DNA of 64,000 nucleotides from Carboxylicivirga linearis (lineage in GTDB: Bacteria > Bacteroidota > Bacteroidia > Bacteroidales > Marinilabiliaceae). Shown piece by piece: positions 1 to 64,000 of the stretch. The DNA is taken from positions 124,001 through 188,000 of the forward strand of contig NZ_JAGUCO010000007.1 of the NCBI RefSeq assembly GCF_018271995.1. The letters are read 5' to 3'. The translations under genes and the position numbers were made by a program. Below the pieces are notes generated by a model. The model was not told the DNA's origin. It saw nothing but the letters and a program-made list of their open reading frames with translations, and made no database searches. The stretch's first letter is position 1. Each line of letters opens with the position of its first letter.

Positions 1-161
1 GCCAACGAGTGTAAGACATGTCTTTCGTAAAAGTGATCCATGTCTTTTCTTGAAATAACATTGATTCGCGAATTCCAATCGTTGTATAATTGACCCAATA
101 AACTTAGTTTTTCCCTTTTCTCACCATCAAGATGAGGGAAATATTTTTCTATTAACTCCAT
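1..161 (-). CDS. rsmG: 16S rRNA (guanine-527-N7)-methyltransferase RsmG, N-terminal part
   Basis: The gene is cut by the left window edge; only the first 53 codons are visible, starting from ATG at 161. The visible peptide contains YNDWNSRINVISR followed by a HVLHSL segment. This is the characteristic N-terminal signature of RsmG/GidB, just ahead of its SAM-binding fold. RsmG methylates N7 of G527 in the 530 loop of 16S rRNA. The start lies 17 bases after the stop of the ECF sigma factor gene, so it is probably the last visible member of a glycosyltransferase-sigma factor-rsmG transcript. The catalytic domain lies outside the window, so integrity cannot be judged. Confidence 0.85.
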   Translation of the reverse strand, partial: MELIEKYFPHLDGEKREKLSLLGQLYNDWNSRINVISRKDMDHFYERHVLHSL

Positions 162-178
162 GTTGTTTCTTGCGGGTG

Positions 179-787
179 TCAGCCCAATTTGATATCTGAA
201 TTTTTTAAAGTGTTGAACAGTAATTCACGGGCTCTAAAAAGTTGTGCCTTTACTGTTCCAAGAGGTAAATCAAGTTCTTCGGCAATTTCTTCGTACGAGA
301 ATTCTTTGAAATACCTTAGTTCAATTAAAACACGATAGCGTGGTTTTAACTTTTTAACCACTGTACGCATTAAAATCTTTTTCTGTTCTTTTATCAGATT
401 TTCTTCCGGGTCGGGAGTTTCATCTTTAAGATGAATGGGTTGATCATTTTCTTTATCCTCGGTTATTCCACCATCAATGGATACTAAATTATTTCTTTTC
501 TTTCTCAGAAAGTCAATGCAATTGTTGGAGGCAATTTTAAATAACCAGGTACTAAAAGCATAGTTTGGCGAGTACTGATGAATGTTTTTAAAGGCTTTAC
601 CGAAAGCTTCAATAGTAAGATCTTCGGCATCACTTTTATTATTAACCATCTTTAATAACATGAAATAGATGGCATCTCTATATCGTCCCATCAACTCAGC
701 AAAAGCTTTCTGATCACCGCTAACAGCGCTGTCTACCAATTCTAAATCATATTTTGCCTTGTCCGATAGATTTGGGTTTATTTCCAT
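179..787 (-). CDS. ECF-type RNA polymerase sigma factor
   Basis: This 202-aa protein has the two-domain ECF architecture. A region-2 block lies at about residues 25-95, with DAEDLTIEAFGKAF and STWLFKIASN. A region-4 helix-turn-helix lies at about 145-195, with FSYEEIAEELDLPLGTVKAQL. The acidic linker between them (about 100-135) is longer than in minimal ECFs. It would direct RNA polymerase to a small regulon. No anti-sigma gene is adjacent: upstream is a glycosyltransferase whose 3' end overlaps this gene by 10 bases, downstream is rsmG. The overlap suggests translational coupling. Target promoters and signal cannot be read from the sequence. Confidence 0.88.
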   Translation of the reverse strand: MEINPNLSDKAKYDLELVDSAVSGDQKAFAELMGRYRDAIYFMLLKMVNNKSDAEDLTIEAFGKAFKNIHQYSPNYAFSTWLFKIASNNCIDFLRKKRNNLVSIDGGITEDKENDQPIHLKDETPDPEENLIKEQKKILMRTVVKKLKPRYRVLIELRYFKEFSYEEIAEELDLPLGTVKAQLFRARELLFNTLKNSDIKLG

Positions 788-1896
788 TTCTTTTTGTTTG
801 CACTAAACATGTTTTGAAGCCACACACTTCCAATAATAAAGGGGATGACTACATCAAATAAAATACTCCATATATATAGATTCTTCTCACTCAGAGCCTT
901 GCCTGCCTTAGCTAAAACGATATACTGAACAATAATTCTTGATAAAATCAACCCTAGGCTAATAGGTACAAAAATATGAAAAAAAAGTGAACAAATGCCT
1001 AGTGTCCAAAATATTTGCCTGCTCAATGGTTCCAAAGTAAGCAACCATTTGATAGAAAACTTATAATGTTTTGATGTAGTTAAATGCCTTGCTTTTCGGG
1101 TTAGCCACTCACTAAAGTTGACCGGTGGTATGGATGTGGTTTGGCTACTTAGATTAGTTATAACAGTTGTGTTGGTTGGTGTAGCGCATTCCTTTATAAA
1201 AAGATCATCGTCACCCGAAGCGATATTTAAATATTGCTGAAATACATTTGATTTCTGGAATAGGCTTTTTCTGTAAGCTAAATTTCGACCAACAGCCATA
1301 AAAGGTTTCTTACGAAGGGCAAATCCCATGTATTGAACCGTATTAAAAAAAGTTTCGTATCGCAGGAATAAGTTGAATAAAGACTTTTTCTTTTCAAACC
1401 TTCCATAACCAATTACAATTTCTTTCGAGTCATCAAAAGCTTTGCTTATCTCTTTTAACCATTGGTCTGATTCGGGATAACAATCAGCATCGGTAAATAC
1501 TAAATGTTCGTTTTTGGCGGCTTTTACGCCCAATGTAAGTGCCAGTTTTTTGCCTTGATAGAATTGTTTATTTTCAGGTATGGTGGTGTAGTATAAATTG
1601 TTGTGCGATTTTTTTAATTCAGCCAATATCATGTCTGATTCATCACTGGAGGCATCATTCACAACAACTACCTCAAAGTTGGGATAATCTTGATTAAGAA
1701 TTATCGGGAGGTGTTTCTTTAGGTTTATTGCCTCGTTTTTAGCACAAATAATAACTGAAAGATTTGGCGTTGTATGATTGGTAGCAGACGGTTTTAAACG
1801 TGAAACCTTTAGCATGAACCATAAATAATAAAATACCTGAATAGCCCAACTAAGACCTAAAATACCTATAAAAACAATTTCAAATTCTATTTTCAC
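778..1896 (-). CDS. Family 2 glycosyltransferase, membrane-anchored
   Basis: This 372-aa protein has one N-terminal membrane segment (about residues 5-28) and a GT-A catalytic domain (about 45-230). The latter carries the NLSVIICAKNEAINL entry motif, VVVNDASSDES and a TDADCYP DxD-type nucleotide-sugar site. Two or three C-terminal membrane segments follow (about 285-365). This is the layout of processive or polyprenol-linked GT2 enzymes with a cytoplasmic active site. Donor and acceptor cannot be deduced. Its end overlaps the sigma factor gene by 10 bases, so the two are likely co-expressed. It is transcribed away from tgt, leaving a 209-base divergent promoter region. Confidence 0.85.
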   Translation of the reverse strand: MKIEFEIVFIGILGLSWAIQVFYYLWFMLKVSRLKPSATNHTTPNLSVIICAKNEAINLKKHLPIILNQDYPNFEVVVVNDASSDESDMILAELKKSHNNLYYTTIPENKQFYQGKKLALTLGVKAAKNEHLVFTDADCYPESDQWLKEISKAFDDSKEIVIGYGRFEKKKSLFNLFLRYETFFNTVQYMGFALRKKPFMAVGRNLAYRKSLFQKSNVFQQYLNIASGDDDLFIKECATPTNTTVITNLSSQTTSIPPVNFSEWLTRKARHLTTSKHYKFSIKWLLTLEPLSRQIFWTLGICSLFFHIFVPISLGLILSRIIVQYIVLAKAGKALSEKNLYIWSILFDVVIPFIIGSVWLQNMFSANKKKWK

Positions 1897-2027
1897 CGTC
1901 CTGTTTGTTTCTTCAAATTTGCAATAATTTTTTGCAATCTACGCGGCAAGAGTTTTATTTTTTGTGTTTAAATTTTAGATAACTATAAAAAATGCCTGTT
2001 TATCAACTTGTCTGTTGATGAGTTTCG

Positions 2028-2035
2028 TATATTTG
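2028..2035 (+). promoter_or_regulatory. -7 box of the tgt promoter
   Basis: TATATTTG matches the Bacteroidota -7 consensus TAnnTTTG, and a TTG lies 17 bases upstream. An inverted repeat ATCAAC(6)GTTGAT at 2002-2019 overlaps the -33 region and could be an operator; that part is inference. The tgt start codon is about 70 bases downstream. Confidence 0.6.
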
Positions 2036-2105
2036 CAGCCCTTTTTTGATGATTGAAATTGCAAAAAGCAATTCTTTTGGTTAAGTTTTTGTAAAATAGT
2101 GTGAT

Positions 2106-3236
2106 ATGAAATTTGAGCTGCAGCATACAGATATAAAGTCCAGTGCCAGGGCTGGTAAAATAACAACTGATCATGGAGAAATTGAAACACCAATATTTAT
2201 GCCGGTTGGTACAGTGGGCTCGGTGAAAGGTGTGCATTTTCGTGACTTACATGAGGATGTTCAGGCTCAAATTATTCTAGGTAATACTTATCATTTGTAT
2301 TTGCGTCCGGGATTAGAAACATTAAAGGCTGCCGGAGGATTGCATAAATTCAATGGTTGGGTTAAGCCCATTTTAACAGATAGCGGAGGATATCAGGTTT
2401 TTTCTTTGAGTGATAACCGTAAGTTAACTGAAGAAGGTGCTGTATTCAGATCACATCTGGATGGATCAAAGCACTTATTTACTCCTGAAAATGTGGTTGA
2501 TATTCAAAGAACCATTGGGGCTGATATTATAATGGCATTAGATGAGTGTCCTCCGGGAGACTCTGATTATAAATATGCAAAAAACTCAATGGAGTTGACC
2601 CATCGTTGGTTAAAAAGAGGTATTGATCGATTTGATACAACCGAACCTTATTACGGACATTCACAAACATTCTTCCCAATAGTTCAAGGTGCGGGACATC
2701 GCGATTTGCGCACCCAGTCTGCCGAATTTATTGCAGAACAAAATAGGGAAGGTAATGCTATTGGTGGTTTGGCTGTTGGAGAACCAACAGAGGTTATGTA
2801 TGAAATGGTGGAGTTGGTCAATGGAATATTGCCAAAAGATAAGCCTCGATACCTAATGGGAGTTGGAACGCCAGCAAACTTGCTTGAGAATATTTCCTTG
2901 GGTGTAGATATGTTTGATTGTGTAATGCCTACTCGTAATGGACGAAATGGAATGTTGTTTACTTCTGAAGGGATTTTAAATATGCGTAATGAGAAATGGA
3001 AAAATGATTTCTCACCAGTGGACCCTAATGGTACTTCATTTGTAGATCATCATTATACTAAGGCCTATCTTCGTCATTTATATATTTCAAAAGAAATGCT
3101 GGCAGCCCAAATTGGCAGCTTACATAATCTTACCTTTTATTTGTGGTTGGTAAAAGAAGCCCGTAAACACATTATTGAAGGTGATTTTGCCAGCTGGAAA
3201 GAAGTGATGGTAAAAAAACTTACAACCAGACTCTAA
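2106..3236 (+). CDS. tgt: tRNA-guanine(34) transglycosylase
   Basis: This 376-aa enzyme exchanges G34 for a 7-deazaguanine in tRNAs reading NAY codons. Visible landmarks are the substrate-site DSGGYQVFS with catalytic Asp at about residue 92, the GGLAVGEP loop (about 220), and DMFDCVMPTRNGRNG (about 278) carrying the second catalytic Asp. The C-terminal block where most bacterial Tgts have the zinc ligands CxCxxC reads PNGTSFVD, so all three Cys ligands are absent; from memory this is a Bacteroidota lineage feature rather than a defect. A queF-like gene lies 8.4 kb downstream but is not linked in an operon. Confidence 0.95.
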   Translation: MKFELQHTDIKSSARAGKITTDHGEIETPIFMPVGTVGSVKGVHFRDLHEDVQAQIILGNTYHLYLRPGLETLKAAGGLHKFNGWVKPILTDSGGYQVFSLSDNRKLTEEGAVFRSHLDGSKHLFTPENVVDIQRTIGADIIMALDECPPGDSDYKYAKNSMELTHRWLKRGIDRFDTTEPYYGHSQTFFPIVQGAGHRDLRTQSAEFIAEQNREGNAIGGLAVGEPTEVMYEMVELVNGILPKDKPRYLMGVGTPANLLENISLGVDMFDCVMPTRNGRNGMLFTSEGILNMRNEKWKNDFSPVDPNGTSFVDHHYTKAYLRHLYISKEMLAAQIGSLHNLTFYLWLVKEARKHIIEGDFASWKEVMVKKLTTRL

Positions 3237-3339
3237 GAGTTTGGTCATGAGGGAGAATCTTTTTTAACTTTTTATTACACAATTTTTTTGTTCTTTTGTA
3301 AAAGCTCAAAAGAGGCGTTGTTAAACTAAAACCGACGTT

Positions 3340-4422
3340 TTGAAAAAACTGGATCTATATATTCTTAAAAAATTCCTTGGTACTTTCTTTTTTGCTATCT
3401 TATTGATTATTAGTATTTCGGTAGTGTTTGACGTTACTGAAAAAGTTGATAATTTTATCGATAAAGATGCTCCGTTAAACGCAATCATTTTTGATTACTA
3501 TAAAAACTTTATTCCTTATTTTGCCAATCTGTTTACTCCGCTCTTTGTATTTATTGCAGTAATCTTTTTTACTTCAAAAATGGCTTATCAAACTGAGATA
3601 ATTGCCATTTTATCAAGTGGTGTAAGTTTTCGCCGAATGATGTTTCCTTACTTTATGGGGGCCGCTATTATAGCAATATTTTCCTTTTTGTTAGGTGGTT
3701 ATGTTATTCCTCCAGCTAACCGAACAAGATTGAAATTTGAGGCTACCTATGTGAAAGATAAACGAGAGGTTGGTTTGAGTGATATACATATGCAAATTGA
3801 ACCAGGCTTGTTTGTGTTCTTGGGTAAATATTATTCGTATCAGGAAAAAGGAGATTATTTTAATCTTGAAAAATACGATGAGAAGCAGTTGATATCCAAA
3901 TTGTCGGCTCGAACTGTAAAATTTGATACCGCTTCCGGAAAGTGGCATTTGAGTAATTACATGATCCGTGAATTTACTAATGATATAGAACAAGTTATTG
4001 AAAAAGGACGCGAGTTGGATACTTTGATTCCTAATATGAAACCTGCAGATTTTAAGGAGGAAAGAAAGTATTTTGAAATGATGACCAACCCTGAGCTCAA
4101 TAGATATATAAATGAACAGACAGCGCGTGGAGTAGGTAATTTGGAAGAGTTTTATATTGAGAAATACAAGCGAATAGCTTCTCCTTTTAGTGCTTTTATT
4201 CTTACGCTAATTGGTGTTTCTTTGGCATCACGTAAAGTTCGTGGAGGAATGGGATTGCATATTGGAGTTGGCATTGCTTTAAGTTTTTCGTATATTTTAT
4301 TCATGACAATTTCAACCACCTTTGCCATTAATGGTAGTATGAATCCATTATTGGCTGTTTGGGTCCCAAATATTCTTTTTGCTATAATTGGAATATTCCT
4401 CTATCATAAAGCGCCAAAGTAG
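3340..4422 (+). CDS. LptF/LptG family lipopolysaccharide export permease
   Basis: This 360-aa protein of the YjgP/YjgQ family has three membrane segments in the first ~125 residues and three in the last ~85. They flank a periplasmic beta-jellyroll-like region of about 150 residues. The family forms the inner-membrane channel that, with the LptB ATPase, lifts LPS onto the Lpt bridge. The reading frame opens with TTG at 3340 (peptide MKKLDLYILKKFLGTF, typical of the family N-terminus) and no in-frame ATG is near, so a TTG start is likely real. It follows tgt by about 100 bases in the same direction. Whether it is the LptF or LptG paralogue cannot be decided. Confidence 0.88.
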   Translation: MKKLDLYILKKFLGTFFFAILLIISISVVFDVTEKVDNFIDKDAPLNAIIFDYYKNFIPYFANLFTPLFVFIAVIFFTSKMAYQTEIIAILSSGVSFRRMMFPYFMGAAIIAIFSFLLGGYVIPPANRTRLKFEATYVKDKREVGLSDIHMQIEPGLFVFLGKYYSYQEKGDYFNLEKYDEKQLISKLSARTVKFDTASGKWHLSNYMIREFTNDIEQVIEKGRELDTLIPNMKPADFKEERKYFEMMTNPELNRYINEQTARGVGNLEEFYIEKYKRIASPFSAFILTLIGVSLASRKVRGGMGLHIGVGIALSFSYILFMTISTTFAINGSMNPLLAVWVPNILFAIIGIFLYHKAPK

Positions 4423-4516
4423 TTGGTGATAAGCTATTTATTATTGATTAAAAACATTAGGGTTATGTTTAAATGAACGTTTCTCTTTTGTTAAAAAAAT
4501 AAAATTAGTAATTATG

Positions 4517-4548
4517 CACCCTGAAAAATTATTGACCAGGGTGATTTT
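4517..4548 (+). terminator. Intrinsic terminator after the Lpt permease gene
   Basis: CACCCTG (4517-4523) pairs with CAGGGTG (4537-4543) and is followed by ATTTT. It separates the permease gene from the carboxyltransferase gene. Confidence 0.6.
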
Positions 4549-4586
4549 CTCTTGGTTAATAGTAGGTTAAATCAAATTATTGGATT

Positions 4587-6131
4587 ATGTCATTGAAAAA
4601 ACACATCCTTGACCTTCGTAAACGAAAGGAACAAGTGGAAAAGGGTGGTGGCGACAAAGCCATTGAAAAGCAGGTGGCGAGAGGAAAACAAACCGCTCGT
4701 AACCGTATCCTTGCACTGTTGGATAAAGATTCTTTCACCGAATACGATCTTTTTGTTGAGCACGAAGCTCGTGATTTTGGTATGGACAAAAAACAGCTTC
4801 ATGGAGATGGAGTAATTATTGGTACAGGTACTATTTATGGTGCCCCAATCTGTATTTATGCCCAGGATTTTACCGTTGAAGGAGGTTCATTAGGATTAAT
4901 GCATGCCCGTAAGATTACAAAAATCATGGATCACGCCTTAAAAATGCGTGTGCCTATAGTCGGTATTAACGATTCAGGAGGTGCTCGTATTCAGGAAGGT
5001 GTGAACGCATTGGCAGGTTATGGTGAGATTTTCTATCGCAATACCATGGCTTCTGGTGTGATTCCTCAAATCTCTGTAATATTAGGTCCTTGTGCCGGAG
5101 GTGCAGTTTACTCACCGGCCTTGACTGACTTTGTGTTCGTTGTGGATAACATTTCTAAGATGTTTATTACCGGACCCGGTGTAATCGAGTCTGTATTGGG
5201 TGAAAAAATCTCAATGGAAGATTTGGGTGGTGCCCGTGTGCATGCAGAAACAACCGGTAATGCGCATTTCTTTGCAGATAGCGAGCTGGAATGTTTCGAT
5301 CAAATCAAGAAATTGATCACATTTATTCCTTGGAGTAATACAAAGAGAGCGAAGACTTTCCCACCAAAGCCTCCTAAATTTAAAGGCAATATCGAAGACC
5401 TTATTCCATCTGATCCACGTCAGCCGTATGATGTGCGTGATGTTATTAAGGCAATCGTTGATGACTCAGATTTCTTTGAAATTCAGGAGTTATGGGCTGC
5501 TAATATTGTTATTGGTTTTGGCCGTTTGAATGGCGAAACTGTTGGTTTTGTAGCTAACCAACCATTAGTGTTGGCTGGTGTATTGGACTGCGATAGTTCT
5601 GATAAAGCTGCACGTTTCATTCGTTACTGCGATGCTTTTAATATTCCAATTGTTACCTTGGAAGATATGCCTGGTTACTTACCGGGTGTCGATCAGGAAC
5701 ATGCTGGTGTGATTCGTCACGGTGCCAAAGTTCTTTATGCTTATTCAGAAGCTACTGTGCCTAAGGTAACTGTTATCTTGCGTAAAGCATATGGTGGTGG
5801 TTATATCGCAATGAACTCTCGTCACTTAGGTGCTGACTTTATGTTTGCATGGCCAACCGCAGAAATTGCCGTGATGGGGCCAGAAGGAGCTGCTAATATT
5901 ATCTTTAGAAAAGAAATTGAAGAAGCTGAAGATAAAGATGCAATGCGTGCTCAAAAAGTGGAAGAGTACAAAGAGAAATTTGCCAATCCATTTGTGGCTG
6001 CGGCTAAAGGATATATCGATTCTGTGATTGAGCCGAGCGAAACACGTGATTTGCTTCTTCATGCAATTGAAGTATCAGCTCATAAAGAAGATCATCGTCC
6101 AGCTAAAAAGCACGGAGTTCCACCATTTTAA
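4587..6131 (+). CDS. Acyl-CoA carboxyltransferase subunit (propionyl-CoA carboxylase beta / methylmalonyl-CoA decarboxylase alpha)
   Basis: This 514-aa protein is full length for the family. It has tandem carboxyltransferase domains with GGSLGLMHARKI, INDSGGARIQEG, the oxyanion-type GPCAGGAVYSPAL in the N half, and LEDMPGYLPG and KAYGGGYIAMNSR in the C half. It moves CO2 between biotin and an acyl-CoA, most plausibly (methyl)malonyl/propionyl-CoA in the succinate-propionate route of Bacteroidota. A biotin carrier gene follows after 11 bases. Neither a biotin carboxylase nor the membrane OadB/OadG-type subunits are next to it, so carboxylase and Na+-pumping decarboxylase cannot be told apart here. 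Confidence 0.9.
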   Translation: MSLKKHILDLRKRKEQVEKGGGDKAIEKQVARGKQTARNRILALLDKDSFTEYDLFVEHEARDFGMDKKQLHGDGVIIGTGTIYGAPICIYAQDFTVEGGSLGLMHARKITKIMDHALKMRVPIVGINDSGGARIQEGVNALAGYGEIFYRNTMASGVIPQISVILGPCAGGAVYSPALTDFVFVVDNISKMFITGPGVIESVLGEKISMEDLGGARVHAETTGNAHFFADSELECFDQIKKLITFIPWSNTKRAKTFPPKPPKFKGNIEDLIPSDPRQPYDVRDVIKAIVDDSDFFEIQELWAANIVIGFGRLNGETVGFVANQPLVLAGVLDCDSSDKAARFIRYCDAFNIPIVTLEDMPGYLPGVDQEHAGVIRHGAKVLYAYSEATVPKVTVILRKAYGGGYIAMNSRHLGADFMFAWPTAEIAVMGPEGAANIIFRKEIEEAEDKDAMRAQKVEEYKEKFANPFVAAAKGYIDSVIEPSETRDLLLHAIEVSAHKEDHRPAKKHGVPPF

Positions 6132-6142
6132 TAGGAGGTTGT

Positions 6143-6466
6143 ATGACTAAAAAGAAAGTTGAAGGATTGGTTGATTTTGCAATACTTAGCATGAAGTATA
6201 AAACAAAATTGACCAAGAAATTCGAAAATCGAACAGCATATGAAGCTCCGAATCCAAACAATGTATTGTCCTATATACCGGGTACAGTACGAGAAGTGTT
6301 TGTGAAAGAAGGGCAAGAATTAAAAGAAGGAGAATCATTAATGATTCTTGAAGCAATGAAAATGAGAAATCAGATTGCCATGCCTTTTGATGGAAAGGTG
6401 AAAGCCATTCATGTAAAGGAAGGTGATAGGATTCCAAAGAGACATCTTATGATTGAGATTGAATAA
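6143..6466 (+). CDS. Biotin/lipoyl carrier protein of the acyl-CoA carboxyltransferase
   Basis: This 107-aa biotinyl carrier has the EAMKM motif; Lys73 is the biotinylation site. The C-terminal 65 residues form the barrel-sandwich biotinyl domain (SYIPGTVREVFVKEGQ onward). The N-terminal ~35 residues are basic, without the usual long Pro/Ala linker. An AGGAGG sequence at 6133-6138, five bases before ATG, is an unusually good Shine-Dalgarno site for this phylum and fixes the start. It is co-transcribed with the carboxyltransferase gene 11 bases upstream and ends at a strong terminator. Confidence 0.9.
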   Translation: MTKKKVEGLVDFAILSMKYKTKLTKKFENRTAYEAPNPNNVLSYIPGTVREVFVKEGQELKEGESLMILEAMKMRNQIAMPFDGKVKAIHVKEGDRIPKRHLMIEIE

Positions 6467-6470
6467 AAAT

Positions 6471-6497
6471 AAAAGCTGCCCTAGGGCAGCTTTTTTC
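6471..6497. terminator. Bidirectional terminator between convergent genes
   Basis: AAAAGCTGCC (6471-6480) pairs with GGCAGCTTTT (6485-6494), with an A-run on the left and a T-run on the right. It serves the biotin carrier gene and the convergent ispE gene. Confidence 0.9.
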
Positions 6498-6500
6498 TTA

Positions 6501-7319
6501 TTATTTCATTTTTCCACTCCACACAAAATAAGAAGGATCCACTTTAAAGTGTGGTTCATCTTTAAATAATCCAAATACTGTAGAACCACTTCCCGACATG
6601 GCTGCGTAAGCAGCACCTTGATTATATAGTTCTGTTTTAATTTTTTCTATTTCTGGATATTTTTTGAAAACACTGGTTTCAAAATCATTCTTAACTATAT
6701 CCTTCCATTGTTCTACCGGAAGGTTCAAGTCGTTTGGTAATATTCTGTCAGATGCTTTAGGGGTAATGCCAGAGTAGGCTTCTGGGGTGCTTACGTGTAT
6801 GGGTGGTTTAACCAAACAAAGGTAATAATCACTTAAATCGAGATTAATCGGTTGTAATAAGTCTCCAATGCCTGTTGCAAAACTTGGTTTATTGTCAATG
6901 AAAAACGGAACATCTGCACCCAATTGGATAGCTTTTTTCTTTAACTCATCATTACTGATATTCAGTTCGAACAATGTGTTAAGCATTGAAAGCATAAAAG
7001 CAGCATCGGAAGAACCTCCACCTAAACCGGCTCCAAAGGGAGTAGCTTTATGTAAATGTATTTCGATGGGTGGAATAGTATGATCTTTTTTTATCAACTC
7101 AAGTGCTTTCACACAAATATTCTCATTAGTGGGTGCATCAACCGTTATTCCTGTATTGAATAATTGATAATCGTTATCCAAATCGTTATTCACAATTATT
7201 TCCAAAGCATCGCTTAATGGGATGGGATAAAAGACTGTTTCCAGATTGTGGTAGCCATCAGGCCTTTTGCTTACAACGTTCAGACCTATATTTATTTTTG
7301 CATTCGGAAATTGTATCAT
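6501..7319 (-). CDS. ispE: 4-diphosphocytidyl-2-C-methyl-D-erythritol kinase
   Basis: This 272-aa GHMP kinase has the ATP-binding loop PFGAGLGGGSSDAA at about residue 92 and the substrate-site NAKINIGLNV at the N-terminus. A late AMSGSGSTVFGLF glycine motif lies at about 240. It phosphorylates CDP-methylerythritol, the fourth step of the MEP isoprenoid pathway. ATG at 7319 is the only sensible start. It is convergent with the biotin-carrier gene and shares its terminator; dnaB diverges from it. Confidence 0.95.
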   Translation of the reverse strand: MIQFPNAKINIGLNVVSKRPDGYHNLETVFYPIPLSDALEIIVNNDLDNDYQLFNTGITVDAPTNENICVKALELIKKDHTIPPIEIHLHKATPFGAGLGGGSSDAAFMLSMLNTLFELNISNDELKKKAIQLGADVPFFIDNKPSFATGIGDLLQPINLDLSDYYLCLVKPPIHVSTPEAYSGITPKASDRILPNDLNLPVEQWKDIVKNDFETSVFKKYPEIEKIKTELYNQGAAYAAMSGSGSTVFGLFKDEPHFKVDPSYFVWSGKMK

Positions 7320-7471
7320 TCAATAATATTTTAGGCAAAATAAATGATTTCTCTGGTAATTTCCTTGTTCAGCTTTTACATCCCAAAATTTATTTGCTTG
7401 GTTGCTAGATAATCAACTTTTTTTGAAAATATTAGTGTTCGTTACATCCCGAAATTCTCAAAAGTGATTAG

Positions 7472-7479
7472 TATATTTG
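7472..7479 (+). promoter_or_regulatory. -7 box of the dnaB promoter
   Basis: TATATTTG matches TAnnTTTG. It overlaps the TTG (7477) that begins the longest open frame, so that codon lies upstream of the transcription start and the real dnaB start must be further in. Confidence 0.7.
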
Positions 7480-7509
7480 TTCCCCGCTTTTAATATTCAA
7501 AAATCGTTA

Positions 7510-9048
7510 ATGGCTAATAAACAACAATATAATAAAAATACAATGATGAGCAATGAGCTTGGTAAATTGCCACCCCAGGTACTTGATCTGGAGGAAGCAG
7601 TTTTAGGAGCTCTGATGCTTGAAAAAGATGCTTTTGTTCAAATATCTGAGCTTTTAAAGCCGGAGCATTTCTACAAAGAAGCTCATCAGTTTATTTATCA
7701 GGCCATAATGAATTTGGAGGCGCAGGAGCAACCTGTTGATATGTTAACTGTAACACAGGAGCTCAAACGTCTTGGTAAGATTGAAGAAGTGGGCGGTGCC
7801 TTTTATGTGTCGCAATTAACCAGTAAGGTTGCCTCAGCTGCGCATATTGAGTTTCATGCCCGAATTATTTGGCAGAAGTTTTTACAGCGCCGAATGATAG
7901 AGATTTCCAGCGAGCTACAGACCAAAGCATACGACGATGGTATTGACGTTAATGATTTGCTGGAAGAGGCTGAAAGTACCTTTTTTATGCTATCGCAAGG
8001 TAGTATGAAAAGAGAGGCGGTTCAGATCAACCCTGTTATTCAGGAAGCGATTGACCGTATTAAAGTTGCTGCTGCCAGAGGTGATGGTTTAAGTGGTGTA
8101 GCTTCAGGTTTTACTGCTTTAGATAGAATTACTTCAGGTTGGCAAGGATCAGCATTGATTATTATTGCTGCACGTCCTGCTATGGGTAAAACAGCCTTTG
8201 TATTATCCATGACTCGCCAAATGGCCTTGAATCATAAAATTCCGGTAGCTATCTTCTCGCTGGAGATGTCAAACGTAGAATTAGTAAACCGTTTGGTAGT
8301 TTCCGAAACAGAGTTATCGGCCGATAAAATTAAGAAAGGTAACCTGGCTCCCTATGAATGGGAACAGTTAGATCATAAGATTCAGAACCTTATTGATGCA
8401 CCAATTTTTGTGGATGATACAGCAGGTTTATCTGTATTTGAATTAAGAGCCAAGTGTAGAAGGTTGAAAAAGCAACATGATATACAGTGTATCATCATTG
8501 ACTACCTTCAGCTGATGAATGCCAGTGGTATGAGTCCAGGTAACCGTCAGGAGGAGGTAAGTATCATCTCAAGATCATTAAAAGGATTGGCTAAGGAGCT
8601 GGATGTTCCGGTGATTGCACTTTCGCAGCTGAATCGTGGTGTGGAATCGCGTGCTGGAAATGAGGGTAAACGTCCGCAGCTGTCCGACCTTCGTGAATCG
8701 GGTGCGATTGAGCAGGATGCTGATATGGTGTGTTTTATTCATCGTCCGGAGTATTATAGAATTACTGAGGATGAGCAAGGTAACTCTTTGATTGGTATGG
8801 CTGAGATTATTATTGCTAAGCACCGTGCAGGACCAACGGCCGATGTTCGTCTTCGATTTCGTTCGGAGTTGGCACGCTTTCAGGATGTGGAAGAAGATAT
8901 GTTTGATGATGGAGGTGGTGGCTTTAGTCAGGAACCTGCAGCACAGAGTTTACCTTCAAAAATGAACTCTGGAGGAGAGGATGGAGCACCTAACCTACCT
9001 GATTTTCCGGATATGAATGCGGGCTTTGATAAAGATATGCCCTTCTAA
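7510..9048 (+). CDS. dnaB: Replicative DNA helicase DnaB
   Basis: This hexameric 5'-3' replication-fork helicase is about 512 aa from ATG 7510. The N-terminal domain spans about residues 20-125 (LPPQVLDLEEAVLGALMLEK). The RecA-fold C-terminal domain carries Walker A (AARPAMGKTAF), the Walker B-type IIIDYLQLM and the GNRQEEVSIISRSLKGLAKEL and SQLNRGVESR motifs. The tail after about residue 470 is Gly/Pro/Asp-rich. The frame is open to TTG 7477, but that lies inside the promoter -7 box, so ATG 7510 is preferred; ATG codons a few residues later are alternatives. No intein is present. Confidence 0.95.
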   Translation: MANKQQYNKNTMMSNELGKLPPQVLDLEEAVLGALMLEKDAFVQISELLKPEHFYKEAHQFIYQAIMNLEAQEQPVDMLTVTQELKRLGKIEEVGGAFYVSQLTSKVASAAHIEFHARIIWQKFLQRRMIEISSELQTKAYDDGIDVNDLLEEAESTFFMLSQGSMKREAVQINPVIQEAIDRIKVAAARGDGLSGVASGFTALDRITSGWQGSALIIIAARPAMGKTAFVLSMTRQMALNHKIPVAIFSLEMSNVELVNRLVVSETELSADKIKKGNLAPYEWEQLDHKIQNLIDAPIFVDDTAGLSVFELRAKCRRLKKQHDIQCIIIDYLQLMNASGMSPGNRQEEVSIISRSLKGLAKELDVPVIALSQLNRGVESRAGNEGKRPQLSDLRESGAIEQDADMVCFIHRPEYYRITEDEQGNSLIGMAEIIIAKHRAGPTADVRLRFRSELARFQDVEEDMFDDGGGGFSQEPAAQSLPSKMNSGGEDGAPNLPDFPDMNAGFDKDMPF

Positions 9049-9165
9049 TTTAATGGTACAGCTTTTATTTTATTATCTTGTCGTTTATAATGCAAGGTAG
9101 TTTCTAGTGCCTTCTGTTTTGATGCATTATTATTGCATGAATCATGTAACCTAACCTTTTTGAAC

Positions 9166-10038
9166 ATGAACGAGAACAACTCATTAGCTGTTATTACCGG
9201 GCCGACAAGTGGAATCGGAAAAGCTTTTGCTCAGGAATTAGCTAATCAGGGATACAATCTTGTTTTAGTCGCCCGCAATAAACCTAAGCTGCAAGAGTTG
9301 ATTAGGGAACTAACCGATAAGTTCAATGTTAAAATAAAAGGTGTCGATGCTGATTTGTCTGTAGCAGAGGATATAGCCAAAGTTGAGAAAGTTATTTCAT
9401 CGTTATCAAGAATTGATTTGTTAATTAATAATGCCGGTTTTGGGGTTGGAGGTTATTTTATAGAGGTTCCTCTATCGAAACAACTGGATATGCTAACTGT
9501 GCATTTGAATAGTACTATTCGATTCTGCCGTGCTGCAATTCCTGTAATGGCCAATCAGAAGGTAAAAGGGAATATTATTAATGTTGCTTCTTTTGCAGTG
9601 TTTATTGATGTCCCTGGAAATGTAATGTACAGTACAACAAAGTCAGCAGTTGTTCATTTTTCAAAGACATTACAATGCGAGGTTAAAGATTACAACATAA
9701 AAATACAGGCCTTGTGTCCGGTATTTACTCCAACATCTTTTCATGAGTCTATCAATCGTGATTTGTCTTTTATGAAGAATATTCCTGATTTCTTTTGGAC
9801 TCCGGTTGATGATGTTATCAATAGCTCCTTAAATGGGCTTCATTCAGGCAGTGTAATATGTATACCCGGGCGATTTAATAAATTGATCTATTGGTTTAAT
9901 AAATTCCCTTTATTTTCAATTTTAATACAAAAGCTGACATTAATGCTGAATAATAGGGATAAGGCTCCGGTTATTAATGAAATAGACGAAAAGAAAAAGG
10001 AAAAAGTGAGTCTTGTTGAAAGTGAAGTAGTTGATTAA
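9166..10038 (+). CDS. Short-chain dehydrogenase/reductase
   Basis: This classical SDR is about 290 aa from ATG 9166. It has the Rossmann TGPTSGIGKAFA at the N-terminus, NNAGFG at about residue 80, and the catalytic pair in YSTTKSAV (Tyr-xxx-Lys). It resembles the DltE/YdfG-like branch, which are NAD(P)-dependent oxidoreductases of mostly unknown substrate. The C-terminal ~60 residues after FFWTPVDDV include a hydrophobic stretch (LIYWFNKFPLFSILI) and a charged tail. An upstream TTG at 9133 extends the frame but gives a non-homologous leader. The gene stands alone, converging on rlmD. Confidence 0.85.
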   Translation: MNENNSLAVITGPTSGIGKAFAQELANQGYNLVLVARNKPKLQELIRELTDKFNVKIKGVDADLSVAEDIAKVEKVISSLSRIDLLINNAGFGVGGYFIEVPLSKQLDMLTVHLNSTIRFCRAAIPVMANQKVKGNIINVASFAVFIDVPGNVMYSTTKSAVVHFSKTLQCEVKDYNIKIQALCPVFTPTSFHESINRDLSFMKNIPDFFWTPVDDVINSSLNGLHSGSVICIPGRFNKLIYWFNKFPLFSILIQKLTLMLNNRDKAPVINEIDEKKKEKVSLVESEVVD

Positions 10039-10058
10039 AAAAAGGCGCAAATGCGCCT
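10036..10058 (-). terminator. Terminator of rlmD, shared with the convergent SDR gene
   Basis: AGGCGC (10043-10048) pairs with GCGCCT (10053-10058). The A-run at 10037-10043 reads as a U-tract for the minus-strand transcript. Confidence 0.7.
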
Positions 10059-10059
10059 C

Positions 10060-11469
10060 TTATCTTCTCTCCAGTAGTACTACATTTTCTACATGGTGTG
10101 TATGTGGAAACATATCTACTGGTTGTATCTTAGTTACTCTGTATCGAATATCAAGTAAGTTTATATCTCTGGCCTGAGTTGCGGAGTTGCAGCTTACATA
10201 TACAATTTTGTCTGGTGCTGAATTTAAAATAGTTTGCACCACATCGGCATGCATCCCGGCTCTTGGTGGATCAACAATCATAACATCCGGATGACCATTC
10301 TTGGTTAAAAAATCGTAATTCAAAACGTCTTTCATATCACCAGCATAAAAGCTGGTATTGGTGATGTTGTTCAGTTTCGAATTCTCAATAGCATCTTCAA
10401 TGGCTTCAGGCACATATTCAACACCGATAACTTTTTTTGCCTGACGAGCCACAAAATTAGCAATGGTTCCGGTTCCTGTGTAAAGGTCGTAAACTATATC
10501 ATTACTTTTTATATCTGCGAATTCACGAGTTACCTTATACAGTTCATAAGCCTGCTCAGAATTAGTTTGATAAAAGGATTTAGGACCAATTTTAAATTGA
10601 AGTCCTTCCATCTCTTCAAAAATATGATCGCGACCACTGAATAATTCTATATTCTGATCTGTAATGGTATCATTCGCTTTTGAATTAATCACATAAAGTA
10701 ATGATGTGATTTGAGGGAATGTATCCTTGATGTGATTTAATAGCTTTTCTCTATTCTCTTTATCTTCATGAAAAAGAGTAAGAATAACCATTATCTCACC
10801 AGTAGATGATGTTCTGATAATTAATGTACGCAGAAAACCTTCCTGTTTCTTCAGATCAAAGAAAGTAAGGTTATTCTCAAACGCATATTTCTTTATTTCT
10901 AAGCGAATCTGGTTCGATGGATCGGATTGAAGATGACATTTGTTTACATCAATTACTTTGTCAAACATACCTGGTATATGAAAACCAACTCCGTTTCGTT
11001 GAGCTATTTCTTCTCCCGAATTGAGCTCTTCAAAAGATAACCATCGGTTATTCGAAAAGGTGAATTCCAGTTTATTTCGATAAAAAGCAGTTTTGTCTGA
11101 ACCTTTAATCGGCATTGATTCGGGAAGTTCAATCTTACCAATGCGTTGAAGGTTGCTTAATACTTCGCGCTCTTTGTATTTAAGCTGATGCTCATAAGGA
11201 AGAGCCTGCCATTTACAGCCACCACAGGTGCCAAAATGCTCACAAATTGGTTCGGTTCTGATCTCGCTGTATTTATGGAAATGCACCGGATATCCTTCGT
11301 AGTAACTTTTGCGCTTTTTATTAACTTGTACATCCACTATATCGCCCGGTACCACCTTTTGAACGAAAACCACACGGTCTTCAATACGGCATAATCCTTT
11401 GCCTTCGGCTGCTACATCAGTTATTTCAACTTGTTTTAGTAGCGGTTTATTTCTTCTTGATCTACCCAC
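10060..11469 (-). CDS. rlmD: 23S rRNA (uracil-5-)-methyltransferase, RlmD/RumA type
   Basis: The order is an N-terminal TRAM domain (VEITDVAAEGKG...), an iron-sulfur Cys cluster (CEHFGTCGGCKWQ, about residues 76-85, with a further Cys in NKCHLQ), a SAM-binding fold (YDLYTGTGTIANF) and the catalytic VSCN motif near the C-terminus. The enzyme adds a 5-methyl group to a uracil in 23S rRNA. The frame opens at TTG 11493, but that codon sits inside the -7 box TATTTTTG (11498-11491). GTG 11469, giving VGRSRRNKPLLKQ and about 469 aa, is therefore the likelier start. It diverges from the queF-like gene. Confidence 0.9.
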   Translation of the reverse strand: MGRSRRNKPLLKQVEITDVAAEGKGLCRIEDRVVFVQKVVPGDIVDVQVNKKRKSYYEGYPVHFHKYSEIRTEPICEHFGTCGGCKWQALPYEHQLKYKEREVLSNLQRIGKIELPESMPIKGSDKTAFYRNKLEFTFSNNRWLSFEELNSGEEIAQRNGVGFHIPGMFDKVIDVNKCHLQSDPSNQIRLEIKKYAFENNLTFFDLKKQEGFLRTLIIRTSSTGEIMVILTLFHEDKENREKLLNHIKDTFPQITSLLYVINSKANDTITDQNIELFSGRDHIFEEMEGLQFKIGPKSFYQTNSEQAYELYKVTREFADIKSNDIVYDLYTGTGTIANFVARQAKKVIGVEYVPEAIEDAIENSKLNNITNTSFYAGDMKDVLNYDFLTKNGHPDVMIVDPPRAGMHADVVQTILNSAPDKIVYVSCNSATQARDINLLDIRYRVTKIQPVDMFPHTHHVENVVLLERR

Positions 11470-11490
11470 TGTATCATCATTTTTCGGCCG

Positions 11491-11498
11491 CAAAAATA
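11491..11498 (-). promoter_or_regulatory. -7 box of the rlmD promoter
   Basis: On the minus strand this reads TATTTTTG, an exact TAnnTTTG match. It covers the TTG that would otherwise be taken as the rlmD start. Confidence 0.6.
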
Positions 11499-11529
11499 GG
11501 CAAAATAGTTGAAAAGATTACTTCAAGAG

Positions 11530-11589
11530 AGCAATTAAGGATCGCATCTGATTAACCAAATTTGCAAACAGATGCGATCCTTAATTGCT
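11530..11589. repeat. Perfect 21-bp inverted repeat in the rlmD/queF-like divergent region
   Basis: The arm 11530-11550 (AGCAATTAAGGATCGCATCT plus G) is perfectly complementary to 11569-11589, with an 18-base spacer. It lies upstream of both divergent promoters (-7 boxes at 11491-11498 and 11638-11645). It is therefore not in the expected position for a terminator of either gene. It could be an operator, a cruciform-forming site or a miniature mobile repeat. Confidence 0.85.
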
Positions 11590-11637
11590 TTTACAGGCAT
11601 TTCCAAATCTTTAGTCGGTCAGTAATGATTATTTATG

Positions 11638-11645
11638 TAATTTTG
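11638..11645 (+). promoter_or_regulatory. -7 box of the queF-like gene
   Basis: TAATTTTG is an exact TAnnTTTG match, about 35 bases before the ATG at 11681. Confidence 0.55.
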
Positions 11646-11680
11646 TTGATCAAAAGCAAAACAATTAAAAATAGAAATTG

Positions 11681-12121
11681 ATGGAAGAGAAAGTATTAAC
11701 TTTTAAAGATATTGATTCGAGTATTTTAAAGTCATTGCCAAATCCAACAGGAGAAGCTTATGAGATAAAAATTAAAATACCTGAATTCACCTTTTTAGGT
11801 GTAAAGAAGCAGCCTGACTTTGCTGATGTATTTATTACTTTTTATCCTAAAAAGCGAATTATTGAGTTGAAGTCGTTAAAAGAGTATGTTTACCACTTAC
11901 GTAATATCACCGTTTCATACGAGCGTTTGATAAACGTTTTCTACGATCATATGATGGAAACGTATGATCCGGAACGCATGCGAATTACCATGGTTTGTAA
12001 TCCACGCGGGGGAATCAGTTCAAAATTAACAGTTGATTCTGATTGGAAAGTCAGAGGAGGAAAAGAAAACTTTAGCGACTGGAAAAATAACCTGGAAGAT
12101 ACCTGGAGTGTAACAATGTAA
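11681..12121 (+). CDS. QueF-family protein (preQ1 synthase-like) lacking the catalytic cysteine
   Basis: This 146-aa protein has the length and landmarks of unimodular QueF: PEFTFLG...QPDFAD, ELKSLKEYVYHLRN and NPRGGISS. QueF reduces 7-cyano-7-deazaguanine to preQ1 with NADPH via a thioimide on a Cys in FTSLCPxTGQPD. Here that segment reads FTFLGVKKQPD, one residue shorter and with no Cys; the only Cys is residue 106, next to NPRGG. The catalytic Asp of QPD is kept. It may be a diverged paralogue with another reaction or a binding role, so I do not assign the symbol queF. ATG 11681 is preferred to the TTG three bases upstream. Confidence 0.75.
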   Translation: MEEKVLTFKDIDSSILKSLPNPTGEAYEIKIKIPEFTFLGVKKQPDFADVFITFYPKKRIIELKSLKEYVYHLRNITVSYERLINVFYDHMMETYDPERMRITMVCNPRGGISSKLTVDSDWKVRGGKENFSDWKNNLEDTWSVTM

Positions 12122-12141
12122 TTACCACTTGATAGAAAAAG

Positions 12142-12167
12142 AAAATCCCGCCATTGGCGGGATTTTT
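12142..12167. terminator. Bidirectional terminator between the queF-like gene and the T9SS operon
   Basis: AAAATCCCGCC (12142-12152) pairs with GGCGGGATTTT (12156-12166) around a 3-base loop, and T-tracts occur on both strands. It begins at once after the stop of the minus-strand 60-aa gene. Confidence 0.92.
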
Positions 12168-12350
12168 TTATTTTGTTTCATCAAACGGATTTGATTCAAA
12201 ATTATTTTGTTGTAGAGGTTCGGATTGATTGGCAACAGGCGGCAAATCTGGTCCGGGAGGACCACTTTCGCTTGCCATCACAAGGCTAATTGAATTATCT
12301 ACCTTGAATATTTCTATTTGAGGTTTTATATATGTTTTCTTATTATTCAT
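12168..12350 (-). CDS. Small Bacteroidota protein of unknown function (60 aa)
   Basis: The start is ATG 12350. The peptide begins MNNKKTYIKPQIEIFKVDNS, then SLVMASESGPPGPDLPP and a polar Asn/Gln/Pro-rich tail. Short genes with an N-terminal YxKPxIE-type motif are frequent in Bacteroidota next to secreted-protein genes; I know no established function. There is no signal peptide or cysteine. It lies 37 bases downstream of the T9SS cargo gene on the same strand and ends directly at a strong terminator, so it is almost certainly the second gene of that operon. It could be a precursor peptide or a small partner of the secreted protein. Confidence 0.6.
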   Translation of the reverse strand: MNNKKTYIKPQIEIFKVDNSISLVMASESGPPGPDLPPVANQSEPLQQNNFESNPFDETK

Positions 12351-12387
12351 TAACGATACTCTTAGCAACAAATTAACCTATTTTTTA

Positions 12388-15300
12388 TTACTTCAGCAAA
12401 ACTTTTTGGGCAAATGAACTCTGATTATCAAAGATTCTAACAATCACAATGCCTTTATAAGATATTTGAATCAATGATTTTGATTCTTCCTGTATAATTC
12501 CATTTTTTATTGTTCTACCATCGAGAGTTGTGATTTCATATTTCTTGCCAGCTATAGTATTTCCTTCTACAATAATTTGATCGTTGTTTCCATAAATTCT
12601 AATGTTTTCTTGCTCATTAGAGTCAATAGAAGTACTTAATTCATTTTCTATATGAATAATAAAACGATCATTGTTATTACCAGATTTATTTACAGAGAAA
12701 GAATATGAATCTTGTTCTGATAAATTAATAATCGTTTCATTATAGGTATCTTCTAATAGCACCTTTTTGTTCGTAGGTATATTACTCAATTCAACTGCTT
12801 TTATTGAGAAACTTCCAGTCTTGGGAGCTCTAAAACCTATATGAATAGAAATGTCCTCAGTTGTTAGTGCTGCTTTACTATTTATAGCAAGAGAGTTAAA
12901 TGGTTCTATCGTATAGATTTGAAAGTAATTTTTGTTAGAGCTAAATTTTTTCTCTGCATCATATTTATCTTGTAGGTTGTCACAAAGATCTGAGAATGCA
13001 ATAGCTGTTTCATCCTTGAATGAGTCATTAAAGCCTGCTAACTTAATTCTAACAGAAGAAGATGATTTAGTAGATTTTAGAATTGTTTTTGAGTTGCTTA
13101 CAAGAGAGGTTTTGGGTAAAGTTATAGATCCTGAAGTGTAGTTACCTTCCAAAACTTTTAGCCAGAAAGAATGGTTGGAAGGTATTTCTCCGTTATTTAA
13201 ATTTATCCCTCCTGCAATAGGACTATATGTACCATATAGGCCTTGATCATTCAGATATATCCATATTGCATCAACAATATCTACTTTCAAAGCTTCGTCA
13301 ATTAGATCCCAGTTTATGGAAGCTGGATATGGATTTCCAACTAGGTTCCACCCCAGACCTGCATTGGCTGTTCTTAAAAGTGGAATTAAATACTGATTTG
13401 CATCATTAATAGCACCAGAAAACTCAAGATTGCTGTATGAGTATAGAAGATATCCTGTTCCAGTACTTAAAAAATCATTTCCCGTCATCCAAGCATAACT
13501 ATCCAATGTATTATCGTAGTAAGACATGCCGTAATCACAACCAATATCATTCATGGTAACCCCGGATACCGGAGAGGAAATGTAATAAGCATTACTTGAG
13601 GAACTAATTCGTTGATGAATGTGCACATTTGAATTATCGACAGAAATAGAACCATTATTTATCAAAGAAGCATTACCTATAAGTTCATCATTAGATGAAT
13701 TCAATGTGAGATCACCGTTAACAGTAAGATCACCATTAGTAGTGATGCTAAGTGAAGCTCCGGCATCTATCAAAATATTTTGAATGGTTGTTGCCCCATC
13801 AATGACAGGCATGTTAGTTGCTGTTGAAAGAATGTGAACACTGGCACCTTCATTGAAATTACCATCCCAGTTTTGGTTGGCTGTCCAATCAGAGGAATTG
13901 CCTCCGTTCCATGTGACATAGCTGTCAGTTGAAAAAGAGGCGGTAGAAGAGCTTAGTTGTTGATTTCCATAGTAATCTTCTACTGCAACTATTGTTACAT
14001 CATAACCGGAGTTGTCATTTAGAGGTTCGTCTGGAGAAATGGTTATAATTGATTTTGTGGCATCAATAGTTGCCGTAAATGCAACTGGGTTTGCCGGATT
14101 AAGAAGGAAAGTAATTAAGCTGGCAACATTAGAATTGTCTATAATGGTGCCATCAAGCATTCTTACAGGTTCATCAAAAGTAATAACAACATTCGTTAAA
14201 ATGGATACGTTATTTGCTCCATCTATTGGATTAAATGTAGCAACAGGAGGATTTCTCTCCAATGTTGTAAACGGTATTTGAATCACTTCAGAATCCAGAG
14301 ATCCAGCACTTGAAGTGGCAACTAAGTACATGTAATAAGTAGTTTCGGCAGTAAGGCTTGAAATATCAAGTGTTTCTCCAAAATTAGTATCGGTTGTCAT
14401 AGTCCCTGGGCTACCTGAATTACTAATTAAGGCAGCTGAGCCATCTCCATCAAATCCATTTTTTACTTGGGAAGCTGTTGGCATGCTTGCACTTGCAGAA
14501 ATAATATAATTATATGTTCCGTCTTTATCTGTTTGGCCAACAAAGTCAATATTAGCAAGAGTTAAGTTTTCGGTGAAAGGATAGCCATCTGCCCAGATTG
14601 GAACCCCAACAGTGGTAAAACGCCAATTATTCGATTCTGAATTGTTGATACCTGTAAAAACAGAACCGTAAGTTGTTTCAATAACACCATTGGGTATGGT
14701 GATATAATATTGAGTGTTTATATCTAAATTCTGTCTAAGAGATATTGATAATTTGTTATTTGTAATGTCTAATAGAGGATCAATGTTGCCAGGCTCAATA
14801 ATGAAATTTTGTACCGGATTTCCAGTAGATTGATCATAAATCCTAATGTAATACGTTAAAGAGATATCAGCCCATTGAATATCTTGGTTAAAAGTTAATT
14901 GGGGATTTTGGTCAACAGGAACACTTGTTGCATTTTGAATAGGTAAGTAAGAACTAATAGCAAAAGGAATTGCGGTTGTAAAATCAACTGCTGTGGCTGG
15001 CCCAGACGGAGCTCCTGACTCGATATATTCATTATCATAAGTAGTGGGATTGTAAAAATAAGAAACACAATAAGCTGTGTATTCAGTTCCACTAGTCAAG
15101 CCTGAAATAATAGTCGAATATACTTCATCTGAATTGTTTACTGTAATTGTGTTTGTTGCAAGAGCATTTACTTCGCCAATAGTAGCTCCAGCATCTCTTG
15201 ATTTTACCAGGATTTTTGTATAATATGTGTTGCCTTCAGTATTTGTCAGGTTAGTATTGAAAGTTATTTGTGTTTCTTGAATTTCTGAGGCATTTGGATA

Positions 15301-15741
15301 GCTGTCTGCGTAACTGGGTGGAGGAGTTGCTGAAGTTGTAAAATCAACAGCAGTTGCAGGGTTCGAAAGAGCTCCCTCTAAGTACTCATTAGAATAGGTT
15401 AGAGGATTATAAAAATAAGAAACACAATAGGCTGTGTAATCTGTTTCACTTGATAGGCCAGTTATGTCAATTGAGAATTCTTGATCTGCACTATTCACTG
15501 TTATTGTATAGGATGCTAAAGCATTTACTTCTCCTACAGCAGCTCCAGCATCTCTAGATTTTATGAGTATTTTAGTGTAATATGTATTACCACCAGTGTT
15601 TGTAATATTTGTGTTAAAGGTAATTTGTGTTGCTTCAATATTAGTGATATTTGGATACCCACTGGTATAGGCTTGCCCAAATCCCAAATTACTAACCAAC
15701 AAAAAAGCTGATGCAATTAAAAATGCGTAAATATTTTTCAT
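12388..15741 (-). CDS. Large secreted T9SS cargo protein with Ig-like repeats
   Basis: This 1117-aa protein has a signal peptide (FLIASAFLLVSNLGFGQA). Two near-identical ~112-residue repeats follow (25-136 and 144-256, each with SYFYNP and NPATAVDFTT or GPATAVDFTT). Next comes a SbsA/Ig-like domain (PIQNATSVPVDQNPQLTF), another fibronectin/Ig-like unit, a second Ig-like domain (FNPIDGANNVSILTNVVITF) and a beta-helix-like stretch (WNGGNSSDWTANQNWDGN onward). The C-terminus is a type-A T9SS sorting domain (NIRIYGNNDQIIVEG...GRTIKNG...QKVLLK). It should cross the outer membrane via the type IX system and be anchored or released. Cargo function is unknown; adhesion is a guess. Confidence 0.88.
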   Translation of the reverse strand: MKNIYAFLIASAFLLVSNLGFGQAYTSGYPNITNIEATQITFNTNITNTGGNTYYTKILIKSRDAGAAVGEVNALASYTITVNSADQEFSIDITGLSSETDYTAYCVSYFYNPLTYSNEYLEGALSNPATAVDFTTSATPPPSYADSYPNASEIQETQITFNTNLTNTEGNTYYTKILVKSRDAGATIGEVNALATNTITVNNSDEVYSTIISGLTSGTEYTAYCVSYFYNPTTYDNEYIESGAPSGPATAVDFTTAIPFAISSYLPIQNATSVPVDQNPQLTFNQDIQWADISLTYYIRIYDQSTGNPVQNFIIEPGNIDPLLDITNNKLSISLRQNLDINTQYYITIPNGVIETTYGSVFTGINNSESNNWRFTTVGVPIWADGYPFTENLTLANIDFVGQTDKDGTYNYIISASASMPTASQVKNGFDGDGSAALISNSGSPGTMTTDTNFGETLDISSLTAETTYYMYLVATSSAGSLDSEVIQIPFTTLERNPPVATFNPIDGANNVSILTNVVITFDEPVRMLDGTIIDNSNVASLITFLLNPANPVAFTATIDATKSIITISPDEPLNDNSGYDVTIVAVEDYYGNQQLSSSTASFSTDSYVTWNGGNSSDWTANQNWDGNFNEGASVHILSTATNMPVIDGATTIQNILIDAGASLSITTNGDLTVNGDLTLNSSNDELIGNASLINNGSISVDNSNVHIHQRISSSSNAYYISSPVSGVTMNDIGCDYGMSYYDNTLDSYAWMTGNDFLSTGTGYLLYSYSNLEFSGAINDANQYLIPLLRTANAGLGWNLVGNPYPASINWDLIDEALKVDIVDAIWIYLNDQGLYGTYSPIAGGINLNNGEIPSNHSFWLKVLEGNYTSGSITLPKTSLVSNSKTILKSTKSSSSVRIKLAGFNDSFKDETAIAFSDLCDNLQDKYDAEKKFSSNKNYFQIYTIEPFNSLAINSKAALTTEDISIHIGFRAPKTGSFSIKAVELSNIPTNKKVLLEDTYNETIINLSEQDSYSFSVNKSGNNNDRFIIHIENELSTSIDSNEQENIRIYGNNDQIIVEGNTIAGKKYEITTLDGRTIKNGIIQEESKSLIQISYKGIVIVRIFDNQSSFAQKVLLK
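14974..15669 (-). repeat. Internal coding duplication in the T9SS cargo gene
   Basis: Two copies of a ~336-base unit (15669-15334 and 15312-14974) encode the two N-terminal repeats of the secreted protein. Protein identity is high (for example TYYTKILIKSRDAGA versus TYYTKILVKSRDAGA), which suggests a recent tandem duplication. Confidence 0.85.
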
Positions 15742-15862
15742 TCTGAATGTATTTTAACCCTTACAATAGTTAATGCAAATTTAAAACTTTGAGTTTATAC
15801 GTGTTGTATAACTAAAATGTTTTGATGAATTTATATTATATAATGATAAACGGTTATTCCTA

Positions 15863-16570
15863 TTATTTAAGTATAAGTTGTGCAAGGTAGTCGTAGTGAG
15901 GGCCATCTATGATTTTTTTAAATTCAAAGCCATTTTCGATAGCTTTCTCCTCTAATAATGCGGGATCGATAAAAAGCCATGGAAAAGGTTTAGTTTTATG
16001 ATTTTTGTACTTCATGGTATAAATAACCTCCCCGTAATAGTTCTCCATGGGAACCATCATATAACTGTCTTCGTCAATAAAAAGGTAGCGTAAGTCGGAA
16101 CTGTCTAAAAGTATTTGTCCGCCTGGCTTTAAATGCTTTTTTAGTGTTTGCAGAAAATGATCCAGATTTTTTAAGGTGCCAGCCAGTCCAATGCCATTCA
16201 TCATTAATAGCAGGGTGTCATATTTTATATTGGTGTCAAACTTATAGAAGTCGACTTGATAATAGCTTTTGATGCCTTTTTGTAAAGCAGCCTCTTTGCA
16301 TCCTGCAGAGGTGTCGAGGCAATCCACTTCCAAACCTTTTTGTTGCAGATAAAGAGCATGACATCCCACACCTGCTCCAATATCCAAGACTTTACCTTTG
16401 CAATGCATCAGTGCTTTTTGCTCTATCTCGGGCATTTCGTTAAACGTCCGAAATAAATAATCAACTGGTATTTGGTCGTCTTCGGCAATGTTGGATCTTA
16501 CTCTTATTGATAATCCCCTTTTACCACCCATGTAATCAAGGGCAGCTTGTCCCATTGGATCGTTCTGCAT
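15863..16570 (-). CDS. Class I SAM-dependent methyltransferase
   Basis: From ATG 16570 this is a 235-aa protein. It has the SAM-binding motif GKVLDIGAGVGCHALYL (motif I), an acidic motif II (VDCLDTSAG) and LLLMMNGIGLAGTL, followed by GGQILLDSSDLRY. The substrate is unknown. The frame continues upstream to 16612, but a TATTTTTG -7 box at 16597-16590 (minus strand) places the transcription start inside that extension. It is monocistronic and points the same way as the T9SS operon. Confidence 0.82.
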   Translation of the reverse strand: MQNDPMGQAALDYMGGKRGLSIRVRSNIAEDDQIPVDYLFRTFNEMPEIEQKALMHCKGKVLDIGAGVGCHALYLQQKGLEVDCLDTSAGCKEAALQKGIKSYYQVDFYKFDTNIKYDTLLLMMNGIGLAGTLKNLDHFLQTLKKHLKPGGQILLDSSDLRYLFIDEDSYMMVPMENYYGEVIYTMKYKNHKTKPFPWLFIDPALLEEKAIENGFEFKKIIDGPHYDYLAQLILK

Positions 16571-16589
16571 AGTGTTAATTATTAGACTG

Positions 16590-16597
16590 CAAAAATA
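16590..16597 (-). promoter_or_regulatory. -7 box of the methyltransferase gene
   Basis: On the minus strand this is TATTTTTG, 19 bases before ATG 16570. It decides the start over the upstream in-frame codon. Confidence 0.6.
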
Positions 16598-16671
16598 CAA
16601 AATTAGATGCAAGGATAGGCTTTAAAAATGGTTGAAATCACCTTTAATACTTCACTAGTATTTAAAATAAA

Positions 16672-16698
16672 AAAAGCCGGCTCAATGAACCGGCTTTT
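16672..16698 (-). terminator. Terminator of the alpha-oxoamine synthase-like gene
   Basis: AAAAGCCGG (16672-16680) pairs with CCGGCTTTT (16690-16698). The A-rich left flank reads as a U-tract on the minus strand. Confidence 0.85.
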
Positions 16699-16718
16699 GA
16701 ATGAATGTATGAATGTTA

Positions 16719-17972
16719 TTACAATACATTAGCAATTTTATCAGACTTGTATTTACCAGCCTTCAGCTTTTCTTTTACTTCAGAGAATGCTTTAATTGTA
16801 TATTCAACATCTTCTAAAGTATGAGCAGCTGTAGGAATAATACGAAGCATAATCTGATCTTTAGGAATTACCGGGTAAACTACAATAGAACAGAAAATGT
16901 TGTAGTTCTCGCGTAAATCCATTGTCAACTGTGTAGCTTCAGGTACATCACCTTCCAGAAATACAGGAGTAACCGGAGATTCTGTTTTACCCAAGTTAAA
17001 TCCTTCTTTCTTCAAACCTGATTGAAGGGCATCTACAACTTTCCAAAGATTTGCTTTGTGTTCTGGTTGATCGCGTAGCATTTCTAATCTTTTTAATGCA
17101 CCCATCACCATAGGCATAGGTAATGATTTTGCAAAGATCTGAGAACGCAAGTTATAGCGTAAGTAGCTAACAACTTCTTCACTACCTGCTACAAATCCAC
17201 CAATACCGGCCATTGATTTGGCGAAAGTACTGAAGTGAACATCAATCTCGTCAGTTACACCATAGTATTCAGGTACACCTGCACCAGTTTTACCCATGGT
17301 ACCAAATCCGTGAGCATCGTCAACCAATATTCTAAAGTTAAACTTCTCTTTAAGCTTAACAATGTCTTTTAAATTACCTAAGTCACCTGCCATACCAAAA
17401 ACACCTTCGGTAATCAAAAGAATACCTCCACCTGTTTCATTTGCTTTTTTGGTAGCAAACTCAAGCATTTTCTCACACTTGGCCATATCGTTGTGAGCAA
17501 AAACAAAGCTTTTACCACCTTTAGCCTTATGTAAGAATACACCATCCATGATACAAGCGTGTGACTCTGAGTCGTACACAATAACGTCTTTGCGTCCAAC
17601 CAGTGTATCAATAATAGATACCATTCCCTGGTATCCGTAGTTTAATAAATATGAGTCTTCTTTTCCAACAAACTCTGCCAATTGTGATTCTAACTCTTCG
17701 TGTTTGCTGGTGTGACCTGACATCATACGGGCACCCATTGGGTAAGCCATTCCATACTCAGCTGCTGCATCAGCATCAGCTTTTCTAACATCAGGATGGT
17801 TAGCTAAACCTAAATAGTTATTTAAACTCCAGGTTAGTACTTCTTTACCTCGGAATTTCATTTTAGGACTAATCTCTCCCTCCAGTTTTGGGAACATGAA
17901 ATATCCATGAGCTTCCTTACCATATTGGCCCAAAGGACCCATGTGTGCTTTTATCTTATCGAAAATGTCCAC
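16719..17972 (-). CDS. Alpha-oxoamine synthase family PLP enzyme (AONS/KBL/serine palmitoyltransferase-like)
   Basis: This fold-type I PLP enzyme has SLNNYLGLANHPDV near the N-terminus, DSESHACIMDG, LVDDAHGFGTMG (PLP Asp/His) and FSTFAKSMAGIGGF (Schiff-base Lys). It is about 417 aa from GTG 17972. Family members condense an amino acid with an acyl-CoA or acyl-ACP; candidates are 2-amino-3-ketobutyrate CoA ligase, serine palmitoyltransferase, or the analogous step of Bacteroidota sphingo- or sulfonolipids. No bio or tdh genes adjoin it. The open frame runs up to 18035, but a TACATTTG -7 box (18004-17997) lies within that extension, and GTG 17972 (peptide VDIFDKIKAHMGP) fits the family start. 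Confidence 0.85.
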   Translation of the reverse strand: MDIFDKIKAHMGPLGQYGKEAHGYFMFPKLEGEISPKMKFRGKEVLTWSLNNYLGLANHPDVRKADADAAAEYGMAYPMGARMMSGHTSKHEELESQLAEFVGKEDSYLLNYGYQGMVSIIDTLVGRKDVIVYDSESHACIMDGVFLHKAKGGKSFVFAHNDMAKCEKMLEFATKKANETGGGILLITEGVFGMAGDLGNLKDIVKLKEKFNFRILVDDAHGFGTMGKTGAGVPEYYGVTDEIDVHFSTFAKSMAGIGGFVAGSEEVVSYLRYNLRSQIFAKSLPMPMVMGALKRLEMLRDQPEHKANLWKVVDALQSGLKKEGFNLGKTESPVTPVFLEGDVPEATQLTMDLRENYNIFCSIVVYPVIPKDQIMLRIIPTAAHTLEDVEYTIKAFSEVKEKLKAGKYKSDKIANVL

Positions 17973-17996
17973 GTTACTGAGCTTTAAAATTTCGGG

Positions 17997-18004
17997 CAAA
18001 TGTA
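17997..18004 (-). promoter_or_regulatory. -7 box of the alpha-oxoamine synthase-like gene
   Basis: On the minus strand this is TACATTTG. It excludes the ATG at 18035 and supports a GTG start at 17972. Confidence 0.65.
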
Positions 18005-18192
18005 ATGTTTTTGACAGTGATTGAGAAAAAAACACGTTAAAAAAATCTAAACATGTCGCATATCATATTGTTATCTTTAGGTTCTAGTTGGTGCTTAACG
18101 ACTGGTAGTTAGGCGGAATGAGGGTGTTTAACCGTTGGGTGACTACTGAAAACTAATATGTTTTGGGTGTTGTGAGGTTGTAATGTAAAGTT

Positions 18193-18200
18193 TATCTTTG
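18193..18200 (+). promoter_or_regulatory. -7 box of the bamD operon promoter
   Basis: TATCTTTG matches TAnnTTTG, about 70 bases before the bamD start. It gives a 5' leader of roughly 60 bases. Confidence 0.55.
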
Positions 18201-18269
18201 CATGATGTTTAAATACGAATCTTTTTAATTGCCCGTTAAAGAATTGAGAAAAACATTTAGTAAAACTTT

Positions 18270-19100
18270 ATGAGATTAAGAAACGTATCTTTGCTTATTT
18301 TATTTATTACCAGTTTGGTAGCAGGTGGCTGTAGTAAATATCAGAAGTTGTTAAAAAGTCAGGATTACGAGTTATGGTATACAGAGGCCATGGCTTATTA
18401 TGAGAAAGAAGACTACACAAGAGCTTCAACTTTACTGAGTCAGCTGGTTAATATTTACCGCGGAACAGAAAGGGCAGAAGAATTGAATTATGTATATGCA
18501 AATTGTTTATATGGATTAAACAATGACTTATCTGCAGGACATTATTATCGCGAGTTTGTGAAGAACTTTCCTGTCAGTGATAAGGCTGAAGAATGTATGT
18601 ATATGAGTGCAATAACTTATTATAATATGTCACCTAAGCCTCGGTTGGATCAAACTCCTACCGAACAAGCAATTCAGGAGTTTCAGTTGTTTATAAATAT
18701 GTATCCGAATAGCTCTAGGGTTGAGGAGGCTACTTTGTTAATGGATGAGTTGCGTGATAAATTAGTATATAAGTCGTACCTGAATGCCAAGTTATATTAC
18801 GATTTGGGTGATTACATGGGTAACAACTATATGTCGGCTGTAATTGCGGCTCAGAATAGTTTAAAAGATTTTCCAGATACTAAATATCGCGAAGAATTAT
18901 CATTTCTTATTTTGGAGTCAAAATATATTCAGGCTGTTAAAAGTGTAGAGGAAAAGAAAGTAGATAGATTACGCGATGCCATTGATGAATATTACACATT
19001 TGTGAATGAGTTTCCGGAAGGAAAGTATAAAAGACGAGCGGATAAAATTCTGAGCGATTCAGAATCAATGCTAGAAGGATATAATAAAGAAGAAGTATAA
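18270..19100 (+). CDS. bamD: Outer-membrane assembly lipoprotein BamD
   Basis: This 276-aa lipoprotein has a signal peptide and lipobox ending at Cys21 (LVAGGCSKYQK). TPR-like helices then repeat through the protein (YYEKEDYTRASTLLSQLVNIYRGTERAEE, YYREFVKNFPVSDKAEECMYMSA, and similar). BamD is the essential lipoprotein partner of BamA in folding outer-membrane beta-barrels. It starts a run of five same-strand genes: omega, coaBC, DUF4835 and recN follow. Confidence 0.9.
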   Translation: MRLRNVSLLILFITSLVAGGCSKYQKLLKSQDYELWYTEAMAYYEKEDYTRASTLLSQLVNIYRGTERAEELNYVYANCLYGLNNDLSAGHYYREFVKNFPVSDKAEECMYMSAITYYNMSPKPRLDQTPTEQAIQEFQLFINMYPNSSRVEEATLLMDELRDKLVYKSYLNAKLYYDLGDYMGNNYMSAVIAAQNSLKDFPDTKYREELSFLILESKYIQAVKSVEEKKVDRLRDAIDEYYTFVNEFPEGKYKRRADKILSDSESMLEGYNKEEV

Positions 19101-19116
19101 TAAATCAGAAATAGAT

Positions 19117-19455
19117 ATGTCAATCGATTACAAAAAGACGAGTGCACCGGTTTCTACCATTACATGGGATAAAAACGTGTTATCACAAGATACTGACAAT
19201 ATTTATGAGTCGGTGGTGGTAATTGCCAAACGTGCTAATCAGATCAGCTCTGAGATGAAGGATGAACTGAATAAGAAACTTCAGGAGTTTGCATCTTACA
19301 CTGATAACCTGGAAGAGGTTTTTGAAAACCGTGAGCAGATTGAGATTTCTCGATTCTATGAGCGCTTACCAAAGCCAGTTTGTATTGCTGCTCAGGAATT
19401 TGTTGATGGTAATGTTTATCATCGCAATCCGGATAAAACAGAAGCCGGCGAATAA
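19117..19455 (+). CDS. RNA polymerase omega subunit, Bacteroidota Rpb6-like form
   Basis: This 112-aa protein contains the omega/Rpb6 core DNIYESVVVIAKRANQI, in which the conserved segment contacts the RNA polymerase beta-prime subunit. The C-terminal half (EISRFYERLPKPVCIAAQEF) is the Bacteroidota extension. It acts in assembly and stability of RNA polymerase. It lies 16 bases downstream of bamD, clearly in the same transcript, and is followed by a terminator-like hairpin before coaBC. Confidence 0.85.
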   Translation: MSIDYKKTSAPVSTITWDKNVLSQDTDNIYESVVVIAKRANQISSEMKDELNKKLQEFASYTDNLEEVFENREQIEISRFYERLPKPVCIAAQEFVDGNVYHRNPDKTEAGE

Positions 19456-19490
19456 TTTCTAATCAATCCGGTTTTAATGATATTAAAATA

Positions 19491-19528
19491 AAGATAAAAG
19501 GAGGCTGTAACTTCTTTTATCTTTTTTT
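19491..19528 (+). terminator. Terminator-like hairpin directly before coaBC
   Basis: The 13-base arm 19491-19503 pairs with 19511-19523 (one G-U), followed by a T-run. It ends only 10 bases before the coaBC ATG. It should cut transcription of the bamD-omega unit and leave coaBC to readthrough or a buried promoter. Confidence 0.75.
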
Positions 19529-19538
19529 ATTTTAGGGT

Positions 19539-20744
19539 ATGCTAAAAGGTAAAAAGTTTATTCTTGGAATTTCCGGTGGTATTGCTGCCTATAAATGTGC
19601 TCATTTAACTCGTTTACTGGTTAAGGAGGGCGCTGAAGTACAGGTTTTGATGACGAAAATGGCAAAGGAGTTTATTACTCCTTTAACCATGGCAACTTTA
19701 TCAAAACGTCCTATTTTAGTTGAGTTTTACAATCCTGAAAATGGAGATTGGAATAGTCATGTTGATACCGGTTTATGGGCTGATGCCATGATTGTGGCTC
19801 CGGCAACTGCTAATACAATGGGTAAGATGGCCAATGGTATAGCTGATAATTTGCTTATCACTACCTATCTTTCTGCCCGATGTCCGGTGTTTGTGGCTCC
19901 AACCATGGATTTGGATATGTATAAACATCCTTCAACTACCCGTAATATGGAACTGTTACGTTCATATGGTAATATGTTGATTGAGCCTGGAGCAGGAGAA
20001 TTGGCTAGTGGACTGGTGGGTAAAGGTAGAATGGCTGAACCGGAAGAGATAGTGGAAAACCTGAATGCTTACTTTAAAAAAAAAGCATCTAAAAAGCTAG
20101 TTGGTAAAAAAGTATTGGTAACTGCAGGACCAACTCATGAAAAGATTGATCCTGTGCGTTTCATTGGAAATTACTCGTCGGGTAAGATGGGTTTTGCCAT
20201 TGCCGAAGAATTGGCTGCAAGAGGAGCAGAGGTAACACTTGTTAGTGGGCCCAGTAGCTTAAAATGTAATCATGCAGGAATTAAGCGGCTTGATGTGGTA
20301 AGTGCTGCAGAAATGCATGAAGCATGTGTTAAGGTGTTTCCCAATAGTGATGTGGCAATTATGTCGGCGGCTGTTGCGGATTATACTCCGGCTGCTCCGG
20401 CAGATCAAAAGATGAAGCGAAAATCCGACACATTATCAATAGAGTTAAAATCAACGGTAGATATTGCCAAGGCATTAGGATCGGTTAAAAATGAGAAGCA
20501 GTTATTGGTTGGATTTGCCTTGGAAACCAATGATGAACAACAGAATGCTCTTAAAAAGCTGGAGTCCAAAAATCTGGATATGATTGTTTTGAATAGTTTA
20601 CAAGATAGTGGTGCCGGCTTTAATGTTGATACTAATAAGATTACAATTATCAATAAACAAAATAAGAAGATAGATTTTTCGTTGAAATCTAAAGCGGAAG
20701 TGGCGAGTGATATTATTGACGAGATGGAACGCTTAATGAAATAA
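19539..20744 (+). CDS. coaBC: Bifunctional phosphopantothenoylcysteine decarboxylase / phosphopantothenate-cysteine ligase
   Basis: This 401-aa fusion has an N-terminal flavoprotein decarboxylase (ISGGIAAYKCAHLTRLL, APATANTMGKMANGIADNLL, catalytic-region PTMDLDMYKHPS). Its C-terminal CTP-dependent ligase part runs from about residue 185 (VLVTAGPTHEKIDPVRFIGN, then MSAAVADYTP and the KMKRK loop). It catalyses two successive steps from phosphopantothenate to phosphopantetheine in CoA synthesis. Nineteen bases separate it from the DUF4835 gene. Confidence 0.95.
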   Translation: MLKGKKFILGISGGIAAYKCAHLTRLLVKEGAEVQVLMTKMAKEFITPLTMATLSKRPILVEFYNPENGDWNSHVDTGLWADAMIVAPATANTMGKMANGIADNLLITTYLSARCPVFVAPTMDLDMYKHPSTTRNMELLRSYGNMLIEPGAGELASGLVGKGRMAEPEEIVENLNAYFKKKASKKLVGKKVLVTAGPTHEKIDPVRFIGNYSSGKMGFAIAEELAARGAEVTLVSGPSSLKCNHAGIKRLDVVSAAEMHEACVKVFPNSDVAIMSAAVADYTPAAPADQKMKRKSDTLSIELKSTVDIAKALGSVKNEKQLLVGFALETNDEQQNALKKLESKNLDMIVLNSLQDSGAGFNVDTNKITIINKQNKKIDFSLKSKAEVASDIIDEMERLMK

Positions 20745-20763
20745 TCATTTAAAACATAGTTAT

Positions 20764-21660
20764 ATGTTACGAGTTATTGTTGTACTATTTCTTCTTATTA
20801 CTGGCTTTCAGATAAAGGCCCAGGAATTTCAGTGCGCTGTTCAGGTGGTTTCGCCTAGTATTCAGGGATCAAATAAAAAGGTGTTTGAAACATTGCAGAC
20901 GGCCATCAGAGAATTTATGAATAACCAAAACTGGACCAATGATGTTTTTAAACCCGAAGAGCGCATTGATTGTAATATCATGATTAATGTTGCCGAAATG
21001 ATTTCGGTGGATGAATTCAGAGCTTCTATTCAAATACAAGCTCGTCGTCCGGTTTATAACTCGTCTTATTATACAGTTATATTTAACCATCAGGATCAGG
21101 ATCTTCATTTTAAATATGTGGAGTTTGAACCTCTGGTTTTTAATCCTAACTCATTCGATTCTAATCTGGTTGGGGTGTTGGCCTATTATGCCTATATAAT
21201 TTTAGGAATGGATTATGATTCGTTTTCATCCAATGGAGGAACGGACTATTTCAGACAAGCCGAACAGATTGTTAATCAGGCGCAGGGATCTAGTTTTGCA
21301 GGATGGAAGTCGTTTGATAGTCAGCGTAACCGTTATTGGTTAACCGAAAATATTTTAAATGAATATCACCGTCCTTTGCGAAAAACAATGTACACATATC
21401 ATCGAAAAGGATTGGACATAATGAATGAAAAACCAGAAGAGGGACGGGCTGAAATATTAAAAAGCCTCGAGGATCTTCGAAAGGTTTATCGACAACGTCC
21501 GGGATCTTTTTTTATGCAGGTGTTTTTTACCGCTAAAAGCGATGAGTTAGTTAAGATTTTTGAAGAGTCATTCTCCATGGAAAAAAACAATGCAATTCAA
21601 GTGTTGCAAGAAGTTGACCCTGCAAATAGTAAAAAGTACGATAAGTTAAGTAGTAATTAA
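20764..21660 (+). CDS. DUF4835 family exported protein
   Basis: This 298-aa protein has a cleavable signal peptide (VIVVLFLLITGFQIKAQ). Its beginning, EFQCAVQVVSPSIQGSNKKVF, and a central YVEFEPLVFNPNSFDSNLVGVLAYYAYI identify the conserved Bacteroidota family DUF4835. It is predicted periplasmic or outer-membrane associated. Function is not established; in this phylum it is routinely found between coaBC and recN, as here, with only three bases to recN. That conserved linkage is from memory. Confidence 0.8.
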   Translation: MLRVIVVLFLLITGFQIKAQEFQCAVQVVSPSIQGSNKKVFETLQTAIREFMNNQNWTNDVFKPEERIDCNIMINVAEMISVDEFRASIQIQARRPVYNSSYYTVIFNHQDQDLHFKYVEFEPLVFNPNSFDSNLVGVLAYYAYIILGMDYDSFSSNGGTDYFRQAEQIVNQAQGSSFAGWKSFDSQRNRYWLTENILNEYHRPLRKTMYTYHRKGLDIMNEKPEEGRAEILKSLEDLRKVYRQRPGSFFMQVFFTAKSDELVKIFEESFSMEKNNAIQVLQEVDPANSKKYDKLSSN

Positions 21661-21663
21661 AAT

Positions 21664-23319
21664 ATGCTCAAGTCTCTTTCTATATCAAATTATGCACTAA
21701 TTGATAAGGTTAATATTAACCTCGAAAACGGTTTAACGGTTATAACTGGTGAAACGGGTGCCGGAAAATCTGTATTGCTGGGGGCATTATCCTTAATATT
21801 GGGTAATCGAAGTGACTTAAATGCTCTTTTAAACAGAGAGAAAAAATGTGTGGTAGAAGGGGAATTTTTTGTGGGCAATAACGGCCTGAGAGAAGTTTTT
21901 GAGAATAATGATGTTGACTTTGAAGAAGATACTATTATTCGTAGGGAAATTTTACCATCAGGTAAATCCAGAGCTTTTGTAAACGATACACCTGTTAATC
22001 TTCAGTTTTTAAAAGATATTGGCTCAAAATTGATTGATGTTCATTCTCAGCATCAGAATCTCTTATTAGATGATGTTGGATTTCAAAGAATGGTGGTTGA
22101 TGCTGTTGCTGATAACCGTTCGCTGCAGAGTGATTACCATAAATCGTATAAAGAGTACAAGACTGTAAAAAATCAAATTGACGAGCTTATAGAAGAGAAT
22201 AATAAGCAAAAAGACGATTTAGATTACCTTCAGTTTCAGTTTGTACAATTAGATGAGGCTAACCTTGTTGAAGGTGAGTTAGAAGAGCTTGAAAAGCAGT
22301 TGCAGGAATTGTCGCATGTAGAGGAGATAAAGGTAAATTTGGCTGAGGTAACAAATGCGTTAACTGAAGAACCTAGAATGGTGGTGGATTCGTTAAGGGA
22401 TGCTTTGGCTAAAATTCAAAAGATAGAGTCGTTTTTGCATGATGGTGAAGAAGTAGCTCAACGCATTGAGTCGGCATACCTCGATTTAAAGGATCTGGCA
22501 GATGATTTAGGTACTCGTGTTGAAGATTTGGAATACGATCCACTTCAAATTCAAAAGGTTCAGGATAGGCTTGACTTAATATATAGTCTTCAGAAAAAAC
22601 ATCATATCGAAAGTATTTCTGAATTGATAGAATTGAAGGATAATCTGCAATCGCAATTAGATAAAATTAATTTCTTTGACGAAGAGTTGAATCAACTCAA
22701 TAAGAAATTAACAGACCTGGAAAAGCTACTTAAACAAAAAGCAAAAAAGTTGTCTGATTCCAGAAAGAAGGTACTTCCACTTGTTAAGTCAACAGTTGAA
22801 AAACAATTGCATGCTTTAGGTATGCCACATGCTAATTTTGTGGTGCAAATGAATGCGACTGAAGATTATTTACCTTATGGGATTGATCATGTTGAGTTTT
22901 TATTCTCCGGAAATAAAAACGGATCGCCATCAGCCATAAATAAAGTAGCATCAGGAGGGGAGATGTCAAGAGTAATGCTTAGTATCAAGTCATTACTTTC
23001 TTCTGCTAAAGGATTGCCGACTATTATTTTTGATGAGATAGATACAGGAGTATCAGGTGAGGTAGCTGATCAAATGGGTGTGATAATGGCTGAGATGGCT
23101 AAGGCTATGCAGGTTGTGAGTATTACTCACTTGCCACAAATCACTGTTAAAGGAAGTCATCATTATAAAGTATTTAAAACCGATAATGAGCATACAACAG
23201 TATCTCAAATAAAAAAACTTACCCACGAAGAAAGAGTTGTAGAAGTGGCAAAGATGTTGAGTGGTTCAACTTTGTCGGATGCAGCTATGGAAAATGCACG
23301 TATTTTATTGAAAAACTGA
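21664..23319 (+). CDS. recN: DNA repair protein RecN
   Basis: This 551-aa SMC-like ATPase has an N-terminal Walker A (VITGETGAGKSVLLGALSLILG), long coiled-coil arms across about residues 155-370 and a C-terminal ABC signature (KVASGGEMSRVMLSIKSLL). Walker B (PTIIFDEIDTGVSGEVA) and the THLPQI histidine switch follow. RecN tethers DNA ends during recombinational double-strand break repair. It is the last gene of the bamD-recN run; its start follows the DUF4835 stop by three bases. Confidence 0.95.
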   Translation: MLKSLSISNYALIDKVNINLENGLTVITGETGAGKSVLLGALSLILGNRSDLNALLNREKKCVVEGEFFVGNNGLREVFENNDVDFEEDTIIRREILPSGKSRAFVNDTPVNLQFLKDIGSKLIDVHSQHQNLLLDDVGFQRMVVDAVADNRSLQSDYHKSYKEYKTVKNQIDELIEENNKQKDDLDYLQFQFVQLDEANLVEGELEELEKQLQELSHVEEIKVNLAEVTNALTEEPRMVVDSLRDALAKIQKIESFLHDGEEVAQRIESAYLDLKDLADDLGTRVEDLEYDPLQIQKVQDRLDLIYSLQKKHHIESISELIELKDNLQSQLDKINFFDEELNQLNKKLTDLEKLLKQKAKKLSDSRKKVLPLVKSTVEKQLHALGMPHANFVVQMNATEDYLPYGIDHVEFLFSGNKNGSPSAINKVASGGEMSRVMLSIKSLLSSAKGLPTIIFDEIDTGVSGEVADQMGVIMAEMAKAMQVVSITHLPQITVKGSHHYKVFKTDNEHTTVSQIKKLTHEERVVEVAKMLSGSTLSDAAMENARILLKN

Positions 23320-23426
23320 ACATAGCTTCATAAATTGTAAGAACTAAATTTAACTCTGTTTGTTAATTTAAGCTGAACGAAGTATAAATTTTTTAAACTG
23401 TAACTTGTGTTGTGCAACATATACTA

Positions 23427-23434
23427 TATATTTG
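23427..23434 (+). promoter_or_regulatory. -7 box of the fabI promoter
   Basis: TATATTTG lies about 20 bases before the fabI ATG, in a short AT-rich gap after recN. Confidence 0.6.
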
Positions 23435-23455
23435 TGCGCTCAAAAATAAACTGAT

Positions 23456-24301
23456 ATGGGATTTGATCTTTTAAAAGGAAAAAGAGGTATTATTTTCGGA
23501 GCACTTAATGACATGTCTATAGCATGGAAAGTGGCTGAAAGGGCAGTTGAAGAAGGTGCCCAGATTACTTTGTCAAACACACCCGTTGCTTGTAGAATGG
23601 GAGAAGTTGTGGATCTTGGCAAAAAATTAAATGCTGAAATTATTCCTGCGGATGCAACTAATGTTGCTGATCTTGAGAATGTATTTGCAAAGTCAATGGA
23701 AGTGTTAGGTGGTAAAATTGACTTCGTATTACACTCTATCGGTATGTCATTGAATGTTCGTAAGAAACGTGTATACCATGATCTTGATTATAACTATTTA
23801 AATAAAACACTTGACATTTCTGCTATCTCCTTCCATAAGGTGTTGCAAGTAGGTTTTAAAATGGACGCTATTAGCGAGTGGGGTTCTGTTATGGCTTTAA
23901 GCTATGTAGCTGCACAGCGTACTTTTTATGGATACAATGATATGGCAGATGCGAAAGCATTGTTGGAATCTATTGCACGTAGCTTCGGTTATATTTACGG
24001 ACGCGAGCGTAAAGTGCGTGTTAATACCATTTCTCAATCGCCAACAGTAACTACTGCTGGTAGTGGAGTAAAAGGAATTGATGGTTTGATCGATTTTTCT
24101 GAACGTATGTCTCCGCTTGGAAATGCTGATGCAATGGATTGTGCCAATTACTGTATTACGATGTTCTCGGATTTAACAAGAAAGGTAACAATGCAAAACC
24201 TTTTCCACGATGGAGGATTCTCCAACGTTGGAATGAGTCTAAGGGCCATGACACAGTACAATAAAAGTTTCGAACAGAACGATCTGAAAGATATGTATTA
24301 G
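23456..24301 (+). CDS. fabI: Enoyl-[acyl-carrier-protein] reductase (NADH)
   Basis: This 281-aa divergent SDR has the FabI cofactor loop GKRGIIFGALNDMSIAWKVA at the N-terminus. Its active-site region YGYNDMADAKALLESIA holds the Tyr-x6-Lys pair, and VRVNTISQSPTVTTAG follows. It performs the last reduction of each fatty-acid elongation cycle and is the target of triclosan-type inhibitors in other species. It has its own promoter and a strong terminator, so it is monocistronic. Confidence 0.93.
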   Translation: MGFDLLKGKRGIIFGALNDMSIAWKVAERAVEEGAQITLSNTPVACRMGEVVDLGKKLNAEIIPADATNVADLENVFAKSMEVLGGKIDFVLHSIGMSLNVRKKRVYHDLDYNYLNKTLDISAISFHKVLQVGFKMDAISEWGSVMALSYVAAQRTFYGYNDMADAKALLESIARSFGYIYGRERKVRVNTISQSPTVTTAGSGVKGIDGLIDFSERMSPLGNADAMDCANYCITMFSDLTRKVTMQNLFHDGGFSNVGMSLRAMTQYNKSFEQNDLKDMY

Positions 24302-24307
24302 AGATTC

Positions 24308-24337
24308 AAAAGGGTGCCGGAAAGCACCCTTTTTTTA
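24308..24337 (+). terminator. Terminator of fabI
   Basis: AAAGGGTGC pairs with GCACCCTTT, with a six-base loop and a T7 tract. Confidence 0.9.
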
Positions 24338-24394
24338 TAGGGATTGGTTACTGAAAACCATTATCTTAAATTTTCAAAATCTCTCAATATTCAT

Positions 24395-24402
24395 TACATT
24401 TG
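24395..24402 (+). promoter_or_regulatory. -7 box of the cysDN promoter
   Basis: TACATTTG precedes a leader of about 65 bases before the cysD ATG. I saw no riboswitch fold in that leader. Confidence 0.6.
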
Positions 24403-24476
24403 CGGTCGTTTTTGCAACGATCGGCCACTGAGCTGACAAAGGCTTTAATTATAGTAGGAAAATTTTAAAACTTATC

Positions 24477-25382
24477 ATGGATAAATACCGGATAAATCAC
24501 CTTAAAGAATTAGAAGCAGAATCTATTTTCGTTATCAGAGAAGTGGCTGCTCAATTCGAGAATCCTGTGATGTTGTTTTCTGGCGGGAAAGACTCAATCG
24601 TTATGTTTCACCTTGCTCGTAAAGCATTTTGGCCTGCCAAGGTGCCATTTCCATTAATGCATATCGATACCGGACATAACTTTCCCGAAACAATCGAATA
24701 TCGCGACCGCGTGATGGAGGAAACAGGTACCAAATGTATTGTTGCTTTGGTTCAGGACTCCATTGATGAAGGAAAAGTAGTGGAGGAAAAAGGATTCAAC
24801 GCAAGTCGTAACAAGTTGCAAACAGTAACCTTGTTAGATGCCATTGAAAATAATAAGTTCGACGCAGCAATGGGAGGTGGTCGTCGTGATGAGGAAAAAG
24901 CACGCGCTAAAGAACGTTTCTTTTCACATCGTGATGAATTTGGTCAGTGGGATCCAAAAAATCAGCGTCCTGAGTTGTGGAATCTGTTTAACGGACGCAA
25001 AAATATGGGAGAACACTTCCGTGTGTTCCCTATCAGTAACTGGACTGAGATGGATGTTTGGCAGTATATTTACATGGAGGAGATTGAGTTGCCAAGCTTA
25101 TACTTTACTCACAAACGAGAAGTGTTTAATCGCGACGGTGTTTGGATGGCGAATGAGCCATGTATGCAATTGAAAGATACTGAGAAGTTAGAAATGAAAG
25201 ACGTACGTTGTCGTACTATTGGTGATGTTACCTGTACCGGTTTAACATTATCAACAGCCAATACTATTGAGGATATTATTCTTGAAGTGGCAGCAACACG
25301 TACAACTGAGCGTGGAGGGCGAGCTGACGATAAAAGGTCGGAATCAGCCATGGAAGACCGTAAGCGCGAAGGATATTTCTAA
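24477..25382 (+). CDS. cysD: Sulfate adenylyltransferase subunit 2
   Basis: This 301-aa ATP-pyrophosphatase-fold enzyme has the PP-loop FSGGKDSIVMFHLARKA, the HIDTGHNFPETIEYRD block and the GGRRDEEKARAKER motif typical of CysD. With the GTPase CysN it makes adenosine 5'-phosphosulfate from sulfate and ATP. cysN follows after 28 bases. No cysH, cysI/J or cysC lies in the neighbourhood, so the fate of APS (assimilation or sulfation) is encoded elsewhere. Confidence 0.95.
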   Translation: MDKYRINHLKELEAESIFVIREVAAQFENPVMLFSGGKDSIVMFHLARKAFWPAKVPFPLMHIDTGHNFPETIEYRDRVMEETGTKCIVALVQDSIDEGKVVEEKGFNASRNKLQTVTLLDAIENNKFDAAMGGGRRDEEKARAKERFFSHRDEFGQWDPKNQRPELWNLFNGRKNMGEHFRVFPISNWTEMDVWQYIYMEEIELPSLYFTHKREVFNRDGVWMANEPCMQLKDTEKLEMKDVRCRTIGDVTCTGLTLSTANTIEDIILEVAATRTTERGGRADDKRSESAMEDRKREGYF

Positions 25383-25410
25383 ACTTGTATAATCAGAAAA
25401 ACACAATATT

Positions 25411-26688
25411 ATGTCCGGAAAAGAATCAGGATATTTAGATATGGAGCTTTTACGATTCACCACTGCTGGTAGCGTGGATGATGGTAAAAGTACTTTAATT
25501 GGAAGATTGTTATACGATAGTAAAGCAATTTTCGAAGATCAGATGGAAGCTATTGAACGTGTTAGCGAACGTTCTGGTCACGAGGATGTGAACTTAGCTT
25601 TATTAACCGATGGTTTAAAGTCGGAGCGTGAGCAGGGTATCACCATTGATGTGGCTTACCGTTATTTTGCTACTCCAAAACGTAAATTTATTATTGCCGA
25701 TACTCCGGGACATATTCAGTATACCCGTAACATGGTTACCGGAGCCAGTACTGCTAATGTGGCCTTGATTTTGGTGGATGCACGTCATGGAGTATTAGAA
25801 CAAACTCTGCGACATGCCTTTATTGCATCTTTGTTGCAAATACCACACGTAATCTTCTGTATCAATAAAATGGATTTGGTTGACTATAACCAGGAAACAT
25901 TTGAGAAGATTAAAGCTGATATTGATGCTGTTTCATCAAAACTTTCAGTTAAAGATATTCGATTTGTACCCATTAGTGCATTAAAAGGTGATAATGTGGT
26001 TGATCGTTCAGAATCAATGGATTGGTATGATGGGCCAACATTAATGTACTTGTTGGAAAATATTCATATCAGTAGTGATATTAATCACGATGATTTCCGT
26101 TTTCCTGTTCAATATGTGGTTCGCCCGCAATCTGCTGACTGGCCCGATTATCGTGGTTATGCCGGACGTATTGCATCGGGTGCTGTTCAATTAGGTGATG
26201 AAGTAAGTGTATTGCCTAGTGGATTCACTTCAAAAGTGAAAAGTATTGATATGATGGAGGAGTCGCTGGAGGTTGGATTTGCGCCTCAGTCGGTTTCTAT
26301 CACATTAGAAGATGATATTGATATTAGCAGGGGAGATATGTTGGTGAAATCCAATAACGGATCAAAACCAACATCAAGCCAGGATATAGATGTGATGGTT
26401 TGCTGGTTCAATGAGCGTAAGTTGGTACCACGAGGCAAATATGTTATTCGTCATACTTCAGCAGAGGCACGTGCCATGGTAACTGAAGTGTCGTACAAAA
26501 TGAACATCAATACCCTTGAGAAAAACGAAGAAGATAAAGAAATTGGAATGAATGATATAGCACGTATTAAAGTGCGTACCACTAAGCCATTATTCTTTGA
26601 TTCATACAGCAGAAACCGTAATACCGGTAGTTTAATTTTAGTTGATGAAGCAACGAATGAAACTGTTGCAGCTGGTATGATTATCTAG
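25411..26688 (+). CDS. cysN: Sulfate adenylyltransferase subunit 1 (GTPase)
   Basis: This 425-aa EF-Tu-like GTPase has the P-loop AGSVDDGKSTLIGRLL, G2-G3 region GITIDVAYRYF...DTPGHIQYTRNM and G4 NKMD, then two beta-barrel domains. GTP hydrolysis drives the CysD reaction. The length ends at the third domain, so it is a stand-alone CysN without the C-terminal APS kinase fusion. It is in one operon with cysD and ends at a strong hairpin terminator. Confidence 0.95.
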   Translation: MSGKESGYLDMELLRFTTAGSVDDGKSTLIGRLLYDSKAIFEDQMEAIERVSERSGHEDVNLALLTDGLKSEREQGITIDVAYRYFATPKRKFIIADTPGHIQYTRNMVTGASTANVALILVDARHGVLEQTLRHAFIASLLQIPHVIFCINKMDLVDYNQETFEKIKADIDAVSSKLSVKDIRFVPISALKGDNVVDRSESMDWYDGPTLMYLLENIHISSDINHDDFRFPVQYVVRPQSADWPDYRGYAGRIASGAVQLGDEVSVLPSGFTSKVKSIDMMEESLEVGFAPQSVSITLEDDIDISRGDMLVKSNNGSKPTSSQDIDVMVCWFNERKLVPRGKYVIRHTSAEARAMVTEVSYKMNINTLEKNEEDKEIGMNDIARIKVRTTKPLFFDSYSRNRNTGSLILVDEATNETVAAGMII

Positions 26689-26714
26689 TATATGATTACT
26701 CAATATATAAAGAG

Positions 26715-26748
26715 AGAGGAAGTTCTGTGAGCTTCCTCTTTTTTTTTG
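26715..26748 (+). terminator. Terminator of cysDN
   Basis: AGAGGAAG (26715-26722) pairs with CTTCCTCT (26732-26739), followed by a T9 tract. Confidence 0.9.
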
Positions 26749-26845
26749 TTTCCTTATAATTATTGATAAATAAAAATCAAGATCAGATTTACCCTTGTTT
26801 GAGTTTTTTTGTTTCTGTACCTCAATGCGGATAAGGGCTGCAGAA

Positions 26846-26938
26846 GGTGCGCACCTCACTTTTAATTGGTGCGTACCTCGCTCGAGTGAGGTAAGCACTA
26901 AGTATGTATGTTGGTGCGCACCAACATACATACTTAGT
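26846..26938. repeat. Four-copy, 22-bp-period palindromic repeat cluster ending in a 42-bp perfect palindrome
   Basis: The core GGTGCGCACC or a variant begins at 26846 (GGTGCGCACC), 26868 (GGTGCGTACC), 26890 (GGTAAGCACT) and 26913 (GGTGCGCACC), at spacings of 22, 22 and 23 bases. The last copy is the centre of a perfect palindrome with no spacer, 26897-26938, with 21-bp arms (left arm begins ACTAAGTATG). An additional imperfect palindrome is centred on CTCGAG at 26881-26886. It fills the 418-base gap between the convergent cysN and FadL-like genes, along with the two terminators. Confidence 0.85.
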
Positions 26939-27018
26939 ACTGACTTCGCTTTTTTAACCTATATGTATTGATTGGAAATAATATTTAATTAAATAGTTTG
27001 CATCATTTTAGATGGCAA

Positions 27019-27050
27019 TAAAAAAACGAACCGGATGTCCGATTCGTTTT
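27019..27050 (-). terminator. Terminator of the FadL-like gene
   Basis: AAAACGAA pairs with TTCGTTTT (27043-27050), with an additional inner CGGA/TCCG pairing. The A-run on the left is the U-tract for the minus strand. Confidence 0.85.
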
Positions 27051-27106
27051 CTGTAGCATATATTTTTAATCTAGCTTCTAGCCTCTAATCTTTAACAACT
27101 GAAATT

Positions 27107-28678
27107 CTAAAACTTCCATCCAAAAGTAAAGGAAGCCTGATGTCTTTTATTCGAAATATTGATTGGCTCATCAAAATATACTCCTTCCCAAATGGTATTA
27201 TCCGTATGTAGGAAGTAGCTGTCGTCATACATCGTCATGGCATAGGCTGCATCAAAGAAGAAGCTCTTTGCTCTAAAGCCAATGCCTCCGGTAAACATCC
27301 ATTTATCCATTTTAACATCAACCATGTCATCTTTAAAGGGAGAATCAAGGTAGGCTGCTCCACCTCTAATTGAGAAGTAAGGAACGGGCTTAATCTCAAA
27401 ACCAGCTTTTACATCGTGACTTAATTTAAAGTATTCTTTTATTTCTTGATTCAAAAGTTCGAAATCTGAAACATATCTTCCTTCAGATGTAATTTTTGAT
27501 GATTTGTTATCAGTCATTTCGTAATCTAAAGAGAGTAGGGCGATTTTACCAAGTACAAAAGCTACACTACCTTGTGCCCGGTATGGAGTACGATAATTGT
27601 ATTCAAAGGTACCAATATCTGATTCACTATAGTATTGATCGTAATTTAAGTAGTAGGAACGAATACCGTCGTAATAATCTTCAGTAATGCTATAAAAGGT
27701 GGGTGAGTGAAAAGAGGCTCCAATTCGCACAGGGTGCAGGTTCAGGATTAATCCTACTTTACCGTTAATTCCAAATCCATCTTGTTTTAAATTTGAATAA
27801 GCGTCGTAATAATCAAGATCGGTATTGTAAGCAGGATCAAAGCCAAAGACATTTATTTCTCTAAAGGTTTTTCGTTCTTCAAATCTAAAAGATTGAAAGT
27901 TGATAGAACCGCCTAAAAGTAATTTATTGCTAATATTAGCTCCCAATGTAAATCCGTATTCACCTGAGTATCCGCTTTGCTCAATAAGAAAGTTCTGATT
28001 AATCCCGTTGGGATTTCGGTAGGCAATGGTACTGGTTCCATCATCGTTGTCGGTAACAATTTCGTAATGACTAAAATATTCTGTTGAACCCTCGAAAAGA
28101 GGATCAATTAAATAGTTTTCGTAAGCAAAGTATGCTCTATCAGTCATTGCTCCAGGAGTGTACCCATTGGCTTCAAGCATTATGTTTGTTAAAAGAGTAT
28201 TGGCAACAATACCATCAGGCAAGTACTCGTCTGTTATACCAACTCCCATCTGAGAGTTCATTTTGTTATTGAAATCGGCTGTTCTGTTATAAGTAAAACC
28301 AAAATGAGTACTCACAACACCTTCCTTTTTTTCTCTTAAGGTTTGAGAGGTAGCTACTCCTCCAATCTGATTAAATGGAAAGCTGTATTCATCCTCGGTA
28401 CCTGAGAATTGTTTAAAATCAGATTCACTTCTATTAAATGAGAATGATGGTGTAAAAGCAAATTCTGAGCTTCTGTATACAGCAATACCTGCTGGATTTA
28501 TGCTTATTGCGCTTAAATCACCTCCCAGTGCACCAAATGCATTGGCCATTCCCATCGACCGTGCAGTACCTGTTAATTCTCTTTTGTTAAAACGTAAGGC
28601 ATCGTCTAATGTTTGGGCGCTTAGGTTTACAGATAGACATAATAAGCCTAATGAAAGTATATAAGATAACTTTTTCAT
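27107..28678 (-). CDS. OmpP1/FadL-type outer-membrane transport protein
   Basis: This 523-aa protein has a signal peptide (ILSLGLLCLSVNLSAQ), followed by the family N-terminus GTARSMGMANAFGALGGDLSAISINPAGIAVYRSSEF. Many amphipathic beta-strands and a terminal Trp-Lys-Phe strand follow, as in beta-barrels. FadL/TodX-like channels pass hydrophobic compounds across the outer membrane; the substrate here is unknown. It lies 30 bases downstream of the Ser/Arg-rich lipoprotein gene on the same strand, so they probably form a two-gene operon. Confidence 0.85.
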   Translation of the reverse strand: MKKLSYILSLGLLCLSVNLSAQTLDDALRFNKRELTGTARSMGMANAFGALGGDLSAISINPAGIAVYRSSEFAFTPSFSFNRSESDFKQFSGTEDEYSFPFNQIGGVATSQTLREKKEGVVSTHFGFTYNRTADFNNKMNSQMGVGITDEYLPDGIVANTLLTNIMLEANGYTPGAMTDRAYFAYENYLIDPLFEGSTEYFSHYEIVTDNDDGTSTIAYRNPNGINQNFLIEQSGYSGEYGFTLGANISNKLLLGGSINFQSFRFEERKTFREINVFGFDPAYNTDLDYYDAYSNLKQDGFGINGKVGLILNLHPVRIGASFHSPTFYSITEDYYDGIRSYYLNYDQYYSESDIGTFEYNYRTPYRAQGSVAFVLGKIALLSLDYEMTDNKSSKITSEGRYVSDFELLNQEIKEYFKLSHDVKAGFEIKPVPYFSIRGGAAYLDSPFKDDMVDVKMDKWMFTGGIGFRAKSFFFDAAYAMTMYDDSYFLHTDNTIWEGVYFDEPINISNKRHQASFTFGWKF

Positions 28679-28708
28679 GATTTTATAAATTAGAGTTTTG
28701 GTTAAGTT

Positions 28709-30235
28709 TTATCTTCTACCGCCGCTACGGCTCGATCCACCTGAGCTTCTTGAACTGCCACTACTTCTTGATCCGCCTCCCGACGATCCGCCGCTATAAC
28801 TTCTTGAGCTGGATCCGCTATAGCTGCTTCTTGAACTAGATCCCGAACTGGAGCTTCTTGAGCTGCTACTACTTGAGCTATAACTGCTACGAGAGCTTCT
28901 TGAACTACTGCTACTATAACTGCTTCTTGAACTTGAACTCGAAGGAGTATACGAACTCCTACTGCTACTTGATGAACGAGCAGGTGTATAGCTCGATCGT
29001 GATGAAGAGCTTCTGGTAGCACTTGAATACCTGCTAGGCGAACTGCTTGAAGTTCTTGCGCTTGTACTGTTTCGGGCACTCGATGAAGAAGTTCGTGTGT
29101 AATTACTGTTTCGGTTGTAACTAGCTCTGGATGAGCTGGTGTAATTATTTGAAGGTGAATAACTCCTTCGGGTGGTTCTTGTAGAACTTACCCTTGCATC
29201 TGTACTCTTAGTTGTACCTGTAGCACCTCTTGTATAGGTTCTTCCGGTATTGGTATTGGTAATTACTCTTTGGTTTCTATCGTTATACGAAACTCGTGTA
29301 TTACCTCTTGTATAAGCATCTCTGCTGATTGTGTTTCTTGTATTTTTTAGTTGGCTGGAAGTTCTTGATGTACTGGCTGCTCTGCTTCCCGATCTGCTCG
29401 TGGCGTAATTCATGCCTCGTGGACGATATTCTCTGGGGCGCCCAATTGAGCCTCCGCCACCGTATGGAGGATAATAACCTCCACCACCATACCAACCACC
29501 ACAGTAATATGGAGGGTAGTTGTACCAACCACAGCCACCATACCAGCCACCCCAACTATACAAAGGGTCCCAGTAACCGCCATAATAAGGCCATCCCCAA
29601 CCCCATGAAGAATATCCCCAACCCCAATAAAAGGAGAAGTTCCAGCTCCAAGGGTTTCTGTTCATACCGTAATTAAACATGTAATCGTTGTAAATTGGAT
29701 TACTCCACGTAGGTATCATATAGGCATAATTCCCGTCTACATAAACATTCCAATCATAGGTATTCATGAATACTATGTCGTTGAACAATGGCGATCCGTA
29801 TGGAATACCTGTAAATGGGCCATGGAATTTTATCAATCGTTCAGCATAATTCTGATCCATTTTTGAGCCTTGGAAGCCATCTACCCAATAACCTGTTTCT
29901 TCATTGTAATAAAGTAATGAATCAACCTCTGTTATTGAATCATTGCCTAGAAGCGTAAGGTATTCAGTTTGAATTTGCGAGAAATTGCGATTTTCATCTT
30001 GTGCTAATTCCGATTTCTCGTATTCGTATTTGAGCTGTTCAAAATCTTTTTCGTCCTGCTTTTGTACATTGGCATCAGCTTGAACCGGCACATACTTGTT
30101 AGAGACGGTTAAAGGTTCTTCATTAGGACTGTAATACAAATCATCCTGAAAGTAACTGCTATCATTCCATTTTGTTGAGCTACATGCTGCAAGAAATGAC
30201 AGTAAAATAAGGCTTATGAATGGCTTTGAACGCAT
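28709..30235 (-). CDS. Lipoprotein with Trp/Gly/Tyr-rich core and Ser/Arg low-complexity tail
   Basis: This 508-aa protein has a lipobox ending at Cys18 (LAACSS). Residues 20-185 are ordinary and include a conserved-looking YAERLIKFHGPFTGIPYGSP block. Residues about 191-263 are extremely rich in Trp, Gly and Tyr (WGWGYSSWGWGWPYYGG), and from about 280 to the end the chain is almost only Ser, Arg, Tyr and Thr. Such proteins are often mislabelled vitellogenin-like in Bacteroidota; function is unknown. The start is marked by GGAGGA seven bases before ATG, a rare good Shine-Dalgarno site. The opposite-frame ORFs across the tail are artefacts of its composition. Confidence 0.8.
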   Translation of the reverse strand: MRSKPFISLILLSFLAACSSTKWNDSSYFQDDLYYSPNEEPLTVSNKYVPVQADANVQKQDEKDFEQLKYEYEKSELAQDENRNFSQIQTEYLTLLGNDSITEVDSLLYYNEETGYWVDGFQGSKMDQNYAERLIKFHGPFTGIPYGSPLFNDIVFMNTYDWNVYVDGNYAYMIPTWSNPIYNDYMFNYGMNRNPWSWNFSFYWGWGYSSWGWGWPYYGGYWDPLYSWGGWYGGCGWYNYPPYYCGGWYGGGGYYPPYGGGGSIGRPREYRPRGMNYATSRSGSRAASTSRTSSQLKNTRNTISRDAYTRGNTRVSYNDRNQRVITNTNTGRTYTRGATGTTKSTDARVSSTRTTRRSYSPSNNYTSSSRASYNRNSNYTRTSSSSARNSTSARTSSSSPSRYSSATRSSSSRSSYTPARSSSSSRSSYTPSSSSSRSSYSSSSSRSSRSSYSSSSSSSRSSSSGSSSRSSYSGSSSRSYSGGSSGGGSRSSGSSRSSGGSSRSGGRR

Positions 30236-30477
30236 AATGATTCCTCCAATAGTTGAACGGTTTATTTACTTAAAATTGAGCAAAAAGCGTACCATTAATT
30301 TAAAAATTGCAAAAAAAGCTAAAAATTATTATTAATTGTTCCCCTGCTTTTTTGTTTAAGCGTATTTGAATGCTGAAGCAAGATTAAAAAAAAGGCACTT
30401 AACTGCCTAATGTTTTGGTTGAAATTTTGTTATTTTGTGCATCTTACAAGAATTTGGAATAATATAAGTGAATAGAT

Positions 30478-31953
30478 ATGGCAAAAGTGTTAACGCCTAG
30501 AAGTGAAAGTTATGCACAATGGTACAACGACCTTGTGTTAAAAGCGGATCTAGCTGAGAATTCGGCTGTTCGTGGATGTATGGTAATCAAGCCTTATGGA
30601 TACGCCATTTGGGAAAAAATGCAGGCTCAATTAGATCGCATGTTTAAAGAAACAGGGCATGAGAATGCTTACTTCCCCATTTTTATTCCAAAATCATTCT
30701 TTAGTAAAGAGGCCGATCATGTTGAAGGGTTTGCAAAAGAATGTGCTGTTGTTACTCACTACCGTTTAATGAATGATCCGAATGGTGATGGTGTAGTGGT
30801 TGATCCGGAAGCTAAGCTGGAAGAAGAGCTAATTGTTCGACCAACCTCAGAGACTATTATCTGGAATACATATAAAAACTGGATTCAGTCGTATCGCGAT
30901 TTGCCAATCAAGTGTAATCAATGGGCTAATGTGGTTCGTTGGGAGATGCGTACTCGTTTATTCCTGAGGACAGCTGAATTTTTATGGCAAGAAGGGCATA
31001 CAGCTCATTCAACCAAGCAAGAAGCAATTGAGGAAACTGAAACAATGATTGGAGTGTACGCCGATTTTGCTGAAAAATATATGGCTGTGCCGGTTATCAA
31101 AGGATTAAAAACTGCAAGTGAGCGTTTTGCTGGTGCATTAGAGACTTATACTATTGAAGCTTTAATGCAGGATGGAAAAGCCTTACAGTCAGGTACGTCA
31201 CACTTCTTAGGTCAGAATTTTGCTAAAGCTTTTGATGTGAAGTTTGCCAATAAAGAAGGGAAAGAAGATTATGTTTGGGCAACTTCATGGGGAGTATCAA
31301 CTCGTTTGATGGGTGCTTTAATTATGGCACACTCCGATGATAATGGAATGGTATTGCCTCCAAAATTGGCTCCATTCCAGGTAGTAATTGTTCCAATTTA
31401 TCGTAAAGATGAAGAACTGGAGAAAATTAAAGTGGTAGCTGAAGATATCAGGAAGAAATTGATAGGACGTGGTATTGATGTTAAATTTGATTTTAGCGAT
31501 AATAAAAAACCAGGTTGGAAATTTGCTGAGTACGAATTAAAAGGTGTACCAGTTCGTTTAGCTATTGGGCCACGTGATATTGAAAATGGAACTGTTGAGG
31601 TTGCTCGTCGTGATACCTTATCAAAAGAAACTGTTCCATTGGAAGGTATTGATGCTCATATTGCTGATTTGTTGGATCAGATTCAAGAGAATATTTATAA
31701 GAAGGCAATAGATTTTAGAGCTGAAACCACTACTCCGGTTGAAACATACGATGAGTTTAAGAAAGTTCTGGAAGAAAAAGGCGGTTTTATTTTGGCTCAC
31801 TGGGATGGTACTCCAGAAACAGAAGAGAAGATTAAAAACGAAACAAAGGCTACTATTCGTTGTATTCCATTAGATCAACCTGATGAAGATGGAGTTTGCA
31901 TGGTAACAGGTAAGCCTTCTAAGAAAAGAGTATTATTTGCAAAAGCATATTAA
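30478..31953 (+). CDS. proS: Prolyl-tRNA synthetase, short (archaeal/eukaryal) type
   Basis: This 491-aa class II synthetase has motif 2 ([26 protein letters not shown]), motif 3 ([15 protein letters not shown]), an anticodon-binding domain ([11 protein letters not shown]...) and the C-terminal zinc-like domain typical of the short ProRS. It lacks the ~180-residue editing insertion of the bacterial long form. It charges tRNA-Pro. It is monocistronic, with a strong terminator after it. Confidence 0.95.
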
Positions 31954-31976
31954 TAAGCAAACTAAGTTATATAGAG

Positions 31977-32007
31977 AGAGAAATCATTTTGATTTCTCTT
32001 TTTTTTG
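31977..32007 (+). terminator. Terminator of proS
   Basis: AGAGAAATCA (31977-31986) pairs with TGATTTCTCT (31990-31999), followed by a long T-tract. Confidence 0.92.
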
Positions 32008-32041
32008 CCTTTATTTATAGAGTTGATTAAAACCGTTAATC

Positions 32042-32734
32042 ATGAGTCAAAAAAATGAAGTTTCACAGTCTATTGTGCAATTGCTGAATACCAAAGCTGT
32101 AGTGAAGCAAGATGTTTTTGCATCAACTCATAAGTATTTCGAAATTCTAAAAGACGTTTTAAAAAAGGCGGTGGATATTTATAATCCGCAGATAAATCCT
32201 AAAGATCAACGTCTTGAACTGAACTACACCGATAAAGGAGAGTTTGTTGTGCAGTTAAAGGTGGCGGGTGATGTTTTAGTTTTTCAGATGCATACCAATG
32301 CTTTTGTTTTTGATCGCGATCATGAAGTGTGGAAAAGCGAGTATGTTAAATCAGACGTTACTAATTCTTTTTGTGGGGTTATTAATATCTATAACTTCCT
32401 GCACGATTCATTCCGGTATAACCGGCTTAATGATTTAGGATATCTGATTGCCCGAGTTTTTATTAATAAAGACGGGCATTATTTTGTTGAAGGTAAAAGA
32501 CAAAAAGGAACAGGAATCAATCATTTTGGAACTTCTGTGTTAGATGAAGATAACTGGCTTAAGATTGTGGAAACAGCCGTTCTTTATGCCTTGGAATTTG
32601 ACCTGTTGGTTCCTCCATATGATGACATGAAAATTATTTCGATGATGCAGATGAATGATGAGATTTTGAACTCACAAATGAGGACGGGAAAACGCTTAGG
32701 TTTTATTTACAAATCAGACGATGTTAAACAGTAA
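32042..32734 (+). CDS. Conserved Bacteroidota protein of unknown function (230 aa)
   Basis: No family is recognised. The protein is soluble, without signal peptide or membrane segment. It looks alpha/beta, with an N-terminal helix (SIVQLLNTKAVVKQDVF), a beta-rich middle (LELNYTDKGEFVVQLKVAG, VLVFQMHTNAFVF) and a conserved-looking YNRLNDLGYLIARVFINKDGHYFVEG. Twelve bases separate it from pepT, so they are likely co-transcribed. Nothing in it suggests a catalytic centre. Confidence 0.7.
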   Translation: MSQKNEVSQSIVQLLNTKAVVKQDVFASTHKYFEILKDVLKKAVDIYNPQINPKDQRLELNYTDKGEFVVQLKVAGDVLVFQMHTNAFVFDRDHEVWKSEYVKSDVTNSFCGVINIYNFLHDSFRYNRLNDLGYLIARVFINKDGHYFVEGKRQKGTGINHFGTSVLDEDNWLKIVETAVLYALEFDLLVPPYDDMKIISMMQMNDEILNSQMRTGKRLGFIYKSDDVKQ

Positions 32735-32746
32735 CAACTTAATATA

Positions 32747-33973
32747 ATGGATAATTTATTACAACGATTTTTGGGTTATGTAAAAATAGACACCCAATCT
32801 GATACAGATACAGGATTAACACCATCAACACCGGGGCAGATGAAATTTGCCGAAAAGTTGGTGGAAGAATTAAAATCAATTGGACTGAGTGAAGTGGAAG
32901 TGGATGATAATGGTTATGTTATGGCCACCGTTCCAGCTACAGTTGAAGGAGATATTCCTGTTATTGGATTCATAGCACATATGGATACTAGTCCTGATTT
33001 TAGTGGGCGCCATGTTAAACCTCGTGTTATTGAAAATTATCAGGGAGGAGATATTCTTTTAAACAAAGAGCAGGATATTACGCTTACAGTTTCTGATTTT
33101 CCTGAGGTTGAAAAATACAAAGGACAGGATTTAATTGTAACCGACGGAACAACATTATTAGGTGCTGATGATAAAGCCGGAGTAACTGAAATAGTTACGG
33201 CGATGGAATATTTACTGGCTCATCCTGAAATCAAACACGGTAAAATTCGTATTTGTTTTACTCCGGATGAAGAAATAGGTGCCGGTGCTGATCATTTTGA
33301 TGTGGAAAAGTTTGGTGCTGAATTTGCCTACACAATGGATGGTTCTGAAATTGGAGAGTTAGAGTTTGAAAATTTCAATGCTGCCTATGCTAAATTAACC
33401 ATCCATGGTCGTATGGTGCATCCGGGATATGCCAAACGAAAAATGCGTAACTCTATTCGCATAGCTAATCAAATTATGACCATGTTACCTCGTCATGAAA
33501 CGCCTGAGCATACTGAAGGTTATGAAGGTTTTTATCATTTAATGTCATTCAATGGTGATGTGGAAAAAACCGAAATGATGTATATCATTCGCGATTTTAA
33601 GCGTGATCGTTTTGAAGATCGAAAGAAAGAATTAGACCATCTTATTAATAAAATTAATTCGGAATATGGCGAGGGTACTGCTGAAATTGAGATGAAAGAT
33701 CAATACTATAATATGCGTGAGAAGGTGGAACCTGTAATGCATGTAGTAGATTTTGCAGAGCAAGCCATGAAGGAGTTAGGAATTGAACCTAATGTAAAAC
33801 CCATAAGGGGAGGAACTGACGGAGCTCGTTTATCATATATGGGCTTGCCAACACCCAATATTTTTGCGGGTGGGCATAACTTTCATGGAAGGTTTGAGTT
33901 TGTGCCAGTTCAGAGCATGATTAAAGCAACAGAAGTTATTGTGAAAATATCAGAATTAGTAGCAAAAAAATAA
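32747..33973 (+). CDS. pepT: Peptidase T (tripeptide aminopeptidase)
   Basis: This 408-aa M20 metallopeptidase has zinc-binding [27 protein letters not shown] (bridging Asp), the catalytic [15 protein letters not shown] and the C-terminal [13 protein letters not shown] with the last His ligand. It removes the N-terminal residue from tripeptides in the cytoplasm. It is the second gene of a pair with the 230-aa unknown protein. Confidence 0.93.
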
Positions 33974-34115
33974 CACTCATCGTTGAACAACAGCAATACT
34001 GTTTTGTTTGAAGAGAGTTCCCGGATATCAAACAATTTATATGATAGTTTAGATATTGGATTAAAATTAACTCTGATTTAGATAAAATATTAATTAACAT
34101 TTAAAAAATATAATT

Positions 34116-34748
34116 ATGGCTGTATTAGTTGGAAAGAAAGCTCCATCATTTAGCGCCAGTGCTGTTGTAAATGGTGGCGAAATTGTTGAAAACTACTCTT
34201 TGGATCAATTCTTAGGTAAGAAATATGTAGTACTTTATTTCTATCCTGCCGATTTTACTTTTGTTTGTCCTACCGAAATTATTGCATTTCAGGATAAGAT
34301 TGCTGAATTTGAAAGCCGTGGCGTTGAAGTTATTGGTGTTTCGGTTGATTCAGAATTTTCTCACTGGAAGTGGTTGCAAACAGAACCTAAAGAAGGTGGT
34401 ATTAAAGGAGTGAAGTATCCTTTGATTGCTGATAGTAGCATGACTATCTCTGAAAACTATGATGTTTTAGCCGGAGAATATGACTATAACGAAGATGGTC
34501 AAATCGTTTTTGCAGGAACACCACAAGCTTATCGTGGATTATTCTTAATCGATAAAGAAGGTATCGTTCGTCATCAGGTAGTAAATGATATGCCATTAGG
34601 TCGTAGTGTTGACGAGGCTATTCGTATGGTTGATGCACTTCAGTTCTTTGAAGAAAACGGAGAAGTTTGCCCTGCTAACTGGCACAAAGGAGATAAAGGA
34701 TTATCTGCTACACAAGAAGGTATTGCTGAGTACTTAGGAAATAACTAA
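34116..34748 (+). CDS. Typical 2-Cys peroxiredoxin
   Basis: This 210-aa protein of the Prx1/AhpC subfamily has the peroxidatic Cys in DFTFVCPTEI (about residue 50) and the resolving Cys in GEVCPANW (about 173). It reduces H2O2 and organic peroxides. No ahpF, thioredoxin reductase or OxyR gene is adjacent, so the reductant system is elsewhere. It has its own terminator and is monocistronic. Confidence 0.92.
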   Translation: MAVLVGKKAPSFSASAVVNGGEIVENYSLDQFLGKKYVVLYFYPADFTFVCPTEIIAFQDKIAEFESRGVEVIGVSVDSEFSHWKWLQTEPKEGGIKGVKYPLIADSSMTISENYDVLAGEYDYNEDGQIVFAGTPQAYRGLFLIDKEGIVRHQVVNDMPLGRSVDEAIRMVDALQFFEENGEVCPANWHKGDKGLSATQEGIAEYLGNN

Positions 34749-34769
34749 TTTATTCAAAAATATGTTTGG

Positions 34770-34797
34770 AAAGCACCTCAAATGGGGTGCTTTTTTA
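34770..34797 (+). terminator. Terminator of the peroxiredoxin gene
   Basis: AAAGCACC (34770-34777) pairs with GGTGCTTT (34786-34793), followed by T6. It lies inside the over-extended open frame of the next gene, which helps exclude the early start of pabB. Confidence 0.9.
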
Positions 34798-34836
34798 TTT
34801 TCATATAGCTTGATGATTGGCTGGCTAAATATTTAT

Positions 34837-34844
34837 TATTTTTG
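34837..34844 (+). promoter_or_regulatory. -7 box four bases before the pabB start
   Basis: TATTTTTG is followed by CAGA and then ATG 34849. With the usual Bacteroidota spacing, transcription would start at or next to the ATG, giving a (near-)leaderless mRNA. Confidence 0.6.
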
Positions 34845-34848
34845 CAGA

Positions 34849-36150
34849 ATGCGAAAGTACTTCGAAATACATCCAAAGGATGATGTTGAATTTAAAAGGC
34901 TCATTTGTCAGGCTACCCGTAATGAGGGTGCGGGTGTGATTTTAGATAGTAATGGATTTGTGTCTCCGGAGGTGGTCAACGCATCTCGTCATTACGATTT
35001 TATAGCAGGTCTGCAAAGTGTTGGCGATTGCAAGGATGACCTTGCTCAGGTTCAGCTATTTCATGATAAGTATAAAGATTGGATACTTGGTTTTTTATCA
35101 TATGATATTAAAAATCGCTTTGAAGATCTGACTTCGACTCATCCCGATAAGATAGAATTGCCTGATGTATATTTCTTTCGACCTAGATATTTGTTTTTGT
35201 ATGATAATAAAACATGGACAGTTGGTTATCTGGATGAATATGATGATGAAGCATCGGTTAATGAGTTTATTGGTGATTTAAGATATTGTGATGAATCAGA
35301 AGTTGATTATGGCGAGGTAAAGCTAAATCATCAGGTTTCGCATAAAGAGTATTTGGAGGCTATTGAAAAAATTCAATGGCACATTCAAAGAGGAGATGTT
35401 TATGAGCTGAATTATTGTATGGAATTCTTTGCCAATGAGATTCAGATTACTCCTCAGTGTGTTTATCAACGATTAAAAGAAGTGTCTCCAACACCTTTTT
35501 CTTCATTTGTAAAATATCACGATAAGTTTTTAATGGGAGCTTCTCCTGAAAGGTATTTGAAAAAGGAAGGTTCCAGAATAATTTCACAACCAATTAAAGG
35601 AACTTCACCCAGAGATAATAATCCGTTTATTGACAAAGCGAATAAAGATTATTTGTCGCATTCAGTTAAAGAACGGGCCGAGAATATTATGATCTGTGAT
35701 TTAGTGCGTAATGACCTTTCAAAAGTTGCTGAGCGAGGATCCGTTAAGGTCGATGAGCTTTGTGGTATTTATTCATTTAAGCAAGTACACCAGATGATTT
35801 CAACCATTTCGGCTGAGTTACGAAAAGATGCAAGTTGGTTAGATGCTATCAAAGCTTCGTTTCCAATGGGATCAATGACCGGAGCTCCTAAAATTAATGC
35901 TATGAAACTGATTGAAGAATATGAACAAACCAAGCGTGGCTTGTATAGTGGATCAGTTGGGTATGTAACTCCTGAAGGTGATTTTGATTTGAATGTGGTA
36001 ATTCGCAGTGTTCTTTACAATGCTAAAAGACAATACATGTCATTTATGGTTGGTGGCGCTATTACAGGGCAGTCGGATGCTCAAAAAGAGTACGACGAGT
36101 GTCTTTTAAAAGCCTCAGCCATTATGAAAGTATTTAATATCGAAAAATAA
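34849..36150 (+). CDS. pabB: Aminodeoxychorismate synthase component I
   Basis: This 433-aa protein of the chorismate-binding family starts at ATG 34849. The sequence QPIKGTSPRD has the Lys that distinguishes PabB from anthranilate synthase (which has PIAGT). Other family signatures are KERAENIMICDLVRNDLS, ASFPMGSMTGAPKINAM and VGGAITGQSDAQKEYDEC. It makes 4-amino-4-deoxychorismate for folate. The in-frame codon at 34762 is rejected because it precedes the terminator of the upstream gene and the promoter. tilS overlaps the stop by one base (TAATG). No pabA or pabC is adjacent. Confidence 0.9.
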   Translation: MRKYFEIHPKDDVEFKRLICQATRNEGAGVILDSNGFVSPEVVNASRHYDFIAGLQSVGDCKDDLAQVQLFHDKYKDWILGFLSYDIKNRFEDLTSTHPDKIELPDVYFFRPRYLFLYDNKTWTVGYLDEYDDEASVNEFIGDLRYCDESEVDYGEVKLNHQVSHKEYLEAIEKIQWHIQRGDVYELNYCMEFFANEIQITPQCVYQRLKEVSPTPFSSFVKYHDKFLMGASPERYLKKEGSRIISQPIKGTSPRDNNPFIDKANKDYLSHSVKERAENIMICDLVRNDLSKVAERGSVKVDELCGIYSFKQVHQMISTISAELRKDASWLDAIKASFPMGSMTGAPKINAMKLIEEYEQTKRGLYSGSVGYVTPEGDFDLNVVIRSVLYNAKRQYMSFMVGGAITGQSDAQKEYDECLLKASAIMKVFNIEK

Positions 36151-37478
36151 TGTTGGACCTTACTCCTCGAAATGTACTGAAAATACTTGAAGATAAATGC
36201 GGATTATCTGTTCATCAAGCCGTTTTGGTTGCAGTAAGCGGTGGTGCTGATTCGATGGCTTTGCTTCATTTATTAAAAAATCGCAGAATCAATATTAGTG
36301 CGGCTCACTGTAATTTTAATTTGAGAGGGGAAGAGTCTGATGGTGATCAACAATTGGTTGAAGAATATTGCGAACAACACGAAATAAAGCTTTACATCAA
36401 GAGCTTTGATACGAATTATTACGCCAAAGAAAATAAGGTATCCATTGAAATGGCAGCTCGCGAGTTGCGTTATGATTGGTTTAATTCTTTGATGGATGAC
36501 CATCAATTTGAGGCTTTGATAACCGGACATCATGGTAATGATTCTATCGAAACATTCTTTTTAAATCTGGTAAGAGGCACTGGTGTAAAAGGCTTGTCCG
36601 GTATTCAGTATCGCAACGGAAATGTGTTACGTCCATTGTTGGATTTTTCACGTCATCAGATTGAAGAGTATTGTAATCAATATCAGATTCCTTTCAGATA
36701 CGATAGTTCAAATTCCGATGTTAAATACTTGCGTAATAAGATCAGGCATGAAGTAATTCCGGTTTTGGAGCAAATGAATCCGTCTTTTTTCAGAACTATG
36801 CTTAATAATATGGAGCACCTGCAAGAAGCAGAAATGTTGCTTCAAGAGGTAGTTGAGCGCTTTAATGCAGAGGTTTTGGTGGATGAACATGATAAAGTTC
36901 TGATTCCAATTTCAAAACTGAATCTGTATGCTGAAAAGAAAACTATTTTATTTGAAGTGTTGCGCCCATATGGATTTAATGCTTCGGTTGTTGACGATGT
37001 AGTTTGTCATTTGGATGGAATTAGTGGGAAGCAGTTTTTCAGTGAGACACATCGTTTGATAAAAGATCGCCATAATTTGTTGGTGATGCCTATAGAGGAT
37101 ATTACGGTTGATCATTTCTGGTTAGAAGAAGGAGAAACTGACTTACCTATTAAAGTAGAGGCTAAAATTTATACAAAGCCTGGTGATTTTTCGTTTTCGA
37201 CAAATCCCCGGTTAATTCATCTGGATGCTGACTTAGTGGATTTACCTTTGTTGTTTCGAAAGTGGCAGGAGGGAGATCGTTTTATGCCTTTGGGTATGAG
37301 TCAGTATAAAAAGGTGAGCGATTTCTTTATTGATAACAAATTCTCATTAGCTGATAAAGAGGAAACCTGGATTGCTATTTCAGGTGAAGATATTGTTTGG
37401 ATTGCCGGCCATCGGATTGATGACCGGTTTAAAATAACTAAAAGAACCAAACATATTCTGGAGGTGAAGTTGGGTTAA
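36150..37478 (+). CDS. tilS: tRNA(Ile)-lysidine synthetase
   Basis: This 442-aa enzyme has the PP-loop AVSGGADSMALLHLL, then HCNFNLRGEESDGDQ and GHHGNDSIETFFLNLVRGTG. The C-terminal substrate-binding domain is at about residues 350-442 (FRKWQEGDRFMPLGM...KKVSDFFID). It converts C34 of the CAU-anticodon tRNA-Ile to lysidine, an essential modification. The start codon overlaps the pabB stop, indicating translational coupling. The 3' end overlaps the convergent flavoprotein gene by four bases. Confidence 0.93.
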   Translation: MLDLTPRNVLKILEDKCGLSVHQAVLVAVSGGADSMALLHLLKNRRINISAAHCNFNLRGEESDGDQQLVEEYCEQHEIKLYIKSFDTNYYAKENKVSIEMAARELRYDWFNSLMDDHQFEALITGHHGNDSIETFFLNLVRGTGVKGLSGIQYRNGNVLRPLLDFSRHQIEEYCNQYQIPFRYDSSNSDVKYLRNKIRHEVIPVLEQMNPSFFRTMLNNMEHLQEAEMLLQEVVERFNAEVLVDEHDKVLIPISKLNLYAEKKTILFEVLRPYGFNASVVDDVVCHLDGISGKQFFSETHRLIKDRHNLLVMPIEDITVDHFWLEEGETDLPIKVEAKIYTKPGDFSFSTNPRLIHLDADLVDLPLLFRKWQEGDRFMPLGMSQYKKVSDFFIDNKFSLADKEETWIAISGEDIVWIAGHRIDDRFKITKRTKHILEVKLG

Positions 37479-38704
37479 CAGTTTCCGGCTACCCAACCCG
37501 TGGAGTAGGCTATCTGCAGATTATATCCACCTGTTTCGGCATCCAAATCAATTACCTCTCCGGCAAAATGCAGTCCTTTTATCAATTTTGACTCCATATT
37601 TTTAGCTGTAATCTCATTGGTGGGAATTCCTCCGGCTGTTATAATGGCTTCTTTAAAACTGCGATAATTGCTTACCTTGAATGGTAAGTTTTTCATTAAA
37701 TACCTAATTTGTTTTCTTTCTTTAGCCGAAACCTGATGACAATCTTTATCGCCATCAATTTTAAGGTAATTTAAAACAGCTGGAATCAGTTTTGATGGAA
37801 GCCAGAGTTTAAAAGTATTCACCAGCTTCTTTTTACCATGTTCGTTTAAATCGCGTTGAAGACGTAAATCGAGTTTTTGCTCGTCAAGTGCAGGTTTTAA
37901 GTCAATAGTAATTTCAACCTTGTTGTTTTGCTGAAGTTCTGTTACGGCAATGCGGCTCAGAGTTAAAATAATGGGGCCAGATAAGCCAAAATGAGTAAAG
38001 AGCATTTCGCCAAAAGCTTCGCCCATCTTTTTTCCGTTGGACCAAATAACAGCTTTTGAATTTCTAAGGTTTAAGCCCTGTAACTGTTGAGCTAAATCGC
38101 CTTCTGTTTCTAATGGAACCAATGCCGGAATTGCTTTGGTGATTGTGTGACCAAGTGTTTTTGCTAAGGCATACCCATCACCAGTTGATCCGGTTGCAGG
38201 GTACGACATACCTCCGGTGGCCAATATTACTTTATCAGCCAAAATCTTTTTTCCATTACTGATAACTCCTTTTACAGCATCTTCCTCAGATATAATTTCA
38301 TCTACTTTCTGACCGCATCTGATCTCAACTTTGGTATCTCTGCACCAGTTTAATAATGCGTCTAATATGTCTTTTGCTTTTTGACTGGTTGGAAAGTATC
38401 GACCACCTCTTTCAAGTGTTACATCAACCTTATAACGTTCGAGTAAGGCAAGAATTTCCTTGGAATAGTATTGGTTGAACACCTTTTTTAAAAAGCGACC
38501 ATTGGGAAAAACATGTGTGATGAATTCGCTGATAGGTGCACTGTTGGTGATGTTGCATCTGCCTTTTCCGGTAATCAATAATTTACGGCCTGCATTGCGC
38601 ATCTTTTCAAGCAGTAATACATTTTTTCCACACTCGGCAGCCCTTGCTGCTGCAACCATACCAGCTGGTCCACCGCCAATAACAATTACGTCATATTTTT
38701 CCAT
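37475..38704 (-). CDS. HI0933/BaiN-like FAD-dependent oxidoreductase
   Basis: This 409-aa flavoprotein has an N-terminal dinucleotide-binding GGGPAGMVAAARAAECG, the RKLLITGKGRCNITNS motif characteristic of the HI0933 family, and a C-terminal FAD-contact LHFAGEVIDLDAETGGYNLQ. It is usually annotated as NAD(P)/FAD-dependent oxidoreductase or aminoacetone oxidase-like; the substrate is unknown. A TACCTTTG -7 box ends four bases before ATG 38704, so its mRNA is probably nearly leaderless. It is convergent with tilS. Confidence 0.85.
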   Translation of the reverse strand: MEKYDVIVIGGGPAGMVAAARAAECGKNVLLLEKMRNAGRKLLITGKGRCNITNSAPISEFITHVFPNGRFLKKVFNQYYSKEILALLERYKVDVTLERGGRYFPTSQKAKDILDALLNWCRDTKVEIRCGQKVDEIISEEDAVKGVISNGKKILADKVILATGGMSYPATGSTGDGYALAKTLGHTITKAIPALVPLETEGDLAQQLQGLNLRNSKAVIWSNGKKMGEAFGEMLFTHFGLSGPIILTLSRIAVTELQQNNKVEITIDLKPALDEQKLDLRLQRDLNEHGKKKLVNTFKLWLPSKLIPAVLNYLKIDGDKDCHQVSAKERKQIRYLMKNLPFKVSNYRSFKEAIITAGGIPTNEITAKNMESKLIKGLHFAGEVIDLDAETGGYNLQIAYSTGWVAGNC

Positions 38705-38708
38705 TTTG

Positions 38709-38716
38709 CAAAGGTA
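38709..38716 (-). promoter_or_regulatory. -7 box four bases before the flavoprotein start
   Basis: On the minus strand TACCTTTG is followed by CAAA and the ATG at 38704. The spacing mirrors that of pabB. Confidence 0.55.
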
Positions 38717-38773
38717 TGTAAAACTACGATATATTAAGGTAAAGATATTCTGTGAGCGAGAAGAGCTGTTGTG

Positions 38774-39817
38774 TTAACTTATTCCACCACCAATTAATTT
38801 ATCATCCTGATAAAAAACAATGGATTGACCAGGGGTGATGGCCCAAACATCTTCGTTGAAATAAACTGCTAATGAATTATTATTGATTTCGATTTTTCCC
38901 TGATAACCGGGAACGCTATCAAGTCCTCTGACGCGGATAAATACTTCGCGATCCTGCCAGAGTGATTTATCAGTTGTCAGGGAGTATTCATGGAGATGGA
39001 TCTGGTTGGTGAATAAATCACTTTTCTTACCTGTTATTAAAGCTCTTCGTTCCGGATTGATACTTACAACACACTGACCATTGGCTACACCTTCGATGCC
39101 TCTTTTTTGACCAATGGTATAAAACGGAAAACCCTCGTGATGCCCAAGCACGTTATTATTACTGTCGATTACAGGACCTGGTTGCAAAGAAGGGTGATCG
39201 GAAGTGAGTAATTTTTTCAGGTAATTGCGGTAATCGGTTCCTGCCAGAAAGCAAACACCCATGCTTTCTTTTTTATCAGCAATGTTTTGATAGCCCAATT
39301 CAGAAGCCAGGGCTCTTACTTCAGTTTTCTTTAATTGTCCTAATGGAAATATTGCTTTTGAAAGAACATCCTGACTGAGATTCCAGAGAAAGTAGGATTG
39401 ATCTTTTGCAGGATCCATTCCTTTTTGAATATAGAAATACTTGTTTTCCTTCAAAACACGAACATAATGTCCGGTGGCAATATGATCACAATCTAATTGC
39501 AGAGCAAGATCAAGCAAATATTTCCATTTGATGGTTCTATTGCAGTATACACAAGGGTTGGGCGTACGTCCATTAATATATTCATCTGCAAAATATGTGA
39601 TGACTTCCTTCTTGAATTCATTGCGGCAGTCGATGAGGTGATGTTCTATTTGAAGTGATTTAGCCAGGTTTTGAGCATCCACAATATTTTTATCATTTGC
39701 TTCGGTATGTGTTTGAAGCGTGGCTCCAATTACTTCATAACCTTGGCGCTGTAATAAAATTGCCGACATTGAACTATCCATGCCACCACTCATTCCTAAA
39801 ATCACTCTTTTCTTCAT
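38774..39817 (-). CDS. mnmA: tRNA 2-thiouridine(34) synthase
   Basis: This enzyme is about 347 aa from ATG 39817; an ATG nine bases upstream is the alternative. The PP-loop GMSGGMDSS has Met where Val is usual. The catalytic Cys lies in NPCVYCNRTIKW and the partner Cys in GVCFLAGTDYR, and TIGQKRG is present. It thiolates U34 of Lys, Glu and Gln tRNAs using sulfur from an IscS/TusE-type relay. It stands alone, 69 bases upstream of the flavoprotein gene on the same strand. Confidence 0.92.
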   Translation of the reverse strand: MKKRVILGMSGGMDSSMSAILLQRQGYEVIGATLQTHTEANDKNIVDAQNLAKSLQIEHHLIDCRNEFKKEVITYFADEYINGRTPNPCVYCNRTIKWKYLLDLALQLDCDHIATGHYVRVLKENKYFYIQKGMDPAKDQSYFLWNLSQDVLSKAIFPLGQLKKTEVRALASELGYQNIADKKESMGVCFLAGTDYRNYLKKLLTSDHPSLQPGPVIDSNNNVLGHHEGFPFYTIGQKRGIEGVANGQCVVSINPERRALITGKKSDLFTNQIHLHEYSLTTDKSLWQDREVFIRVRGLDSVPGYQGKIEINNNSLAVYFNEDVWAITPGQSIVFYQDDKLIGGGIS

Positions 39818-39906
39818 CCTGCACATTTGAGGGCGAAGATAATAAATAGCTTGGTGTCAATAGGTCTTTGCGGTTGGGTAAATTAGAATTACAGATATCA
39901 ATTCAT

Positions 39907-40788
39907 TTAATAAATGATATTGAGTGATTGGGGGCGTGTTTGTATAGTAACGTTTTGTTTTTTACCCAACACTTCTCCATCAGTCTGAATAATTTGTTCA
40001 GTGTTTAATCTAATATGTGCTTTTGTAGTCTGAATTGTTTTGATGTATTTGAGGTGATTAATTTTACCGGTAAACATTTTAGTGAATAAGCTAAAAATGC
40101 TCCACCACGGATAGGGTTTTAATACAATAATTTCAAAAATACCATCATTGATTTTTCCTTTGGGGTTAATAACGGCTCCGGTTCCAAAGCTCTTAGCATT
40201 GGCCAATAATATCATTTCGGCTTTTATTTGATAGCTTTTTTTATCTGTATCAATTGTGGCTTTAAATATTTTTTTGCCCTCTTTTAGTTCATTCATTAAT
40301 TGTTTAGCATAGCCGAACAATCCGCGTGTATTATCTTCTTCAAAGCGTTTAATTAAACGAGCATTAATTCCTATATCACTTAAATGAATACTATAAAACT
40401 GATCGTTAATTAATAAAGTGTCAACAGAATGCGCCTTGCCGGCAATAATTTTCTTAATCTCATCGGTGTAATTGGTAGTGATATTTAAGTTGTAAGCTAG
40501 CCCATTGGCAGATCCGGTTGGTAAAATTCCCAGTCTAATATTAGTGTTTATTAGTAAAGAGGCTACCAAATTAATGGTTCCATCTCCACCTGCTGCTATT
40601 ACGGTATGAGGGTTATATTCTTCTATTTTAGCTTTTATTTTGTTTTTATCATTCTCGCCGGTGGTATTAAATATTTGATATGAACACTTCTCTGCTTCAC
40701 ATACTTTTTCAATCAACTCATGTAGGTTTGAATTATCTGTGCTTCCGGAGTAAGGATTGATAACGAATAATAGTATATCTTTTTCCAT
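39907..40788 (-). CDS. Diacylglycerol/lipid kinase family protein
   Basis: This 293-aa protein has the DAGK catalytic signature: NPYSGSTDN, AAGGDGTINLVAS (nucleotide-binding GGDGT) and LPTGSANGLAYNL. The C-terminal beta-rich domain carries GAVINPKGKINDGIFEIIVLK. Family members (DgkB, YegS, BmrU) phosphorylate diacylglycerol or related lipids at the inner membrane. It is divergent, by 57 bases, from a gene for a predicted phosphatidate phosphatase, which would catalyse the reverse reaction. Confidence 0.85.
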   Translation of the reverse strand: MEKDILLFVINPYSGSTDNSNLHELIEKVCEAEKCSYQIFNTTGENDKNKIKAKIEEYNPHTVIAAGGDGTINLVASLLINTNIRLGILPTGSANGLAYNLNITTNYTDEIKKIIAGKAHSVDTLLINDQFYSIHLSDIGINARLIKRFEEDNTRGLFGYAKQLMNELKEGKKIFKATIDTDKKSYQIKAEMILLANAKSFGTGAVINPKGKINDGIFEIIVLKPYPWWSIFSLFTKMFTGKINHLKYIKTIQTTKAHIRLNTEQIIQTDGEVLGKKQNVTIQTRPQSLNIIY

Positions 40789-40845
40789 GTGTAAATATTA
40801 TGGCTTAGTACTTGATTATAATTATATCAAAATTGATGCTAAACT

Positions 40846-41877
40846 ATGAGCATACTATCTCAATTATATAAATCATTCCTAAAAAGTTTAAACAGGACTT
40901 TTAAACGGAGTAATGAAAATTACAACGATTTAGATATCATATTATATACAGGATATGGAAATGCATATACTGTTTTTGTAAGTGGAATGGTAACACTTGA
41001 GAGTAAGGTGAAAACCAAGGATAACAAATGGAATAATATGCTGGCAATGATAAATCGTTTTACTCAAACAACGGTACCTCATAAAGAAGTTGAGATAATT
41101 ATACAGGGTGTGAAAAGTATGGCAGTTACTGATGAATCAGGCTTTTTTTTATTGGAATTCAAGGTTCCTTTTCCCGATCAAATAAAACATATGAGGTGGA
41201 TACCTATGTTAGCTTCATTGCCTGCTGAGGAAGTGGTTGTGGAAGGTGAAATACAAATTGTTACAGATAAAGATGATGTTGTTTTTGTTTCTGATATTGA
41301 TGATACGATACTCATTTCTCATTCAACTCAGCTTCTTCGTAAGCTCAATTTAATTCTATTTAAAAATGCAGAAAGTCGATTACCTTTTCCAGATATTCCG
41401 CAATTTTATAATCAACTAAAAGGCGGTAAAAACAAACAACAGGATAATCCTTTTTTTTATGTTTCAAGTAGCGAATGGAACCTTTACGATTTGTTATCTG
41501 ATTTTTTTAATTTCAACCACATTCCCAAAGGAACATTTTTGCTAAAAAAGTATTCCGAAGGATTGATAAAACTGTGGTTATCAGGTAAAAATAATCATGA
41601 TCGGAAGTATGATAAGATTAAATTTTTATTGCAGCTTTACCCTAAGCAAAACTTTGTTTTGTTGGGAGATAATGGCCAGGAAGATCCCTATATCTATGGT
41701 AGATTATCGAAAGAATTTCCTGGTCGTATTGACACGTGCTACATCAGGCAAATAAAATCGATTAGAAGTTTAAAAACTAATCAGGTTAATAACTTGTTTG
41801 ATGTAAACACAACACTGGTTCAGATTAAACATACTTCTGAAGCAATTGCACATGCTAAAAAGAGGGGATATGTTTAG
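40846..41877 (+). CDS. App1-like phosphatidate phosphatase (DUF2183) family protein
   Basis: This 343-aa protein has the HAD-type catalytic motif FVSDIDDTIL (DxDxT) at about residue 150. The App1 family context follows: PFPDIPQFYNQL, YVSSSEWNLYDLL and FVLLGDNGQEDPYIY (late acidic motif). An N-terminal ~130-residue beta-rich domain precedes the catalytic part. Fungal App1 dephosphorylates phosphatidate; bacterial homologues are annotated by similarity only. Its head-to-head arrangement with a lipid kinase suggests a phosphatidate/diacylglycerol cycle (inference). Confidence 0.8.
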   Translation: MSILSQLYKSFLKSLNRTFKRSNENYNDLDIILYTGYGNAYTVFVSGMVTLESKVKTKDNKWNNMLAMINRFTQTTVPHKEVEIIIQGVKSMAVTDESGFFLLEFKVPFPDQIKHMRWIPMLASLPAEEVVVEGEIQIVTDKDDVVFVSDIDDTILISHSTQLLRKLNLILFKNAESRLPFPDIPQFYNQLKGGKNKQQDNPFFYVSSSEWNLYDLLSDFFNFNHIPKGTFLLKKYSEGLIKLWLSGKNNHDRKYDKIKFLLQLYPKQNFVLLGDNGQEDPYIYGRLSKEFPGRIDTCYIRQIKSIRSLKTNQVNNLFDVNTTLVQIKHTSEAIAHAKKRGYV

Positions 41878-41925
41878 GAAGAAAAATATTTTTAACGTAA
41901 GAGTAACCTGAGGAATGATGTTTGA

Positions 41926-41945
41926 TGTGGGGAATTTCTTCCACA
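41926..41945. promoter_or_regulatory. TGTGG-N10-CCACA inverted repeat upstream of the hybrid kinase
   Basis: TGTGG at 41926-41930 and CCACA at 41941-41945, followed by ATCAAT. It belongs to a series of like sites across the two-component/stress island; it could bind the NtrC-class regulator encoded downstream. Confidence 0.4.
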
Positions 41946-42022
41946 ATCAATCGTTTTTTGTATAAAATATTCCACAGTTTGCTCAATTATAAAGTAATAA
42001 ACCAACCTTATATAAAAAATTT

Positions 42023-44128
42023 ATGAAGGACACCCATTTAGCACATTTTAATAGTGTAAATGCACGAATTGAAAAGTTGCTGTCAGATAATAAAACAAAT
42101 ACCTCTTTGCAGAACGAACTTCTGTTAATTCAACAATCATTAAAAGCTTGTGAAGCTGATAATAAACAGTTTATTAAGGAGCGAAATGAGCTGGAGGATA
42201 AGCAAATGAAGTTTACAAAGCTTTATAATGCAATGCTTAATAATTTGCCTGAAATGGATGTTTACCTTTTTGACAGGGATGGAAAGTTTGTTTTGACTGG
42301 CGGAAAAGAAAAATCGAAATATGGTTATACTAATTCCGATTTCCTTGGTAAGACATTGGAGAGTGTCTCTAATGAGTTGTTGCAAAATTATTTCCCTCCA
42401 CTGATAGAGAGAACTATTAAAGGTGAACAACTGGAAACAGAATTTAAGAATAAAGGGAAGTTTTATAAAATCATTACAGAGCCTATATATAACGATAATG
42501 ATGAAGTGGAATACGGAATTTTGATAGGTCACAATATTACCAAACTAAAGAAAACGCAACAAAAACTAAAGAAATCAAAAATTGAAGCCGAGAATATAGC
42601 ACGATCCAAGTCCAATTTTTTGGCCAATATGAGTCATGAAATTCGTACCCCACTCAATGCAATTATCGGGTTCTCAGAACAATTGGCTAAAACCCAATTA
42701 AGTAGTGAACAAAAGCGATTTAATGATTTGGTAAATGAGTCATCCGATATACTATTATCGCTGGTAAATGAAATTCTTATTCTTCTGAAAATAGGAATGG
42801 GAAAGGTTTTTATCGATCGAACTCCTTTTGATGTTCGAAAGGTTTTTGAAGATGTTTATCAGTTTTTTAGATTAAAAGCCGAGCGAAAAGGAATAGAACT
42901 AATGTATGTGGTGGACGATGAAGTCTCACCTGTACTGGTAGGCGATCCTTTTCGGTTGAAACAAGTGATTATTAACCTCGTTAGTAATGCCATAAAGTTT
43001 ACCGATTCTGGTTCAGTACGATTCTCATGTTCTGTTAAAAAAGACGGAGCTGATAAAGTACGCCTTCGGATTGATGTGAAAGATACGGGAATCGGAATCC
43101 CCGAAAAGGATCAAGCCATCATCTTTGATGAGTTCTCTCAATCAGAAAATATGATTAAGGAACAACATGGAGGCTCGGGATTGGGATTAACCATCAGTAA
43201 AAAATTGGTTGAATTGCAAAAAGGAAGAATAAAGCTTAAGAGTGAACCTGGTAAGGGTAGTCACTTTAGTATTGTTATACCCTATCAAAAAGGCACTGTG
43301 GGGGATGTATTAAAAGAAGAGCAAACCTATGTGGTAAATACTGACCTTTTAAAAGGGAAAAGAATATTACTTGCTGATGATGATCAATATAACAGAGAAT
43401 TAGCCAATACTATTTTAAGTAGTTGGGAAGTTGAGTATGATCTGGCCATGGATGGCGAAGAAGCATTAATTTATACACAGCAGAAAAAATATGATGTTGT
43501 TTTAATGGACATTCATATGCCTAAAATGGGTGGTGTGCCTGCAACTCAACAGATTCGATCAGGTCAATCAGATAACATTAATACAAAAATAATAGCTTTA
43601 ACAGCTAATGTTGTAAAAGGTGATATTAAAGAGTATTTGCAATCTGGTATGGACGATTACATTATCAAACCTTATACAGAGGAAGAGTTATTTAATAAAA
43701 TAGGTAATGTTTTAGGTATATCAATTGCAAAAGATAGAACTGTAGGGGCAAACCTTGTTAAAACGGATGAAAAAGAGGTTGATACAAGCCTTCATATCGA
43801 CCTCTCAGATTTGCATAAAGCTATGCGTGGCAATAAAATGATGATTAATAAAATGTTGCAATCTTTTATTGATAACACAAGTGGAGGTGTTGATGAACTT
43901 AAAGCAGCTTTAGCCAATAACGACTGGGATGCCATACGAGAAACGGCTCATCGATTGGTATCTTCATTCAGATACTTTAAAATAGAAGCAGCCTCTGGAT
44001 TACTAAAGGCAATAGAAGAAAATGTTGTTAATGCCAATTATACTGAAATTCCAAAGCAGCTAAACTCATTGTTTAAGCAAGTAGAAGGAATATTACTGGC
44101 TGTTGAAAATGAAAAAATAACAGAATAA
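42023..44128 (+). CDS. Hybrid sensor histidine kinase with receiver and Hpt domains
   Basis: This 701-aa cytoplasmic protein begins with a coiled coil (about 1-70), then a PAS domain (about 75-175: MDVYLFDRDGKFVLTGG). HisKA carries the phospho-His in SHEIRTPLNAIIGF, and HATPase_c has NLVSNAIKFT, DTGIGIP and GGSGLGL. The receiver (ILLADDDQYNRELA, Asp in VVLMDIHMPKMGG, Lys in IIKPY) is followed by a C-terminal Hpt (RETAHRLVSSFRYF). It therefore holds a whole phosphorelay up to the Hpt. There is no membrane segment, so the signal is intracellular or comes from a partner. The likely recipient is the NtrC-class regulator 33 bases downstream. Confidence 0.92.
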   Translation: MKDTHLAHFNSVNARIEKLLSDNKTNTSLQNELLLIQQSLKACEADNKQFIKERNELEDKQMKFTKLYNAMLNNLPEMDVYLFDRDGKFVLTGGKEKSKYGYTNSDFLGKTLESVSNELLQNYFPPLIERTIKGEQLETEFKNKGKFYKIITEPIYNDNDEVEYGILIGHNITKLKKTQQKLKKSKIEAENIARSKSNFLANMSHEIRTPLNAIIGFSEQLAKTQLSSEQKRFNDLVNESSDILLSLVNEILILLKIGMGKVFIDRTPFDVRKVFEDVYQFFRLKAERKGIELMYVVDDEVSPVLVGDPFRLKQVIINLVSNAIKFTDSGSVRFSCSVKKDGADKVRLRIDVKDTGIGIPEKDQAIIFDEFSQSENMIKEQHGGSGLGLTISKKLVELQKGRIKLKSEPGKGSHFSIVIPYQKGTVGDVLKEEQTYVVNTDLLKGKRILLADDDQYNRELANTILSSWEVEYDLAMDGEEALIYTQQKKYDVVLMDIHMPKMGGVPATQQIRSGQSDNINTKIIALTANVVKGDIKEYLQSGMDDYIIKPYTEEELFNKIGNVLGISIAKDRTVGANLVKTDEKEVDTSLHIDLSDLHKAMRGNKMMINKMLQSFIDNTSGGVDELKAALANNDWDAIRETAHRLVSSFRYFKIEAASGLLKAIEENVVNANYTEIPKQLNSLFKQVEGILLAVENEKITE

Positions 44129-44161
44129 AACCTGATAATAAGCAACCTAATAAACCAAAAT

Positions 44162-45547
44162 ATGAATCAAATATTAGTAATCGACGATGATACTTTCATG
44201 TGTAATCTGCTTGAAACCTATTTATCAAATAATGGATATAAAGTAGATGCTGTATATAGTGCCGAAGGTGCCAAAACATTATTAAGGCAAAAAAAATATG
44301 ATATTGCTGTTTGTGATTTTCGGCTTCCGGATAGTGACGGTTTGGAAATGCTGAAGGCAATTAAATCGAAAAATACAGAAACAAAAGTAATTATAATAAC
44401 GGCTTATGCAGATGTTCGCATGGCTGTAAAATTGATGAAAGCCGGTGCTTTTGATTATGTAACAAAGCCTCTTCAGCAAGAAGAACTTTTGCAATTGGTG
44501 AAGCAAGTGAGCAAAAAAGAGCCAAATGGAAGATCTAACTCTGAAGAAAAGGAGTTTATTATTGGTACTAGTCCAAAAATAAAAGAGGTCATTAGTTTAT
44601 GTAATGTAGTGGCACCAACCAAAATGTCGGTGTTAATACAGGGGGAAACAGGTGCGGGTAAAGAGTACATAGCACGATTTATTCATCAAAATAGTGATCG
44701 GAAAGATAAGCCCTTTGTTGCGGTTGATTGTGGTGCGATACCTAAGGATTTAGCTAACAGTGAACTTTTTGGTCATTTAAAAGGAGCATTCACCGGTGCC
44801 ATAAATAACAAAATAGGTGTATTTGAGCAGGCAAATGGAGGTACCTTATTTTTAGATGAGGTGGGTAATCTGGCTTATGATCTTCAGGTTAAACTACTGC
44901 GAGCCATTCAGGAAAGGGTGATTACTAAATTAGGTAGTACAAAGTCGGTTAATGTTGATGTTAGAATTATTGCAGCTACCAACGATGAGCTGGAAGTGGA
45001 TATTCAAAACAATAATTTTCGCGAAGATTTATATCACAGACTCAATGAGTTCAAATTAACTCTTCCAGCCTTGCGAGAACGTAAGGAAGATATAATGGTA
45101 TTTGCCAATCATTTTATTCAGGAAGCCAATAAAGATTTAAATAAGGCTGTAGAAGAGTTGGATCCGGAGGTGATTATTACGATGCAAAACTATCCATGGC
45201 ATGGTAATCTTCGCGAGTTGAGAAATGTTGTCAAACGATCAGTGCTGCTTTCAACTTCTGCAAGTATTTCTCTCGAAAGCCTCCCCGATGAAATAAAAAA
45301 CCATAAAAAATTGGAAGCAGGAGATATGGTTAATCAGTTGTTAGGGGAAGTTGCGGATGAAGATGAAAATGCACCCGACTTAAAAAATGCAGCTCATAAA
45401 TTTGAAAAAGAAGTAATTATTACAACCCTAGAGGAGGTGAATTTTAATAAATCAGAAGCAGCTCGTAAACTCAATATCGATAGAAAAACTCTTTATAACA
45501 AAATGAAGATGCTGGAGATTGATTATAAAGCATTAAAACGAATGTAG
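44162..45547 (+). CDS. NtrC-class sigma-54-dependent response regulator
   Basis: This 461-aa protein has a receiver (about 1-115: IDDDTFMCNLL, Asp in VCDFRLPDSDG, Lys in YVTKPL). The AAA+ activator domain (about 135-365) carries Walker A GETGAGKEYIARFIH, the sigma-54 contact loop GAFTGA, Walker B GGTLFLDEVGNL and RELRNVVKRS. A C-terminal Fis-type HTH reads NKSEAARKLNIDRKTLYNKMK. It should hydrolyse ATP to open sigma-54 promoters when phosphorylated. Genes with sigma-54-like upstream sequences lie directly downstream in the window. It is probably co-transcribed with the hybrid kinase. Confidence 0.95.
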   Translation: MNQILVIDDDTFMCNLLETYLSNNGYKVDAVYSAEGAKTLLRQKKYDIAVCDFRLPDSDGLEMLKAIKSKNTETKVIIITAYADVRMAVKLMKAGAFDYVTKPLQQEELLQLVKQVSKKEPNGRSNSEEKEFIIGTSPKIKEVISLCNVVAPTKMSVLIQGETGAGKEYIARFIHQNSDRKDKPFVAVDCGAIPKDLANSELFGHLKGAFTGAINNKIGVFEQANGGTLFLDEVGNLAYDLQVKLLRAIQERVITKLGSTKSVNVDVRIIAATNDELEVDIQNNNFREDLYHRLNEFKLTLPALRERKEDIMVFANHFIQEANKDLNKAVEELDPEVIITMQNYPWHGNLRELRNVVKRSVLLSTSASISLESLPDEIKNHKKLEAGDMVNQLLGEVADEDENAPDLKNAAHKFEKEVIITTLEEVNFNKSEAARKLNIDRKTLYNKMKMLEIDYKALKRM

Positions 45548-45594
45548 AACATCGTAAATGAATAATTCTTAACACTAAGAACTGGCTTAATAGG

Positions 45595-45612
45595 TGTGGA
45601 TTCTTCTCCACA
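45595..45612. promoter_or_regulatory. TGTGG-N8-CCACA inverted repeat upstream of the PAS kinase
   Basis: TGTGG at 45595-45599 and CCACA at 45608-45612, followed by ATTATCAAT. It shares TTCTyC-CACAAT with the site near 41940, and lies about 145 bases upstream of a sigma-54-like sequence. Confidence 0.45.
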
Positions 45613-45754
45613 ATTATCAATTGCCTGACTTTTATCTGATTTTTTTCTTGAAAAAAATAATGATTAAAGCCCTAGGCTATCGTGCTGTTGTTCTATAATT
45701 TAAAGATAGTATAGATAGTGCATGGGAGTTAGAGATAAAGTTAGGGTTATAGTG

Positions 45755-45770
45755 TGGCATAGTGCTTGAA
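45755..45770 (+). promoter_or_regulatory. Sigma-54-like promoter upstream of the PAS kinase
   Basis: TGGCATAGTGCTTGAA fits TGGCAyrN4TTGCW except that the -12 GC is GA. It is about 75 bases before ATG 45846 and downstream of the TGTGG/CCACA repeat, as an enhancer-promoter pair would be. Confidence 0.4.
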
Positions 45771-45845
45771 TTCATTAAATAAGTCGAGAAGATTTATTTG
45801 TTGAATCTGCTAATATAATTGTAGCGGTAAAATGAATTGTAAAAG

Positions 45846-47063
45846 ATGGATAAGGAGAGACGAAATAATGTTGAGCTAGAGTTATACAATAAATCCGAAG
45901 TTTTTGTGATGGAATATAAAGATAAAAATACAGTCATCAGAAAGACCCAGAGCTTGGGGAAAGAGCTGGAGTATCTAAGGTCTGTTTCCGACGAAAACAA
46001 GAGGGCTCAGAAAATTATTGATGTATTACCACAAATAGCCTGGACAGCATCTGCATCGGGACATATTGATTTTTTTAATAAAAGATGGTATAAGTACACA
46101 GGTACTCAATACGAGAATGATTTAAATAAACTGTGGTGGAAAATTATCTGTAAAGATGATCATTCAGCCATGGAGAATTTTTGGAATCAGATAAAAGAAA
46201 AAGGTATTGCTTCTGAAATAAGGGTACGCATAAAGCATGATGATTTATACCGTTGGCATTTAGTGTCTTTAATTCCGGTTAAAGATGAAGCCAATAAGGT
46301 GGTAAACTGGATTGGTACCGGCACAGATATTCATGAGCAGGTAATGCAGACCAAAAAACTGGATTCAAGAAATGCTGAATTATTGGCAATCAATCATTAT
46401 CTCGAACATTTTGTTCATGCGGTTGCCCATGATTTGAGAGCGCCGGTTTCTAATTTAAGATTACTATCTCAGGCCTTGGACAAAGCTCCGGAAGTAGATA
46501 AAGCCAAACTAATGTCCACCATATCCAGTAATGTTAATCGCTTGGATGAAACCCTTACAGGATTAATAAAAGTTATTGATATTCAAAAAACAGACGAGCC
46601 TGTTTCCTACGATGTAAATCTGTTAAATGTGGTAAATGAGGTTGTAAAAGATCTGGAAGAAAACTTGAATACCAATAATACTGCTTTACGTATTAATATT
46701 CCCGATGGGTTAATATTTAGTTATGTAAAGCCCTTTTTGAAAGTGATAATATCCAATTTACTGGCAAACTCAATAGAGTATTCGAATAAAAACCATTCCT
46801 TAAAACTCATCATTGATGCAATCAGGTTTGATGAAGATACCATTCAACTTACCATTGAAGATAATGGGATGGGAATAGATCTGGAAAAAGATGGAAAAAG
46901 GTTATTCCGACCGTTTAACAAGCTAAATCAGCACTCGAAAGGGATGGGCCTGGGCTTACATATTGTAGAAACCATGGTTCAACGTAACGGAGGGCGTATT
47001 GAAATAGAAAGTGAACTCGATAAAGGCACAAAGATCACCTTGTATCTCAAAGAGTATGATTGA
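45846..47063 (+). CDS. PAS-domain sensor histidine kinase
   Basis: This 405-aa soluble kinase has an N-terminal coiled coil (about 1-55), a PAS/PAC domain (about 60-160: PQIAWTASASGHIDFFNKRW), HisKA with the phospho-His in HAVAHDLRAPVSNLRLL and HATPase_c with NLLANSIEYSN, DNGMGIDL and GMGLGLHIVETM. The PAS family is of the type common in intracellular redox or ligand sensing; no ligand residue can be named. A single-domain receiver gene begins one base after its stop, an obvious cognate partner. Confidence 0.9.
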   Translation: MDKERRNNVELELYNKSEVFVMEYKDKNTVIRKTQSLGKELEYLRSVSDENKRAQKIIDVLPQIAWTASASGHIDFFNKRWYKYTGTQYENDLNKLWWKIICKDDHSAMENFWNQIKEKGIASEIRVRIKHDDLYRWHLVSLIPVKDEANKVVNWIGTGTDIHEQVMQTKKLDSRNAELLAINHYLEHFVHAVAHDLRAPVSNLRLLSQALDKAPEVDKAKLMSTISSNVNRLDETLTGLIKVIDIQKTDEPVSYDVNLLNVVNEVVKDLEENLNTNNTALRINIPDGLIFSYVKPFLKVIISNLLANSIEYSNKNHSLKLIIDAIRFDEDTIQLTIEDNGMGIDLEKDGKRLFRPFNKLNQHSKGMGLGLHIVETMVQRNGGRIEIESELDKGTKITLYLKEYD

Positions 47064-47064
47064 T

Positions 47065-47460
47065 ATGAATTATAACAAAGTACTACTAATTGATGATGAT
47101 CCTTTTTTAATTGAACTCAACAAATTAATGATTGAGTGGGAAGGATTGAATGATTATTTTATTGCGGCCACCAGCGCCGAAGAAGGCTTATCTTTAATTT
47201 CGGATCTCAACCAAAAAAAGAAAGCAACTCCTGATTATATACTTCTTGATTTAAACATGCCCGATATGGATGGTTTCGAATTTATGGAACAGTATAAACA
47301 GTTGTTTTATGATGGGCATACCTCAACAAAAGTTATCATTGTAACCAGTTCTACCCGCGATAAAGACAAGCAAAAAGCATTGTCATTTCCTTTTGTGGCC
47401 GATTATAAGGAAAAACCACTGCCCGATAATTATGTTGCTCAATTGATTTCGCAATCTTAA
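47065..47460 (+). CDS. Single-domain response regulator
   Basis: This 131-aa CheY-like receiver starts at ATG 47065. The acidic pocket is LLIDDDPF, the phospho-acceptor Asp is in YILLDLNMPDMDG, Thr/Ser in VTSSTRD and Lys in YKEKPL. There is no output domain, so it must act by protein interaction or as a phosphate shuttle. The open frame extends back to 47011 within the kinase gene, but the start one base past the kinase stop matches the domain boundary. Confidence 0.9.
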   Translation: MNYNKVLLIDDDPFLIELNKLMIEWEGLNDYFIAATSAEEGLSLISDLNQKKKATPDYILLDLNMPDMDGFEFMEQYKQLFYDGHTSTKVIIVTSSTRDKDKQKALSFPFVADYKEKPLPDNYVAQLISQS

Positions 47461-47461
47461 G

Positions 47462-47501
47462 TGTGATGTTTTCTCTACACAATTATGTGGAAAGCCACAC
47501 A
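47462..47501. promoter_or_regulatory. Paired TGTG/CACA inverted repeats upstream of the csbD-like gene
   Basis: TGTGA...TACACA (47462-47481) is followed by TGTGG-AAAG-CCACA (47486-47499). The first contains TTTTCTCTACACAATTAT, close to the repeats near 41940 and 45605. Confidence 0.45.
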
Positions 47502-47602
47502 CATTTTTCTTTTCACTAATTCTTTAAAAAAAACTTATAAATATTTGTAAGGTGCAGTATTTCAGAATGTAGGGTGCTTTAATATATATGGTTTTTCTTG
47601 TT

Positions 47603-47618
47603 TGGCACACTATTCTCA
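47603..47618 (+). promoter_or_regulatory. Sigma-54-like promoter upstream of the csbD-like gene
   Basis: TGGCACACTATTCTCA has an exact -24 TGGCAC; the -12 element is TC rather than GC. It shares TTGGCAnnnTATTnTCAsTA with the sequence upstream of the ytxH-like gene. It lies about 70 bases before the ATG. Confidence 0.45.
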
Positions 47619-47689
47619 GTAGTATTAGTAAACAACGTTACTGTTGAATATTAATGGAAATAACATTATAAATTTAAAAAGAAAGAATT

Positions 47690-47881
47690 ATGAATAAGTT
47701 AGAAATCAAAGGAAACTGGAATGAGTTTAAAGGAAAATTAAAACAGAAATACGGAGAAGTATTGGATGATGAGCTTACGTATTCCGAAGGTGTAGAAGAC
47801 CAGATTGTAGGAGTGATCCAGGAAAAAACAGGAAGGGCAAAAGAAGAAATTATTGATGAATTAAATGCCTTGAAAAACTAA
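47690..47881 (+). CDS. CsbD family stress protein
   Basis: This 63-aa protein has the CsbD signature: an N-terminal IKGNWNEFKGKLKQKYGEV and a C-terminal GVIQEKTGRAKEEIIDEL. CsbD-like proteins are small, hydrophilic, helical and induced by general stress in other bacteria; the molecular role is unknown. It heads a series of envelope and stress genes to about 52,400 and has regulatory-looking sequence upstream. Confidence 0.88.
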   Translation: MNKLEIKGNWNEFKGKLKQKYGEVLDDELTYSEGVEDQIVGVIQEKTGRAKEEIIDELNALKN

Positions 47882-48016
47882 ATCGATCATAGGTTATACT
47901 TTCACATGAAAGCTTTAATAATAAAATCATCTGAATAGTTTAACCGATACGAATTAATTAGACGCATCTAAAAAAGACAATATTATTTAATCAAAAACAA
48001 TTAAAAACTTAGAACT

Positions 48017-48475
48017 ATGAAGAAGTTAAAAAATATATTACCAGTTACAGCAATATTACTATCAGTCATCTTATTTTCATCTTGTAATCAAGGAAAAAAG
48101 AAAGAAGAGAAAACAGAAATTGAAAAAAATTTAACAGCGTTTAAACAGGACTTAAAAAGTTTAAATGAGTCGATAAAAGATGCTGCAGAAGATAATACCG
48201 AGGCATTTAAAGATAAAGCGGAAGCTGTTATTGATGATGTAGATGATAAAATTGAGGAGTTTGAAGACAATGCCGAGGATGCAGGAGAAGAGATAGATGA
48301 TGCTACCCAGGAAGCCATTGATAACCTGAAAGACAAAAGTGAAGACTTGAAGGATAAAATGGAAGAACTAGGTGAAGATGGAAAAGATGAGTGGGCTGAT
48401 GTGAAAGAGGAGATTAAGGATGATTTTAATGAGTTTGGCGAAAGTGTAGAAGATTTTCTGAAAGGTGATGCTTAA
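48017..48475 (+). CDS. Acidic helical lipoprotein of unknown function
   Basis: This 152-aa protein has a signal peptide with lipobox ending at Cys23 (LFSSCNQGKK). The mature chain is nearly all Glu, Asp, Lys and Ala, in amphipathic helices with roughly 11-residue periodicity (DAAEDNTEAFKDKAEAVIDD, and similar), like apolipoprotein or LEA-type sequences. No catalytic residues are seen. It lies between the CsbD and MscS genes, suggesting an envelope-stress or membrane-stabilising role (inference). Confidence 0.75.
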   Translation: MKKLKNILPVTAILLSVILFSSCNQGKKKEEKTEIEKNLTAFKQDLKSLNESIKDAAEDNTEAFKDKAEAVIDDVDDKIEEFEDNAEDAGEEIDDATQEAIDNLKDKSEDLKDKMEELGEDGKDEWADVKEEIKDDFNEFGESVEDFLKGDA

Positions 48476-48524
48476 TATCAGAAATAACATATGGATTGAT
48501 AGTGCTTTTGAACGACTATTAAAT

Positions 48525-48564
48525 AATTGGATGCTGGTATTGTACTTGCATCCAATTGTTTTTT
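48525..48564 (+). terminator. Terminator of the acidic lipoprotein gene, overlapping a sigma-54-like sequence
   Basis: AATTGGATGC (about 48525-48534) pairs with GCATCCAATT (48548-48557), then T7. The 13-base loop together with the right arm contains TGGTATTGTACTTGCA (48535-48550), a full GG-N10-GC sigma-54 match. Confidence 0.8.
48535..48550 (+). promoter_or_regulatory. Sigma-54-like promoter upstream of the mscS-like gene
   Basis: TGGTATTGTACTTGCA has GG at 48536-48537, GC at 48548-48549 and TT before the GC, so both invariant dinucleotides are at correct spacing. A start near 48561 would give a ~44-base leader for the channel gene. Because it lies inside a terminator hairpin, the match could be coincidence. 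Confidence 0.4.
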
Positions 48565-48604
48565 TGAGCCCGAAGAGTTAGGATTTACTATTAAATAAAC
48601 ACAA

Positions 48605-49510
48605 ATGTTAGATAAAATAAACCAGGCTTCTGATAAGATTATAAACAAACTGCTGGATTGGGCTGAAACCATCATTACTATGTTGCCAAACTTAATTGTG
48701 GCAATTGTTGTATTGGTGATATTTTTTACCATTGCCAAATGGGTGCGTAAACTATTAAACAAAGCTCTTTTTAAGGTGTCATCCAATCATTCGGTTAATA
48801 GCCTGATTGCAACCATTGTTTTTACAGCTATTACTTTTGCCGGGGCTTTTGTGGCATTAAATGTACTAAACCTCGATAAAACGGTTACGTCACTTTTAGC
48901 CGGAATTGGTATTGCCGGTTTAGCCATTGGATTTGCTTTTAAAGATGTTGCTTCTAACTTTTTATCCGGTATTTATATGGCGGTTAAAAGTCCGATTAAT
49001 GTGGGTGATATTATCGAGTATAACGAGGTTTATGGAACGGTAAAAGATATCGGAATAAGAGCCACAACCATCACGACTATGCAAGGTCAGGATGTGGTTT
49101 TTCCCAACCGCCTGATTGTAGAAAATTACTATACTCATTTTACCATCAATGGACATCGACGAATAGATCTTTCAGTGGGTATTTCGTATGGTGATGATCT
49201 GGAAAAAGCAGAAGAGGTAACCAAAGAAGCAATCCGTGAAATAAGCTATCTGGAGCCTGGCACAACAGTTGAGCTTTTTTATACTGAGTTTGGAAGTAGT
49301 TCAATCAACTTTGTGATTCAGTATTGGGTTAAATTTGCTCGCGAATCTGATTACCTGAAAGCACAAAGTCAAGGTATTAAAAACATCAAAAAAGCCTATG
49401 ATCAAAACGATATTACCATTACTTTCCCAATCAGAACACTGGATTTTGGTATGAAGGGAGGTAAATCACTTGGTGAAGTGCTTTCGGAAGCTAATACATC
49501 GAAAGAATAA
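48605..49510 (+). CDS. Small-conductance mechanosensitive channel (MscS family)
   Basis: This 301-aa protein has three membrane segments: about 20-45, 65-85 and 95-125. The last is the pore-lining helix with Gly/Ala-rich SLLAGIGIAGLAIGFAFKDVASNFLSG. A beta domain (VGDIIEYNEVYGTVKDIGIRATTI) and a C-terminal alpha/beta vestibule follow. It releases solutes on hypo-osmotic shock. Placement in the CsbD-YtxH cluster fits an osmotic/envelope stress unit. Confidence 0.93.
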   Translation: MLDKINQASDKIINKLLDWAETIITMLPNLIVAIVVLVIFFTIAKWVRKLLNKALFKVSSNHSVNSLIATIVFTAITFAGAFVALNVLNLDKTVTSLLAGIGIAGLAIGFAFKDVASNFLSGIYMAVKSPINVGDIIEYNEVYGTVKDIGIRATTITTMQGQDVVFPNRLIVENYYTHFTINGHRRIDLSVGISYGDDLEKAEEVTKEAIREISYLEPGTTVELFYTEFGSSSINFVIQYWVKFARESDYLKAQSQGIKNIKKAYDQNDITITFPIRTLDFGMKGGKSLGEVLSEANTSKE

Positions 49511-49597
49511 ATCCATAGAATATAACCAGAATGGGGCCATGCAAATACTTGTGTGGCTTTTGTTTTTTGTGAAAGGGTAATGGAGTATCAGGTATAA

Positions 49598-49650
49598 TGT
49601 GGAATACCAAACTGTGTATTTTGTGCCACACTTAAGGATGTTTTGCCACA
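49598..49650. promoter_or_regulatory. TGTGG/CCACA cluster upstream of the ytxH-like operon
   Basis: TGTGG at 49598-49602, CCACA at 49626-49630 and again at 49646-49650 lie about 45-95 bases upstream of a sigma-54-like TTGGCA sequence. Spacing is looser than in the other members of the series. Confidence 0.35.
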
Positions 49651-49692
49651 GTTTTTGTAATCAAAAGGTCTTCTATCCCAGTATTTGTGTTT

Positions 49693-49708
49693 TGGCAAGG
49701 TATTTTCA
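49693..49708 (+). promoter_or_regulatory. Sigma-54-like promoter upstream of the ytxH-like operon
   Basis: TGGCAAGGTATTTTCA aligns with the sequence at 47603-47618 (TTGGCAnnnTATTnTCAsTA in both). It lies 42 bases before ATG 49750. Confidence 0.4.
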
Positions 49709-49749
49709 CTACATCTAACAAATAAATGTTTAACCAAAATTTATACGTT

Positions 49750-50049
49750 ATGTCTAAAACAACAAATACATTGATAGGATTTATAGCAGGAGCAGCTGCA
49801 GGTGCCATTACAGGAATTTTATTTGCCCCCGATAAGGGATATAAAACCCGCAAGCGAGTAAAAAAGAAAGCTAAAAAAATAAAAACAGATGCTCAGCGTG
49901 AAATCAACGAGAAAATGGATGATTTGAAAGAACAAATGTCTGAAATGGTTGATGACATGAAAGGTAAGTACGCCGATGCCGAATCGGAAGTGAAAGCCCA
50001 AATGGGTAAAATTAAAAATCAGGTTGACAAAAATAAAGTTGACGCCTAA
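49750..50049 (+). CDS. YtxH domain protein
   Basis: This 99-aa protein starts at ATG 49750. It has an N-terminal glycine-rich membrane segment (LIGFIAGAAAGAITGILFAP followed by DKG), then a very basic stretch (RKRVKKKAKKIK) and a helical tail. This is the YtxH pattern, a small membrane protein often linked to general stress. An in-frame ATG at 49726 gives a non-homologous extension and is rejected. It is followed after 14 bases by a holin-like gene. Confidence 0.85.
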   Translation: MSKTTNTLIGFIAGAAAGAITGILFAPDKGYKTRKRVKKKAKKIKTDAQREINEKMDDLKEQMSEMVDDMKGKYADAESEVKAQMGKIKNQVDKNKVDA

Positions 50050-50063
50050 TAACTATTCCCGGC

Positions 50064-50414
50064 ATGAACAAATTATCATTAAAGGATAACATCTCAGAGT
50101 TAAACGGATCGGTTAAAGACTATATGGATGCACGGGTGCAATTAGCAAAGGTGCATTTGCTGGAAAAAACAAGTAAAATAGGGACTTACCTAATTACCTC
50201 CATCACCATTATGGTTACCCTTCTGTTTTGTTTATTATTATTGGCTTTGGCATTTAGTTTCTGGTATGGTAATATGGTTCAGGGCTTATTGATTTCGGTT
50301 GCCTTTTTTCTAATACTGGCTTTTGTAATCTACATATTAAGAATCCGACTAATTGGTAATCAGGTAGTGAGAAATTTAGCATCCATAATACTCGACGATG
50401 AAGACAAAAACTAA
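50064..50414 (+). CDS. Phage-holin-like (DUF1469-type) membrane protein
   Basis: This 116-aa protein has an N-terminal amphipathic helix (LNGSVKDYMDARVQLAKVHLLE) and two membrane segments (about 40-65 and 70-95). It matches the phage holin superfamily 3 proteins that occur next to YtxH genes in Bacteroidota; no phage genes are nearby, so the holin name is only a family label. A small basic gene follows five bases after its stop. Confidence 0.75.
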   Translation: MNKLSLKDNISELNGSVKDYMDARVQLAKVHLLEKTSKIGTYLITSITIMVTLLFCLLLLALAFSFWYGNMVQGLLISVAFFLILAFVIYILRIRLIGNQVVRNLASIILDDEDKN

Positions 50415-50418
50415 TGAG

Positions 50419-50634
50419 ATGAAAAAGAAAAGATTGAAATCCTTTAATGACTTGTATTATTACAAACAAAATCTGGAGTACAAAGTAAAGTACAACGAAT
50501 ACATAATGAAAGAAACCGTTCAGGATTTTGAAACGTATCTTCAGGTTTCGGCTGTTAACAGCTTAAAAGAGCATTTACAGAATACGATAAAATCATATCT
50601 CATTAGATTGATGAAGCGATATCAGTCGAGCTAA
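50419..50634 (+). CDS. Small basic protein of the ytxH-holin operon
   Basis: This protein is about 71 aa from ATG 50419; an in-frame ATG at 50398 overlaps the upstream gene and would add seven residues. It is Lys/Tyr-rich and helical (KKKRLKSFNDLYYYKQNLEY...), with no signal peptide or membrane segment. The family is not recognised. Tight linkage to the holin-like gene and a terminator 20 bases later indicate it is the last gene of a three-gene operon. Confidence 0.65.
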   Translation: MKKKRLKSFNDLYYYKQNLEYKVKYNEYIMKETVQDFETYLQVSAVNSLKEHLQNTIKSYLIRLMKRYQSS

Positions 50635-50655
50635 TTATAAACAGACTTTTTTAAT

Positions 50656-50698
50656 AAAACAGACCTCTTTATCATTGAAAGAGGTCTGTTTTTGTTTT
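50656..50698 (+). terminator. Terminator of the ytxH-holin operon
   Basis: AAACAGACCTCTT (50657-50669) pairs perfectly with AAGAGGTCTGTTT (50679-50691), followed by a T-rich tract. The remaining ~280 bases before the UspA gene hold TGTGG at 50764, a TAGCATAGTGTTG sequence near 50871 resembling the kinase promoter, and nothing coding. Confidence 0.93.
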
Positions 50699-50980
50699 TC
50701 AACCAGGTATTTAAATCTGAATTATATAATGCATATCTCAAACTAAAATCATGTAGATTTAAATGTGGAAGTTATTCAACAGGTTTGTGCAACGCATTCT
50801 GTTGAGAGGCTTCTACAGTTGGATTTACGCCATTTTTCTTTCTAAAAAAATATGTTTCTGTAACTGTCAGTAGCATAGTGTTGTGTGGTTTTATAGCAGG
50901 TGCTGTGCTAATTAATTATCTATTTCAGAATGGTATTTGAACTACTTATACCAAACAATAACAAATAAAATAATAGAGAT

Positions 50981-51817
50981 ATGAAAAAGAAGATAATTGA
51001 GTTCATTCAGACTACGGAAAACATTGAAGAGGCTACCAGAGCTTTAATCGCGTTAGGAAATAAACTGGATAAAGATCTGGAGCTGGTTATAGTAGCAGAT
51101 CCTAATATTACAACTACGCCAACAGGTATGAATCCTGTGCCGTCGATGGAGGAAGCAAAGCAGTTTTATGAATATATTGAGTCAAAGGAAAACAAAGCTC
51201 AGGAAGTCATTAATAATTTAAAAGAAATGACTCGCGATATCTATATCAACCTAAAAGTACAGACGGGTACATTGGACTATTTAGTTGAACAGAAGTCGAA
51301 GGAAGAGGATACCTACCTGATAGTGCTGGCCGACGATAATTACCGAAACGACTTTTCTATCATTACTTTCTTTGAAAAGTTTTCTCAAATTGCAGAGTGT
51401 CCTATATTAAGATTGCCGGGTAACTACCATTTCAAACCATTTGCCAAAATATTATATGGTTCTGACTATCTGGAAGTAGATATTCCTAAACTTCAGAAAT
51501 TAACCGGTATAGCCGCAGTATTCAATGCCGATGTTACCTTGTTGCATGTGACTAACGATATTCAAGCAGAGGAATTCGACACCATTAAAGTAGGAAAAGA
51601 AATTCTGGATAAAGTAGATTATAAAAAGCTGGTGGTGCGAACCATACAGGCATCTGATATATCCAATGGAATTAATAATTATGCCACCGAGAATGGCTAT
51701 GATTTAGTAGCTGTACTTCGCGAAAAGAAAGATTTCTTCGAAAACCTGTTTAATAAAAGCCAGGCCATTGAAATATCTAAAAAGTCGGATAAACCGGTAT
51801 TGATGTTTCACGAATAA
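50981..51817 (+). CDS. Universal stress protein (tandem UspA-like)
   Basis: This 278-aa protein has two Usp-like halves. The first is degenerate (KKKIIEFIQTTENIEEATRA); the second begins near FAKILYGSDYLEVDIPKLQK and has ADVTLLHVTNDI and ENGYDLVAVLREK. The G-2x-G-9x-G ATP motif is not clear in either half, so it may be a non-ATP-binding form. UspA proteins accumulate under starvation and other stress. The Dps gene follows 50 bases later. Confidence 0.8.
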   Translation: MKKKIIEFIQTTENIEEATRALIALGNKLDKDLELVIVADPNITTTPTGMNPVPSMEEAKQFYEYIESKENKAQEVINNLKEMTRDIYINLKVQTGTLDYLVEQKSKEEDTYLIVLADDNYRNDFSIITFFEKFSQIAECPILRLPGNYHFKPFAKILYGSDYLEVDIPKLQKLTGIAAVFNADVTLLHVTNDIQAEEFDTIKVGKEILDKVDYKKLVVRTIQASDISNGINNYATENGYDLVAVLREKKDFFENLFNKSQAIEISKKSDKPVLMFHE

Positions 51818-51867
51818 AGAGGGATTGATAGAATAATTAACATTTAACAATTAAAATATATATTATC

Positions 51868-52365
51868 ATGGAAGTATTAACAAAAACATATTCGAGATTA
51901 GGATTTAGTGGATTAGATACAGCCGAAATGGTGACCACAATGAACAAAGTTTTAGCCAACTATCATGTTTTTTATCAAAAACTAAGAAATTACCACTGGA
52001 ATGTTAAAGGAAGCGATTTCTTTGACTTGCACGAAAAGTTTGAAGAACTATATACCTCAGCTGTGACTAATATTGATGAGGTTGCAGAACGAATCAGGGT
52101 GTTTGGTAAGACTCCAATGAGTACTTTGGCCGAATATCTGCAGGTATCGGATATTAAAGAAACCGGAACAGATTTAACTCCTATTGAAATGGCAGGACAA
52201 GTATTAGCCGATATTGAAACCCTGGATGGATTTTTGGTTGAGGTTGCCGAGGCTGCCAATGAAGTAGGAGATATGGCCACCATGGATTTAATGAATTCAA
52301 TGATCCGTTCGTTGGAGAAACAGCACTGGATGCTAACCATGTGGCTTAATAATTCAAAAAACTAA
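51868..52365 (+). CDS. Dps family ferritin-like protein
   Basis: This 165-aa four-helix ferritin-like protein has NYHWNVKGSDFFDLHEKFEELY, providing the inter-subunit ferroxidase ligands (His, Asp, Glu), and IDEVAERIRVFG. Dps cages oxidise iron with H2O2 and protect DNA. There is no long basic N-terminal DNA-binding tail. It closes the stress island and is probably co-transcribed with the Usp gene. Confidence 0.9.
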   Translation: MEVLTKTYSRLGFSGLDTAEMVTTMNKVLANYHVFYQKLRNYHWNVKGSDFFDLHEKFEELYTSAVTNIDEVAERIRVFGKTPMSTLAEYLQVSDIKETGTDLTPIEMAGQVLADIETLDGFLVEVAEAANEVGDMATMDLMNSMIRSLEKQHWMLTMWLNNSKN

Positions 52366-52503
52366 CGAATAGTCCATTTAGTGTAAGATTAAGTTAGGTT
52401 AGAGGGGTTCAGCTTAAAAGCTGGACCTTTTTCTGTTTTAACCTTTATTTTTTAGGGGAAGTTGATACAAAGTATCGCTTCTTTTCTCACATTTGCACCC
52501 GAA

Positions 52504-53406
52504 ATGAGAATAGATAAAGTAAAAGGTCATATGGCAATGGTAGTTGCTAATATGGCATGGGGGCTGATGTCTCCTTTTGTGAAGTCGGTAGTGGTAAATA
52601 GTAATATTGATGCCTGGACCATTGTTGCCTATCGGGTGACGGGTGCGGCTATTGCTTTCTGGACAGCTTCGATATTCATCCCTAAAGAGCGTATTCCGTT
52701 TAAAGATTTACGATGGCTGGTGTTGGGTGCTCTGTTTGGTATTATTCTAAATCAAGGCGTATTTGTGTTTGGTGTATCGTATACTTCGCCCATTAATGCT
52801 TCTATTGTAACCACTACTTTACCTATTATAGCCATGGTTATTTCGGCTTTTTATTTAAAAGAACCGGTTACCTGGAAAAAACTGGCCGGTATTGCCATTG
52901 GTGCAACCGGAGCCATTGTAATTATCTTAAATAGTTCGTCGGGTAAATCGTTTGGCGAATTAGGATTAAAGGGAATTTTGTTGTGCTTTATGGCGCAATT
53001 TAGCTATGCTATTTACTTTGTGTTTTTTAAAAATATCATCAAGAAATATCACTCCATCACCATAATGAAGTGGATGTTTCTTTTTAGTACTTTCATCTAT
53101 TTACCCCTTACCTGGTCCAATATTTCAAGTGTTGATTATGGCAGTATGCCGGTAACAGTAATGGGGCAATTAGCTTTTATAGTCCTGGGATCCACTTTTT
53201 TCTCATATATGATGATACCTATTGCGCAAAAATACCTTCGCCCAACTGTGGCCACCATGTATAACAATGTGCAACCTATTGTAGCCGCCATAGCCGCCGT
53301 TCTGCTTCAACTAGATAATTTTGGCTGGCCCAAAGTATTTGCCATCCTGCTGGTGTTTGCAGGTGTGTATTTGGTAACTACAAGTAAAGCCAAAGAAGAA
53401 GTGTAG
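52504..53406 (+). CDS. EamA/DMT family transporter
   Basis: This protein is about 300 aa from ATG 52504, with ten predicted membrane segments in two EamA repeats (first: HMAMVVANMAWGLMSPFVKS; second: LKGILLCFMAQFSYAIYFVF). It also has the hinge motif TTTLPIIAMVISAFYLKEPV. These are drug/metabolite exporters, often of amino acids or nucleosides; the substrate is unknown. The frame extends back to TTG 52462, but a CACATTTG -7-like box at 52489-52496 lies inside that extension. Directly downstream is the 21-bp tandem array. Confidence 0.85.
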   Translation: MRIDKVKGHMAMVVANMAWGLMSPFVKSVVVNSNIDAWTIVAYRVTGAAIAFWTASIFIPKERIPFKDLRWLVLGALFGIILNQGVFVFGVSYTSPINASIVTTTLPIIAMVISAFYLKEPVTWKKLAGIAIGATGAIVIILNSSSGKSFGELGLKGILLCFMAQFSYAIYFVFFKNIIKKYHSITIMKWMFLFSTFIYLPLTWSNISSVDYGSMPVTVMGQLAFIVLGSTFFSYMMIPIAQKYLRPTVATMYNNVQPIVAAIAAVLLQLDNFGWPKVFAILLVFAGVYLVTTSKAKEEV

Positions 53407-53431
53407 AAGATTGAAATGGGTAGGGTAGAGT

Positions 53432-53620
53432 GTGCAACAACATCTTTAGATAGTACAACAACACTTCCAGTCCACTTAACAACGCCTTAAGAGTGTGCAA
53501 TAACACCTCAAGTCTGTTCAATAATACCTTAAGAGGGTGCAATAACACCTTTAGATAGTATAAAAACGCCTTCAGTCAGTATAAAAACACCTTAAGAGTG
53601 TTCATCAACAAAATAAAATG
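53432..53620. repeat. Nine-copy 21-bp intergenic tandem array
   Basis: Nine units of exactly 21 bases start at 53432, 53453, 53474, 53495, 53516, 53537, 53558, 53579 and 53600 with no indel. The consensus core is GTnCAAyAACACCTT, then about six variable bases that fall into a few types (TAGATA, CAGTCC, AAGAGT, AAGTCT). The last unit is degenerate. All frames on both strands contain stops, so it is not coding. It starts 26 bases after the EamA stop. The rest of the gap to 54145 is AT-rich with no recognisable gene. Confidence 0.92.
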
Positions 53621-54145
53621 ATTAACTAATAGCGTTTTTATTTAATCTGATATTGTTATTGTTTCTCATGAAGTGATTGTCGGCGTGTTTTGGGTATTCT
53701 TTGGCAAGGTGAGGGAAGAGGTGACTGTGGATTAAGTGGGGGAAATTAGTATCAATCTTATTTTTACACAGATCACAAATTGGTTGACTTTAAAAAGTAC
53801 TTTTAATCTTTATTATATAGCTTTTCTAATGTCTCTTTTTCGGTAGTTTGCTCAATTGTTGTATTGTTATTTTGTTCTATTCATAAAATATACTGTAAGG
53901 ATATAAAAATCAATACTTCAATTAACAGGTTTCTCATATGTATTTCATGTTTTGCATAATCATATAACTATTTTAGACTAAAACATCATAGATATCATAA
54001 ATAAGTATGAGTGAAAGTTATCAGAAGTTAAATTAATCGAATATAAACAATTAATAGTCGAAAATTTTAAAAAACTCGAGTGTGAATGACCATACATTTA
54101 CAATGTATTCAAATAGAATATGTTATTAATCTAAATCTTTTTATT

Positions 54146-55207
54146 ATGAAAAAAAATGTATGGTATTCCCATTTATTCTTGATGGGAGTGATTTCACTGA
54201 TCACGGTCTTTTCAAGCTGTGAAAAAGAGGGTGTTACTCCGGAATTGGAACCTGAAGTTACCCCTAAATTAAAATCAACCATTATTGAAGGTGATTATGT
54301 ATTGTTTAATCGTAATAGCAATTTAGCTGCAGACTTAAATGTTAATACAGGTGATATTACTCAATATAGTTATTGGGGAGGTTCAAATCAACATTGGAGA
54401 ATTACAGCAGTAGGAGGCGGATATTATAAAATTAGCCCATTAAGTGATTTGAATCTGGCCATGGATATTGCAGCTCAATCAATGGATGATGGTGCTAATT
54501 TACAGACCTATTCTTATTGGGGTGGGTATAATCAGCAATTCTTATTAAATGATCTGGGTAATGGTTATTACAGTATTATTAATCGTAATAGCGGAAAAGC
54601 GTTGGATGTATACCAGGCATCTACAGCCAATAGTGCAAACATTAATCAATGGTCGTATTGGGGAGGTGCTAATCAACAATGGAGACTTGAACCTTTATCA
54701 AATGGAGGTAATGCTAATGGACAACTTTCGTGGAGATTAACTTCCTCTGGTGTTCCTTCAGATGTTTTAGCACGTATTACTGCTGCTATGGATGCGGCGG
54801 TAGCCAGATATAATTCTTGGGGTGATTGGGCCCCTCGTACATTAACTGTTGAATATAACACCGGGGTGCCAACGGCAGATGGAAATATTAATGGAAATAT
54901 TCGTTTTGGTGCTAATAGCAGTTATCAAAATGAAAGAACAGCTTTACATGAGATAGCTCACACATATGGAGTTGGAACTTCCGGAGCCTGGTCGTATCCT
55001 TTAATTGATAATTATCTTTTTGTTGGAAGCAATGCTGTTGAAAAAATTGAGCAATTTGATGGATCAGGTGCTACAATAAGCACAGGAGGTAGTCATTTTT
55101 GGCCCTATGGTTTAAATTATAATGATGAATGGTCTATTATAAATGCTAATCGTCATGTACAAATTGTGTATGCAATGTGTCAGGATGGGTTGTACTCAGG
55201 TTATTAA
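54146..55207 (+). CDS. Lipoprotein with ricin-type lectin domain and putative zinc metallopeptidase domain
   Basis: This 353-aa protein starts at ATG 54146. The lipobox ends at Cys25 (VFSSCEKEG). Residues 45-185 are a beta-trefoil lectin with three QxW-type repeats at NQHW (81), NQQF (129) and NQQW (176), each after a YWGG. The C-terminal domain (about 195-353) holds HEIAH at 268-272 followed by TYGVG. The metzincin third ligand (position 11) is absent, but His317 in SHFWPYGLNY could serve. It is probably a surface or secreted sugar-binding hydrolase, with activity unproven. It is monocistronic, with a terminator after it. Confidence 0.75.
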   Translation: MKKNVWYSHLFLMGVISLITVFSSCEKEGVTPELEPEVTPKLKSTIIEGDYVLFNRNSNLAADLNVNTGDITQYSYWGGSNQHWRITAVGGGYYKISPLSDLNLAMDIAAQSMDDGANLQTYSYWGGYNQQFLLNDLGNGYYSIINRNSGKALDVYQASTANSANINQWSYWGGANQQWRLEPLSNGGNANGQLSWRLTSSGVPSDVLARITAAMDAAVARYNSWGDWAPRTLTVEYNTGVPTADGNINGNIRFGANSSYQNERTALHEIAHTYGVGTSGAWSYPLIDNYLFVGSNAVEKIEQFDGSGATISTGGSHFWPYGLNYNDEWSIINANRHVQIVYAMCQDGLYSGY

Positions 55208-55262
55208 TATATAACCACATCCGGGTATAGTTATTCCGGTTAAAAAATTTATTGTTATAACT

Positions 55263-55303
55263 ATAAGGCTGGGCTAACTTTTAGTGTCCAGCCTTATTTT
55301 TTA
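55263..55303 (+). terminator. Terminator of the ricin-lectin lipoprotein gene
   Basis: ATAAGGCTGG (55263-55272) pairs with CCAGCCTTAT (55288-55297), followed by T6. Confidence 0.9.
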
Positions 55304-55322
55304 GTTAGGTATAGTGGGGTAA

Positions 55323-55763
55323 CTATTTGTTTTTGCTTTCTACGCCTTTTCCTATTATCATACCGATGGCTCCACATAAAATTGAAGCAGAAATCACTAT
55401 CAACCCTCCATACTCAGTTTTAGGTAGAATATTAAGTAAGGTCAGGATGATACCTATTAAAAAGGCTGATGAGGCACCTATAACCGTATAACCGAAAATA
55501 TACCATGGGAATCTTATTTTGTTTATTTTGGTTTTTACAGAATCTGATTCAAGGGTGGTTTCTTCATCTAATGTGTTTATTAAAGAATCGGAAGAAACAT
55601 TTAAGGTAGAAGCAATCATTTTTAAAGTACTGCCTCTCGGTACACTTTCTCCATTTTCAATTCTTTGGATTGTTCTTAAACTAATACCGGAGTTTTCGCA
55701 TAGTTCCTCCTGAGACAACCCATTACGTTCTCTTAATTCTTTAATTTTTGTTGGTGTATTCAT
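55323..55763 (-). CDS. XRE-type HTH regulator with C-terminal membrane segments
   Basis: This 146-aa protein has an N-terminal Cro/CI-type HTH (KIKELRERNGLSQEELCENSGISLRTIQRIENGES, about residues 5-60). A short acidic linker and two membrane helices follow (about 90-112 and 118-140). Membrane-tethered XRE regulators are common in Bacteroidota; ligand and targets are unknown. Its promoter has a TATATTTG -7 box (55800-55793, minus strand), and three 11-bp repeats lie further upstream. Confidence 0.85.
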   Translation of the reverse strand: MNTPTKIKELRERNGLSQEELCENSGISLRTIQRIENGESVPRGSTLKMIASTLNVSSDSLINTLDEETTLESDSVKTKINKIRFPWYIFGYTVIGASSAFLIGIILTLLNILPKTEYGGLIVISASILCGAIGMIIGKGVESKNK

Positions 55764-55792
55764 GTAGATTTCTTTTTGGTGTTTTGTTAGTT

Positions 55793-55800
55793 CAAATATA
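55793..55800 (-). promoter_or_regulatory. -7 box of the XRE regulator gene
   Basis: On the minus strand TATATTTG lies 30 bases before ATG 55763. Confidence 0.55.
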
Positions 55801-55878
55801 AGAGTGAGAAACTATATTGTATTGCGTCTTTTTACATCAATTTGCAGGTCAATTAATTGCATCGTAACGACGGTGAAG

Positions 55879-55911
55879 TGACGTAAAGATGACGTAAGTT
55901 TGACATCGGAT
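55879..55911. repeat. Three 11-bp direct repeats upstream of the XRE regulator
   Basis: TGACGTAAAGA, TGACGTAAGTT and TGACATCGGAT follow each other at exact 11-base spacing, one helical turn. They lie about 115-150 bases upstream of the HTH gene, in a 245-base gap with no other content. They could be an operator. Confidence 0.55.
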
Positions 55912-56008
55912 AATTTTGGATTTTTCGTTTATTGATATAATAACTCTTTGTATGAATAGAAGAGCTACCTAAAAACCGCTTCAGTAGATGGTGTCAGGAT
56001 GAGCCAAC

Positions 56009-56569
56009 CTAGCCATGATTTATTTCCAGCTTATTATAGGGCGTTTTTGTCTTCTTTTCTATGTGTTTTAATTTAAAATATGCCAACCAATGTGATATTT
56101 CGTCCATTCTCATATTAAACGCAGTAAAGTCGTCTTGCCAATTAAAGTCTTTTGATTCAATGCAAAGAATCCAATCCACACTTTCTTCATTATGCTCTTC
56201 TTTGGTACTAATAGATTTAATTGAATCCCATGTCAGATAATGATCTTCTTTAATTTTTATGCCAGAATCATTTATTTCAATAACTGGCTTGTTATTTATT
56301 GCTCGAATGAAATTATGTACAATAAAATATACTAATATTAAACCACCAATAATGACTATGATAAAATATTCTGTTGAATGCTTTTTGTCTGAATTATCTA
56401 GTTCACTTAAAAGTAGAAGTTCTGTGAATCCAAAAGCTATTGCTGTTTTAATCCAATATTTAGTATTGTTGTATCTAATTTTTACTTCTTGAGGGTGTTT
56501 GTGAGCATATTTTTCACTTAACCTAATTTCGGAAACAAACTTTTGAGTTATGTAATCAAAAAACTTCAT
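56009..56569 (-). CDS. Membrane protein of unknown function (186 aa)
   Basis: No family is recognised. It has an N-terminal polar region, two membrane segments (about 38-58 and 68-90: FIIVIIGGLILVYFIVHNFI) and a soluble C-terminal domain. The latter has alternating beta-like segments (PVIEINDSGIKIKEDHYLTWDSI...WILCIESKDFNW) resembling the PH-like domains of small membrane proteins; this is only a resemblance. It is isolated between the HTH gene and mobile-element remnants, so it may be acquired DNA. Confidence 0.6.
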   Translation of the reverse strand: MKFFDYITQKFVSEIRLSEKYAHKHPQEVKIRYNNTKYWIKTAIAFGFTELLLLSELDNSDKKHSTEYFIIVIIGGLILVYFIVHNFIRAINNKPVIEINDSGIKIKEDHYLTWDSIKSISTKEEHNEESVDWILCIESKDFNWQDDFTAFNMRMDEISHWLAYFKLKHIEKKTKTPYNKLEINHG

Positions 56570-56667
56570 TTATAATACTTACAAATTTAGTTTATCATGT
56601 GTGTAAATGTGCTACAACGTACTTGTATGTATACCTTGTATATTTATATTTTATTAATTGTATTGCT

Positions 56668-56710
56668 TTTGTCCACATACAAGACCAAAATAGTATGTAA
56701 AGTGGACAAA
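56668..56710. repeat. Inverted repeat beside the recombinase remnant
   Basis: TTTGTCCAC (56668-56676) pairs with GTGGACAAA (56702-56710), with additional inner CATAC/GTATG. It lies just beyond the 3' end of the recombinase pseudogene. It could be its terminator or a recombination-site relic. Confidence 0.6.
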
Positions 56711-56716
56711 GTTATT

Positions 56717-57024
56717 TTATAAGTCATCTATCGGATTTTTAAATTTGCTAAAATCAGAATTAGATACATGGGGTACCTATCTGTTGTTTTTAAACTGGCA
56801 TGTCCCAGCCACTCCTGTATATATCTTAAATCGGTTCCTTGCTTCAGTAAATGAGTAGCAAAGCTGTGCCGAAGCATATGAGGCGTTACTCTTTTTTTTA
56901 AACCAATAGGTAGTTTAAACGGTTGCCGGTGTTCGGCAGCTTTGAGTTGTATGGTTGGTTTTGATATCACAAATAGATTTGCAATGATGTTAAACAAAAT
57001 TAATAAAATAGTTAGTATAGGCAA
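56717..57024 (-). pseudogene. Truncated and frameshifted tyrosine recombinase (XerD-like C-terminus)
   Basis: Only the C-terminal catalytic part remains: [18 protein letters not shown] (active-site His, Arg), [17 protein letters not shown] (His and nucleophile Tyr). After DRY the frame continues as a non-homologous tail, but a one-base shift near 56770 restores [18 protein letters not shown] and a stop at 56717. This is the normal end of the family, so one base has been lost. The upstream ~40 residues are not recombinase-like and there is no N-terminal core-binding domain. It is inactive as it stands. Confidence 0.88.
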
Positions 57025-57120
57025 GTGATTTAAATATGCCTTGGTGATAGCTCTATACAGTAAGTAAGTTTATTTTACTATACTATTCTAAAAAATATTG
57101 TTTTTGAGTGGAAAAGAAAA

Positions 57121-57329
57121 ACTCAGCCGTTAATGAGGGCCAGTCAGCGGTATTAAAGTCCCGATCAGCGCCCCGGTAATCCGATCAGCGGCATAAAAGT
57201 GTCGATCAGCGGGGGTGGGGATGCGATCAGCGGTGAAAAAATGCAGATCAGCGCCTTCGGAGCCCGATCAGCGGGTAAAAAGGGTGGATCAGCGGGTGGG
57301 GAGACCGGTCAGCGCCTTGTAGGCCAGGT
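57121..57329. repeat. Ten-copy 20-21-bp intergenic tandem array (GATCAGCG core)
   Basis: TCAGC recurs at 57123, 57144, 57165, 57185, 57206, 57227, 57248, 57268, 57289 and 57309 (spacings 21, 21, 20, 21, 21, 21, 20, 21, 20). The conserved core is GATCAGCGs; the other ~12 bases vary and are G/C- or A-rich. It is much richer in GC than the surroundings. It fills the gap between the recombinase remnant and another gene fragment. An open frame through it is a by-product of the period being near 7 codons. Confidence 0.92.
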
Positions 57330-57374
57330 GTATTCAGAAAAAACAAGAAGCTGTTGCCTCCTGTTTTTATTATA

Positions 57375-57598
57375 TCAGTTACCTCTATGCTTTTTATTGT
57401 ACTGACTCGAATATCTTTTTAGTTTTGCCGAATTGCGCCAAAACACATATTGGCCATAGTCTCTTATTACTCTTAAATTATTGCTCAGAAGGGTATAGGC
57501 TTTATCGCGTAAAAGTTTATTTGCATTTTCATCACCCTTCGATCCGTTTGAAAGAGTTCGTAGTGTTGCTAACTGCTGCAAAAAAGATTTAGCCTCTG
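57375..57598 (-). pseudogene. C-terminal fragment of an unidentified protein
   Basis: The open frame encodes about 74 residues (SFLQQLATLRTLSNGSKG...DYGQYVFWRN...LKRYSSQY). It looks like the compact helical end of a larger protein: there is no ATG, the frame is closed by a stop just upstream, and no Shine-Dalgarno site is present. I cannot name the family. It is adjacent to the second tandem array and, like the recombinase, is a remnant of a once larger gene, or else a very small gene starting at TTG 57581. Confidence 0.5.
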
Positions 57599-57760
57599 AA
57601 TTTATTCAGCTTCGTTATTAATGTATTATCAGGTATAATTAAGGGTGAGTCAAAAAGGTACCAGGTATTATACGTAACTAATCGATTAAAATGGTAATCT
57701 TTTATCAATTGACGTTTATCGGTATACGCTATTATGGGGATATAGAAAATGTAAATGGAT

Positions 57761-57800
57761 GCTCCCCTCGGGGAGCAGTCAGCAAAAGCTGACTGAGGGA
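57761..57800. repeat. Double stem-loop, REP-like
   Basis: GCTCCCC-TC-GGGGAGC (57761-57776) is directly joined to CAGTCAGC-AAAA-GCTGACTG (57776-57795), then AGGGA. There is no T-tract. It sits just past the tyrA stop. Similar paired hairpins are dispersed repeats in other genomes (recollection); it may also stabilise or end the tyrA mRNA. Confidence 0.65.
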
Positions 57801-57806
57801 TAATCG

Positions 57807-58580
57807 TTACTCAATATTCTTACGTACCATATTTAAAAACTCCTGCAATCCTTCTGTATCTTTCTTTTCAATTAAACTCAGAAGATGTTTTAGTTGAAAA
57901 CGAATATTCTCAACCTGCTGATAGGTATATGGGTTAAAAAGGATTTCAGTAAGCAGGTAATCTTCTTCCGACATCAAACCTTTAGCAATATTCATATGCT
58001 TGCTGAAAGTTGTTCCGGGGGCTTTTTGATGTTTCATGCAGGCACCAAAAACCAACGACGAAGCAAAGGGGATAGATAGTGAATACGCAATGGTTTCGTC
58101 ATGCCCGTCGAAGCTATATTCGTGTATATTTAGTTTTAAAGAGCTGAAAAAATCTTTGAAGAAGGCCTTGCCCAGATGATCGCCTTGTGTTATGATGATG
58201 GCATGATGCATGCTTAAATCATTAAGATTGGCAAAGGTAGGACCAAACATAGGGTGGGTGGATACATAGCGATATCCGCTTTGTTCGTAAAATTCCTGTA
58301 ATCCGGTTTTTACCGATGATATATCAGACAGAATGCAGTTTTTAGGTACATAAGGTAATACCTCTTTAAAAGCCGGTAAGGTATATTTTAATGATACTGC
58401 ATTAATTAAGATCTCAGGAGCAAACTCTGTAATCTCTTCAAATTTAGTGAGACGTTGTGTATTAAATACGTATCGAAGTTTGCTCATATCGCGGTCAAAA
58501 ATGGCAACTTCATGATCGAGACAAAGGGCATCGGTTAACCAGGTACCCATTTTTCCTGCTCCTAGAATACAGATTTTCAT
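57807..58580 (-). CDS. tyrA: Prephenate dehydrogenase
   Basis: This protein is about 257 aa from ATG 58580. It has the NAD-binding ICILGAGKMGTWL, ISSVKTGLQEFYEQ and the substrate-site THPMFGPTFANL with the conserved His-Pro-Met-Phe-Gly-Pro. A helical C-terminal dimerisation domain follows. It oxidatively decarboxylates prephenate to 4-hydroxyphenylpyruvate for tyrosine; the ACT domain is absent. A TTG at 58589 extends the frame but overlaps a TATATTTG -7 box (58594-58587, minus strand). tyrA therefore has its own promoter and a near-leaderless start, 318 bases beyond the rest of the Phe/Tyr operon. Confidence 0.88.
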   Translation of the reverse strand: MKICILGAGKMGTWLTDALCLDHEVAIFDRDMSKLRYVFNTQRLTKFEEITEFAPEILINAVSLKYTLPAFKEVLPYVPKNCILSDISSVKTGLQEFYEQSGYRYVSTHPMFGPTFANLNDLSMHHAIIITQGDHLGKAFFKDFFSSLKLNIHEYSFDGHDETIAYSLSIPFASSLVFGACMKHQKAPGTTFSKHMNIAKGLMSEEDYLLTEILFNPYTYQQVENIRFQLKHLLSLIEKKDTEGLQEFLNMVRKNIE

Positions 58581-58586
58581 AATTTT

Positions 58587-58594
58587 CAAATATA
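58587..58594 (-). promoter_or_regulatory. -7 box six bases before the tyrA start
   Basis: On the minus strand TATATTTG is followed by AAAATT and ATG 58580. It shows tyrA can be transcribed independently of pheA. Confidence 0.6.
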
Positions 58595-58751
58595 TGTGTT
58601 TGGCCTTACCAATTCTTGATTCGTTTGGCCTAAGGAAAGATGAATTCTTATTTAAGGTAATACTATAGTAAGACTGGGAAGCTGAGAACTTGTTCGAAGA
58701 TCACCCAGCCGCACTTAAGTATTACAAGAATAGGGGTTCGTCTTTCATTCA

Positions 58752-58815
58752 GCCTTGATTTTCTTTGTTTCGTTTCTTGCATCAAGGCAAGAAATGAAAA
58801 GCCCTGCGGCTAGAG
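58752..58815. repeat. Dispersed-repeat-like element with inverted ends
   Basis: GCCTTGAT (58752-58759) and ATCAAGGC (58781-58788) flank TTTTCTTTGTTTCGTTTCTTGC. A small hairpin AGCC-CTGC-GGCT follows at 58800. Sequences of this style recur as intergenic repeats in many Bacteroidota genomes (recollection). It interrupts the aromatic gene cluster between tyrA and the DAHP synthase gene. Confidence 0.5.
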
Positions 58816-58855
58816 CAAAGAAATACTTATTTGCTGATTAATTTATGTTTATATG

Positions 58856-58891
58856 CAAATAAGGAGTAGTGATTTTACTACTCCTTATTTG
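58856..58891 (-). terminator. 15-bp hairpin after the DAHP synthase gene
   Basis: CAAATAAGGAGTAGT (58856-58870) pairs perfectly with ACTACTCCTTATTTG (58877-58891) around a 6-base loop. It begins eight bases past the stop. The T-tract on the minus strand is poor, so termination strength is uncertain. Confidence 0.65.
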
Positions 58892-58898
58892 TATTGAT

Positions 58899-59996
58899 TT
58901 ATTTCTTCGCCAATTCTTTATTCATCACAATATTCTGACGATTGATTGATTCCTCATGAATGTGTTCGAATACTTTCACCACAAATTCAGGATTCAATTT
59001 GTTTTCATCAGCCTGATTACGACGTTTATTCATAATCTCATCATAACGACGAGTTTGAAGAATTGTAATGTTATTATCGTATTTGTACTTACCAATAGCT
59101 TCAGAAATCTTCATTCGTGAGCTTAAAGTCTCTAATAACTGTTGGTCGAGCAAGTCGATTTTTTTACGTAACTCATCCAAAGTAACACGTGGCTTTTCAC
59201 CAATGGCCGATTGACGAACAACCAAATCATCCATTATTAACTTCAGATGATCAGGTGTTACCTGCTGACTTGCATCACTCCATGCTTTTTCAGGACACAT
59301 ATGCGATTCAATAATCAAACCGTCGAAATTAAGGTCCATGGCCTCCTGCGATACCTCTGCAATCATTTCGCTCTTACCTGAGATATGACTAGGGTCGGTG
59401 ATGATAGGTAAATTAGGAATACGACGACGAAGCTCAATAGGAATCTGCCACTCAGGATTATTACGGTATTTGGTTTTATCGTAAGTACTGAATCCACGGT
59501 GGATAGCACCCAAACGCTTAATACCTGCCTGGTTGATTCTTTCCATGGCACCAATCCATAGCTCTAAATCCGGATTTACCGGGTTTTTAACCAACACAGG
59601 AATGTCAACACCTGCTAATGCATCTGCTACTTCTTGTACAGCAAATGGATTAGCTGTAGTACGAGCGCCTACCCAAAGCATGTCCACACCAAATTTCAAG
59701 GCTTCGTATACATGATGAGCAGTAGCCACCTCAATACTGATGAACATGCCTGTTTCTTCCTTCACCTTTTTCAACCAAGGCAAACCAACAGTTCCAACGC
59801 CTTCAAAAGCACCTGGACGAGTACGAGGTTTCCAAATTCCTGAACGGAATATTTTCACTCCCTGAGCAGCTAATTGTTTAGCTGTAGTCAATACTTGTTC
59901 TTCAGTTTCGGCACTACAAGGGCCTGCAATTAACATAGGACGCTCCAGTTTGTATCCTGGTAATTCCAATGGTAGTAAATCCAGTTTATTTTCCAT
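58899..59996 (-). CDS. Bifunctional 3-deoxy-7-phosphoheptulonate synthase / chorismate mutase
   Basis: This 365-aa protein has an N-terminal class-I-beta DAHP synthase (MLIAGPCSAETEEQV, FRSGIWKPRTRPGAFEG, AIHRGFSTYDKTKYRN, ITDPSHISG, about residues 15-260). It is fused to a C-terminal AroQ chorismate mutase (LDELRKKIDLLDQQLLETLSSRM...IGKYKYDNNI, about 275-360). It therefore catalyses the first step of the shikimate pathway and the chorismate-to-prephenate step. The fusion allows feedback by prephenate, as known for such proteins. The start lies two bases from the aminotransferase stop, indicating translational coupling. Confidence 0.93.
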   Translation of the reverse strand: MENKLDLLPLELPGYKLERPMLIAGPCSAETEEQVLTTAKQLAAQGVKIFRSGIWKPRTRPGAFEGVGTVGLPWLKKVKEETGMFISIEVATAHHVYEALKFGVDMLWVGARTTANPFAVQEVADALAGVDIPVLVKNPVNPDLELWIGAMERINQAGIKRLGAIHRGFSTYDKTKYRNNPEWQIPIELRRRIPNLPIITDPSHISGKSEMIAEVSQEAMDLNFDGLIIESHMCPEKAWSDASQQVTPDHLKLIMDDLVVRQSAIGEKPRVTLDELRKKIDLLDQQLLETLSSRMKISEAIGKYKYDNNITILQTRRYDEIMNKRRNQADENKLNPEFVVKVFEHIHEESINRQNIVMNKELAKK

Positions 59997-59998
59997 GG

Positions 59999-61168
59999 TT
60001 ATTGTTTTATGATTTTTTCTATTCTTTCTTTTGCTTCAATTAATACTTCTTGTTTGGTACAAAGGCTAATGCGAATGTATCGCTTACCTGTTTCACCAAA
60101 TATCAGTCCCGGAGTAATAAATACATCTACTCCGTATAAGATCTTGTCTGATAGCTCACCACTATCCTTATATTTATCAGGAATGCGGGCCCATACAAAC
60201 ATACCTGTTTGGTTGGTGTCGTAAGTGCATTCCAGTATATCCATAATTTCCTGAACTAGTACTCTTCGTTGTTTATACTCTTCGTTAACGGCGCTGTACC
60301 AGTTGCTGTTTAGTTGCAAAGCTTTAACCGCTGCCAGTTGAAGAGGTTTAAACATTCCCGAGTCCATATTGCTTTTCACTCTTAAAATATATTGAATGAA
60401 AGTAGGGTTGGAGAAAGCTGCGCCTACACGCCAGCCTGCCATATTGTGTGATTTACTCAACGAATTCAGCTCAATGGCAATATCTTTGGCACCCTCGATA
60501 GATAAAATACTCTGTGGTGAATCATTCAAGATAAAGCTATATGGATTATCGTTGCAAATAACGATGTTGTGTTTTTTACCAAAAGCAATTACTTTCTCGA
60601 AAAAGCTGATACTTGCATTCGCTCCTGTTGGCATGTTTGGATAGTTAATCCACATCAATTTCACATTGCTTAGATCCTGTTTCTCCAGTTCATCCAGATT
60701 AGGTAACCAACCGTTGTTTTCGTCCAGGTTATAGGGAATAAGAGTTGCCTGAGCAATCTTGCTTGCCGAAGCATAGGTTGGGTAGCCCGGATTGGGAACC
60801 AAAACACCATCCCCCGGATTAAGGAAGGCAAGAGTGATATGCATAATACCTTCTTTAGAGCCCATCAAAGGAAGAATCTCAGTATTTGCATCAGTCTTTA
60901 CACTGTAATATCTTTCGTACCAGCTGCTGAAAGCCTCTCTAAGTTCAGGAATACCAACATAGCTTTGGTAACCATGATTGGTTTCTACCTGACTTTGTTG
61001 AGTTATTTCTTCAATAACTTCCGGAGCAGGAGCCATGTCTGGATTTCCAATTCCTAAGTTAATAATAGGTTTACCTTCTTTTCTTAGCTTATCCAGTTCC
61101 TTCAATTTGATAGAAAAGTAGTATTCTTCTACCTGATTAATTCTATCAGCAGGTTGTATATTATTCAT
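59999..61168 (-). CDS. PLP aminotransferase of the Phe/Tyr operon
   Basis: This 389-aa class I aminotransferase starts at ATG 61168. It has NLGIGNPDMAPAPEV, PLMGSKEGIMHI, VPNPGYPTYAS, ICNDNPYSFIL and the Schiff-base Lys in LNSLSKSHNMAGWRVG, with terminal RIS Arg in RYIRISLC. The sequence style is that of LL-diaminopimelate or aspartate aminotransferase-like enzymes. Its place between pheA and the DAHP synthase gene indicates it transaminates phenylpyruvate and 4-hydroxyphenylpyruvate, or prephenate (inference). It overlaps the pheA stop by eight bases, so it is translationally coupled. Confidence 0.85.
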   Translation of the reverse strand: MNNIQPADRINQVEEYYFSIKLKELDKLRKEGKPIINLGIGNPDMAPAPEVIEEITQQSQVETNHGYQSYVGIPELREAFSSWYERYYSVKTDANTEILPLMGSKEGIMHITLAFLNPGDGVLVPNPGYPTYASASKIAQATLIPYNLDENNGWLPNLDELEKQDLSNVKLMWINYPNMPTGANASISFFEKVIAFGKKHNIVICNDNPYSFILNDSPQSILSIEGAKDIAIELNSLSKSHNMAGWRVGAAFSNPTFIQYILRVKSNMDSGMFKPLQLAAVKALQLNSNWYSAVNEEYKQRRVLVQEIMDILECTYDTNQTGMFVWARIPDKYKDSGELSDKILYGVDVFITPGLIFGETGKRYIRISLCTKQEVLIEAKERIEKIIKQ

Positions 61169-62060
61169 GATTTGCAATTTCTATAGTATTACCGTTAGGT
61201 ATTGGGTATGATTGTTTACCTTTTTCGTATTCACCTAAAATCTTTAATTTTTTGCACAAAGGTCGTATAGCATCCAATGATTGTAAATAGCGTTTATAAT
61301 CATTAAATGTAAGATCGATGTAAAATAAATACTCCCACTCTTGTCCTACAATGGGTAAAGATTGAATTTTGGTTAAGTTTATGTTATAAAAACTCAGAAC
61401 GGTTAATACCTTCGATAAACTTCCTTCATCATGAGGTAATGAAAATACCAGTGATGATTTGTTAATACGGTCTTGCTCCAATAGTTCATCTGTTTCGGTT
61501 AATGCTCTGTCCGTTATCACTAAAAAGCGAGTATAATTACGTTTATTGGTTTCTATACCGCTGGCAATAATATTCAGGTTATACATTTCGGCAGCTAATT
61601 CCGATGCAATGGCAGCAATACCAGTTCGCTTTTCTTCGGCAATTAGTTTAGCACTTAATGCGGTGTCTTCAGAGGCAATTAATTTAATGTGAGGGTAATC
61701 TTTAAAGAACTCCTCACACTGAGCCAATGCCATTGGATGTGAATGAACCTCACGAATATCCTCAATAGATTGTCCGGGTAAGGCCATTAACTGGTGTTTA
61801 ATGCGTAATTTATATTCGCCAATAATAACCAGATCGCTATCCTTTAGCATGGTGTAGTTTTGCAAGATACTTCCTACCAAAGTATTCTCAATAGCAATAA
61901 TCCCGTAAATGGATCTATCCTCTTTTAATGTTTGAAACAAATCAGGGAAGGTAAGGCACGGAATCATCTCAAGATTATCCTCTTCAAAATAAGCTTTGGC
62001 AGCTATTTCGTGGTTTGCGCCCGGCCAACCTTGTATTGCTATTTTTTTCTTTGGTTTCAT
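61161..62060 (-). CDS. pheA: Prephenate dehydratase
   Basis: This 299-aa protein has a prephenate dehydratase domain (about 5-185: IAIQGWPGANHEIAAKAYF, YGIIAIENTLVGSI, VHSHPMALAQCEEF, ASEDTALSAKLIAE, and the catalytic-region TRFLVITDR). A C-terminal ACT regulatory domain follows (about 200-285: LVFSLPHDEGSLSKVLTVLSFYNINLTKIQSLP, with the ESRP-type Phe-binding segment changed). It converts prephenate to phenylpyruvate. It is the first structural gene of the operon; its mRNA is preceded by a Phe/Tyr-rich leader peptide and an intrinsic terminator. Confidence 0.93.
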   Translation of the reverse strand: MKPKKKIAIQGWPGANHEIAAKAYFEEDNLEMIPCLTFPDLFQTLKEDRSIYGIIAIENTLVGSILQNYTMLKDSDLVIIGEYKLRIKHQLMALPGQSIEDIREVHSHPMALAQCEEFFKDYPHIKLIASEDTALSAKLIAEEKRTGIAAIASELAAEMYNLNIIASGIETNKRNYTRFLVITDRALTETDELLEQDRINKSSLVFSLPHDEGSLSKVLTVLSFYNINLTKIQSLPIVGQEWEYLFYIDLTFNDYKRYLQSLDAIRPLCKKLKILGEYEKGKQSYPIPNGNTIEIANHE

Positions 62061-62081
62061 TGTTAATGTATGTATATGAAA

Positions 62082-62105
62082 AAACCCGCCTTGCGAGGCG
62101 GGTTT
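62082..62105 (-). terminator. Attenuator terminator upstream of pheA
   Basis: On the minus strand AAACCCGCC (62105-62097) pairs with GGCGGGTTT (62090-62082), followed by a U6 tract; it ends 20 bases before the pheA ATG. The 5' arm CCCGCCTC (62102-62095) can alternatively pair over eight positions (one G-U) with GAGGTGGG (62150-62143) inside the leader-peptide ORF. That is an antiterminator. Confidence 0.85.
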
Positions 62106-62132
62106 CTATATATTTTAATGTTTTGAATTATC

Positions 62133-62204
62133 TTATAGCGTGCCCACCTCTTTTAGTCTGTTAAAAAAGAAATAATAAAAGCTATAAAAAAAGTTGTGAG
62201 CCAT
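62133..62204 (-). CDS. Phe/Tyr leader peptide of the pheA operon
   Basis: This 23-codon ORF starts at ATG 62204 and stops with TAA at 62135-62133. Its middle reads NFFYSFYYFFFN, giving six Phe and three Tyr codons within ten residues, then RLKEVGTL. This is what a transcription-attenuation leader needs: shortage of charged tRNA-Phe or tRNA-Tyr would stall the ribosome at 62192-62163. That leaves GAGGTGGG (62150-62143) free to form the antiterminator; reaching the stop covers that segment and the terminator forms. It is analogous to E. coli pheL in logic, not in sequence. No Shine-Dalgarno site is evident. Confidence 0.85.
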   Translation of the reverse strand: MAHNFFYSFYYFFFNRLKEVGTL

Positions 62205-62230
62205 TGTTCTGTGTTTTCGTAATTGTGCTA

Positions 62231-62238
62231 CAAATGTA
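62231..62238 (-). promoter_or_regulatory. -7 box of the pheA operon promoter
   Basis: On the minus strand TACATTTG lies about 27 bases before the leader-peptide ATG. It gives a leader RNA of roughly 165 bases ahead of pheA. Confidence 0.7.
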
Positions 62239-62329
62239 GAGAATAATTTTATATTACCAAATTGTGATTGATAAAATGTATTAAAATTTAAATAGTAAGT
62301 TAAGGCTTTAATTTACTAATAGATTCTTA

Positions 62330-64000
62330 TTACTGCAGGGTGGATTTTTGCATTTTTAATTCTTTAATATGTGAAACTATGTTAGTAGGCTTTTGTTCTA
62401 CAAGAGGATGGTAAACCATAAAGGTTGTGCCTGATCCGGGTTTTGATTCAACTTTAATTTTACCACCTAAAATGGTAATCAAATCACTACTAATGGTAAG
62501 CCCCAATCCTGTGCCTTCAGCCTTTTTATGGTTTGGATTTTCAACCTGTTGGAAACGGTGAAATATTTTTTTAAGGTGTTCTTCTGCAATACCTATTCCT
62601 GTATCTTTTACATAAATTACCAGCATTTTATCTTCAACAAAAGCTCCTATTGTGATACTTCCCTTTTCAGTAAATTTAATGGCATTCGTCATTAGGTTGA
62701 ACAGAATTTGTTTTAATCTGATATTGTCGGAATGTAAAATCGTGTTTTCGTCAATCTTATCAATAGATAATTGAATTTGAAGTTCGTGTTTATTTAATTT
62801 ATCTTTTTCACTCTTAAATTGTTGGTGAATCTCCCTTAAAATTTCAATCACTTTAAATGATGAGTATTGAAGTTCAATATGCCCACTCTCAAGCTGCGAA
62901 AAAATCAGAATGTCAGAAATCAATTGTAATAACTGGTGACCATTGGACTGTATAATATTAAGGTAGTTGTGTTTTTGATCAGCAGTTAATTCATTATCTT
63001 CCAATAGTTCTGAGAAACCAATAATGGCATTCATTGGTGTACGAATCTCATGAGACATATTAGCCAGAAAAGTTGATTTCATGTAATCGGCTTGCTCTGC
63101 TTTTTCTTTTGCGGCTATTAGTTCCTGTTCATTCTTTTTCTTTTCTGTTATATCGGAAATGACTTTTACAAAACCTATAGGAGTTTTACCACCATCAAAA
63201 ACCGGGCTGGTTGTAGTTCTGAGGAATTTATTGATTCGGGCATCGTAATATTCCGAAGGCTCTGTTACATTTGATGATTTACATTTTTCTATTTGACAGA
63301 ATTGGCAGGGTTTATTTTCGTTATAATTTATTTCGTAGCATTTCTGTTTGATCAGTTCATCGTTTTTGTTAAGTGATTTTTCTTTGTAGGCTTTATTGGC
63401 CCATAGAATCCTGTACTCATTATCAATAAAAACAACTTGTTCTTCAATACTGTCTAGTATCAACGATTTTTCGTTTTCAAGTTGGGTGATGAGTTTCTCA
63501 TTCGATAGTCGAAGCTTAAGTTCCTTTTTTAAAGCAAGTCGGTTACGAGTGATATTGATACGAAGATAGATAAGGTAGATAACTAACGCGGTTAGCACAG
63601 AACCGATGATGTAGAGGATGATAGTTAGCCAAATGGGTTGTTTTTTTTCAACAGAGGCTAACATCCATTGGTCGATTATAGAATGGTAAACATCAGGGGA
63701 TTCAGTTAAAAAATCACTAACAGCCAGATCAAGTTCACTCATCAATTCTACAGATTCATGGCTTGTTGCAAAATTAAGATGAACGGGATTAAAAAATATG
63801 GAGGTTTGCTTTAAATTGTGATGCATATTTATGTTGTAGCCAAAAACTTTATTGATGGCAATGGCTTCAACTTCATTGTTTTCAATTGCTTTAACTAATT
63901 CTATCTGATTGGAGTATCGCCTTATATTGGTGTGTATGTTAAAGTCGTTGAGTAAGTTGATAAAAGCTGTTCCATGAATATCGCCCTTTTCTATGCCAAG
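62330..64000 (-). CDS. Sensor histidine kinase with periplasmic binding-protein-like input and PAS domain (5' truncated by window)
   Basis: The frame is open to the right edge, so the N-terminus is missing; 556 residues are visible. In order: the end of a solute-binding-protein-like domain (visible residues 1-115: IELVKAIENNEVEAIAINKV...), a membrane helix (LTIILYIIGSVLTALVIYLIY) and a coiled coil. A PAS domain with a Cys cluster (KPCQFCQIEKC) follows, then HisKA (SHEIRTPMNAIIGFSELL) and HATPase_c (NLMTNAIKFT, DTGIGI, GTGLGLTIS). There is no receiver at the C-terminus. It senses a periplasmic ligand, identity unknown. A codon at 63826 is merely the first internal Met. Confidence 0.88.
   Translation of the reverse strand, partial: LGIEKGDIHGTAFINLLNDFNIHTNIRRYSNQIELVKAIENNEVEAIAINKVFGYNINMHHNLKQTSIFFNPVHLNFATSHESVELMSELDLAVSDFLTESPDVYHSIIDQWMLASVEKKQPIWLTIILYIIGSVLTALVIYLIYLRINITRNRLALKKELKLRLSNEKLITQLENEKSLILDSIEEQVVFIDNEYRILWANKAYKEKSLNKNDELIKQKCYEINYNENKPCQFCQIEKCKSSNVTEPSEYYDARINKFLRTTTSPVFDGGKTPIGFVKVISDITEKKKNEQELIAAKEKAEQADYMKSTFLANMSHEIRTPMNAIIGFSELLEDNELTADQKHNYLNIIQSNGHQLLQLISDILIFSQLESGHIELQYSSFKVIEILREIHQQFKSEKDKLNKHELQIQLSIDKIDENTILHSDNIRLKQILFNLMTNAIKFTEKGSITIGAFVEDKMLVIYVKDTGIGIAEEHLKKIFHRFQQVENPNHKKAEGTGLGLTISSDLITILGGKIKVESKPGSGTTFMVYHPLVEQKPTNIVSHIKELKMQKSTLQ

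Follow-up and report, generated by a model that had tools for sequence, protein, structure and literature searches.

The closest described counterpart of the pheA leader considered here is E. coli pheL-pheA (Rfam Phe_leader, RF01859), where a leader ORF with a run of Phe codons and a set of alternative hairpins likewise stand upstream of pheA. The codon run of pheL is Phe-only. Mixed codons are found in the leader of E. coli ilvGMEDA, in which a single leader carries codons for several products of the operon, in that case branched-chain and not aromatic amino acids. The ilvGMEDA operon is listed as attenuated in PMC1183508. Within Bacteroidota, strong clues for leader-peptide attenuation 5′ of amino-acid operons were reported for Flavobacterium psychrophilum, and the structured 5′ elements of its pheA and hisG are present in other Flavobacteriaceae genera (PMC9723704). 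The section of that paper dealing with the pheA element, which matches our locus in phylum and gene, provides neither a leader sequence nor codon content nor a pairing model. A transcriptome paper on Bacteroides thetaiotaomicron mentions short ORFs that recall leader peptides (PMC7366714), and the Bacteroid-trp motif (RF01692), whose connection with trp we read from its name, is tabulated as a Bacteroidetes cis-regulatory candidate (PMC2864571). Before presenting their case in Firmicutes, the authors of a 2010 survey of premature terminators knew of no leader-peptide system demonstrated beyond Proteobacteria and Actinobacteria (PMC2965389).

We analyzed a 64,000-nucleotide stretch of Carboxylicivirga linearis DNA (contig NZ_JAGUCO010000007.1), hereafter the window. 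Directly 5′ of pheA on the minus strand, positions 62240-62061 hold a promoter box, a short ORF, a terminator and a pairing alternative to that terminator (Table 1). We propose, with a probability of about 0.92, that this region is a ribosome-mediated transcription attenuator for a Phe/Tyr operon and senses the supply of both amino acids. The proposal is based on the sequence, on class-wide conservation and on covariation in two pairings (2:3 and 3:4), together with modelled folding states; from these we infer that the leader is translated, that ribosomes stall in it and that the outcome responds to Phe and Tyr. The leader ORF runs from an ATG at 62204-62202 to a TAA stop at 62135-62133 and mixes Phe and Tyr codons, unlike pheL: in its stretch FFYSFYYFFF, nine of ten codons are Phe or Tyr. 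The terminator stem is formed by 62106-62096 and 62091-62081, with T6 at 62084-62079. All elements listed in an earlier note on this DNA (the box, the 23-codon ORF with its Phe/Tyr run, GAGGTGGG, CCCGCCTC, the hairpin and T6) are present in the sequence. That note gave the spacing between the terminator and pheA as 20 bases; the T tract is actually 18 nt from the pheA ATG at 62060.

Table 1. Features of the pheA leader and of the genes downstream of it in the window
Feature	Position	Strand	Basis
-7 promoter box TACATTTG	62231..62238	minus	sequence; TAnnTTTG, Bacteroidota sigma-A type
Leader ORF, 23 codons, MAHNFFYSFYYFFFNRLKEVGTL, with Phe/Tyr run	62133..62204	minus	sequence
Candidate segment 1, Tyr/Phe codons able to pair with segment 2	62165..62175	minus	folding
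Segment 2 GAGGTGGG, 5′ side of antiterminator, inside leader ORF	62143..62150	minus	sequence, pairing tests
Segment 3 CCCGCCTC, 5′ arm of terminator and antiterminator partner	62095..62102	minus	sequence, pairing tests
Intrinsic terminator (segments 3:4) with T6	62079..62106	minus	sequence, family alignment
pheA, prephenate dehydratase; ACT-domain match below cut-off	61161..62060	minus	Pfam
Class I/II aminotransferase; family matches do not fix the substrate	59999..61177	minus	Pfam
DAHP synthase/chorismate mutase fusion	58899..59996	minus	Pfam
15-bp perfect hairpin just 3′ of the DAHP synthase gene; may separate tyrA	58856..58891	minus	by eye
tyrA, prephenate dehydrogenase; transcript membership uncertain	57807..58589	minus	Pfam

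Neither the codon run nor the folding of the window leader is matched by shuffled sequence. Nine Phe/Tyr codons in 12 were reached in 0/2000 dinucleotide shuffles of the 300 nt upstream (four shuffles gave eight), and the folding energy of -36 kcal/mol (z -6.2) in 0/200 shuffles. Over 128 loci, a leader ORF with at least 6 of 12 Phe/Tyr codons was found in 94, compared with 0/128 for the antisense strand and 63/2560 for shuffles. TAnnTTTG, the -7 box consensus as stated in PMC9723704, precedes the leader start by no more than 60 nt in 67 of 95 leaders; mononucleotide shuffles predict 4.6 such leaders.

Pfam matches above cut-offs assign the four downstream products to prephenate dehydratase, class I/II aminotransferase, DAHP synthase/chorismate mutase and prephenate dehydrogenase. 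The claim that these genes make Phe and Tyr, in keeping with the leader codons, is borne out by the dehydratase, DAHP synthase/chorismate mutase and dehydrogenase matches. NCBIfam matches shown for the four proteins all lie below cut-offs; hence they do not fix the substrate of the aminotransferase, whose best match there is LL-diaminopimelate aminotransferase. The place of tyrA in the window transcript is uncertain, since 309 nt separate it from the DAHP synthase gene and the 15-bp hairpin (58891-58856) lies in between. We also compared a set of named relatives, the best 80 of 581 candidates, which are near the query and nearly all Bacteroidales. Here, the order pheA, aminotransferase, DAHP synthase, tyrA on one strand is found in 57 of 80, and of the 59 loci having both of the last two genes, 53 have tblastn matches to them that lie no more than 146 nt apart. 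A leader ORF is present in 71 of the 79 of these best 80 that have upstream sequence; examples are MKSFTYAYYFFFYFYFSNKVEREFVCIK in Bacteroides xylanisolvens XB1A and MNVFTFTYYFFFYFYFSQKVEREFVCIK in Bacteroides fragilis S82.

A PheA match was found in 44 of 60 relatives searched and in 338 of 392 genomes of the phylum. Our locus sample (n = 130) joined the 44 loci from relatives with 86 more, picked at about one per genus among the matches listed; 128 had enough upstream DNA, and L014 and L040, with no upstream sequence, were dropped. Taking at least 6 of 12 codons as the definition of a Phe/Tyr-rich ORF, we found a leader ORF 5′ of pheA in 13/13 loci of the same genus (window included), 18/18 of the same family, 16/16 of the same order and 43/45 of the same class. 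Attenuation would be refuted, the earlier note had argued, if relatives kept the hairpin without such an ORF; in fact 90 of the 92 same-class loci having upstream sequence, window included, carry it, all except L086 and L092. In other classes the ORF was found in 6 of 36 loci. The six (L050, L071, L075, L078, L088 and L097) possibly acquired the operon together with its attenuator by transfer; the other 30 have no leader.

An intrinsic terminator between the ORF and pheA was found by script for 93 of 96 leaders. Hairpins are visible by eye in the three leaders without one under the script rule (L069, L085 and L095). Counts given below for 90 leaders leave out L024 (run out of frame), L103 (the script picked another hairpin, starting 12 nt past the run) and L111 (a long distance between leader and hairpin), all three of which are included in the swap test of segment 2 and the terminator arm on 93 loci; codon counts (n = 94) leave out L024 and L111. 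The Phe/Tyr run of L024 is out of frame with respect to its neighbours and lies amid T runs on a draft contig, so either a sequence error or decay may account for it. Phe and Tyr codons are both present in 93 of 94 leaders. Trp codons occur in 28 of 94, and we do not press Trp as a general third signal.

The pairing of GAGGTGGG (62150-62143) with CCCGCCTC (62102-62095), which the earlier note had claimed to be mutually exclusive with the terminator, is upheld by covariation and folding alike. Between lineages, the terminator arm takes the forms CCCGCCTC, TCCCGCTC, AGTCCCGGC, AAGCCTCG, AAGTCTCG and AATCCTGAT, and segment 2 varies with it (in turn GAGGTGGG, GAGCGGGA, GCCGGGACT, CGAGGCTT, CGAGACTT and GTCAGGATT). 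The native 2:3 score averages 20.48 over 93 loci versus a mean of 14.36 and a maximum of 15.49 in 2000 re-pairings. Loci outside the window's family (n = 62) give 20.19 versus a permuted maximum of 15.71. Tested locus by locus against shuffles of its own interval, the 2:3 pairing stands out in 79 of 93 loci at ≤0.05 and in 57 at ≤0.005, while in 14 it is not above the shuffles at 0.05; for the window it was matched by 0/200 shuffles. Related loci share arms, and hence the native arm ranks first among the 93 in only 25 loci.

In the alignment of the window's family (28 sequences), 95.5% of 222 cells of the 2:3 helix are paired, with 10 double-change cells in two pairs, nine of the ten in one pair; two such pairs were reached in 70/500 column shuffles. 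For the 3:4 helix, 94.8% of 308 cells are paired, with 18 double-change cells in five pairs. Compensatory changes among aligned relatives, the check proposed with the original claim, are thus found in the family for both pairings. Slid controls for the two helices were lower on every measure, and shared ancestry remains in all these statistics, whether the control is by permutation, sliding or shuffling. The class-wide swap test carries more weight than the family covariation. Judged from these sequence comparisons, the 2:3 and 3:4 pairings both look to be under selection. Their predicted energies in the window are balanced (2:3 -16.5 versus terminator -16.0 kcal/mol).

A third, protecting helix, missed in the earlier note, may form at the 5′ side. 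In a single-sequence fold the Tyr/Phe codons at 62175-62165 can pair with AAAAGAGGTGG (62154-62144), and the RNAalifold consensus of the family contains seven pairs of this 1:2 helix. Within the family, 90.3% of its cells are paired, 0/298 are double-change cells and covariation is not above shuffles, which could be because one side is fixed by coding. The strongest duplex of segment 2 with the ORF, taken over 90 loci, reaches -8.24 versus -6.60 kcal/mol when permuted (0/3000 as strong). In the sample of duplexes inspected, many use the first codons of the ORF and not the Phe run; the best one in the window likewise involves codons nearer the ORF start (GGCTCAC..., about 62202-62196). Since native duplexes are stronger than permuted ones, segment 2 probably has some upstream partner, for which the Tyr/Phe run and the first codons are the candidates. 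An outer helix (62189-62181 with 62139-62131) was kept out of the model: 64.3% of its cells are paired in the family and its ends are mostly unpaired. Its covariation score in the family is above 499 of 500 shuffles.

In the mechanism that we propose, a ribosome would initiate on the 23-codon leader. When charged tRNA-Phe or tRNA-Tyr is scarce, it would stall in FFYSFYYFFF and leave segment 2, GAGGTGGG, free to pair with segment 3, CCCGCCTC, while segment 4 has yet to be transcribed. The terminator would therefore be blocked and RNA polymerase would read into pheA. With ample Phe and Tyr, the ribosome would reach the stop and cover segment 2, 3:4 would form and transcription would end before pheA. 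If the leader is not translated, its upstream part can pair with segment 2, which may also favour the terminator. These bacteria have been described as having no Shine-Dalgarno sequences (PMC9723704).

We modelled the folding of 90 leaders transcribed to the end of segment 3, masking only the ribosome footprint, which we assumed to cover 17 nt behind the A-site and 12 nt ahead of it. The modelled probability of 2:3 averages 0.97 (window 1.00) when a ribosome is stalled in mid-run and 0.76 (window 0.95) when there is none and segment 4 has yet to emerge. A ribosome at the stop brings it to 0.00 in the 64 of 90 leaders, the window among them, where the footprint lies over segment 2. Once the leader is full-length, and again with no ribosome on it, segment 2 is predicted to pair mainly upstream (mean 0.72) and hardly with segment 3 (0.05). 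Segment 2 lies at a median of 11 nt past the last Phe/Tyr codon, and 782 of 815 Phe/Tyr codons are far enough upstream for a stall to leave it uncovered. A stall at the last such codon would leave it free in 60 of 90 leaders and partly covered in 30.

Simple masking fails to explain shut-off in the remaining 26 of 90 leaders, because a ribosome at their stop has moved well beyond segment 2, which then lies behind it and outside the footprint. If pairing across the ribosome is allowed, their modelled probability of 2:3 with a ribosome at the stop averages 0.70. Leaders of this kind include L016, L022, L027, L028, L038, L076, L096 and 19 others. Going further, we tentatively consider, at somewhat worse than even odds, an ancestral dual Phe/Tyr sensor common to the class, to which Trp codons were added in some lineages and in which these 26 leaders hide segment 2 otherwise. 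Under such a dual sensor, a stall at either amino acid would open the shared Phe/Tyr operon.

The 2:3/3:4 switch by itself would suit any sensor, so the terminator might be governed by a T-box, a riboswitch or an RNA-binding protein and the Phe/Tyr ORF be incidental. However, no Rfam family, T-box included, scores at gathering level in any part of the window, 90/92 same-class loci retain the ORF with codons matching the operon, and segment 2 follows the last Phe/Tyr codon at the short median distance given above; another sensor is thus highly improbable. That same conservation of the ORF would fit a functional small hydrophobic peptide, with the terminator a plain one upstream of pheA. Yet leader peptides vary in length (10 to >30 residues) and at the C-terminus while the Phe/Tyr run stays, and the terminator, placed between the ORF and pheA, co-varies with the segment just past the run. 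We find this reading barely credible.

A long and very aromatic run could also point to nascent-peptide arrest, in which the peptide would stall its ribosome upon a free metabolite and not upon uncharged tRNA. The leaders do not resemble a fixed arrest motif, however: Phe and Tyr change their order from leader to leader, with S, N, T and G interspersed. We regard arrest as very unlikely, and sensing of charged tRNA by a translating ribosome as the reading that the leaders favour.

Such an attenuator resembles the E. coli Phe leader in form, and the Phe_leader model (RF01859) indeed matches over its full length at 62200-62076, scoring 37.2 bits against a gathering score of 55. The match does not discriminate, because a plain terminator of the same genome (6550-6466) reaches 35.2 bits; we did not assign the leader to this family, and the match is likeness of form, not proof of family. 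Among 20 other loci tried with Phe_leader, nine gave sub-gathering matches of at most 39.3 bits, and in 13 named loci no Rfam family reached the gathering score. Bacteroid-trp (RF01692) had no match in the C. linearis genome, while the control genome, Bacteroides ihuae, was matched. The Bacteroides sRNA BTnc231 was considered as a terminated leader and set aside, its matches being weak (16.0 and 28.2 bits versus 80.4).

The comparative study of attenuation in bacteria by Lopatovskaya et al. 2010 may cover this phylum. It is cited in PMC4833913. The passages of PMC1262725 and PMC6429828 that we consulted hold nothing on pheA of this phylum, and a literature search at the level of titles and the starts of abstracts, with subscription journals mostly outside its scope, returned no pheA leader in the phylum besides PMC9723704. 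The earlier note had called such control little described; this is a fair statement, while undescribed would be too strong, since the F. psychrophilum pheA element has been briefly reported (PMC9723704). Added here are the class-wide spread, the mixed Phe/Tyr codons and the covariation. The mechanism itself is textbook, and the value of the case is in its breadth, the mixed codon content and the puzzle of the 26/90 leaders. Our data indicate that aromatic amino acid synthesis in much of the class is under a type of control familiar chiefly from Proteobacteria; members of the class with a pheA leader include Bacteroides, Parabacteroides, Alistipes and Prevotella/Segatella records. If the attenuator works, close coupling of transcription and translation would be needed at these leaders. 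For annotators, the window and the 13 named loci offer a short ORF and a leader RNA that Rfam does not capture at gathering score.

The pheA leader apparently belongs to a group of such leaders in this genome, since hisG, trpE and ilvD (found by Pfam) also have upstream leader ORFs with matching codons, followed by hairpins seen by eye. A hairpin and T run, again read by eye, come after both the trpE ORF (MNLITKNTGWWHHLILSTRS) and the ilvD ORF (MKFNLTLVLDIIIILLVIIS). Upstream of hisG (616719) there are tandem His leaders, MTNCIHHHHHLNLQTR and MNNKNHHSVHHFHANPQG, each followed by a terminator-like hairpin, the second of which was recognized by eye only. By script, two hairpins are found in nine and one in five of the same-genus hisG loci (n = 14). 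Two His-rich ORFs are present in 12 of 14 same-genus genomes, and a single ORF in five of six loci from other genera.
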